A stretch of 31,670 nucleotides of DNA from an uncultured Candidatus Saccharibacteria bacterium. GTDB lineage: Bacteria; Patescibacteria; Saccharimonadia; Saccharimonadales; CAMLKC01. The notes below the pieces were generated by a model. It had not been told where the DNA came from. It saw only the letters and a list, made by a program, of their open reading frames with translations, and searched no databases. Where the stretch lies: positions 1-31,670 of the forward strand of contig CAMLDM010000009.1 in assembly GCA_946479025.1 (NCBI GenBank), in the 5' to 3' direction. Every line of letters starts with the position of its first letter. Within the stretch, counting starts at the first letter, position 1. A program made the translations under genes and the position numbers. Below are positions 1 to 31,670 of this stretch, one piece after another.

Positions 1-345
1 TTTTTTCATTTTTTGCTTCAACACGAGACCGGTTTTTTGTACTTCGCGCGGGGATACGTCGAAGCCGTACGCGCTGATGCCAAGCGTGATTTTGCCGTCG
101 AATCCGGCCCAGGCCTGGCTGTACGCCTGCACGATTTTCATGCTGGCGCGGCGCCAGTCGCCGTGGGGAAGTTCGGTCACGACACGGCCGGCCTTTTGGG
201 TGCCGCCAAGGCGCTCGATTGAAAAATCATCTGTCTCAACAAGCGTGCTTTGGTCAGAGAACCATCTAGTTTGCTCGCTGCCGTACAATTTTTCAAGCTC
301 CGCCATGCCAAGTGCGGGCTGCCGTCCTAATATCGCAATATACAT
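1..345 (-). CDS. TRM11-like RNA methyltransferase, N-terminal part (runs off window)
   Basis: The first 115 codons are read on the minus strand from ATG at 345-343 and stay open to the window edge, so the protein is truncated here. It starts MYIAILGRQPALGMAELEKL and later contains FGDWRR-like and GISAYGFDVSP segments. These resemble the N-terminal half of TRM11/UPF0020-type tRNA guanosine methyltransferases seen in CPR genomes; the catalytic SAM and NPPY motifs would lie outside the window, so the family call rests on N-terminal resemblance only. The start is favoured because a -10 box lies 7 nt upstream, which would give a leaderless mRNA. The gene diverges from the UPF0104 gene at 369 across only 23 bp. 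Two plus-strand frames in this region are shadows. Confidence 0.6.
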   Translation of the reverse strand, partial: MYIAILGRQPALGMAELEKLYGSEQTRWFSDQSTLVETDDFSIERLGGTQKAGRVVTELPHGDWRRASMKIVQAYSQAWAGFDGKITLGISAYGFDVSPREVQKTGLVLKQKMKK

Positions 346-351
346 ATCTTT

Positions 352-363
352 TAGTATATACTA
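352..363. promoter_or_regulatory. Palindromic bidirectional promoter
   Basis: TAGTATATACTA is a perfect 12-bp palindrome that holds a TATACT -10 box on each strand (plus 357-362; minus 358-353). The plus box is 6 nt from the ATG at 369 and the minus box is 7 nt from the ATG at 345, so the expected transcription starts fall on or next to both start codons. No -35 box is apparent on either side. Confidence 0.7.
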
Positions 364-368
364 GATAC

Positions 369-1397
369 ATGTCTTTTAGAGCCTGGTTAAGTGTTGTAAC
401 GCTTGTTTTGATTGCGGTGATCGTGTTTTTCTCGCGCCACGAGCTGATGCGGGCGTGGCATTTGCTGGAGAGCGTGAATATTTGGATTTTGCTGCTGATT
501 ATTCCGGGGCAGTTGCTGGTGTATTATGTGGGCGGCGAGATGATGTTTTCGTATCTCCGGGCTAAAAAATCCATTGATAAAGTGTCAAGTTTTAGCCTCG
601 TAAGAATGGCGCTTGAAATGAACTTCGTGAATCACATTTTGCCAAGCGGAGGAGTTAGCGGCATCTCGTACATGACATGGCGGCTGGGGCGGTACGGTGT
701 TGGCTCTGGCCGGGCAACGATGGCGCAGGTGGTGCGCTACGCCATGGGTTTCGTTTCGTTTATTGCGCTGCTGGCGGTGGCAGTGCTACTGGTGACGATC
801 GACGGCAATATTAACCGCTGGATTATTTTCATGAGTTCTATTTTGGTAACGGGCATGATGGGCGCTATTTTTGCGGCCGTCTACCTGGTGGGAAGTTTGA
901 AGCGGATCCACATGTTCTCGGTGTGGTTGGCAGATATCGTAAATAAGGCGGTTCGGAGGGCGACATTTGGCCGTCGCAAAACCATGCTGGAAAGCAGCCG
1001 CGTGGAAACGTTTTTTGAGGAGATGCACGTGGATTATGTCGCGCTGCGGCACGACAAGCGCATTTTGCTAAGGCCATTTTTATGGGGGCTGCTGTTTACG
1101 CTGGCCGACGTTTCGTTGTTTTTGATCACGTTCTGGGCGCTCGGCCACCCGGTAAACCCGGCACCGATTTTGATTGCATATGGCGTGGCTACGATCGCCG
1201 GCTTCTTTGTAGTGACGCCGGGTGGGGCGGGTGCTTACGAGGCGATTATGGTAGCATTTTTGGCGGTAGCCGGCCTTGAGCAAGGAACGGCGATTGCAGG
1301 TATTGTGCTTACAAGGGTAATTTTGCTGCTGGGAACGATTTGCCTGGGCTACTTGTTTTACCAGCACGCACTGGTGAAATATGGAAAAAAATCCTAG
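369..1397 (+). CDS. UPF0104 / YbhN-family integral membrane protein
   Basis: A 342-aa polytopic membrane protein with about eight hydrophobic segments, the first at residues 5-21. The central motif LPSGGVSGISYM and the late FVVTPGGAGAYEA motif are typical of the UPF0104 / lysylphosphatidylglycerol-synthase-like transmembrane family (YbhN, AglD). That family sits in the cytoplasmic membrane and is linked to lipid or polyprenol-sugar flipping; the substrate cannot be told here. No C-terminal LPG-synthase catalytic domain is present. The start at ATG 369 is chosen over an upstream in-frame ATG at 312 because the -10 box lies at 357-362 and 312 falls inside the divergent gene. It overlaps xseA by 17 nt. 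Confidence 0.8.
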   Translation: MSFRAWLSVVTLVLIAVIVFFSRHELMRAWHLLESVNIWILLLIIPGQLLVYYVGGEMMFSYLRAKKSIDKVSSFSLVRMALEMNFVNHILPSGGVSGISYMTWRLGRYGVGSGRATMAQVVRYAMGFVSFIALLAVAVLLVTIDGNINRWIIFMSSILVTGMMGAIFAAVYLVGSLKRIHMFSVWLADIVNKAVRRATFGRRKTMLESSRVETFFEEMHVDYVALRHDKRILLRPFLWGLLFTLADVSLFLITFWALGHPVNPAPILIAYGVATIAGFFVVTPGGAGAYEAIMVAFLAVAGLEQGTAIAGIVLTRVILLLGTICLGYLFYQHALVKYGKKS

Positions 1398-2481
1398 TTT
1401 GCGGCTTGGTGTCGGCGATTTTATCGCGCTTACCAACCAGACCTTGGAGTATGCTTACCAGAGCGTCGAGATTGAGGGCGAAGTTGCCAGCTTCAAGGTA
1501 AATCAGGGCAAATTTGTCTTTTTTGACCTTAAGGACGAGGGCGGCAGCGTCGGTTGTTTCATGACGGTCTGGCAGTTGCGCGTGCCGATCGAGGACGGCA
1601 TGAAAGTGATCGTGACGGCGACGCCGAAGCTAACGCAGTGGGGAAAGTTCAGCCTGACGGTGCGCGCTATCCGGCCGAGCGGCGAGGGAAGCCTGAAGAA
1701 AAGTTTCGAATTGCTGCGAGCCAAGCTTGATAAAGAAGGGCTGTTTTCACCGGAACGGAAGCGTGCCTTGCCGGAAATTCCGGGCCGCGTAGCGGTAATT
1801 AGTAGCACGCAAGCGGCGGGCTATGCGGACTTCATTAAGATTGTGAACGACCGCTGGGGCGGGCTGAAAATCGATGTGGCGCATGTGCAAGTGCAGGGCG
1901 CGGATGCGCCGGATCAAATGATTGGCGCGCTGAAATACTTCAATTCACGCGAGGAATTGCCGGAAGTGATCGTGCTGATTCGCGGCGGCGGCAGCGCAGA
2001 TGACCTTGCGGCATTTAACGACGAGCTTCTGGTACGTGAAATCGCGGCGTCGCGCGTGCCAACGCTGGTGGGCGTGGGGCATGAGGTTGACATAAGCCTG
2101 GCCGACATGGCGGCGGACGTGCGCGCAGCAACGCCAAGCAACGCGGCGCAGATTCTCGTGCCGGACCGCGGCGAGATTATCCGCGGCGTTCAGGCGCAAG
2201 TTCGGTCGCTTTTGCCGCGCACCGAGCAGGCGATTGATCGTCATCGCGAGGAAGTTGCCCGGCAGTTTGAGCGTGTGGTATTTGCGCTAGACAGACGACA
2301 CGAAGCGCATGCGGACCGGCTGCTCAGTTTGCAGAGGATTCTCGCTGAGCTTAATCCGCAAAAAGTGCTGGAGCGCGGCTACGCGCTGGTGCGCGGAAAA
2401 ATTGGGACCGGGCAGGAAATTGAGATCGAGAAAAGCGATATACTAATAACGGCGGAGGTACGAAATGTCACAAAAAAATAA
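1381..2481 (+). CDS. xseA: Exodeoxyribonuclease VII large subunit
   Basis: A 366-aa protein, shorter than the roughly 450 aa of E. coli XseA, with the loss at the C-terminal coiled-coil region. Residues about 10-100 form the OB-fold (VEIEGEVASFKVNQGKFVFFD is family-like). The catalytic core shows GLFSPERKRALPEIP, VAVISSTQAAGYADF, the glycine-rich RGGGSADDLAAFNDE and GVGHEVDISLADMAADVRA with TPSNAA, all hallmark XseA motifs. With XseB it forms the processive single-strand exonuclease that yields short oligonucleotides. It starts inside the end of the UPF0104 gene and overlaps xseB by 17 nt, so the three genes are probably translationally coupled. Confidence 0.95.
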   Translation: MEKNPSLRLGVGDFIALTNQTLEYAYQSVEIEGEVASFKVNQGKFVFFDLKDEGGSVGCFMTVWQLRVPIEDGMKVIVTATPKLTQWGKFSLTVRAIRPSGEGSLKKSFELLRAKLDKEGLFSPERKRALPEIPGRVAVISSTQAAGYADFIKIVNDRWGGLKIDVAHVQVQGADAPDQMIGALKYFNSREELPEVIVLIRGGGSADDLAAFNDELLVREIAASRVPTLVGVGHEVDISLADMAADVRAATPSNAAQILVPDRGEIIRGVQAQVRSLLPRTEQAIDRHREEVARQFERVVFALDRRHEAHADRLLSLQRILAELNPQKVLERGYALVRGKIGTGQEIEIEKSDILITAEVRNVTKK

Positions 2482-2671
2482 TCAGAGCGTAAGTGAAAAA
2501 ACAGCAAAGCTCAGCGAGCTCGTGGCGTGGTTTGACGGCGACGATTTTGAACTGGAGAAAGCGCTCGATAAATTTAAAGAGGCAGAGAAACTTGCGGAAG
2601 AAATCGAACACGATCTTTTGGCGCTGAAAAATGACATCGAGGTTATAAAAGCTAAATTCAGCGAGAAATAA
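2465..2671 (+). CDS. xseB: Exodeoxyribonuclease VII small subunit
   Basis: A 68-aa, almost wholly helical protein of the usual XseB size, with the pattern SELVAWFDGDDFELEKALDKF followed by an acidic amphipathic helix. It is the helical partner that wraps the XseA coiled coil in exonuclease VII. GGAGG at 2454-2458 with a 6-nt spacer marks ATG 2465, inside the end of xseA. Internal operon genes in this window use Shine-Dalgarno sites, unlike the first genes of transcripts. Confidence 0.92.
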   Translation: MSQKNNQSVSEKTAKLSELVAWFDGDDFELEKALDKFKEAEKLAEEIEHDLLALKNDIEVIKAKFSEK

Positions 2672-2674
2672 CAG

Positions 2675-3199
2675 GTGATCGCGATAGTATTCTGGGTATT
2701 TGCAGCGATAGTGTTGCTATTCGGTTTCGTGGTGTTTCGTGGGGCGCCATATGTGCCCAGCCACAGGCGTGACGTGGCGCTTGCGTTCGACGAATTGTAT
2801 AAAATAACCGACAAAGACGTGGTGGTTGATTTCGGCTCGGGCGACGGTATTATTTTGCGTCTCGCGGCGGCGCGCGGAGCTCGCGCGGTTGGCTATGAGC
2901 TTAATCCTGCCTTAGTGGCGATTTCGCGCTTTTTATCGAACGGGAACAAGAAAATAAAAGTGCATCTTGGCGATTTTTGGTTTTCGCCGCTCCCGAACGA
3001 CACGACGCTTGTGTACGGTTTCATGGTTGAGCGCGACATTGAGAAAATGGCTAAAAAAATGCAGTTTGAAGCCGACCGGCTAGAGCGGCCACTGTATTTC
3101 ATGAGTTATGGTTCTGCGATAAAAAGCCGTCCCAAATTACGCGAGCTCGGCGCGCATCATCTCTATCGCTTTGATCCTTTACAACAGAAACAAGCGTAA
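2675..3199 (+). CDS. Membrane-anchored class I SAM-dependent methyltransferase, FAM173/ATPSC-KMT-like
   Basis: A 174-aa protein that begins at GTG 2675, three nt after the xseB stop. Residues 2-23 are one hydrophobic helix that should anchor the protein to the membrane. A Rossmann SAM-binding motif I follows (VVVDFGSGDGIILRLAA), then a motif II acidic residue in AVGYELNPALVAISR. The layout of N-terminal anchor, DFGSGDG and YELNP resembles the FAM173 / ATP-synthase c-subunit lysine methyltransferase group. Methylation of a membrane protein lysine is therefore an inference from family resemblance; the substrate is not shown by the sequence. Confidence 0.75.
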   Translation: MIAIVFWVFAAIVLLFGFVVFRGAPYVPSHRRDVALAFDELYKITDKDVVVDFGSGDGIILRLAAARGARAVGYELNPALVAISRFLSNGNKKIKVHLGDFWFSPLPNDTTLVYGFMVERDIEKMAKKMQFEADRLERPLYFMSYGSAIKSRPKLRELGAHHLYRFDPLQQKQA

Positions 3200-3200
3200 G

Positions 3201-3206
3201 TATAAT
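3201..3206 (+). promoter_or_regulatory. -10 box TATAAT, leaderless promoter of the 3213 gene
   Basis: A perfect TATAAT begins 2 nt after the methyltransferase stop codon and ends 6 nt before ATG 3213. The predicted transcription start is the A of the start codon. No Shine-Dalgarno site is present. Confidence 0.7.
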
Positions 3207-3212
3207 AACGCC

Positions 3213-3872
3213 ATGACTATGTATCGACATAAACACGAACAAGGCGGGGTGAGCGGCTCGATGATTGCGATTATCGGCTTGGGCGTCCTGGTGCTCATTA
3301 CGGGGTCGGCCGCAATTTGGGCATACATGAGCTATACGGAGCAAAAGACCGACGTGGACGGAAGGATCAATCTGGCCGTTGCCGAGGGGCAGAAAAAGCA
3401 GGCCGATGACGACGAAGCGAAGTTTGCCGAGCGCGAAAAAGAGCCGCTTCGCCAGTTTGTAGGGCCGGATGACTACGGACGGCTTACGTTTAACTATCCG
3501 AAAACCTGGAGCGCATTCGTTGCCGACGATGGTACGAGGAGCACCTCATACGAGGCCTATCTCAATCCGATCGTTGTTCCGCCGATTGCTCCGACGCAAC
3601 AGTTCAGCCTGCGCGTTCTGATCGAGCAGAAAGATTATGACCAGGTTGTTAAGTCGTACGCGGCCCGTGTGAAAAAGGGTGACCTGCGTGGAAGTGCCAC
3701 TAGCGCCAACGGTAACAATGGCACGCGTTTCGACGGTAACTTCAGTAAAGACATTCGCGGTTCGGCGGTTATCTACAAAATCCGCGACAAAACAGTGACG
3801 ATCCAAACCGACGCCGACACGTTTAAACCCGACTTTGAAAATCTGATCAAAACGATCAATTTCAACCAGTAG
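3213..3872 (+). CDS. Single-pass membrane protein with extracytoplasmic domain, unknown function
   Basis: A 219-aa protein. Residues about 1-12 are a short polar head, 16-38 a transmembrane helix (MIAIIGLGVLVLITGSAAIW), 40-75 a charged linker rich in Lys, Asp and Glu, and the rest a soluble domain with LTFNYPKTWSAFVADDG, which recalls the PsbP/lipoprotein-like fold common in predicted secreted proteins. The domain is expected outside the membrane. An upstream in-frame ATG at 3171 lies inside the previous gene and upstream of the promoter, so ATG 3213 is preferred. I do not recognise a specific family. Confidence 0.7.
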   Translation: MTMYRHKHEQGGVSGSMIAIIGLGVLVLITGSAAIWAYMSYTEQKTDVDGRINLAVAEGQKKQADDDEAKFAEREKEPLRQFVGPDDYGRLTFNYPKTWSAFVADDGTRSTSYEAYLNPIVVPPIAPTQQFSLRVLIEQKDYDQVVKSYAARVKKGDLRGSATSANGNNGTRFDGNFSKDIRGSAVIYKIRDKTVTIQTDADTFKPDFENLIKTINFNQ

Positions 3873-3887
3873 AACCCGCGCCCGTGC

Positions 3888-3893
3888 TACACT
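3888..3893 (+). promoter_or_regulatory. Extended -10 (TGC-TACACT) of the kinase-regulator-recO operon
   Basis: TACACT preceded by TGC lies 9 nt upstream of ATG 3903, and no -35 or Shine-Dalgarno site is visible. The transcript should start within 2-3 nt of the start codon. Confidence 0.55.
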
Positions 3894-3902
3894 AGAAGTA
3901 GT

Positions 3903-4637
3903 ATGAAGGGGAGCGAGGGACAACTGACACAAGATAGGTTGCTTTCGGGCGACCTATCTTTCGTGGTGACGGCCGCACATGAGTTAAAAGCGCCCTTGAG
4001 CCTGGTTCGGCAACTGTCGCTTGCTCTCGAGAGCGGCGATGTTAGTGCAACCGATAGAGACCGTATGCTTCGGCAGATTGTGCTTACGAGCGAACGGGCG
4101 CTGCGCCTTACGACTGACCTGTCGCGCTCCTCAAGGTTGCAGGACAGCTTGTTTGAGCTGGAGCCGCTCAACCCGCTGCAAATATGCGAAGAGGTTGCTC
4201 ACGAGCTTTCACCGCTCTATAAGGCGCGCGGCCGTGAAATCCGCGTTCCGTCCCGTCGCGGTTCACTTTTGGCTGTGGCGAACCGCGATCTTTTGCGCCG
4301 GGTAGTGTTGAATTTTGGCGATAACGCGTTGCATTATGCTGAATCGGACGCGCCAGTAGAACTCCGTGCCGGATCATTTGCCGGCGGCGACAAAATCCGC
4401 ATTGGCGTACGTGATTTTGGCCCTGCAGTGCCAGTGGACATGTGGCAGCGGCTGCAGGCGCAGCTTGGCTCGGGCATGCAGGCGCTTCATGCTCGTCCTG
4501 GCAGCAGCGGGCTAGGGCTATACGTTGCGGGTCGGTTTGCCGACGCTATGCAGGGGAAAATCGGCGCGATTCGTCACCGCGACGGTGCCACGTTCTACGT
4601 TGATTTAACCGCTTCAACGCAATTGAGTTTATTATGA
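3903..4637 (+). CDS. Soluble sensor histidine kinase without sensor domain
   Basis: A 244-aa protein that is almost only the kinase core. The H-box is AAHELKAPLSLV with phospho-acceptor His26; the N-box is LLRRVVLNFGDNALHYAE; the G1 box reads VRDFGPAV, where the usual DxGxG third position is Ala; the G2 box is SGLGLYVAGRFAD. There is no signal peptide, membrane helix, PAS, GAF or HAMP region, so the signal must come from a partner protein or from within the cell. Its stop overlaps the start of the response regulator (ATGA at 4634), which points to a cognate pair. Confidence 0.88.
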   Translation: MKGSEGQLTQDRLLSGDLSFVVTAAHELKAPLSLVRQLSLALESGDVSATDRDRMLRQIVLTSERALRLTTDLSRSSRLQDSLFELEPLNPLQICEEVAHELSPLYKARGREIRVPSRRGSLLAVANRDLLRRVVLNFGDNALHYAESDAPVELRAGSFAGGDKIRIGVRDFGPAVPVDMWQRLQAQLGSGMQALHARPGSSGLGLYVAGRFADAMQGKIGAIRHRDGATFYVDLTASTQLSLL

Positions 4638-5008
4638 CGAAACAGCCGCATGTCCTTATCGTAGAAGACGACGAGTGGCTGGCCGAACAGCATGTGCGGA
4701 CGCTCGCTGCCGCGGGCATTCGCGCGGAAGCGGTGGCTCACGCGCTCGCCGCGATCGACTCGATCGACCAGGCACTGCCAGACGTGCTCGTGCTGGATGT
4801 GCTGCTAGTGGGACCGAACGCCTTCACGCTGCTGCATGAGCTGCAGTCTCACGCCGACCTTGCGAGTATTCCGGTGATTTTATGCACGAACAGCGCCGAC
4901 CAGCTGGCGGAAGAAGACGTGGAGGCGTACGGCGTTGTGCGGATTCTTGATAAGGCGGCGATGCTGCCTGAAGATCTGGTGACTGCCGTTAAAAAGGCGC
5001 TGCCATGA
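4634..5008 (+). CDS. Single-domain response regulator (receiver only)
   Basis: A 124-aa CheY-like receiver with no output domain. The acidic pocket is Glu11-Asp12-Asp13, the phospho-acceptor is Asp55 in VLVLDVLL, the conserved Thr lies in ILCTNSAD, and the conserved Lys in ILDKAAM. It must act by protein contact or as a phosphate relay because nothing DNA-binding follows. It overlaps the kinase by 4 nt and recO by 4 nt, so all three should be made from one mRNA. Confidence 0.9.
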   Translation: MTKQPHVLIVEDDEWLAEQHVRTLAAAGIRAEAVAHALAAIDSIDQALPDVLVLDVLLVGPNAFTLLHELQSHADLASIPVILCTNSADQLAEEDVEAYGVVRILDKAAMLPEDLVTAVKKALP

Positions 5009-5679
5009 GTACTGTTCGGACGCGGGCGATTGTGCTTCGGCGGACGAATTATGGCGAGGCCGACCGGATTTTGCAGCTTCTTACCCCTGAAGGGAAGCGG
5101 GGTGTCATGGCGCGCGGTGTGCGGCGGGAAAAAAGCAAGCTGGCCGGCGGCATTGAGCTTTTTGCGGTCTGTGACGTGGTGATAAGTTCGGGCAAAGGCG
5201 AGCTTGGCATTTTGACTTCGGCACGGCTTGTGCAATTTTACCGGCATATTATGGAAGATTACGATACGATGCAGTTCGCGTATGAAGTAGTGAAGCAGGT
5301 GGGCCGCGCGAGCGAAATGATGGATGAACCGGAATGGTACGATGTGCTGAGCGAGGTGCTAATGGCGCTTGATTCGCCCGGCATACCGCGCCAACTCGTG
5401 CAGACATGGTTTTATCTGCGTTATGCGGCGCTGCTTGGCCATGAGCTAAGCCTGGTAAATGATGTGAACGGGCAAAAATTACAGCCGGATGAGCGCTATT
5501 CATACGACGTGGGTGAAAAGGGGCTGCGCCAGACGCCAAACGGCGAACTCACGGGCGATCATATAAAATTTTTACGGTTAGTGAGCGCTAAATCTTTGAA
5601 GGTTTTGGCGCAAATCGGCGGAATCGAGAAAATATTGCCGGATTGCTGGCAGGTTTCGCGCCAACATGCAGCTATTTAA
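5005..5679 (+). CDS. recO: DNA repair protein RecO
   Basis: A 224-aa protein with the RecO N-terminal OB-fold: RTRAIVLRRTNYGEADRILQ, then GVMARGVRREKSKLAGGIELF, and a helical C-terminal domain. RecO anneals strands and loads RecA with RecR in gap repair. The usual C-terminal four-cysteine zinc site is missing; only two isolated cysteines remain (AVCDV and PDCW). The start ATG 5005 overlaps the response regulator stop. The link to a two-component pair is unusual. It converges on the 56-aa minus-strand gene. Confidence 0.88.
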   Translation: MSTVRTRAIVLRRTNYGEADRILQLLTPEGKRGVMARGVRREKSKLAGGIELFAVCDVVISSGKGELGILTSARLVQFYRHIMEDYDTMQFAYEVVKQVGRASEMMDEPEWYDVLSEVLMALDSPGIPRQLVQTWFYLRYAALLGHELSLVNDVNGQKLQPDERYSYDVGEKGLRQTPNGELTGDHIKFLRLVSAKSLKVLAQIGGIEKILPDCWQVSRQHAAI

Positions 5680-5721
5680 GTATTCCAAAATACGCTTATA
5701 AAAGTGGACTTTGAAATACCC

Positions 5722-5759
5722 TCGAGGCGACCAGGAGCGGGGCTCGCCGGTCGCCTCGA
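5722..5759. terminator. Perfect 11-bp hairpin between recO and the 56-aa gene
   Basis: TCGAGGCGACC (5722-5732) pairs perfectly with GGTCGCCTCGA (5749-5759), and the loop can form an inner GAGC/GCTC stem. It lies between convergent genes and could end both transcripts. The U-tract is weak on either strand, so the terminator call is tentative. Confidence 0.55.
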
Positions 5760-5764
5760 TTCCG

Positions 5765-5935
5765 TCACAGAACCTCGTCGCTGCTCTCGCCCCAGTCGGG
5801 CTGGGTGGTGAGCTGCGTCTTGGATCGCAGATCGGATCGGCCCGGAGCCTGCTTCTTCCGCTTGGCCTGCAGGCGCTCCAGGAGGGGCGCGATGAGCCGG
5901 TCGTAGAGGAAGGTGAGGGCGGTGAAACCGTTCAC
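5765..5935 (-). CDS. 56-aa conserved-looking small protein, unknown function
   Basis: A short reading frame of 56 codons from GTG 5935 to TGA 5767-5765. The product begins MNGFTALTFLYDRLIAPLLERL, an amphipathic or partly buried helix, followed by a basic KRKK stretch and a polar acidic tail ending SSDEVL. Support for a real gene: AAGGAG with a 5-nt spacer, a TTGACA promoter upstream, C-ended codons (CTC, ACC, TTC, GCC) like the other minus-strand orphans, and a hairpin after the stop. I recognise no family. A possible 8-codon leader peptide (ATG at 5971) ends in the Shine-Dalgarno region. Confidence 0.55.
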   Translation of the reverse strand: MNGFTALTFLYDRLIAPLLERLQAKRKKQAPGRSDLRSKTQLTTQPDWGESSDEVL

Positions 5936-5993
5936 GGACGCTCCTTAAGGAGTGACGGGCGCACGCTTCATTAGTAGCGCGTGCGTTATTGAA

Positions 5994-6021
5994 ACGATAA
6001 CATATGGATAATTTTTGTCAA
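5994..6021 (-). promoter_or_regulatory. -35/-10 promoter of the 56-aa gene
   Basis: On the minus strand a perfect TTGACA (6021-6016) is followed after 16 bp by TATCGT (5999-5994). The expected 5' leader is about 50 nt and ends with the palindrome CTCCTTAAGGAG, which carries the Shine-Dalgarno site at 5941-5946. Confidence 0.6.
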
Positions 6022-6032
6022 CCAAGGGGCCT

Positions 6033-6061
6033 GGCCCGTTCCGTGATGAGACGGACGGGCC
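6033..6061 (-). terminator. Hairpin downstream of the TPR gene
   Basis: GGCCCGT and ACGGGCC arms extended by CCGT/ACGG with one bulged base and a 6-nt loop, 21 nt after the TPR gene's stop. There is no U-tract; the promoter of the 56-aa gene begins a few bases later. It may act as a terminator or as an mRNA 3'-end protector. Confidence 0.5.
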
Positions 6062-6081
6062 GTACGGCATCACTCCCTATT

Positions 6082-6729
6082 CTAGTGGCGAAAAACGCGG
6101 TTGGTCAGTGGCCGGCAGACGAGAAGCAATGCGATCTGCACCTGCCGCTTCCGATTGAGCGCCTTGTCGGCAAGCTGCCAGGCCTGGATGCTGAGCCTGA
6201 AGCGCAGGCGCAGCCCACGCTCGACCTTCAGCCACCATACGATGTTGTTCAGCGCATAAGTGGGGAAGCGCTCGTCATTCGTCGTCTCCATGAGGACGGC
6301 GTGAGCTGCGCGGTAGTCCTCGAGCGCGTCGCCGGTTTCGCCTTCACGGGCGAAGACGCGGCCTCGAAAACCGAGCGAAGCCGCATACTCGACGCGGTCT
6401 CGCGCTTGCAGGAGGAGGGCCAACGACCCTTCGAGCTGCTCGTGCGCCTTACTGTAGTCTTTCTTTGCCAGCGACACCATCGACCAATTCCGAAGAATTG
6501 TCGCGGCCAATACGGTGTCGTCTCCGCAGAGGGAGAGCGCGGACTCGAAGGCTTCGTCTGCCGCACCGAGTTCGCCGAGCATCCGGTGGCAGATGCCCAT
6601 GTGTTGGAGCAGTTTTGCGCCGTCGGATTCGGGGTCTGTGACTACGATGCTCTTGAAAACTTCCAGGGCCTCGCGCGGCCGGCCGGCCTCGAGCAGCTTC
6701 TCGCCGCGGCGAAATGCCACGATGTCCAT
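6082..6729 (-). CDS. Tetratricopeptide-repeat protein
   Basis: A 215-aa helical protein. TPR signatures include GEKLLEAGRPREALEVFKSI, MGICHRMLGELGAADEAFESA, and DYSKAHEQLEGSLALL, about four to five repeats over residues 5-170; the last 40 residues are basic and hydrophobic. TPRs mediate protein contacts, so an adaptor role in the cytoplasm is the safest statement. ATG 6729 has a GAAGAGG-type Shine-Dalgarno 5 nt upstream and a spaced promoter. Codons are strongly C-ended (CTC, GCC, GAC, ATC), unlike neighbouring glyS and recO. The long plus-strand frame across the same DNA (6004-6780) is a shadow. Confidence 0.82.
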   Translation of the reverse strand: MDIVAFRRGEKLLEAGRPREALEVFKSIVVTDPESDGAKLLQHMGICHRMLGELGAADEAFESALSLCGDDTVLAATILRNWSMVSLAKKDYSKAHEQLEGSLALLLQARDRVEYAASLGFRGRVFAREGETGDALEDYRAAHAVLMETTNDERFPTYALNNIVWWLKVERGLRLRFRLSIQAWQLADKALNRKRQVQIALLLVCRPLTNRVFRH

Positions 6730-6768
6730 GTACGCCTCTTCTCACATATCGAAGTGAATGCCATTTAT

Positions 6769-6797
6769 ATAATAAAATGAAAACATAGATATTGCAA
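6769..6797 (-). promoter_or_regulatory. -35/-10 promoter of the TPR gene
   Basis: On the minus strand TTGCAA (6797-6792), a 17-bp spacer and TATTAT (6774-6769). The leader would be about 30 nt. Confidence 0.6.
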
Positions 6798-6826
6798 TAT
6801 AAGTACGAAATCGACTCCGTCTCTGT

Positions 6827-6832
6827 TATAAT
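6827..6832 (+). promoter_or_regulatory. Extended -10 (TGT-TATAAT) of glyS
   Basis: A perfect TATAAT preceded by TGT lies 9 nt before the glyS ATG. No -35 or Shine-Dalgarno site is seen, so the leader is at most a few nt. Confidence 0.65.
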
Positions 6833-6841
6833 CGGAATATT

Positions 6842-8197
6842 ATGGCAGCACAGAAGAATGAAAAGATGGAAGCAATCGTATCTCTTGCGAAACGGCGTGG
6901 ATTTATTTATCAGGGAAGTGAAGTGTACGGCGGGCTTTCGGGAACGTGGGATTACGGTCCGCTGGGCGTGAGCCTGAAGCGCAACGTTATGCAACTTTGG
7001 TGGAAAATGTTCGTTGATTCCCGCGATGATATGTACGGTGTTGATGCTGCAATCCTTATGAATCAGAAGGTGTGGCAGGCGAGTGGGCACACGGAAACGT
7101 TCGTTGATCCTCTTTGCGAAGACACAGTCAATCACCGCCGCTATCGCACCGATCATATTCTAAAAGACAAAGGCATTGATCCGGAAGGCATGACAATGCA
7201 GCAGATGGACACGGCAATCCGTGAAAATGGCATTAAAAGCCCGGACGGAAATCCTCTTAGCGAATCCCGCACGTTCAATATGATGTTCACGACACATGTC
7301 GGCCCGGTTGCTGACGAAAAGTCGATTAGCTATCTCCGACCGGAAACTGCCCAAGGTATTTTTACGAACTATAAAAACGTCGTCGACAATTTCTACCCCG
7401 ATCTTCCATTTGGTCTGGCGCAGCAGGGAAAAGCTTTCCGAAACGAGATTTCGCCGCGTGATTTTATTTTTCGATCGCGCGAGTTCGAGCAGATGGAAAT
7501 CGAATATTTCGTACATCCGGAAAAGTGGGCCGAAAGCTTTGATGCGCTCCTGAAAAATATTTACGAGTTTCTCGATGCGCTTGGCTTGCCTCGCGAAGGC
7601 GTGCACGAGCTCGAAGTTCCGGAGGAAGATCGCGCGCACTACAGCAAGCGCACAATTGACATCGAATTTGATTTTCCGATCGGCCGCGAGGAGCTTCTTG
7701 GTCTTGCATACCGCACCGACTTTGACCTTGGTAATATCCAGCGAGTCAGCGGAAAAAGCATGGAATACAGCGTGAAGGGTACGAACGAAAAGTTCATTCC
7801 GCACGTGATTGAACCCTCGTTTGGTGTAGAGCGCGCTGTGATGGCCGTGCTCTCAAACGCATACCAGGAAGATGAGGTAAACGGCGAAAAACGCGTATAT
7901 CTCAAATTTCCCGAACACCTCGCACCAGTAAAATACGCCGTCTCGCCACTGCTAAAAAACAAGCCGGAGCTGGTGGAAAAAGCCCGCGAAGTGTACCAGA
8001 TTCTTAAGAAAAAACACGGTAATGTGATGTGGGATGACAATGGCAACATCGGTAAGCGCTATCGCCGCCAAGACGAAATCGGCACGCCGTACTGCGTCGT
8101 GATCGACTTCGATACGCTCGAAGACGGCACGGTGACGGTCCGCGACCGCGACACTACCGAGCAGAAGCGCGTCGCAATTACAGATTTAGATAAGTAG
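6842..8197 (+). CDS. glyS: Glycine--tRNA ligase, single-chain class II type
   Basis: A 451-aa homodimer-type glycyl-tRNA synthetase (the archaeal/eukaryotic and Gram-positive form, not the alpha/beta type of E. coli). N-terminal LAKRRGFIYQGSEVYGG and WDYGPLGV are diagnostic; class II motif 2 is FRNEISPRDFIFRSREFEQ and motif 3 lies in IEPSFGVERAVMAVL; the C-terminal anticodon-binding domain ends DRDTTEQKRVAI. It charges tRNA-Gly in the cytoplasm. ATG 6842 is supported by the -10 box 9 nt upstream. It is followed after 11 nt by a membrane protein gene that is probably co-transcribed. Confidence 0.96.
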   Translation: MAAQKNEKMEAIVSLAKRRGFIYQGSEVYGGLSGTWDYGPLGVSLKRNVMQLWWKMFVDSRDDMYGVDAAILMNQKVWQASGHTETFVDPLCEDTVNHRRYRTDHILKDKGIDPEGMTMQQMDTAIRENGIKSPDGNPLSESRTFNMMFTTHVGPVADEKSISYLRPETAQGIFTNYKNVVDNFYPDLPFGLAQQGKAFRNEISPRDFIFRSREFEQMEIEYFVHPEKWAESFDALLKNIYEFLDALGLPREGVHELEVPEEDRAHYSKRTIDIEFDFPIGREELLGLAYRTDFDLGNIQRVSGKSMEYSVKGTNEKFIPHVIEPSFGVERAVMAVLSNAYQEDEVNGEKRVYLKFPEHLAPVKYAVSPLLKNKPELVEKAREVYQILKKKHGNVMWDDNGNIGKRYRRQDEIGTPYCVVIDFDTLEDGTVTVRDRDTTEQKRVAITDLDK

Positions 8198-8208
8198 AAG
8201 AAGCCAAC

Positions 8209-9246
8209 ATGAATCCGGAAAGCCCGAAGCAGATCGACTACTCGGCACTGAGCCTGCCGGTAAGTCAGCTGCACCTTGGAACGGACGTGAACTGGCTGAA
8301 GTCCGCCAAGGCGTGCGGCGTGCTGCTGCTTTTGTTGGGGCCGCCACTGTATCAGTCGAGTGGCGGTAATTTGCTGGAAACAGGCATAGGGCTTGTTGAG
8401 CTGGGTCTCATTATTATGGGCGTTGTGGGTATCGTGTGGACGGTGCAGCGTCTGTTTCCGACGCTTGTTTCCAAAAAACGACTCAAGCAAACCCGTCTGA
8501 AACGGTTTGCTGAAATGAATGGCTTTCAGCCGCTTGCGGATGCGGATATCCTTCAAAGCGGCATGCAGTTTGTAGATAACGGCACGACCGAATATGGCTT
8601 TCGAACGCAAAATATGGAAATCGGCAATTATGCGTTTTATATATCACCGCGAGGTGGCTGGCATAGATTCGGCTACATACGCCTGAGGTTATCACGGGAG
8701 GTCTCACAGATTGTGTTTGATGCCAAGGTGAATAACTCGTTTGGCTGGACGAATCTTGCGGAAAGTTTCGCCGATACGCTACGCGTGCCAATTGATGTTG
8801 AGTTTGACGCGTTATACAACGTGTATGCTCCAAGCGGCTACGAGCAAACGGCACGGGATCTGGCGCGGCAATTTCGCCCGGTGCTCGTAAAAGACGGCGC
8901 GGCTGCTTATGACATGGAATGCGTGGCGTATGATATCTACCTGTATCGTACCGAGCCGTTCGAGTTTACCGAAGCTTCCGTTCGCGAATTGCTCGGCATG
9001 GCGGAGGAATTAGAAGCTGTCGGCAGGGAAGTCGATGTTTCTGGCGGCGAGAGAATGACACCGAAGCGCGCCGTACCCGTATGGCTCGTTGCGATACTTG
9101 GGGCATATGTGGCGCTTGCAAGCGTGGGCGGCCTTGCGTCAACCTGGGGACAGGAAGGGAGTGAAAGGGACGTTCTGACCGTGGTCCTTTTCGTCGGTGC
9201 GAGTGCGATGCTTTTTATAAACGCGCTGCGCAAGCCGCAAAAATAA
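8209..9246 (+). CDS. Membrane protein with four predicted helices, unknown function
   Basis: A 345-aa protein. Two helices lie near the N-terminus (about residues 32-47 and 60-80), a soluble domain of about 200 residues follows with YAFYISPRGGWHRFGYIRL and DVEFDALYNVYAPSGYE, and two further helices close the protein (about 285-307 and 316-335). The soluble part should face the cytoplasm if the two hairpins insert from that side. I recognise no family. It starts 11 nt after glyS, behind a purine-rich AGAAGAAG stretch, so it is likely in the glyS operon. Confidence 0.7.
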   Translation: MNPESPKQIDYSALSLPVSQLHLGTDVNWLKSAKACGVLLLLLGPPLYQSSGGNLLETGIGLVELGLIIMGVVGIVWTVQRLFPTLVSKKRLKQTRLKRFAEMNGFQPLADADILQSGMQFVDNGTTEYGFRTQNMEIGNYAFYISPRGGWHRFGYIRLRLSREVSQIVFDAKVNNSFGWTNLAESFADTLRVPIDVEFDALYNVYAPSGYEQTARDLARQFRPVLVKDGAAAYDMECVAYDIYLYRTEPFEFTEASVRELLGMAEELEAVGREVDVSGGERMTPKRAVPVWLVAILGAYVALASVGGLASTWGQEGSERDVLTVVLFVGASAMLFINALRKPQK

Positions 9247-9549
9247 CTGCAAGACGGATGTTATTGCGCTGCCTCCCGCCGGGTCTTTGGGCCTACCGGG
9301 AAGCAGCGCGTGTAAGTTGCCTTTCTTCTTGCTCGCGCTGTCGATCGCCTTACTTATTTCGGGAGTCGATTTGGCGCGCTTTGCGGAAGCTCGCGGCTTC
9401 GGCGGTTTGTAGCCGCCCAGCCGGGCGATTTTCTTCTGCTTGCCGTTAAGTTTTGGATAGAGCTGGGCCTTTGCTGTGGGGCTGGCGGTTCTGAAGAATT
9501 TGAGTAGCCGCGCGTTGTTTTGGCCGTCGACTGACTCCTTTTTAGGCAC
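9139..9549 (-). CDS. Basic 136-aa protein, unknown function, antisense overlap with the previous gene
   Basis: GTG 9549 follows a strong GGAGG (9555-9559) with a 5-nt spacer. Residues 1-80 are rich in Lys, Arg, Pro and Ala (KQKKIARLGGYKPPKPRAS and SKAIDSASKKKGN), as in nucleic-acid-binding or disordered proteins. The frame then runs through a hairpin at 9266-9309 and about 108 bp antisense to the end of the plus-strand membrane protein gene; the last 37 residues look less protein-like. The N-terminal part is credible; the true C-terminus is uncertain, and a frameshift or earlier end is possible. It follows the terminator of the 135-aa gene. Confidence 0.5.
   Translation of the reverse strand: MPKKESVDGQNNARLLKFFRTASPTAKAQLYPKLNGKQKKIARLGGYKPPKPRASAKRAKSTPEISKAIDSASKKKGNLHALLPGRPKDPAGGSAITSVLQLFLRLAQRVYKKHRTRTDEKDHGQNVPFTPFLSPG
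9266..9309. terminator. Long hairpin after the glyS-linked membrane protein gene
   Basis: GCGCTGC (9266-9272) pairs with GCAGCGC (9303-9309), and TCCCG with CGGGA inside, giving about 12 bp with one mismatch. It starts 20 nt after the plus-strand stop and lies inside the minus-strand basic ORF. No U-tract follows. Confidence 0.45.
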
Positions 9550-9587
9550 TGAAACCTCCGCCTAAAGAGAATTGGACAACACCTATA

Positions 9588-9593
9588 ATTATA
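9588..9593 (-). promoter_or_regulatory. Possible -10 box of the basic-protein gene
   Basis: On the minus strand a TATAAT sits just after the upstream terminator and about 38 nt before GTG 9549. No -35 is recognisable at the right spacing because that position is inside the terminator hairpin. Confidence 0.35.
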
Positions 9594-9598
9594 CTACG

Positions 9599-9638
9599 AA
9601 AAAGAAAACCCGGCGCGCCCTACAAGGGGGCGGCCGGG
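9599..9638 (-). terminator. Intrinsic terminator of the 135-aa gene
   Basis: On the minus strand CCCGGC and GCCC arms pair with GGGC and GCCGGG around a 7-nt loop, followed by TTTTCTTTTT. It is a textbook rho-independent terminator 7 nt beyond the stop codon at 9646. Confidence 0.88.
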
Positions 9639-9645
9639 AGTCCTT

Positions 9646-10053
9646 TTACGGATGCAGAAACCAGCGAGACGGATCTGCGAGAGAGCGGCTCGGGCGCGTC
9701 AGTTTGCCGAGTATCGTGTCGTACTCGCCAAATTCGAAGAGCCTGGACAGGATCTTCGCCGCCGTGTAAGCTCCGCTTCCCGCGAAACCGGCGCTGACGC
9801 CGCCTCTGATAAGGACGACCACCACTTGGCCGGCCTTATGTCCCTCAATCTCCAGCATGCTGGATTTGGCATCCGTCACGCTGGCGCTGGTCCAGACGGT
9901 GCCAGCGATGAGCTCGTCGTCGGTGATTTTTCTGGCTCCTTCGACGGCCTTTTCGGAGGAGGCCGCCGTGACGGTGACTTCCAGGATGTTGCCGGGCCGG
10001 CCGAGAAGGACCTTCAGCCCATCAGACGACAAAATTTCCACCTGGTCTGTCAT
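9646..10053 (-). CDS. 135-aa protein, unknown function
   Basis: The start is taken as ATG 10053 because GAGGTG lies 9 nt upstream; a GTG at 10065 in the same frame is possible and adds four residues. The product is soluble, beta-rich at the start (EILSSDGLKVLLGRPG, LEVTVTAASSEKAVEGARK), has a GQVVVVLIRGGVSAGF core and a glycine-rich SGAYTAAKILSRLFEF helix. No signal peptide or membrane helix. Codons are strongly C-ended. It stands alone with a consensus promoter and an intrinsic terminator. No family recognised. Confidence 0.72.
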   Translation of the reverse strand: MTDQVEILSSDGLKVLLGRPGNILEVTVTAASSEKAVEGARKITDDELIAGTVWTSASVTDAKSSMLEIEGHKAGQVVVVLIRGGVSAGFAGSGAYTAAKILSRLFEFGEYDTILGKLTRPSRSLADPSRWFLHP

Positions 10054-10094
10054 GTGGCGCACCACCTCACGTGTCGACGTAAAAGAACAATAAT

Positions 10095-10123
10095 ATTATA
10101 AGATAATTACTATCCTGCGTCAA
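10095..10123 (-). promoter_or_regulatory. Consensus promoter of the 135-aa gene
   Basis: On the minus strand TTGACG (10123-10118), exactly 17 bp, then TATAAT (10100-10095). This is the best housekeeping-sigma promoter in the window. The leader would be about 35 nt with a Shine-Dalgarno site. Confidence 0.8.
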
Positions 10124-10147
10124 TCTGACGACCTGTAGGTGACATGG

Positions 10148-10153
10148 TATGAT
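10148..10153 (+). promoter_or_regulatory. Extended -10 (TGG-TATGAT) of the DUF427 gene
   Basis: TATGAT preceded by TGG lies 6 nt before ATG 10160. The intervening GGAGGA touches the start codon and is too close to work as a Shine-Dalgarno site, so the mRNA is probably leaderless. Confidence 0.6.
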
Positions 10154-10159
10154 GGAGGA

Positions 10160-10462
10160 ATGAAAGCAACCTGGAAAAATACAACAATCGCAGAGGCACC
10201 TGAGGAAGACTTGATTCGGATCGAAGGGAACTGGTATTTTCCGCCGAGCAGCCTGCGGCGCGAGTACTTCAAAGAGAGCGATCACCGGACGTTTTGCCCA
10301 TGGAAAGGCGAGGCGCATTATTACGACGTGGTCGTGGGCGGTGAAACCAATGAATTTGGCGCGTGGTATTACCCGCAGCCAAAAGACGGCTCAATCGAGC
10401 GCGTGAAGAAAGATTTTACCGGCTACGTTGCGTTTTGGAACGGTATTGAAGTAGAGGAGTAG
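10160..10462 (+). CDS. DUF427 domain protein
   Basis: A 100-aa protein that matches the DUF427 pattern: an N-terminal NWYFPPSSLRREYF strand-turn, the signature TFCPWKGEAHYYDVVVGG, AWYYPQP, and a terminal GYVAFWNGIEVEE. The family is a small beta-fold of unknown biochemical role. The upstream in-frame ATG at 10139 precedes the -10 box, so ATG 10160 is chosen. The stop codon abuts the antisense hammerhead ribozyme at 10463. Confidence 0.85.
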   Translation: MKATWKNTTIAEAPEEDLIRIEGNWYFPPSSLRREYFKESDHRTFCPWKGEAHYYDVVVGGETNEFGAWYYPQPKDGSIERVKKDFTGYVAFWNGIEVEE

Positions 10463-10512
10463 CGCTTTTCGTCCTTTTGGACTCGTCAGCATAACTTACA
10501 GTTATGGAAGCG
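10463..10512 (-). ncRNA. Type III hammerhead ribozyme
   Basis: Read on the minus strand 5' to 3': stem III strand CGCUU (10512-10508), cleavage base C17 (10507), stem I CAUAACU-GUA-AGUUAUG (10506-10490, seven perfect pairs), core CUGACGA (10489-10483), stem II GUCC-AAAA-GGAC (10482-10471), core GAA (10470-10468), stem III strand AAGCG (10467-10463). All invariant hammerhead positions are met: CUGANGA, GAA, A15.1-U16.1, C17, and the G10.1-C11.1 and C1.1-G2.1 closing pairs. Stem III is open, which makes it type III. Cleavage is predicted between 10507 and 10506. Stem I lacks a bulge, so loop-loop contacts that speed natural ribozymes are not obvious. It lies 30 nt after the stop of the 200-aa gene. 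Confidence 0.88.
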
Positions 10513-10530
10513 GTTCAACAAGCGAACCGC
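10510..10530 (-). other. Hairpin that competes with ribozyme stem III
   Basis: On the minus strand GCGGTTC (10530-10524) pairs perfectly with GAACCGC (10516-10510) around a 7-nt loop. The last three bases (10512-10510) are also part of the hammerhead stem III strand, so only one of the two structures can form fully. No U-tract follows, so it is not a normal intrinsic terminator. Confidence 0.65.
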
Positions 10531-10541
10531 CGAAACACGCA

Positions 10542-11144
10542 TCAGTTGGCACTCTGGTCGTTGTAGCCGTCGACGGCGGGAGGGAACTGCTGGTGAAGCG
10601 GAACGGATATGTCCGGCTCTTCGCCATCGTCCGAATCTTCGGCCAACACTGTCGCAGGCGCTTCTTCGTCTTCTCCCATCTCGGCCATGCTGTAGGCCGC
10701 CTCGGCTCTTTCGTAGGCCAGCTGGAAGCCTACCGGGTCGAGGGTGCTCCACTGGCTGCCGCTGAGGTCCTCCAGGACATTTTCGGCGAGGAGAAAGATG
10801 GGCTCGATCGGGACGTTGAGCCGCGGAATCAGAACCGTGATCTCGGCCTTCACGAAGGAAGAGGAGATCATGATCTTTTTATCCGTTGCATATCGCGTAC
10901 AGCTGTTAATATCCGGTGAAACGCCGTCGCGCATCATGGTCATCTCGATCTCGTCGTTGAGTCGATCGAGCATGGAATAGGCTGAGCCCGCCGCGATACC
11001 GATCAGGTGAAGAACGATGTCGCGGTTCACCTCCCAATTCTGGACGATATTGCCCGAGTCGTAGTCGATGCGGATTGCGATCGACCCTTCGCAGGCGAGG
11101 GGGATCAGAACGGTCGCGAACGCAGGAAAGCTTTTGGGGGTCAT
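10542..11144 (-). CDS. 200-aa protein, unknown function, with ribozyme in its 3' region
   Basis: ATG 11144 to TGA at 10542. The product has a beta-rich first part (FATVLIPLACEGSIAIRIDYD), helical middle segments (AAGSAYSMLDRLNDEIEMTMM), a strand-rich FVKAEITVLIPRLNVPIEPIF stretch and a very acidic disordered tail (MGEDEEAPATVLAEDSDDGEE). No signal peptide or convincing membrane helix. ATC, CTC, GAC and GCC dominate the codons. It has a consensus promoter about 160 nt upstream and a structured leader; the Shine-Dalgarno is weak (AGAAG). No family recognised. Confidence 0.72.
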   Translation of the reverse strand: MTPKSFPAFATVLIPLACEGSIAIRIDYDSGNIVQNWEVNRDIVLHLIGIAAGSAYSMLDRLNDEIEMTMMRDGVSPDINSCTRYATDKKIMISSSFVKAEITVLIPRLNVPIEPIFLLAENVLEDLSGSQWSTLDPVGFQLAYERAEAAYSMAEMGEDEEAPATVLAEDSDDGEEPDISVPLHQQFPPAVDGYNDQSAN

Positions 11145-11301
11145 AACGATCCGTTCTTCTCACGGCGTCAAGTTGCCACTGTGCGTCTTGTTTCGCACAA
11201 GATGAGAGATGCGGCCACGTGTGGGATGTGACGATATCTCTCACCTTGTAAGGTTCGCTTGTTATGAGGTGCGTACTCGATCCCTGAGGGGAGAGTAATT
11301 A
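11145..11301 (-). other. Structured 157-nt 5' leader of the 200-aa gene
   Basis: The predicted transcript leader holds three nested or tandem helices on the minus strand: CACCT/AGGTG, GAGAGAT/ATCTCTC enclosing about 25 nt, and CTTGT-GCGAA-ACAAG. No known riboswitch consensus is recognised. It contains no convincing gene. A 34-codon open stretch from a GTG at 11244 runs on into another frame of the CDS and is thought to be a shadow. Confidence 0.45.
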
Positions 11302-11307
11302 CTCCGA

Positions 11308-11336
11308 ATTATAAAATATTTCTTTATATTAATCAA
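11308..11336 (-). promoter_or_regulatory. Consensus promoter of the 200-aa gene
   Basis: On the minus strand TTGATT (11336-11331), 17 bp, then TATAAT (11313-11308) in AT-rich DNA. Confidence 0.7.
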
Positions 11337-11403
11337 TGGAGTCTAGGCAAATAAACAACATGTACCAGAGGTGCGTATGTTGTTTTGTGTAGTTTGTGTG
11401 CGT

Positions 11404-11409
11404 TATAAT
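11404..11409 (+). promoter_or_regulatory. -10 box TATAAT of the 11427 gene
   Basis: A perfect TATAAT 17 nt before ATG 11427. The expected transcript starts near 11416 and has a leader of about 11 nt. Confidence 0.55.
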
Positions 11410-11426
11410 AAAGATGTCCTAACGTA

Positions 11427-12101
11427 ATGGGAGGAATGTGTAACGACATGAACGACGATGAACAGCTGATCGAAACAAAAGATCCGTCTAATCCTTTGGC
11501 AAATTCACGTCCCTCCGCTTACGATCTGTTAGTCCGGCAAAGTAAAAAGCTTGGCAGTGTCGCGACGCGCGCCATCCACGGTGCCCGCGAGATTCTGACG
11601 AAGGAAATTCCTATGCCGTCGGCCGAACAATTTCTTGGTAACTTTCCGCACCGGTCGGAGTTGAAAAAACAACAAGAACTCGAAAATGCAGATAAGTTAA
11701 AGAAAGTCGTGAAGCGCTCCCATGAAATACTGGGAAGCGCCAATACGGTATTTCCGGTGACGCTGTTTCCGGATACCATCATTGTGGACCGGACGAAGCT
11801 TAGTATTATTCAGCGCGACTTCTTCTGGACATCCAACACGATCAGTTTTCAGATAGAAGATATCCTGAATGTTTCGTGCGGCATTGGTCCGATGTTCGGC
11901 TCGCTGACGATTGCCAGCCGCGTGATGAGCACCGTCGACCACTTCCGGGTAAACTACCTTTGGCGTAAAGATGCGATATTCCTCAAGCATCTTATTCAGG
12001 GGCACGTTATTGCAAAGCAAAGCAAACTTGAGACGGATCACCTGACGCGTGAGGAGATGGTGGAAACGCTTTGCGAGCTGGGAATGGACGCCGACCGCTA
12101 A
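11427..12101 (+). CDS. 224-aa protein with C-terminal PH-like beta domain, unknown function
   Basis: Residues 1-95 are polar and helical (SELKKQQELENADKLKKVVKR is a short coiled coil). Residues about 108-190 are beta-rich: VTLFPDTIIVDRTKLSIIQ, then an alternating strand pattern ending FGSLTIASRV, similar to bacterial PH-like (bPH) domains that often read out membranes. The last 30 residues are a charged helix. ATG codons at 11427, 11436 and 11448 are all in frame; 11427 is taken as the first after the predicted transcription start. No signal peptide. Family not recognised with certainty. Confidence 0.65.
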   Translation: MGGMCNDMNDDEQLIETKDPSNPLANSRPSAYDLLVRQSKKLGSVATRAIHGAREILTKEIPMPSAEQFLGNFPHRSELKKQQELENADKLKKVVKRSHEILGSANTVFPVTLFPDTIIVDRTKLSIIQRDFFWTSNTISFQIEDILNVSCGIGPMFGSLTIASRVMSTVDHFRVNYLWRKDAIFLKHLIQGHVIAKQSKLETDHLTREEMVETLCELGMDADR

Positions 12102-12109
12102 GCGTACGC

Positions 12110-12115
12110 TATACT
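12110..12115 (+). promoter_or_regulatory. -10 box TATACT of rnhA, leaderless
   Basis: TATACT ends 6 nt before ATG 12122; no Shine-Dalgarno site. Confidence 0.65.
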
Positions 12116-12121
12116 GGAATA

Positions 12122-12544
12122 ATGATAACGTATTATACCGATGGGAGCTGCAGCCCGAACCCAGGCCCTGGTGGCTTTGCCGTGATTAAAGACATGCAGC
12201 CGGCCGTTCTTGGCGGCGACAGAGATTCGACGAACATTCGTATGGAAGGCAAGGCGATCATTGCGGCGCTGAAGGACGCGAACGGTGCCGAGTGCCAGAT
12301 TTATACTGACAGCGAATTTTGGATCAATGTTATTATGAAATGGAGCCTCGGCTGGGAGAAAAACGGCTGGAAAAAGAAGGGCGGCGAGATAAAGAACCTC
12401 GATATCGTACAGGAAGTCTGCCTGCTATACCGTAGCTCCAACGCAACGCTGGTGTGGGTGCGCGGCCACAACAATGACCCGGGTAACGAGCTGGCGGACG
12501 AGTGGGCGAACAAAGCGCGCGAACAGCATTTGCAGGAGAATTAA
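12122..12544 (+). CDS. rnhA: Ribonuclease HI
   Basis: A 140-aa RNase H fold. Catalytic acidic residues are Asp7 (YYTDGSCSPNPGPGG), Glu42 (RMEGKAIIAAL), Asp63 (IYTDSEFW) and Asp126 (NELADEWANKA), with His116 in WVRGHNND, so all family residues are present. It cleaves the RNA strand of RNA-DNA hybrids. The basic helix region is present as WEKNGWKKKGGEIKN. ATG 12122 is chosen over an upstream in-frame ATG at 12071 because the -10 box lies between them. Confidence 0.93.
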   Translation: MITYYTDGSCSPNPGPGGFAVIKDMQPAVLGGDRDSTNIRMEGKAIIAALKDANGAECQIYTDSEFWINVIMKWSLGWEKNGWKKKGGEIKNLDIVQEVCLLYRSSNATLVWVRGHNNDPGNELADEWANKAREQHLQEN

Positions 12545-12545
12545 C

Positions 12546-12983
12546 ATGGACGCGGCAGAGATTAACCGGCAGAAAGTCATGCAGCTGGCTACCGTCCGCG
12601 GTGAGCAGCCATGGATCTGCACTGTCTTTTTTGTTGTTTTTGGTGGCTGTTTTTATTGGCTGAGCTTGCCGCAGCGCCGTCACAGCAAGGAGATAAATGC
12701 TAATCCTCATGCGGCCGTGGCCATTGCAATCAAGCAAGATCTGCCGGTCATCGGCATTCAGGCTGAGGGCACTGTTTCGGCCGTTGAAGATGCTGCGGAA
12801 ATGGAGGCCGTTCTTGAGCTGTATGTAGCTAAATACGATGCGGGCGAACAGTTTGCTAAGCGGTACAAAGCCGGCAAAAATCATCACGCTCTCTATAAAT
12901 TGACTCCGAAAAAGGTGATGGCGTTTGATGAGGTGAACGCCGATGAGAATCCATACCAGGAAATAACAATCGTTAGCGAATAG
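12546..12983 (+). CDS. Pyridoxamine 5'-phosphate oxidase-like FMN-binding protein
   Basis: A 145-aa split-barrel protein: LATVRGEQPWICTVFFVV, FYWLSLPQRRHSKEINANPHAAVAIAI and QAEGTVSAVED follow the PNPOx-like pattern of flavin-binding proteins. Members bind FMN, F420 or heme; the cofactor and substrate here are unknown, and true PdxH residues are not recognisable. AGGAG about 7 nt upstream of ATG 12546 and a one-base gap to rnhA indicate co-transcription. Confidence 0.75.
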   Translation: MDAAEINRQKVMQLATVRGEQPWICTVFFVVFGGCFYWLSLPQRRHSKEINANPHAAVAIAIKQDLPVIGIQAEGTVSAVEDAAEMEAVLELYVAKYDAGEQFAKRYKAGKNHHALYKLTPKKVMAFDEVNADENPYQEITIVSE

Positions 12984-12994
12984 CACACTTCATC

Positions 12995-13023
12995 TCGACA
13001 GTTGAACAAATTTGTTGTAGACT
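12995..13023 (+). promoter_or_regulatory. -35/-10 promoter of metK
   Basis: TCGACA (12995-13000), 17 bp, TAGACT (13018-13023). The start would lie near 13030, just ahead of the riboswitch. Confidence 0.5.
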
Positions 13024-13042
13024 ACAAAAGTTAACAATTCAA

Positions 13043-13142
13043 ATATCAAGAGCGCGACGAGGGACTGGCCCGATGACTCGCCGGCAACCGGCCTATAAAA
13101 GGCAAGGTGCTAATTCCAGCCTGACGCGTTCAGGAAAGATAT
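13043..13142 (+). ncRNA. SAM-I (S-box) riboswitch aptamer
   Basis: The S-box core is clear: P1 ATATC (13043-13047) with GATAT (13138-13142), the conserved GAGGGACTGGCCCGATGA (about 13059-13076), the GCCGGCAACCGGC segment, and AAGGTGCTAATTCC (about 13104-13117), then a closing GACGCGTTCAGG arm. SAM binding stabilises P1 and should favour the downstream terminator, shutting off metK when SAM is plentiful. Confidence 0.92.
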
Positions 13143-13155
13143 GAGCCTTTCAAAA

Positions 13156-13204
13156 ACTCCTTTCTTTTTCCGTCGCCAAAGGGCAGATAGAAGGGAGTTT
13201 TTTT
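13156..13204 (+). terminator. Riboswitch terminator in front of metK
   Basis: ACTCCTTTCT (13156-13165) pairs with AGAAGGGAGT (about 13189-13198) in 10 bp with one G-U pair, followed by seven U that end exactly at the metK ATG. The 3' arm contains AAGGGAG, the only Shine-Dalgarno-like stretch for metK, so the same hairpin could also block translation. Confidence 0.88.
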
Positions 13205-14179
13205 ATGTCTGTTAAGCCGAATTACCGAACCGCCGAGAGCGTGTCGCCGAAACATCCGGATAAACTTTGTGATCAGATTTCAGATGCAATACTAGACGCG
13301 CACCTCGAGGAGGATTCAAATGCGCGAGTGGCGATCGATGTTGCTGGTGGCCACGGCCATGTATTTGTGACCGGCGAGGTGACGAGCGGTGCAAAAAGTG
13401 TCGATGTTACGGAGATTGTCCGCAGGATCGCCGGCAGCGACATGAACGTGTACGCGCACATCGTGGCGCAAAGCCCGGAGATCGCGCAGGGTGTCGATAC
13501 GGGCGGAGCGGGCGACCAAGGGATTATGATAGGGTACGCAACGAGCGAGACGCCGGAATATTTGCCGCTCGAGGTGATTTTGTCGCGCAGGCTAAACGAG
13601 ACACTGTACAAAATATGGCCATTTGACGGCAAGACGCAGGTAACGCTCGAAGACGATGTTGTTGCTTCGGTCGTGGCGAGCTTTCAGCATGCACCACAGG
13701 CGGAGCTGCGCGCAGCGGTTGAGAATTGGCTGCAAGATTATAACACGCGAGATGACGTGGAGCTGCATATCAACCCGAGCGGCGACTGGAACCAGGGCGG
13801 CTTTGACGCGGATGCCGGGCTTACCGGGCGCAAACTGATCGTTGATAATTATGGTCCGCGCATCTCCATTGGCGGCGGTGCGTTCAGCGGCAAAGACGCC
13901 AGCAAGGTTGATCGCAGCGCGGCTTACATGGCAAGGAAAATCGCAGTGGATTATCTGAAAAAACGCGGCGCGCAAGAGGTATTTGTGCGCCTGGCGTACG
14001 CGATCGGCGTGGCCGAACCATTGGAAGCAAGCGTGATCATCGATGGAAAGCACGAAGTGGTGCAGGGCTATGATCTGACGCCGCGGGGTATCATCAAGGC
14101 GCTCGATCTGCGCCGCCCGCAATTTGAAAAAACGGCGCGTTACGGCCATTTTGGGCATAACTTTACCTGGGAGAAATGA
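13205..14179 (+). CDS. metK: S-adenosylmethionine synthetase
   Basis: A 324-aa MetK, about 60 residues shorter than the E. coli enzyme. ATP/Met-binding HPDKLCDQISDAILDAH, the GAGDQGIMIGYAT loop, LTGRKLIVDNYG, the P-loop-like GGGAFSGKDASKVDRSAAY and AYAIGVAEP are all present; the shortening lies in surface loops and the C-terminus (ends GHFGHNFTWEK). It makes SAM from methionine and ATP, the ligand of its own riboswitch and substrate of the methyltransferases in this window. Confidence 0.96.
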   Translation: MSVKPNYRTAESVSPKHPDKLCDQISDAILDAHLEEDSNARVAIDVAGGHGHVFVTGEVTSGAKSVDVTEIVRRIAGSDMNVYAHIVAQSPEIAQGVDTGGAGDQGIMIGYATSETPEYLPLEVILSRRLNETLYKIWPFDGKTQVTLEDDVVASVVASFQHAPQAELRAAVENWLQDYNTRDDVELHINPSGDWNQGGFDADAGLTGRKLIVDNYGPRISIGGGAFSGKDASKVDRSAAYMARKIAVDYLKKRGAQEVFVRLAYAIGVAEPLEASVIIDGKHEVVQGYDLTPRGIIKALDLRRPQFEKTARYGHFGHNFTWEK

Positions 14180-14228
14180 AAAAACACCCCGCACCGGGGA
14201 GCTGCCATGTGACAGCTCGACCCGGTGT
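14180..14228 (-). terminator. Intrinsic terminator of the 106-aa gene
   Basis: On the minus strand CACCGGG pairs with CCCGGTG and GAGCTG with CAGCTC around an 8-nt loop, followed by TTTTTT that runs to the metK stop codon. Confidence 0.85.
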
Positions 14229-14238
14229 GGAGCTCGAT

Positions 14239-14559
14239 TTACACGCCGCCGTGGTGTCTCATAACCTCTTCTGTTATACCGAGGTTTTCGGTGATTTTTG
14301 CGATGGCCTCTTCAGGGTCGCCGCCCCCGATCAGTAGGATGGACAGGATCACCACCTCGTCACCTCCACGGATGCCGTCGGCGACGAGCATGTAATTCGC
14401 TTGTGGAACGACGAGCGCACTTTGCCAGTTTATGTCGCCGGGTGCGAAGTTCGCGAACGCAGTGGCGACAATTGCTGCAGCACTGGCAGGCGGCACGACG
14501 AGGTGGACTCGGGCTGTCTTAACAGCTGGCTGCCGTTTTCTCAACCAACGTGATTTCAC
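14239..14559 (-). CDS. 106-aa protein, unknown function
   Basis: GTG 14559 follows GGAG with a 6-nt spacer. The first 15 residues are basic (MKSRWLRKRQPAVKTAR), then an alternating strand VHLVVPP, an alanine-rich helix, LVVPQANYMLVADGIRGGDEVVILSILLIGG, and a helical end with NLGITEEVMRHHGGV. It may be a small alpha/beta protein; the basic start could bind nucleic acid or be a targeting region. C-ended codons, own promoter and terminator. No family recognised. Confidence 0.65.
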   Translation of the reverse strand: MKSRWLRKRQPAVKTARVHLVVPPASAAAIVATAFANFAPGDINWQSALVVPQANYMLVADGIRGGDEVVILSILLIGGGDPEEAIAKITENLGITEEVMRHHGGV

Positions 14560-14593
14560 GGGCGTCTCCGGGTATCGATGGAAAGGTCATATT

Positions 14594-14623
14594 ATTTTAA
14601 ACATTTTAAGTAATATTTGTCAA
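14594..14623 (-). promoter_or_regulatory. -35/-10 promoter of the 106-aa gene
   Basis: On the minus strand a perfect TTGACA (14623-14618), 18 bp, TAAAAT (14599-14594). Confidence 0.65.
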
Positions 14624-14648
14624 TGTAGCGCTGGATACGTGCATGCGG

Positions 14649-14654
14649 TACAAT
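14649..14654 (+). promoter_or_regulatory. Possible -10 box TACAAT of the KwaB-like gene
   Basis: TACAAT lies 35 nt upstream of ATG 14690; the leader of about 29 nt has no clear Shine-Dalgarno site. Confidence 0.4.
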
Positions 14655-14689
14655 AAAACGTAATTAGTAGCAAAAACGAAAGTTAGAAT

Positions 14690-15670
14690 ATGGAAACCGA
14701 AACACCGGAAACGACTGATATTTTTTTATGGGCAAATAATACCGATGGGATCAAGAAAGAACTCGACGTCGAATTCTTTTTGTTCAACAAAAACTACACG
14801 CCGTACAGCACTCATTTTTCGAGCGATTTGAACGCGCAGATCAAGCCGCTGTTTCTATACGATCTCATAAATTTCGTAAATATGGGCGCGGGCACCGGCC
14901 TTTCCGTTCGTGACTTTGAGCTTTCTGACGGCGAGGAAAACACGCTGCTTCGCACCGATCTCGTTAAAGTCGGCCGTGCTGAGACGCTCATTCATTTGAT
15001 TGAAAAAGAACGGCATGACATCGTGGAATTTTCTCAGGAAGAGCACGAGTTCAAGCGCATCAAAGGAATCGTGGCGCGCTTTACTCGCAAGGAAGATCCG
15101 AAAAAAGCATTCTACGTGATAAAAGCTATCTCGCAGGGCAACGTGCTCAGCGGCGCGACCAGCTGGGAATTCCGCGACGGCAAATTCGGCGCGTTCCAAG
15201 CGGACGTCGGCCTTAAAATGCCGGACGACAACCAGGTGCTGATCATTGATAAAGACATTTTCGTTTTCAACCAGAACAAGTTCGAAAAGTTGTTCAACTA
15301 TGACTACAAAAAACAAGCACTGGCCGATGTGAAAGTCGCGGAGATTGAAAAACAGTTTAAATTGAGCTTCCCGGACGGCCTGGACTTGCAGACTTTGGTG
15401 CGCGAGCGCAAGAAAATCGTGAATAAGCTGCAAAAGATGGAAATCGGCGCGGTGACGCAGGAGCAGGCGATCGAATATGCCGACGAAATGCAGCTCGAGC
15501 TGATGACCGATGACGCCGGCGCGATCATCATTATGGACGGAAACGATCTGGATACGTTCGTGAATCTTATCAACGAAGATTACATTGTGAGCGAAATTAC
15601 TGGCAAACGCTACGAGATCAAGAGTAAGAAACTGCTCGATGACCCGGAGGGTGAACCGCCGCGCGGCTAG
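14690..15670 (+). CDS. KwaB-like (DUF4868) protein
   Basis: A 326-aa soluble protein. Its C-terminal two thirds follow the DUF4868 pattern of KwaB from the Kiwa anti-phage system: the strand pair QVLIIDKDIFVFNQNKFEKL, a helical middle, and the closing NLINEDYIVSEITGKRYEIKS. KwaB acts with the membrane protein KwaA in known Kiwa loci; no KwaA-like four-helix protein lies beside this gene, and DUF4868 members also occur outside Kiwa. A defence role is therefore only an inference. It converges on pheA with overlapping stop codons (CTAG, 15667-15670). Confidence 0.65.
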   Translation: METETPETTDIFLWANNTDGIKKELDVEFFLFNKNYTPYSTHFSSDLNAQIKPLFLYDLINFVNMGAGTGLSVRDFELSDGEENTLLRTDLVKVGRAETLIHLIEKERHDIVEFSQEEHEFKRIKGIVARFTRKEDPKKAFYVIKAISQGNVLSGATSWEFRDGKFGAFQADVGLKMPDDNQVLIIDKDIFVFNQNKFEKLFNYDYKKQALADVKVAEIEKQFKLSFPDGLDLQTLVRERKKIVNKLQKMEIGAVTQEQAIEYADEMQLELMTDDAGAIIIMDGNDLDTFVNLINEDYIVSEITGKRYEIKSKKLLDDPEGEPPRG

Positions 15671-16482
15671 AGGTTTGCGGACTCATACAAACCGAGGACG
15701 GTGATTGCTGAGCCGTCCTTTCTTATGCGATTGGAAGCTTGTTTGAACTGCTCGGCAGTCGCTTCAATGTCGATGTAGAATTTGTATTTCCATGGAGTGC
15801 CGATTATTGGGCGTGATTCTATTTTTGTGAGATTCGCTCCGGTCTCAGCAAAGGCCGACAGGGCTTTTGCGAGCGCGCCAGGCTGATGGGAAGTGACAAG
15901 AACGAGGGAGGCTTTCGTGGTTTTTGCACCGGGATTTCCACGCGGATTAAGCACCAAGAAACGCGTGAAGTTTTCTTTATTGTCTTCTATGTTTTCGGCC
16001 AAAATCGGCAAGCCGTGAAGCTTGGCTGCGCTCCGGCCGGCAATAGCTGCTGCCGTCGGATCGTTTAACTCTTGGATGTGTGCAACGCTGGCACTCGTGT
16101 CGTGATACTCAATGCGTTCGGCGTGCGGAAGATGTTCGTCCAGGTATTGGGCGCACTGCGCTAACGCAACGGGATGAGAATAAACGCGTGTTATCTGATT
16201 AAGAGATGCCCCGGGAAGTGCGATCAACTGCTGTTTGATACGAAGGTATATTTCGCCAACGATTGGATAGCGGTAGGCCTCAATTAAACCGGACACTTCG
16301 TCGATTGACCCATAAAGAGAATTTTCAATGGCAACAATTGCCATTTCAGCGTCACCCCGCCGGACAGTTGCAAACACATCACCGAATGTTTCGGCGGGGA
16401 CAATTTCAACGGCTGTTCCGAACCATTTCTGAGCTGCTTCGTGATGAAATGAGCCGGCTTCTCCCTGGATTGCAATGCGCAT
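15667..16482 (-). CDS. pheA: Prephenate dehydratase with ACT domain
   Basis: A 271-aa monofunctional enzyme that turns prephenate into phenylpyruvate for phenylalanine synthesis. MRIAIQGEAGSFHHEAA and VAIENSLYGSIDEV mark the catalytic domain, and NFTRFLVL carries the conserved Thr-Arg-Phe. The regulatory ACT domain spans about residues 188-265, with HQPGALAKALSAFAETGANL and the ESRP phenylalanine-binding motif. Isolated amino-acid genes are unusual in streamlined genomes; no chorismate mutase or aminotransferase is nearby. A TAGAAT box 9 nt upstream suggests a very short leader. Confidence 0.93.
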   Translation of the reverse strand: MRIAIQGEAGSFHHEAAQKWFGTAVEIVPAETFGDVFATVRRGDAEMAIVAIENSLYGSIDEVSGLIEAYRYPIVGEIYLRIKQQLIALPGASLNQITRVYSHPVALAQCAQYLDEHLPHAERIEYHDTSASVAHIQELNDPTAAAIAGRSAAKLHGLPILAENIEDNKENFTRFLVLNPRGNPGAKTTKASLVLVTSHQPGALAKALSAFAETGANLTKIESRPIIGTPWKYKFYIDIEATAEQFKQASNRIRKDGSAITVLGLYESANL

Positions 16483-16491
16483 ACTGCCTAT

Positions 16492-16497
16492 ATTCTA
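16492..16497 (-). promoter_or_regulatory. -10 box TAGAAT of pheA
   Basis: On the minus strand TAGAAT lies 9 nt before ATG 16482. No Shine-Dalgarno site is apparent. Confidence 0.5.
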
Positions 16498-16552
16498 GCA
16501 TGGAGTGGCGGCTTGTATCTCTAAGAAAATTGGCAAGCTTCAGGGGATATTG

Positions 16553-16558
16553 TAAAAT
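16553..16558 (+). promoter_or_regulatory. -10 box TAAAAT of the 16565 gene, leaderless
   Basis: TAAAAT ends 6 nt before ATG 16565 and no Shine-Dalgarno site is present. Confidence 0.5.
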
Positions 16559-16564
16559 ATACCT

Positions 16565-16924
16565 ATGAAGATACAGCCGTTCGAGCAGTATGTGCTGGAT
16601 TGCTATCAGAATGGCGAGTTCGACGTGCCTTCAGTTGAATTTGTGGCTGCGTCGGATGAGATAGGCAGCCCTCGGGCGGCTACGTTCATTCGCAGAAAGC
16701 TTGGCGATTCTGCCGTTACTGAGTCTTTGGGGCTATTTAAATATACGCTCGTTCAAAGTGATGAGAGTACTGTTACTGCGAACGTATCTGAAAATGGTGT
16801 TCGCGTGATATCAGAGCAGCGAGGAGGTAATAGGTTTGTCACGATGATCCACGAAGATGGAAGCATGAAGACGTTCCGGCTTGGTGATCCTTCGAATCTT
16901 GGTCCGGAAGAAGAATCTGAGTAG
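16565..16924 (+). CDS. 119-aa protein, unknown function
   Basis: A small soluble protein. The first half is acidic and partly helical (FEQYVLDCYQNGEF, GSPRAATFIRRKLG); the second half alternates strands (FKYTLVQSDESTVTANVSENG, FVTMIHEDGSMKTFRLG) and ends in an acidic tail EEESE. No signal peptide or membrane helix. Plausible as a gene because it has a -10 box at leaderless distance and fills the gap before the helicase gene, whose own -10 box lies after its stop. No family recognised. Confidence 0.6.
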   Translation: MKIQPFEQYVLDCYQNGEFDVPSVEFVAASDEIGSPRAATFIRRKLGDSAVTESLGLFKYTLVQSDESTVTANVSENGVRVISEQRGGNRFVTMIHEDGSMKTFRLGDPSNLGPEEESE

Positions 16925-16952
16925 GCGTGAGGCCGGGTCAGGTTTTCTCTGC

Positions 16953-16958
16953 TATACT
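16953..16958 (+). promoter_or_regulatory. Extended -10 (TGC-TATACT) of the helicase gene
   Basis: TATACT preceded by TGC ends 7 nt before ATG 16966, the arrangement of a leaderless mRNA. Confidence 0.6.
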
Positions 16959-16965
16959 AAAAGGA

Positions 16966-18489
16966 ATGGATCAGGGACTTGCGCTCGAAATCATGCTTTC
17001 AGGTGAAAGCGTGCTGCTTACCGGTCCGGCGGGGGCCGGAAAGACTTTCGTATTGAATCAATTTATCAAGCTTACTAAGGGCGAGGGCAAGCACGTTTCC
17101 GTTACGGCCACGACGGGCCTTGCTGCGACGCATCTTGGCGGCACGACGATCCATAGCTGGGCGGGAATCGGCGTGGCGGACAGCTTACCGCAGGGATTTG
17201 CCGAGCATATAGCAAAAGGCCGGCGCGAGATAATTGAGAAAACCGATGTGCTGATTATCGATGAAATTTCTATGCTGCATGACTACCGTCTCGATATGGT
17301 GGATGAAGCCTGCCGGCTGGTACGCCGAAAAGATGAACCGTTCGGCGGTATTCAGATTATAATGAGCGGCGACTTTTTCCAGCTGCCGCCGATCAATCGT
17401 GGCGAGGCGCGTGCCGGCGGCTTTGTCGTGCATAGCAACGCCTGGCGCGAGCTTGATCCGACGGTGTGCTATTTGCAGGAACAGCACCGCCAAGATGATG
17501 AAGCGCTCCTGGATATTCTGAACGCGCTCCGTGCGGGCGAAATTCGCCGCCATCATGCCGAAAAATTGCTGGCGCGGGTTGATGAGCAACCGCCGGAAGA
17601 CGCGGTGCTGACCGAGCTGCACACGGTAAATTTCGACGTAGATCGACTGAACGAAAAGAAGCTCGACGAACTTCCCGGCGATGAGCTTTTCTACACCCAG
17701 GCAACGACTGGCAGTGACAATTACGTGGGGAATCTCCAGCGGTCGGTGCTGGCGCCGGCTGTGTTGCGACTGAAGAAAGGCGCTCTGGTAATGGCGGTGA
17801 AAAACGCGCAGGACCGAAGGTATGCAAACGGCAGCCTGGGCACGGTGATTGATTTTGAGCCGGATACCGAGTACCCGGTCGTTGAGTTTAGAAATGGCAA
17901 AACCGTCACGATGATGCCTGATACCTGGGAACTTCGTGACGGCGATAAAAAACGCGCCAGCATTACGCAGATTCCGCTGCGGCTCGCCTGGGCGATTACG
18001 GTGCATAAAAGCCAGGGTATGACGCTCGACGCGGCACGGATCGACCTAAGAAAAGCATTCGTTGAAGGCATGGGATACGTGGCCTTAAGCCGAGTAAAAA
18101 ATTTGCACAACCTGTATTTGACAGGGATAAACCGCATGGCACTTCAAGTCAGTGAAGACGCGCAGGGCATCGATGGCATGTTACGGACCCGTGCGAAGAA
18201 AGACGCAACAAAATTTGCACACCTTATAAAAAACATCGAAAAGCGCAAAGCGGCACTGCCGAAAAAAGTAAAATCCGGAACAGGAACAGGCTGGGCGGAA
18301 AAAATCGCCAAAATGCGCGAGACATACCCGAATGCCTACAAGCCATGGCAGCCCAGTGACGACGCGACGCTTAAACAGGATTTTCAAAACGGTGTTTCAA
18401 TAAAAGAGCTTAGCGATAAGCTTGGCCGCCACGAAGGCAGCGTTAAGATGCGCCTCCAAAAACACTTTGGCGAAGACGTCGTTTTATAA
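16966..18489 (+). CDS. PIF1-like superfamily 1B DNA helicase with C-terminal helix-turn-helix
   Basis: A 507-aa protein. Walker A is GPAGAGKT (residues 20-27), motif Ia is GGTTIHSWAG (58-67), Walker B is LIIDEISML with Asp99-Glu100, and later motifs include IIMSGDFFQLPPI, the LAWAITVHKSQGMTLDAA motif V and VALSRVKNL motif VI. These define PIF1-type 5'-3' helicases that unwind forks and G-quadruplexes. The last 50 residues (SDDATLKQDFQNGVSIKELSDK then GRHEGSVKMRLQ) look like a DNA-binding helix-turn-helix. ATG 16966 is preferred over GTG 16927, which precedes the promoter. Confidence 0.92.
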   Translation: MDQGLALEIMLSGESVLLTGPAGAGKTFVLNQFIKLTKGEGKHVSVTATTGLAATHLGGTTIHSWAGIGVADSLPQGFAEHIAKGRREIIEKTDVLIIDEISMLHDYRLDMVDEACRLVRRKDEPFGGIQIIMSGDFFQLPPINRGEARAGGFVVHSNAWRELDPTVCYLQEQHRQDDEALLDILNALRAGEIRRHHAEKLLARVDEQPPEDAVLTELHTVNFDVDRLNEKKLDELPGDELFYTQATTGSDNYVGNLQRSVLAPAVLRLKKGALVMAVKNAQDRRYANGSLGTVIDFEPDTEYPVVEFRNGKTVTMMPDTWELRDGDKKRASITQIPLRLAWAITVHKSQGMTLDAARIDLRKAFVEGMGYVALSRVKNLHNLYLTGINRMALQVSEDAQGIDGMLRTRAKKDATKFAHLIKNIEKRKAALPKKVKSGTGTGWAEKIAKMRETYPNAYKPWQPSDDATLKQDFQNGVSIKELSDKLGRHEGSVKMRLQKHFGEDVVL

Positions 18490-18501
18490 AAACGTACTTT
18501 C

Positions 18502-19356
18502 TTATTTTAGGCGAGCGATTTTGATACTGCCATCGGAAACGTAGAACGTCCGGACCTGCTGTCCGCGGAAGCGCAGCTTTTCGCCGGGCTCGCTCATGTG
18601 AATCTCGCTGACGGCGCCGATTTCTTCAAGTGTAGCAATGATGTAATCGCGCTCCCGGTCAGATTCGTGGCTGCCACCGTGGGTGAACTGGCCGGTGTGC
18701 CACTGTATGTCGAGCGGCCGCGTTTCTTCGGTGGCGGCACCGATCCACATTTCTTTTTCGCCAATGAAAAGGTGGCGCAGCTTCTGTGACCAGAACATAA
18801 ACGCACGGTGATGTTTTGGATTGGTATGAAGCGGCGGCTCTTCGAGGCGCCAAAAGCGTACGTGGTGACGGGTGCGCGGGCTCATGCGGCCGTTCGTTGG
18901 GATTTCAAATCCGATATCATGAGGCCGATTGAAGAGATAGAGATTGCTTAGTGGTGCTTCGGGATAGCGAACGTTAAAAATAAACGCAACTACTTCGCGA
19001 AGACCATTTTTAAATGTCAGCGGGTCGGCGGTATGCCAGCCGGCCTTGTTCATGAGGCGGATCAGGTGGGCGCGGTCTTTAACGATCAGTGCGATATTAA
19101 CCGGATCCGACGGCCAGCCGTCGCCGGTCGTGACGTACAGTGGAATGTGGTCGGGTTTGATGAAAATGCGGAACAGGCGGATAAGCAATGGAATAATGCC
19201 GTAGGCAAAGGCGCAGTACAGAAGAAAAATAACGATAAACGCCGGCAGCTTCTCGTGAATGTACGGATACACCTTTGTAATGGCAAACCACGCCAGGAAA
19301 AGCCCTAGCGCGAACAGCATCATTCGCCAGAGGAGGCGAAACAGTACTCCGATCAT
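18502..19356 (-). CDS. LssY_C-domain membrane protein
   Basis: A 284-aa protein with two N-terminal helices (about residues 5-28 and 37-62) followed by a soluble domain with GDGWPSDPVNIAL, AGWHTADPLTFK, HVRFWRLEEPP, and a WIGAATEET segment, which match the LssY C-terminal domain family found near PAP2 phosphatases and lipid enzymes. Its function is unknown; a membrane-associated role in envelope lipids is an inference. ATG 19356 is set by a TAGAAT box 6 nt upstream. It diverges from the GH1 gene. Confidence 0.75.
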   Translation of the reverse strand: MIGVLFRLLWRMMLFALGLFLAWFAITKVYPYIHEKLPAFIVIFLLYCAFAYGIIPLLIRLFRIFIKPDHIPLYVTTGDGWPSDPVNIALIVKDRAHLIRLMNKAGWHTADPLTFKNGLREVVAFIFNVRYPEAPLSNLYLFNRPHDIGFEIPTNGRMSPRTRHHVRFWRLEEPPLHTNPKHHRAFMFWSQKLRHLFIGEKEMWIGAATEETRPLDIQWHTGQFTHGGSHESDRERDYIIATLEEIGAVSEIHMSEPGEKLRFRGQQVRTFYVSDGSIKIARLK

Positions 19357-19362
19357 TCCTTT

Positions 19363-19391
19363 ATTCTACACCACGGAATGTGTCGTATAAT
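19363..19391. promoter_or_regulatory. Divergent leaderless promoters (LssY_C gene and GH1 gene)
   Basis: On the minus strand TAGAAT (19368-19363) lies 6 nt from ATG 19356; on the plus strand TATAAT (19386-19391) lies 8 nt from ATG 19400. No Shine-Dalgarno site is seen on either side. Confidence 0.6.
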
Positions 19392-19399
19392 AGGGAAGT

Positions 19400-20665
19400 A
19401 TGCAGAAAAAGCCAAATTTGACGTTTTCAAAGAATTTTCTATGGGGAGCGGCAAGCAGTGCACATCAGGTAGAGGGGAACTTGCACAACCAGTGGACGGT
19501 CTGGGAGCTTGAGAATGCCAAGTCGAAGGCCGCGCAGGCACCACACCAGTTGGAGGATCTCGATTCCTGGGCGGAAATAGCGGCAGAGGCGAAAGACCCG
19601 GACAGTTACGTTTCAGGCGAAGCCACCAATCATTACAATCGCTACGAAGAAGATTTTGATTTGCTTCAAAAGATGAATATGAACGCCTGGCGCTTCAGTA
19701 TTGAATGGTCGCGGGTCGAGCCGGAAGAGGGCGCGTGGAACGTTGAGGCGATCGAACATTACAAGCAGTACGCGCTGGAACTTAAAAAGCGCGGCATTGA
19801 GCCGATCGTGACACTGTTTCATTTTACGCTGCCGGTGTGGTTTGCGGCGCGCGGTGGGTTTGAAAAGCGCGCCAACGTGCAGTATTTTGTACGCTTTGCC
19901 GAGAAAATCGTGCGCGAACTCGGCACGAGCGTCCGGCTGATTATTACAGTAAATGAGCCTCAGGTATATGCGGGCGAGAGTTATCTAAGGGGTGACTGGC
20001 CGCCAAACGTAACGAGCAAGACTACGTACTGGCGCGTACTGAACAATCTCGCGCGCGCTCATAACCGCGCGGCCGACGCGATTCACGCCATCAACCGCCG
20101 CTACCGAGTGTCGGTAGCGAAGAATTCATCGTATGTCTATGCGGGCGACGACGCCTGGCTCAGCCGGAAATATGCTGGCCTGCTGCAATATGCAACCGAC
20201 GATTATTTTTTAAAGAAGGTCGCGCGTAGATGTGATTTTCTCGGTATGAATTATTATTTCAGCGACCGCGTATATGGTTACCGCGTGCACAATCCGGACG
20301 AAAAAGTGAGTGACATGGGCTGGGATTTAAGTCCGGCGAATATTCAGTACGCTTTGGAACGCCTGCACGAAAAATACCATTTGCCGATAATTATTACCGA
20401 GAACGGCCTGGCGGACGCGAGCGATACGAACCGCCAGTGGTGGATTACGCAAACCCTGATCGGTATGCAAAAAGCGATAGACAGCGGCGTGAAGCTGGAA
20501 GGTTATTTGCATTGGTCGCTGACCGATAATTTTGAATGGGACAAGGGGAGGTGGCCGCGTTTTGGGCTTGCTAAAGTGAATTATGATACGCTGGAGCGAG
20601 AACTTCGGCCGAGCGCCGTTTGGTTCGGCAAAGTTATTAAACATCTGCGGGAGAACGCGAAATGA
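19400..20665 (+). CDS. Glycoside hydrolase family 1 (beta-glucosidase type)
   Basis: A 421-aa TIM-barrel enzyme without signal peptide, so cytoplasmic. FLWGAASSAHQVEG is the family N-terminal signature; the acid/base is Glu186 in ITVNEPQ, the nucleophile is Glu334 in IITENGL, and HWSLTDNFEWDKG closes the active site. It hydrolyses beta-glycosides; whether glucosides, galactosides or phospho-sugars is not decided, though no phosphate-binding motif stands out. It overlaps yvcK by 4 nt, which may tie sugar use to cell-wall regulation. Confidence 0.94.
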   Translation: MQKKPNLTFSKNFLWGAASSAHQVEGNLHNQWTVWELENAKSKAAQAPHQLEDLDSWAEIAAEAKDPDSYVSGEATNHYNRYEEDFDLLQKMNMNAWRFSIEWSRVEPEEGAWNVEAIEHYKQYALELKKRGIEPIVTLFHFTLPVWFAARGGFEKRANVQYFVRFAEKIVRELGTSVRLIITVNEPQVYAGESYLRGDWPPNVTSKTTYWRVLNNLARAHNRAADAIHAINRRYRVSVAKNSSYVYAGDDAWLSRKYAGLLQYATDDYFLKKVARRCDFLGMNYYFSDRVYGYRVHNPDEKVSDMGWDLSPANIQYALERLHEKYHLPIIITENGLADASDTNRQWWITQTLIGMQKAIDSGVKLEGYLHWSLTDNFEWDKGRWPRFGLAKVNYDTLERELRPSAVWFGKVIKHLRENAK

Positions 20666-21687
20666 ACGAACCGGATGATCGGCAAGAGCCGAAAATCGTA
20701 GTGATTGGCGGCGGAACGGGAAGTTTTACGCTGCTGAGCGCGCTTAAAAACTACTCGCACTCCATCACGGCGATCGTGAACATGGTTGATGACGGCGGCA
20801 GCACCGGTGTGCTACGTGATGAGCTTGGAACCCTGCCGCCGGGCGATGTACGCCAATGCTTGGTGGCACTGAGCGATTCGCCGAAGGTTCGCGACCTCTT
20901 CAATTATCGCTTTGAGGAAGGAACGTTCTCTGGCCATGCGTTTGGCAACTTGCTGCTCAGCGCGCTGGAAAAAATGACCGGAAACTTTTCGGAGGCGGTG
21001 GAAACGGCATCTGAAATTTTGCGCGTGAACGGCAAGGTCGTGCCGGCAACGCTCGACAACGTGCGCCTTAAGATGGAGTGGCCGGAAGCGAGCGTTATTT
21101 TACATGGCGAGCGGGTAATCGACGCGGAATACTTTGCCAACGATCCGCGCCGTGCGTCGCTTTCGCTTGTGCCAAGTGCGACTGCAAATCCCGATGCGCT
21201 GAACGCGATTGCCGAGGCTGATCTTATTGTCGTGGCGCCGGGCGACCTCTACACGTCGCTTGGCCCGCTGCTCGTAATCGGCGGAATTGGCGAGGCTCTC
21301 TGCAAAACCGACGCGACGATTACTTATGTTGCCAACCTGGTAACGAAAAAAGGCCAGACCGAAGGCTTTGCCGTAAGCGATCACGCAGGCGAGATCGAAC
21401 GGTTTGTCGGCTGTGAATTTCTCGATAGCGTTCTCTATAACAAGCAGCAGCCGGACGCCGAGTTGGCGCGGCGTTATGAGGAAGAGGATGCCTATCTCGT
21501 GCCGATCGACGCCGACATTTTGGCAAAGAAACACTACAGGGCGGTTGCCGGCGATTTCCTCGGTGCGGTTGCCCAGGCTCATAAAACGGAGGCGGCTGTG
21601 CCGGTGACACGCTCCCTGATTCGTCATGACGCGGCGGCGGTTGCCAGCGCAATAATGGAACTCTATAATGAAGGCCATGCAGAGTAA
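20662..21687 (+). CDS. yvcK: YvcK/CofD-like gluconeogenesis factor
   Basis: A 341-aa protein with the family N-terminal IVVIGGGTGSFTLLSALK, VNMVDDGGSTGVLRDELG and PPGDVRQCLVAL, later FSGHAFGNLLLSALE and VAPGDLYTSLGPLL. YvcK-type proteins bind UDP-sugars and adjust carbon flow and peptidoglycan synthesis in Firmicutes and Actinobacteria. The ATGA overlap with the GH1 stop and the 20-nt overlap with the HAD gene indicate one operon. Confidence 0.9.
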   Translation: MNEPDDRQEPKIVVIGGGTGSFTLLSALKNYSHSITAIVNMVDDGGSTGVLRDELGTLPPGDVRQCLVALSDSPKVRDLFNYRFEEGTFSGHAFGNLLLSALEKMTGNFSEAVETASEILRVNGKVVPATLDNVRLKMEWPEASVILHGERVIDAEYFANDPRRASLSLVPSATANPDALNAIAEADLIVVAPGDLYTSLGPLLVIGGIGEALCKTDATITYVANLVTKKGQTEGFAVSDHAGEIERFVGCEFLDSVLYNKQQPDAELARRYEEEDAYLVPIDADILAKKHYRAVAGDFLGAVAQAHKTEAAVPVTRSLIRHDAAAVASAIMELYNEGHAE

Positions 21688-22384
21688 TTCTGACTTCCAC
21701 GATACGTTTTTCGTTTTAGACTTTGACCGATGCACTGGGGACACGGACGGAATTCAGGCCGTGCTTGAAGAAGTAATTCTGCGTGAAACCGGCATTCTTC
21801 CCGAAAAATTTCATGAAACGCGCGCTCGAATTGAAGCGTCCGGTCGGACGTTTGAGACGATTCGGCATCTCCATCATCTTCTGGAAGGGGCGGAAAGTAA
21901 TATAAGCTGGCCGCAAATTCGTAAAAGCCTTGTTGAGACGTCTAAAACCCGAGATCTGCTATTGCCGCATACGCGCGAGCTGCTGGACATTCTTGACAAG
22001 CGCAATATTCGCTATGGCATTATCACGTATGGCGTTGAAGAGGCGTGGCAACTGACGAAGCTTGAGGTGGCTGGGCTACTTGATGTGCCACACCTCGTGA
22101 CACACATTGAGAAAAAGGGCGAGCTTCTGACGGGCTGGAAGCAAGACAGCGGGAAATTTATCGTGCCGCCGGCAATGAGTAAGGCATTTCAGGCCATTGA
22201 AGTTTCGGAGATTGTGTTTCTTGACGATAAGGCGCGCAGCTTTCAAGGTATTCCGGACGGCGTGCGTGGTGTGCATGTGATCGCTCATGGTGGCAACAAA
22301 CTTCCAGTGCAGCAAGGTGATGTGCCTCCGCAGGTAACAGACGTAACAGGGATAGACGGCGCAATAAAGCTTCTGTTCGGATAG
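21668..22384 (+). CDS. HAD-superfamily hydrolase
   Basis: A 238-aa protein. Motif I is FFVLDFDRCTGDTDG (DxDxC/T type, nucleophile in LDFDRC), motif II lies in YGIITYGVEE, and motif IV is IVFLDDKARSFQGI. The helical cap between residues 30 and 100 suggests a C1-cap phosphatase. The substrate is unknown. The start at 21668 overlaps yvcK; a later in-frame ATG (MQSNSDF, three codons on) is possible. Confidence 0.78.
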   Translation: MKAMQSNSDFHDTFFVLDFDRCTGDTDGIQAVLEEVILRETGILPEKFHETRARIEASGRTFETIRHLHHLLEGAESNISWPQIRKSLVETSKTRDLLLPHTRELLDILDKRNIRYGIITYGVEEAWQLTKLEVAGLLDVPHLVTHIEKKGELLTGWKQDSGKFIVPPAMSKAFQAIEVSEIVFLDDKARSFQGIPDGVRGVHVIAHGGNKLPVQQGDVPPQVTDVTGIDGAIKLLFG

Positions 22385-22403
22385 ATTATACAAGTGCACA
22401 TTG

Positions 22404-22432
22404 TTGACAAAGTATAAGCATTATGCTAAGTT
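22404..22432 (+). promoter_or_regulatory. -35 and extended -10 promoter of the 66-aa gene
   Basis: A perfect TTGACA (22404-22409), 17 bp, then TGC-TAAGTT (box 22427-22432). The start falls about 3 nt before ATG 22442. Confidence 0.55.
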
Positions 22433-22441
22433 AAGTGTATT

Positions 22442-22642
22442 ATGACACCAAAAACAAACATTAACAATGAAGAGCGCGCCATGGACGTCGAAGCCCGGGC
22501 AGCATCGCACATTTCACAAGATCTTAAAAACGCCGTTCTGGTCGTTTCGCTTGTGGCGAACCTGTTTATCTTTACGGCATGGTTGGCGGTGCAGGTAACG
22601 TCACGATACGACGCGCAGCTTGCCAGCTTTTTGTTTAACTGA
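22442..22642 (+). CDS. 66-aa single-pass membrane protein, unknown function
   Basis: A polar N-terminal half (residues 1-30) is followed by one transmembrane helix (about 32-52, NAVLVVSLVANLFIFTAWLAV) and a short tail. The gene has its own promoter and a strong terminator, so it is a stand-alone unit. Small proteins of this design often bind or regulate larger membrane complexes; nothing in the sequence shows a partner. Confidence 0.65.
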   Translation: MTPKTNINNEERAMDVEARAASHISQDLKNAVLVVSLVANLFIFTAWLAVQVTSRYDAQLASFLFN

Positions 22643-22661
22643 CAACTGGTAAAACATAGCC

Positions 22662-22697
22662 AAAAATACCACAATCAGTCCGATCGTGGTATTTTTT
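22662..22697. terminator. Bidirectional intrinsic terminator
   Basis: AAAAATACCAC (22662-22672) pairs perfectly with the GTGGTATTTTT arm ending at 22696, with a 13-nt loop. The A- and T-runs are inside and after the stem, so it can act on both strands. It separates the 66-aa gene from the dcw cluster. Confidence 0.85.
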
Positions 22698-22720
22698 AAT
22701 ACCCCTGTAAATGCCTATGG

Positions 22721-22742
22721 TTATCCACATATCTGTGGATAA
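22721..22742. promoter_or_regulatory. Inverted pair of perfect DnaA boxes
   Basis: TTATCCACA (22721-22729) and TGTGGATAA (22734-22742) are both exact consensus DnaA boxes, facing each other 4 bp apart, about 180 bp upstream of mraZ. They could let DnaA regulate the division cluster, or be part of a DnaA-titration site. Confidence 0.75.
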
Positions 22743-22763
22743 AGTGGAGCGAATGCCGCGCCC

Positions 22764-22832
22764 TGGGGTAAAAATGGGGGTTGTCGTGGGTAATTGTGGG
22801 TATTATAGTAAGGCCAGTGGAAATAAGTGGGT
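22764..22832 (+). promoter_or_regulatory. mraZ promoter with MraZ-type TGGGK repeats
   Basis: TTGTCG (22781-22786), 17 bp, TATAGT (22804-22809). TGGGG or TGGGT repeats start at 22764, 22775, 22787, 22797 and 22828; those at 22787 and 22797 are exactly 5 nt apart and fill the promoter spacer. MraZ of E. coli is known to bind TGGGN direct repeats with 5-nt gaps and repress its own operon, so this is a likely autoregulatory operator. The leader from about 22816 to 22917 is A/C-rich and lacks a strong Shine-Dalgarno site. Confidence 0.7.
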
Positions 22833-22917
22833 AACCCCACCAAAAACAAACACCACTGTTTAAAAAATAATCAACGCGAAACGTTCCCAGGTGGAACAGA
22901 AGGCACCCTGAAAGCGA

Positions 22918-23280
22918 ATGGATTATTTCGAACGCAAGCTCGATGACAAACGCCGGTTAACTATACCGACGGAGCTTCGAAATGAATTCGCCAGCGGCGT
23001 CGTTCTGACCAGGGGCTTTGGCCAGTATCTTCATCTGTACCCGCAAAATGTGTGGGATAGGGAAGTGGAACCGGCGCTGGGCGGCAGCATTCTCGACGAG
23101 AAGGTAGCCGACCTCAACGTGAGGTTCCGCCGTGGCAAAACTAGCGACGCGCTCGACCAAAAGCAGGGTCGGGTGACGATCGAGCAGCATCTGCTTGATT
23201 ACGCTGGGATTGACCGGGAGCTGGTAGCGGTGCGGGCGGGCGCTTATTGGCGAATCCTGCCAGCAGATGCCGACGTGTAG
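22918..23280 (+). CDS. mraZ: Transcriptional regulator MraZ
   Basis: A 120-aa MraZ with the SpoVT-AbrB-like fold: YFERKLDDKRRLTIPTELR is the classic DxxxRxxIP motif, and GRVTIEQHLLDYAGIDRELV is the second copy of the fold. It is somewhat shorter than the usual 140-150 aa. It forms ring-shaped oligomers that bind upstream repeats of the division cluster, and matching TGGGK repeats are present here. It is the first gene of the cluster, separated from rsmH by 330 nt. Confidence 0.9.
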   Translation: MDYFERKLDDKRRLTIPTELRNEFASGVVLTRGFGQYLHLYPQNVWDREVEPALGGSILDEKVADLNVRFRRGKTSDALDQKQGRVTIEQHLLDYAGIDRELVAVRAGAYWRILPADADV

Positions 23281-23610
23281 ATTGTTCCATTGCTTGTACT
23301 TTAATAATTCGGACCAGATAGTAAAGATATAAACTCTCGAGGTCAACTATCTGGCAGTACGGACAGTGGATCAACGGCACCACACTAAAAAACGCCGACG
23401 CACCTTACTCTAAACACAACACCTCCCAAAAAAACTCCACCTCACACATAAGTCTCTCAACCGAAGCGTTTTATGAGTTACGCAGTAACCGTTTTTATAC
23501 GCTTCGGACACTTATACAAAAACAAACACACCCAAAAAACAAAAACGTCCTGCTGTCAGATAGGTGATCTCGAGCAGTATCATGATTATCCTGTTATAAT
23601 CAAGTTACTG
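23281..23610 (+). other. Structured non-coding region between mraZ and rsmH
   Basis: A 330-nt gap without a convincing gene. Hairpin 1: CCAGATAGT (23314-23322) with ACTATCTGG (23346-23354). Hairpin 2: CCGAAGCG (23461-23468) with CGCTTCGG (23500-23507), enclosing GTTAC-GCA-GTAAC (23477-23489). Between and after them are A/C-rich, G-poor stretches, including two CACCTC-type sequences at about 23420-23443. The upstream extension of the rsmH frame (ATG 23473) crosses hairpin 2 and is judged non-coding. Confidence 0.55.
23595..23600 (+). promoter_or_regulatory. Extended -10 (TGT-TATAAT) of rsmH
   Basis: A perfect extended -10 lies 10 nt before ATG 23611, giving rsmH its own short-leader promoter in addition to read-through from mraZ. 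Confidence 0.65.
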
Positions 23611-24504
23611 ATGAGTATCAAAGAACATCCACCACATTTACATGTTCCGGTTTTACTAGATGCGACACTTGAGCTGCTGCAACCAAATTCGGGCGAGAAT
23701 TATCTCGACTTGACGGCTGGTTACGGTGGCCATGCCCGGCGCATTCTAGAAAAGACTAAAAACTATCGTGATTCCGTTCTGGTTGATCGCGACGATTTTG
23801 CTATTGCAAATCTCAGCGAATTCAGCGAGAAGGGCGTCACGCTGCTGCATACCGATTTCGTCAGCGCCGCAAAGCGTCTGAGCGAAAAGGGGAAGCAGTT
23901 CGATATTGTACTTGTTGATTTGGGGGTGTCGTCACCACAACTCGATCAGAGCACGAGAGGGTTTTCCTTTACAAAAAATGGTCCGCTGGATATGCGCATG
24001 GATCGTCGCCAAGAGCTATCAGCCGAAACGCTGGTGAATACAGCCTCGAAAGACGAGCTTGTGCGGATTATTACGGAATATGGTGAAGAGCCAACCGGCT
24101 TTGCCAGGCGTATTGCCGAGGCAATCGTCGCCAACCGGCCATTTAGTAAAACGGAAGAACTCGCCGATCTGATCAAAAAAGAGTATCGCGGCCCCTGGAA
24201 GAAAATCCATCCGGCCACGCGCACCTTTCAAGCGCTCCGCATTGCGGTCAACGAAGAGCTACGGCAAGTCGAAGAACTGCTGCCGCTGGTTCCAAAGCTT
24301 CTTAAAAAGGGCGGACGGATCGGCATCATCAGCTTCCACAGCCTGGAGGACCGGCTAGTAAAGCGATATTTCGCCGAACAAAAAAACGCCGGCTACGAAG
24401 CCGAGCTCGAGATTCTGACCAAAAAACCGCTTGCAGGGGATATTTACGACGTTCACAATCCGCGGTCACGAAGCGCAAAGCTCCGTGTCGCTGTGAAAAA
24501 ATAA
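23611..24504 (+). CDS. rsmH: 16S rRNA m4C1402 methyltransferase
   Basis: A 297-aa RsmH (MraW). HVPVLLDATLELLQPNSG, LDLTAGYGGHARRIL (SAM motif I), LVDLGVSSPQLDQSTRGFSF, GPLDMRMD, and ATRTFQALRIAVNEEL with SFHSLEDRLVKRYF are the family motifs. It methylates N4 of C1402 in 16S rRNA. ATG 23611 is chosen, because the 46 extra residues from ATG 23473 are unlike RsmH and a promoter lies just before 23611. Confidence 0.95.
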   Translation: MSIKEHPPHLHVPVLLDATLELLQPNSGENYLDLTAGYGGHARRILEKTKNYRDSVLVDRDDFAIANLSEFSEKGVTLLHTDFVSAAKRLSEKGKQFDIVLVDLGVSSPQLDQSTRGFSFTKNGPLDMRMDRRQELSAETLVNTASKDELVRIITEYGEEPTGFARRIAEAIVANRPFSKTEELADLIKKEYRGPWKKIHPATRTFQALRIAVNEELRQVEELLPLVPKLLKKGGRIGIISFHSLEDRLVKRYFAEQKNAGYEAELEILTKKPLAGDIYDVHNPRSRSAKLRVAVKK

Positions 24505-24531
24505 AACAAAAAGAGGAAAGGGCAAAACACC

Positions 24532-24597
24532 ATGCCAGTTCACATCCCGGTACAAAACGCGTCAGTCGAAACACAAGTGACTGTCCGTTTTAACTAA
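24532..24597 (+). CDS. Possible 21-aa peptide
   Basis: ATG 24532 to TAA 24597 encodes MPVHIPVQNASVETQVTVRF plus Asn, a beta-strand-like peptide. A GGAAAGGG purine stretch about 9 nt upstream could serve as a Shine-Dalgarno site. It lies between rsmH and ftsL and is followed by a perfect hairpin. It might be a leader peptide or chance. Confidence 0.3.
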   Translation: MPVHIPVQNASVETQVTVRFN

Positions 24598-24604
24598 CCC
24601 CTTT

Positions 24605-24633
24605 GGTACGTCCGTCAAGGCGGCGGACGTACC
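24605..24633 (+). terminator. Perfect 10-bp hairpin between rsmH and ftsL
   Basis: GGTACGTCCG (24605-24614) pairs perfectly with CGGACGTACC (24624-24633) around 9 nt. It is followed by CCAAAAC and not by U, so it is more likely an RNA processing or stability element, or a partial terminator, than a full intrinsic terminator. Confidence 0.45.
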
Positions 24634-24664
24634 CCAAAACAAAAATAAAAACAGAAGAAAACAT

Positions 24665-25015
24665 ATGTCTTACTCACGAACACAACAGTTTAGTTCTCGT
24701 CGCCAGGGCAGCTGGAACCGCAACCAGAATACCACCCGCTTCGCGTCGAACGTGAAACTTGGCCCTGTGACACATACGGTGCTCGTCGCCCTTATGATTA
24801 CGGTGCTCGGTTTGATATACTTGACTCAGGCTACGCGAGCGACAAGCTACGACTACGAGGCGCAGAAGATTGACAGCAAAATCGCCGATCTGACCACGAA
24901 AAAAACCGACCTCGAGGTAGAAAACGCCCGCCTGACAGCGCTCGACAACGTTCAGAATTCCAGCGTTGCAAAGGCTATGACAAAACCTGCCCACACCGAC
25001 TACGTCAGCGAATAG
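24665..25015 (+). CDS. ftsL: FtsL-like division protein
   Basis: A 116-aa bitopic protein: basic, Gln/Arg/Asn-rich cytoplasmic segment (1-34), one transmembrane helix (about 36-55) and a coiled coil (about 65-98, AQKIDSKIADLTTKKTDLEVE). Size, layout and position between rsmH and the division transpeptidase fit FtsL, although the sequence itself is too variable to prove it. FtsL forms a trimer with FtsB/DivIC and FtsQ that activates FtsW-FtsI. Confidence 0.72.
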   Translation: MSYSRTQQFSSRRQGSWNRNQNTTRFASNVKLGPVTHTVLVALMITVLGLIYLTQATRATSYDYEAQKIDSKIADLTTKKTDLEVENARLTALDNVQNSSVAKAMTKPAHTDYVSE

Positions 25016-25023
25016 GGGAACAT

Positions 25024-26778
25024 ATGCAACTAGACTTGAAAAAAGGCAGCCGTCCGCGAACTCTCGCCATCATGACCCTTGTCATCATGGCAGTTTTTGT
25101 AGTTCGGCTGTTTTATTTGCAGGTCATCCGGCACGATTATTACGTGGCGCAGGCCAACGCCGAGCAGCTGAAGCAGCTGGTTATCCCGGCAAAGCGTGGC
25201 GAGATTTATGCCATGGACGGCGGTACGCCAGTAAAAATGGTACTGAACGAAACGGTCTATACGGTATTTGCTGATCCGAAGGTGGTGGACGAGCCACAGA
25301 AAATGATCGACCTCATCCACCGCGTTGCGGGCGGCAACGCACGGCCAGATCTTGATAAGCTGCTCGCGCAAAAAGAGTCGCGTTATCAGATTCTTGCAAC
25401 GAAGGTAACGCGGAAACAGGCAGAGATGATGAAGCAAGAAAACCTCCGTGGTCTTGGTTTTCAGGAAGAAACGCAGCGTGTTTACCCCGAAGGGAAGCTG
25501 GCGGCACAGACACTTGGCTTCGTAAATAATGAAGGCGTGGGTCAGTACGGCATCGAGGAAGCGATGAACGACCAGCTGACCGGCCGTGACGGTCTGCTGC
25601 AGTCTGTAACCGATGTGAGCAACGTGCCGCTTACAATCGGCGACAAAAATATCAACAAGCCGGCAAAAAATGGCCAGAATATCGTTATGACAATCGACCG
25701 TAACGTGCAGGCTTATGCTGAAAAAGCGCTAGCCGCCGGATTGAAGCGGTCCGGTGCGACCAATGGCAGTGTCATGGTGATGGATCCGCAATCGGGCAAG
25801 GTGATGGCGATGGCAAACCTGCCGACGTACAACCCGGCAGACTACGCGCACGTTACCAATGCGGCGGCATTCAACAACGCGACCGTCAGTGCGCCGTACG
25901 AGCCGGGCTCCGACGTGAAGACGCTCACTATGACCGCCGGGCTTGATAAAGGCGTCGTACGGCCGAATTCCACTTACAACAACACCGACTATATAAAGGT
26001 TGAAGACCGCACGATCAGCAACGCCGAAAAAGGGCAGACCGGCAATATTACGTTTCAGCACGCGCTAAATTACTCGCTTAACACCGGCTTTGTGACCGTG
26101 GCCGAGCGACTGGGCGACGGCCACAACATCACACGCGGTGCACGCGATATCATGTACGATTATTTTCATAACAAACTCCATCTAGGCGAACGCACGGGCA
26201 TTGAAGTGGCGAACGAAGCCAAAGGTATCGTCATTCCTCCGACCGACCCGGACGGCGGCGCGGTGCGCTATTCCAACATGGCGTTCGGCCAGGGGCTTGA
26301 TGTAACGATGGTGCAGGTGTGCGCGGCCTTCGGTACGATTCTAAACGGCGGCACCTACTACACGCCAACGGTGCTCGCAGGTACGATAGCCGACGATGAC
26401 GGCACGTTCGTTCCGGCAGCACCGAAGCCGGCTCAGCACAATGTCATTTCAAGTAGCACGTCCAATGCGATCCGCAAAATGATTCATGATGCGCGTGCTG
26501 CGTTTTACGCGGGCAAAGACAAGCATGGCTACTACATCGGTGGGAAGACGGGAACCTCACAGACGATCGAAAATGGCCACTATGTTGACAACCAGACTGT
26601 GGGAACATACCTGGGGTTCGGCGGAAGTAACAACAGCCCAAGCGGTCCTAAGTATGTCATAATGGTTCAGGTATCGGGCAAGGGAATGAACCTTGCCGGC
26701 AACAAGGACGCTATGCCGATTTTCACGGATATCTCCAACTGGATGCTTGATTATATGAAACTCCAACCGAAAGGATAA
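25024..26778 (+). CDS. ftsI: Division transpeptidase (PBP2/3, FtsI-like)
   Basis: A 584-aa class B penicillin-binding protein. A single N-terminal helix (about 14-32) is followed by the dimerisation domain (RGEIYAMDGG) and the transpeptidase domain. The catalytic motifs are SxxK as Ser296-Asp-Val-Lys299 in EPGSDVKT, SxN as Ser351-Leu-Asn353 and KTG at 508-510 in GGKTGTSQ; all key residues are intact. No PASTA domain. It cross-links septal peptidoglycan with FtsW. AGGGGA precedes ATG 25024. Confidence 0.94.
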   Translation: MQLDLKKGSRPRTLAIMTLVIMAVFVVRLFYLQVIRHDYYVAQANAEQLKQLVIPAKRGEIYAMDGGTPVKMVLNETVYTVFADPKVVDEPQKMIDLIHRVAGGNARPDLDKLLAQKESRYQILATKVTRKQAEMMKQENLRGLGFQEETQRVYPEGKLAAQTLGFVNNEGVGQYGIEEAMNDQLTGRDGLLQSVTDVSNVPLTIGDKNINKPAKNGQNIVMTIDRNVQAYAEKALAAGLKRSGATNGSVMVMDPQSGKVMAMANLPTYNPADYAHVTNAAAFNNATVSAPYEPGSDVKTLTMTAGLDKGVVRPNSTYNNTDYIKVEDRTISNAEKGQTGNITFQHALNYSLNTGFVTVAERLGDGHNITRGARDIMYDYFHNKLHLGERTGIEVANEAKGIVIPPTDPDGGAVRYSNMAFGQGLDVTMVQVCAAFGTILNGGTYYTPTVLAGTIADDDGTFVPAAPKPAQHNVISSSTSNAIRKMIHDARAAFYAGKDKHGYYIGGKTGTSQTIENGHYVDNQTVGTYLGFGGSNNSPSGPKYVIMVQVSGKGMNLAGNKDAMPIFTDISNWMLDYMKLQPKG

Positions 26779-26781
26779 GAA

Positions 26782-27810
26782 ATGACCTTAATTGAACTAA
26801 CTCACGAACTGAACGGCACGTTCCTGCTGAGTGTCGGCGCATTCGTGATAGCGATGGTGCTGACACCGGTATATACGTTCGCGGCCTACCGCTACAAGTT
26901 CTGGAAACGGCAAAGGAGTACCAGCACTACGGGTGAGAAGTTGGAGGTTTTCACGAAGTTACACGCTGATAAATTTAAGCGGAATATTCCGACGATGGCT
27001 GGCGTAATCGGCGTTCTTGCGATTACCGTTATGACGTATTTTTTCAATCTCGATCGCGCGCAAACGTGGCTGCCGCTTGCCGCGCTTGTCGGCGGTGGGG
27101 CAGTGGGACTACTGGACGACGTTATTAACATCCGCGGCCAAGGTCTTGGCGTAGCAGGCCTGCGCTCGAGTTTAAAATTTGCCATGATCACGGTTTTGGC
27201 GTCGGCGCTTGGTTGGTTTTTCTTTGTAAAACTAGGGTACAACAGCGTGCATTTGCCATTTCTTGGCGATTTGGTGCTGGGGTGGTGGATCGTGCCGCTG
27301 TTTGTTCTGGCGGTCGTTGCAACCGGTAACGCCGTGAATATCAGCGATGGACTCGACGGCCTGGCTGGTGGGCTGCTCACCATAAGTTTCGGAACGTTCG
27401 GTGTGATTGCGCTTTTGCAGGAACACATGCTTATATCCGGGTTCTGTTTCACGGTGGTCGGGGCGCTGCTGAGTTATCTTTGGTTTAATATTTATCCGGC
27501 CAGGTTTTTCATGGGCGACGTGGGAAGCTTTGCGTTTGGAACGAGCCTGGGTGTCGTGGCTATGCTGACAAACACGCTGTTTTTACTCCCGATTATCGGC
27601 ATAATCTTCGTGGTTGAGGCGGGCTCGAGTTCCATTCAAATCCTTAGCAAAAAACTTTTTCACCGCAAGGTTTTTCTTTCGGCACCGATCCACCACCACC
27701 TAGAAGCGAAGGGCTGGCCGGAGACAAAGGTGACGATGCGCTTTTGGGTGATTGCCTGCGTGGCTGGATTTATGGGGATTCTTTTGGCGCTTGCCGGAGG
27801 TCACGTGTAG
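26782..27810 (+). CDS. mraY: Phospho-N-acetylmuramoyl-pentapeptide transferase
   Basis: A 342-aa membrane enzyme with about ten helices. Catalytic signatures are LLDDVINIRGQG (the Asp-Asp pair), VNISDGLDGLAGG, FMGDVGSFAFG and APIHHHLEAKGWPE (the HHH motif). It links UDP-MurNAc-pentapeptide to undecaprenyl phosphate to form lipid I. It starts 3 nt after ftsI. MurE, MurF, MurD and MurC, which often flank it, are absent from this cluster. Confidence 0.95.
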   Translation: MTLIELTHELNGTFLLSVGAFVIAMVLTPVYTFAAYRYKFWKRQRSTSTTGEKLEVFTKLHADKFKRNIPTMAGVIGVLAITVMTYFFNLDRAQTWLPLAALVGGGAVGLLDDVINIRGQGLGVAGLRSSLKFAMITVLASALGWFFFVKLGYNSVHLPFLGDLVLGWWIVPLFVLAVVATGNAVNISDGLDGLAGGLLTISFGTFGVIALLQEHMLISGFCFTVVGALLSYLWFNIYPARFFMGDVGSFAFGTSLGVVAMLTNTLFLLPIIGIIFVVEAGSSSIQILSKKLFHRKVFLSAPIHHHLEAKGWPETKVTMRFWVIACVAGFMGILLALAGGHV

Positions 27811-27811
27811 C

Positions 27812-29125
27812 ATGATGCAGGTAAGCAGAAGGCTCGGAGCCAGGGTGAGCGGCGCGGCGGAAACGCTGGTTCGCCGGCACCGCCCGGATTACCAGATTGC
27901 GCTCTACACGGGGCTTCTGATGCTGCTTGGCCTTATTATTATGTATGCCATCGGGCCACAGCGCGCGAACGTACTGAACAATGCGTACGGCACCGATTAT
28001 TACACCAGCACATATTTCTTCATCAAGCAGACGGTGAGCCTGCTGCTCGCGCTGGTAACGTTTATTGCGCTTGCGACGATACCGTACCCCTGGATAAAAA
28101 AGTACGCTGCTAAAATTCTGCTTGGCGGTCTTGGTGCCTGTGCGCTACTCTTTCTTCTGGGTAATATGCTGCACTCGGGGGTAGCGCAGTGTAGCCTCGG
28201 GGCATGCCGCTGGTTTGACCTCGGGCCGCTGGGCAGCCTGCAGCCGGCTGAGCTGTTGAAGTTTGGCATACTGGTATTTTCTGCCGGCTTTTTGGGAATG
28301 CGAATGAAGCAGGGTCTGGTGGATGATCTTCACAAAACACTGATTCCGCTCGGCGCGCTTATGCTAGTGGCGGTTTTCTTCGTGATCGGACTACAAAAGG
28401 ACATGGGGACCGGCATCGCCATGATTGCGATCCTTGCGGCAATGATGATGGTAGCTGGCGTGAGCAAAAGGATTGGTACGATCCTACTGGGATGCGCGGT
28501 GTTGCTTGGCGTCGTGATGATTATTATCGCGCCGCACCGTATTGAACGCGTCGTGACGTTCTTGCAAGGGGATAACGCCGCTACTACAAGCGATGCCGAC
28601 GCGTCGAATTACCATATTACGCACGCCAAAATCGCAATCGGCAGCGGGGGGCTGCTCGGTGTAGGGATCGGCAACAGCGTTCAGGCGACGGGCTATCTGC
28701 CGGAGGCAATCAACGACTCAGTATTTGCGATCATGGGTGAGACGTTTGGGTTTATTGGCCTCACGGTGATTTTATTGCTGTTCACGGCGCTGCTTTTGCG
28801 GCTGTTAAAGCTTGCGGATTATCTGCCCGACGTTTGGATGAAGCTGGCGGTTGCTGGCGTGTTCGGCTGGCTCGGGTCGCATGTTATATTAAATGTAGCC
28901 GCCATGATCGGCGTATTTCCACTTACCGGTATTACGCTACCGCTGCTCAGCTTTGGTGGTACCAGCATGATATTTATCGCCGGGGCGCTGGGCTTAGCAT
29001 TCCAGTTGTCGCGTTACACCGTTCATGGATCAGTAAACAAGGAGAAAAGTTATGAGAATCTTGGCAGTCGGCGGGGGGTCGGGCGGACACGTTACGCCGG
29101 TAGCCGCGGTACTTCGCGAGCTTAG
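27812..29125 (+). CDS. ftsW: SEDS-family septal glycosyltransferase FtsW
   Basis: A 437-aa protein with about ten helices. Diagnostic segments are YAIGPQRANVL, GSLQPAELLKFGI, the catalytic loop LQKDMGTGIAM, GVGIGNSVQATGYLPEAINDSVFA and LPLLSFGGTSM. It polymerises lipid II with FtsI. ATG 27812 (or 27815) is used because GGAGG lies at 27796-27800 and the longer upstream frame runs inside mraY. The last 25 residues are basic, polar and overlap murG by 74 nt, longer than usual coupling overlaps. Confidence 0.93.
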   Translation: MMQVSRRLGARVSGAAETLVRRHRPDYQIALYTGLLMLLGLIIMYAIGPQRANVLNNAYGTDYYTSTYFFIKQTVSLLLALVTFIALATIPYPWIKKYAAKILLGGLGACALLFLLGNMLHSGVAQCSLGACRWFDLGPLGSLQPAELLKFGILVFSAGFLGMRMKQGLVDDLHKTLIPLGALMLVAVFFVIGLQKDMGTGIAMIAILAAMMMVAGVSKRIGTILLGCAVLLGVVMIIIAPHRIERVVTFLQGDNAATTSDADASNYHITHAKIAIGSGGLLGVGIGNSVQATGYLPEAINDSVFAIMGETFGFIGLTVILLLFTALLLRLLKLADYLPDVWMKLAVAGVFGWLGSHVILNVAAMIGVFPLTGITLPLLSFGGTSMIFIAGALGLAFQLSRYTVHGSVNKEKSYENLGSRRGVGRTRYAGSRGTSRA

Positions 29126-30206
29126 AAAGCAGGATCCGGCGGTTGAAATCCGCTTTTGGTGCGACCGCAAGTTCGCGCCCCAGGCCCGCGGAATCATGCA
29201 TGATTTTGGTGGTTCTATACGGATCGAGACGATTTTTTCAGGCAAGTTGCGTCGGTACAACAACCTGCCGCTTTGGCGCCAATTGCTGCGGCCGGTAACT
29301 ATCGTCGGGCCGAACATCCGCGACGGGTTTTTGGTACTGTGCGGGTTCGTGCAAAGCTTCTTCAAGCTGCTTTTGTGGCGGCCCGACGTTGTGTTTACCA
29401 AGGGTGGGTTCGTGTGTTTGCCAGTAGGATTCGCCGCGAAACTGCTAAAAATTCCGCTGGTTATCCACGACTCCGACGCGCATCCAGGGCTTACTAACCG
29501 CGTATTAGCAAAATGGGCCAGCAGGATCGCGACCGGCGCGCCGCTGAAATTTTATCCGTATCCTAAAGAAATTTCCCAATATGTCGGGATCCCGATCAAT
29601 GAGAAATTTGTACCATATAGCGACGAGAGGCGCCGTGAGATCAAAGCGCAGCTTGGCGTCGACCCGAAGCGGCCGCTAGTAGTAGTAACCGGCGGCGGTC
29701 TTGGTGCGCGCCGCATCAATGAAGCCGTGGCGAAAAGATTGAGTGAAATGCTCGAAATAACCTCCGTAATTCTTATTTCCGGCAACGACCAGTACGATGA
29801 AATGCGTGCTACGACGCCTGAAGCTGATCCACGCTTTCAGCTGCATGCCTTTATCAGCGATGGCATGGCTGAAATGCTCGGGGCAGCCGACATTGTGGTA
29901 ACACGGGCGGGCGCAACGACAATCCTGGAGCTTGCGGCTCTTGCGAAGCCGACGATTCTCATTCCGAACGGTTATCTTACCGGTGGTCACCAGCTGAAAA
30001 ACGCCGCGGCGTACGCCGAACAAGGCGCCGTAGAGGTTATCGACGAGCACGAACTCGATGCAAATCCGCAGCTTCTGGTCGATATGCTATCGTCGCTTCT
30101 CGTGAACCCTACGCGCATGCGAAAAATGAGCCGCACCTTCCACGAGTTTGCAAAGCCGCACGCCGCCGTTCAGATGGCCGACATGATCTTAGCAGCAGCA
30201 AAATAA
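29052..30206 (+). CDS. murG: UDP-GlcNAc:lipid I transferase MurG
   Basis: A 384-aa GT-B glycosyltransferase. N-terminal VGGGSGGHVTPVAAVL is the lipid-side glycine loop; VFTKGGFVCLPVGFAAKLL and IHDSDAHPGLTNRVLAKWA follow; the C-terminal domain has VVTGGGLGARRINEAV and TRAGATTILELAALAKPTIL, then GGHQLKNA for UDP-GlcNAc binding. It makes lipid II. AAGGAG 6-9 nt before ATG 29052 lies within the end of ftsW. Confidence 0.95.
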   Translation: MRILAVGGGSGGHVTPVAAVLRELRKQDPAVEIRFWCDRKFAPQARGIMHDFGGSIRIETIFSGKLRRYNNLPLWRQLLRPVTIVGPNIRDGFLVLCGFVQSFFKLLLWRPDVVFTKGGFVCLPVGFAAKLLKIPLVIHDSDAHPGLTNRVLAKWASRIATGAPLKFYPYPKEISQYVGIPINEKFVPYSDERRREIKAQLGVDPKRPLVVVTGGGLGARRINEAVAKRLSEMLEITSVILISGNDQYDEMRATTPEADPRFQLHAFISDGMAEMLGAADIVVTRAGATTILELAALAKPTILIPNGYLTGGHQLKNAAAYAEQGAVEVIDEHELDANPQLLVDMLSSLLVNPTRMRKMSRTFHEFAKPHAAVQMADMILAAAK

Positions 30207-30218
30207 CCGTAAGTTTGT

Positions 30219-30224
30219 TACAAT
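30219..30224 (+). promoter_or_regulatory. Extended -10 (TGT-TACAAT) of ftsQ
   Basis: TACAAT preceded by TGT lies 13 nt before ATG 30238 with no Shine-Dalgarno site, so ftsQ may have its own promoter with a leader of about 7 nt. Confidence 0.5.
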
Positions 30225-30237
30225 TACGGTAGTAGTT

Positions 30238-31179
30238 ATGGCTTTATTCTCTAAAAAACAGCAGCAGAATCTTCCACGTCGCCGGCAGGTACCGCAGCGC
30301 GCGGACGAACGTGCCAGCGAGAGCGATCTTGAGGAGCGGTATTCGTTTCGTCGTAACCGTACCATTACCGGCAGCGCTTCATCGCAGGTTACGAGCACTG
30401 GTGAGCTGAATGCACAGCTCAAGTCTCCCCGTGTGCAGGCGCACGAGCTTACGCAAAAGCGACGGCACATTGGCGCCGTGCTGCTACTAGTAATTATTGG
30501 TTCGTTAGTACTGTACGGCCTCGTCTCGCAGTTTACGGCTGGTGTAGTAGTGTCGGCGGGCAGCTTTTCTTTGCCCGCGAATTCCCGCTACGAACAGGCT
30601 ATCCAATCATACCTCTCAGCGCAGCCCGTCGAGCGGCTTCGTTTTATGATCAATACCAAGCATCTCAGTGAGTACGTCCAGGCAAGAGTGCCCGAAGTCG
30701 CCTCTATAAGAGTGGACGGCGCGGCCGGGTTTGGCAAAACGGCGTTTACCGCCACTATGCGCCAGCCTATTGCCGGATGGAGTATTAACGGCCATCAGCA
30801 GTACGTAGACGGCTCTGGTACCGCATTCGAACAGAATTATTTTGCTACACCCTCTGTGCAGATTATCGATAAAAGCGGCGTCCAGGTACAGGCTGGACAA
30901 GCGGTCGCCAGCAACCGCTTTCTTAGCTTTGTCGGCCGTGCCGTTGCCCTCTCGAAAGAGGCTGGCTTCTCTGTTACCCAAGTGATTATTCCCGAAGGAA
31001 CAACTAGGCAAGTGGAGCTGCGTCTCAACAGGGTAGGGTACCCTATAAAGCTTCTGGTAGATAGGGAACCGGCTGAGCAGGTTGAAGATATGGCCAGGGC
31101 GGTGCGGTGGCTACAGGCGCATCATAAGACTCCGAAGTATGTTGACGTGCGGGTGAGCGGCGAAGCCTTTTATCGGTAG
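30238..31179 (+). CDS. ftsQ: FtsQ/DivIB-like division protein
   Basis: A 313-aa bitopic protein. Residues 1-78 are a long, basic, polar cytoplasmic region; about 80-102 is the transmembrane helix (GAVLLLVIIGSLVLYGLVS); the POTRA-like domain follows, with LRFMINTKHLSEYVQARVPEVASIRVDG and a beta domain with TMRQPIAGWSINGHQQYVDGSG, where the W...G...YVD pattern is typical of FtsQ. Position after murG agrees. It scaffolds FtsL/FtsB in the divisome. Confidence 0.82.
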   Translation: MALFSKKQQQNLPRRRQVPQRADERASESDLEERYSFRRNRTITGSASSQVTSTGELNAQLKSPRVQAHELTQKRRHIGAVLLLVIIGSLVLYGLVSQFTAGVVVSAGSFSLPANSRYEQAIQSYLSAQPVERLRFMINTKHLSEYVQARVPEVASIRVDGAAGFGKTAFTATMRQPIAGWSINGHQQYVDGSGTAFEQNYFATPSVQIIDKSGVQVQAGQAVASNRFLSFVGRAVALSKEAGFSVTQVIIPEGTTRQVELRLNRVGYPIKLLVDREPAEQVEDMARAVRWLQAHHKTPKYVDVRVSGEAFYR

Positions 31180-31670
31180 GGTGGTGGATCACTCCCTTGC
31201 TCTCTTGAGAGTGTTCTATATTTGTTCTTTTTCGGTATCGAACTCAAAAACTATATTAAAATATACAAATAGCAAAAAAGCAAATATAGCAGAAGAGGAG
31301 AGTAGGAGGGGGAGAAGGGTAATAACAAATATAAAAATATAAACGACAGAAAAGTCAAAAACATATACAAACATATGGAAAGGATAAAAAGTCAAATACA
31401 CAAATCGGACACAGGCTGTGGATAAGTTGGCATGTATGTAAATATGCGTGCATCACGCCGGTTTGCCGAGACACCCCCGGAAGGCCCAGGGCTAATTGGA
31501 CCATGCGGGTGTGCAGTATTATAAGAACAAAATAAACACGAGAAACGGCGTCGCATCACGAAGTACCCTGTTGATAGTGGTACTTGGTGTAAATGTACCA
31601 TGATTGAGACATATGTGTGTAATCAACTATCATTCTAATGTATAGAGTCGTAAAAGATATATTGTGCGAC
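31180..31670. other. AT-rich non-coding region after ftsQ
   Basis: About 490 nt with no convincing gene. It starts with a CACTC/GAGTG hairpin and a U-rich stretch (about 31190-31231, a possible ftsQ terminator), then AT-rich DNA, a purine-only tract of GA-rich blocks (about 31291-31319), a DnaA box at 31417-31425, a CACCC/GGGTG inverted repeat (about 31470-31513) and a GTACC-GGTAC-GTACC trio (31563-31599). ftsA/ftsZ or a regulatory RNA may follow outside the window. Confidence 0.5.
31417..31425 (-). promoter_or_regulatory. DnaA box
   Basis: TGTGGATAA is an exact consensus DnaA box read on the minus strand, embedded in AT-rich DNA about 240 nt after ftsQ. Confidence 0.55.

Follow-up and report, generated by a model that had tools for sequence, protein, structure and literature searches.

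What does a hammerhead ribozyme do behind a gene in the chromosome of a Saccharibacterium? A 2017 review (PMC6155905) calls the role of prokaryotic hammerheads an open question. A stretch of 31,670 nt from an uncultured Candidatus Saccharibacteria bacterium, hereafter the window, puts the question in concrete form: on its minus strand, a hammerhead motif follows a gene for a 200-aa protein and abuts the end of a convergent DUF427 gene. A sequence-only reading had described the motif as a complete type III hammerhead antisense to the end of DUF427, and had proposed that self-cleavage may form the mRNA 3' end of the 200-aa gene or separate it from RNA antisense to DUF427.

The hammerhead and its setting in the window

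The unit spans 11336-10461 on the minus strand, with promoter, leader, 200-aa ORF, stem-loop and hammerhead in that order. Its parts, including two complementary segments that we call anchors, are as follows, together with the neighbouring gene:

11331..11336, minus: -35-like box TTGATT, read from the sequence, at 17-nt spacing to TATAAT
11308..11313, minus: -10 box TATAAT, read from the sequence, with a putative transcription start at about 11301-11305
11252..11264, minus: 5' anchor TAACAAGCGAACC, a segment of the 5' leader with complementarity to the 3' anchor
11197..11249, minus: leader stem-loop (ACAAGGTGAGAG ... CTCTCATCTTGT), positioned as in the leaders of relatives
10542..11144, minus: 200-aa ORFan gene, without Pfam or PHROG match
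10510..10531, minus: 3' stem-loop GCGGTTC-GAACCGC, sharing bases with the 3' anchor and with stem III (5' strand)
10516..10528, minus: 3' anchor GGTTCGCTTGTTG, ending 9 nt before the predicted cleavage site
10461..10514, minus: type III hammerhead ribozyme, by Rfam match, reading of the core and covariance model R1 (built with this sequence included)
10160..10462, plus: DUF427 gene (PF04248), convergent, a neighbour only

The motif is present as claimed: at 10463-10512, stems I, II and III comprise 7, 4 and 5 bp, and the core is complete, with CUGANGA, GAA, U16.1-A15.1 and H17 all in place. The scissile C would be 10507, which places the predicted cut between 10507 and 10506 and agrees with the downstream-product 5' end that had been expected at 10506. 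The Rfam check suggested earlier (221 nt against all 4227 families) returned a full-length match to Hammerhead_3 (RF00008; 10514-10461, 34.0 bits, E 5.8e-6), but one under the gathering score of 48.5, so that a default Rfam scan of the window misses it. The motif shares with RF00008 type III hammerheads the core, the three helices and the open end at stem III; it differs in that lower score and in a short stem II with an AAAA loop, and its family sits at chromosomal genes of Patescibacteria. A single instance of the core pattern is found in the window and not one in 100 shuffles, and R1, described below, reports no second hammerhead there. At the level of sequence, the hammerhead at 10514-10461 is confirmed as real, and its relatives are the strongest evidence for this.

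The 200-aa gene has the highest GC3 (0.751) of the 33 predicted genes in the window, and codon-permuted versions of its coding region fold just as well (z -0.11). No homologue other than itself was found in one word-based protein search (222 candidates, limited sensitivity), nor any in viral contigs by pattern search. A second minus-strand gene without Pfam match, at 9646-10053, also has an unusually high GC3 (0.735).

Other genes of the window include glyS, mraY and two whose assignments, metK-like and murG-like, score below NCBIfam cut-offs; a SAM riboswitch precedes the metK-like one. The riboswitch (RF00162, 13040-13145, plus strand, 77.5 bits, over the cut-off) lies 5' of the methionine adenosyltransferase-like gene at 13205-14179, and an ORF at 14690-15670 on the plus strand is weakly similar to anti-phage KwaB (E 1.3e-11; its 44 bits fall short of the cut-off, 200). 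We rejected a phage remnant on the presence of glyS, mraY and the metK- and murG-like genes, together with the finding that each PHROG family matches at most 3 of 78 proteins encoded upstream of family hammerheads; one virion structural match and one portal match occur among those 78.

The link to DUF427 fared less well. The hammerhead lies on the opposite strand, as had been stated, but it adjoins the gene and is not inside it, the overlap being confined to the stop codon (10460-10462). Among the best 120 of 4073 DUF427 homologues, the organism is of the Saccharibacteria wherever it is given; among loci in named genomes, Saccharibacteria are mostly topmost, with other Patescibacteria, Curtobacterium and others lower. 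The top-ranked locus, L001 (80% DUF427 identity; 83% in L002), shares the window's gene order: a glyS-like gene, then DUF427, then relatives of the three genes that come next in the window. There, DUF427 is followed by the next gene after about 145 nt and the hammerhead unit is absent, and the stretch between the ends of the flanking alignments measures about 90 nt, compared with about 910 nt in the window. The unit was either gained in the window's lineage or lost in that of L001. Moreover, of at least 559 DUF427 loci found, 80 were kept, and a strict scanner saw a hammerhead in none of these; the single match of a relaxed scan (L013) is probably due to chance. DUF427-specific regulation is unsupported, and by these comparisons the DUF427 link is incidental.

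A hammerhead family behind genes of Patescibacteria

An initial look with RF00008 at the loose threshold of E <= 1 gave matches in three of four related genomes and also in 3 of 14 controls. At E <= 0.01, matches appeared in 57 of 294 genomes of the same order and in none of the 14 controls; three of the 294 exceed the Rfam cut-off. Our own scanner, run over the loci collected, yielded 69 sites, including the likely chance match in L013. Of the remaining 68, 67 were aligned, L109:2617 being left out for its long loop. Within this alignment, 93.4% of cells of the 18-pair hammerhead structure are paired and 349 are changed on both sides, compared with a shuffle mean of 97; these counts lean towards the structure, since the scanner demanded minimal stems, though not the outer pairs of stem III. 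The covariation score is 0.748, compared with 0.217 for shuffled alignments and 0.08-0.12 when the structure is slid. Three helices, an open stem III and covariation are therefore all found in these 67 sequences, chosen partly by minimal stems, and the covariation in relatives that the sequence-only reading had made a test of the motif is present.

The covariance model R1, built from the 67 aligned hammerheads, found relatives in 49 of the 379 genomes sampled from the phylum (E <= 1e-3) and in 97 of the 392 sampled from the class (E <= 1e-8); the order, phylum and class counts use different thresholds, and the samples overlap each other and the genomes behind R1. A single genome may hold up to 14 hammerheads of the family, and none of the R1 type was found in the five actinobacterial genomes searched. 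Three loci (L341, 52-1990, minus; L145, 2110-5342, plus; L121, 901-2443, minus) show rows of three to five same-strand hammerheads spaced at about 0.6-1 kb, which would suit one short gene ending at each. In L122, hammerheads on opposite strands (1742-1796, plus; 1826-1882, minus) lie tail to tail, each behind its own convergent predicted gene. Among the PMC papers searched, a collection poor in subscription articles and bioRxiv preprints, none mentions the hammerhead ribozyme together with either Saccharibacteria or Patescibacteria, and none that has 'self-cleaving ribozyme' also has 'candidate phyla radiation'.

The family recurs in one architecture. At 110 distinct sites, the nearest upstream predicted gene lies on the same strand in 86, on the opposite strand in 22 and is missing in 2, as called by a home-made gene finder that misses some small genes; several of the 22 opposite-strand sites still have an anchor at the right distance. 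Four sites overlap a predicted gene, and the hammerhead mostly stands about 90-100 nt after the stop codon, behind a stem-loop. Folding is strong in the 110 nt that precede the ribozyme (median z -3.43, n=110) compared with the sequence downstream (-0.77) and after 218 other stop codons (-0.73). Sites fetched later repeat the pattern, with the upstream gene on the same strand in 42 of 45 and a median upstream z of -3.28 (n=45; downstream -0.78, n=44). That self-cleavage may form an mRNA 3' end is favoured by this comparison, whereas the DUF427 link in the same proposal is not, so the earlier interpretation is partly supported; it had missed the stem-loop, the 5'-3' complementarity and the family membership.

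The upstream genes are distinctive in composition rather than in kinship. GC content climbs over about 600 nt up to the ribozyme and falls beyond it, and GC3 averages 0.717 in 78 upstream genes compared with 0.52 in 221 other genes, being higher in 48 of 52 loci; the later sites give 0.713 (39 genes) and 0.535 (71 genes). GC1 and GC2 are nearly alike in the two groups. Furthermore, coding regions of the units as a group show more folding than their codon-permuted counterparts (median z -1.94, n=71), compared with -0.41 for sampled other genes (n=80). The predicted proteins (80 genes within 300 nt) are diverse and range from 39 to 511 aa, with a median of 156. One gene family as carrier was rejected, as only 9 similar pairs occur among the 80 proteins and no Pfam family matches more than 2 of 78 among the matches listed. 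An attC-like integron cassette was also considered; by eye, L085 looked so and L084 did not, and the idea was dropped.

Complementary ends

In part of the units, the stretch that directly adjoins stem III is complementary to a stretch of the unit's own 5' leader, as with UAACAAGCGAACC/GGUUCGCUUGUUG in the window. The anchor sequences differ from unit to unit, for example UGACAAGCAAGGAUAG/CUAUCCUUGCUUGUCA in L095, AUAGUGUGUGAUGU/ACAUCACACACUAU in L152 and GCACCAACACAUCC/GGAUGUGUUGGUGC in L142. Own anchor pairs score at least 26 in 25 of 80 units (20 in register), compared with 4.5 expected from swapped partners, a conservative test since the swapped pairs share consensus sequence; reversed segments reach this score in 2 of 80. 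The register is specific: with a 16-nt 3' window ending 8 nt before the cut, 20 of 79 units score at least 26, compared with 12 and 6 units at the partly overlapping offsets of 4 and 12 nt, and 0-2 at offsets of 0 and 16-96 nt (34-79 units each).

When the search was extended to 3 kb, anchors were found upstream at 45 of 110 sites and downstream at 10 of 92, both searches catching some neighbouring units. A few of the 45 upstream matches pair with a neighbouring unit in place of their own leader (L121 twice, L118:4717 and L117:4004). In the later-fetched sites, anchors occur upstream at 14 of 45 and downstream at 0 of 39, with 1-4 of 45 at other registers; 46 such sites were found, one was dropped for too short an upstream stretch, and only identical ribozyme sequences were removed, kinship otherwise being kept. 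Since most units (65 of 110 in the first set, 31 of 45 in the later one) have no anchor above threshold, end pairing may hold only for part of the family.

Predicted folds agree with the pairing in the window. In a free fold of its 795-nt transcript, the anchors close the transcript with 11 pairs at probability 0.95-1.0, and the pairing is retained in 12 of 12 folds with a codon-permuted coding region. Across 35 strongly anchored units (anchor score >=28, at most 1.3 kb from anchor to cut), unconstrained whole-transcript folds pair the ends in 28, and a local 3' stem-loop wins in 7. This competition is built into the window, where the 3' stem-loop overlaps both the 3' anchor and a strand of stem III and so competes with both. 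A free fold of the 91-nt 3' end lacks stem III, so cleavage could be slow or conditional, and pairing with the leader could free the ribozyme.

The leaders have features of their own. Those of L091, L093, L095, L106, L109, L115, L118, L121, L125, L130 and L131 are alike, with GUUGAG..CUC followed by a UUUGACAAGC-like element, and these GUUGAG..CUC mRNA starts lie directly 3' of the promoter. The leader of L135 includes a strand, CCUCAUCUUGUG, that could pair upstream or with the ribosome-binding region.

Are anchors a general trait of hammerheads? In at least 120 viral contig stretches from IMG/VR that carry the core pattern, our scanner counted 132 type I and 51 type III sites. Segments scoring at least 26 show no upstream excess in these stretches (13 of 168 upstream, 18 of 169 downstream), whereas the same measure gives 42 of 108 upstream and 8 of 109 downstream in Patescibacteria, and the idea of a general trait was rejected. 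Fifty viral type III sites from these stretches nevertheless follow directly on a folded segment (median z -1.99, compared with 0.11 downstream), so that the stem-loop with hammerhead looks wider in distribution than the anchors. Viral type III hammerheads (L165-L284) often have a palindromic stem-loop before them, many of these GTGTCTTCAAAGACAC-like. Anchors were seen only in Patescibacteria, the sole cellular group examined for them. The parts consulted of two accounts of bacterial and phage hammerheads (Perreault et al. 2011, PMC3088659; the review PMC6155905) describe no paired 5'-3' anchors, unlike the units reported here. The register-specific 5'-3' complementarity in part of the units is, as a sequence feature, new here.

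What the ribozyme may do

We consider it probable, though well short of certain, that the hammerhead makes the 3' end of an mRNA and that this end locks onto the leader, the unit being one transcript; the argument draws on sequence comparison and predicted folds. The 200-aa gene and the hammerhead would form one transcription unit from about 11301 to 10461 on the minus strand. From the intact core, we infer that the nascent RNA cuts itself after C10507. Hammerhead cleavage leaves a 2',3'-cyclic phosphate, and the cut would give the mRNA a defined 3' end of this kind a few nucleotides behind the stem-loop, while severing any read-through RNA that is antisense to DUF427. The final segment ahead of the cut site (10528-10516) is complementary to the leader at 11264-11252 and is predicted to pair with it, so that the mature mRNA would be closed end to end. 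In the cell, closed ends and GC3-rich, folded coding regions would most likely shield the message from RNases that attack ends, and in units whose 5' anchor covers the ribosome-binding site, translation could also be held back. Hammerheads of the family would in this way stand at the end of many accessory genes, unrelated to each other, in Saccharibacteria as well as other Patescibacteria, with anchors detectable in part of them.

Control of translation could instead be the main effect. A fold-back translation switch like those of type I toxins, in which the 3' end produced by the ribozyme masks the ribosome-binding site for as long as that end is present, is a possibility that we hold only tentatively. 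Sections of PMC6733600 describe hok and aapA3 mRNAs as controlled by long 5'-3' interactions. The units resemble hok/aapA mRNAs, so far as the same sections go, in that the mRNA 3' end would pair with the 5' leader and, in some units, with the ribosome-binding site. Complementarity and predicted folds agree with a pairing of 3' segment and 5' leader. In L102, L117 and L133 the 5' anchor has an AGGAG or GGGAG and is no more than about 25 nt away from the predicted start; the anchors of L316 contain AGGAG as well. In the window and many other units, however, the anchor stands about 105-160 nt before the start codon. The units further differ from hok/aapA in their predicted ribozyme-made 3' end and in longer, more diverse proteins: at 200 aa in the window and a median of 156 aa across the 80 upstream genes, most exceed type I toxins in length.

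The absence of the unit between the same neighbours in L001 could also point to a mobile element, whose anchors would be the terminal inverted repeats of a DNA cassette with the hammerhead as a passenger. Mostly unrelated genes within units, some units in tandem, and a GC-rich island that stops at the ribozyme would all suit such a cassette. Yet anchors differ between units, including pairs of units from the same genome (in L125, L095 and L116), each remaining complementary to its own partner, and they lie inside the transcript, 3' of the promoter and 5' of the ribozyme; we regard this explanation as unlikely.

Still less probable is that the ribozyme merely controls read-through, cutting antisense RNA that enters a convergent neighbour, with the anchors as by-products of stem-loops. 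A convergent gene does lie downstream at 43 of 110 sites, 18 of them within 18 nt, as in the window, but the other 67 face a same-strand gene, and the register-specific complementarity to the leader would be left unexplained.

In engineered ribozyme-flanked RNA circles, the ends are brought together for ligation. An excised circular or viroid-like RNA with its ends so joined, as in those circles or in Obelisk-like replicons, would fit the complementary ends, the type III hammerhead and the highly folded transcripts, but it is very improbable given an ordinary promoter, a chromosomal location, no recognised 5' ribozyme in a low-threshold Rfam scan of five loci with leaders, and no RtcB in 12 related genomes (the window's own not among them) compared with 9 of 14 controls, on which RtcB circularisation was rejected. 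Obelisks, in the partial accounts consulted, are folded RNAs of about 1 kb with an ORF and self-cleaving ribozymes; the window unit differs in being encoded in chromosomal DNA behind a promoter. One of the five loci searched, L135, has a weak match to RAGATH-10 (RF03147) in its hammerhead-unit leader (1182-1264, plus; 28.8 bits, E 8e-4, 201 nt), below the cut-off of 41.2.

For the reading that we prefer, a ribozyme-made 3' end locked onto the leader, the significance lies in its recurrence. The hammerheads are present in roughly one in four of the genomes sampled from one class, mostly in one repeated place, after a stop codon and a stem-loop and in part beside a segment complementary to the leader. 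This repeated arrangement after unrelated genes gives bacterial hammerheads a testable job. Patescibacteria, which are small epibionts, might conceivably maintain a separate class of accessory messages, a suggestion we offer with considerable reserve: nuclease-resistant, end-locked RNAs composed of a 5' anchor, a structured GC3-rich ORF, a 3' anchor and a 3' terminus made by a ribozyme in place of a terminator end. Such messages may serve as long-lived mRNA stores, and perhaps act outside the cell. If the preferred reading is true, mRNA 3' ends would routinely be made by a ribozyme in a bacterial lineage, part of whose messages would be closed end to end.
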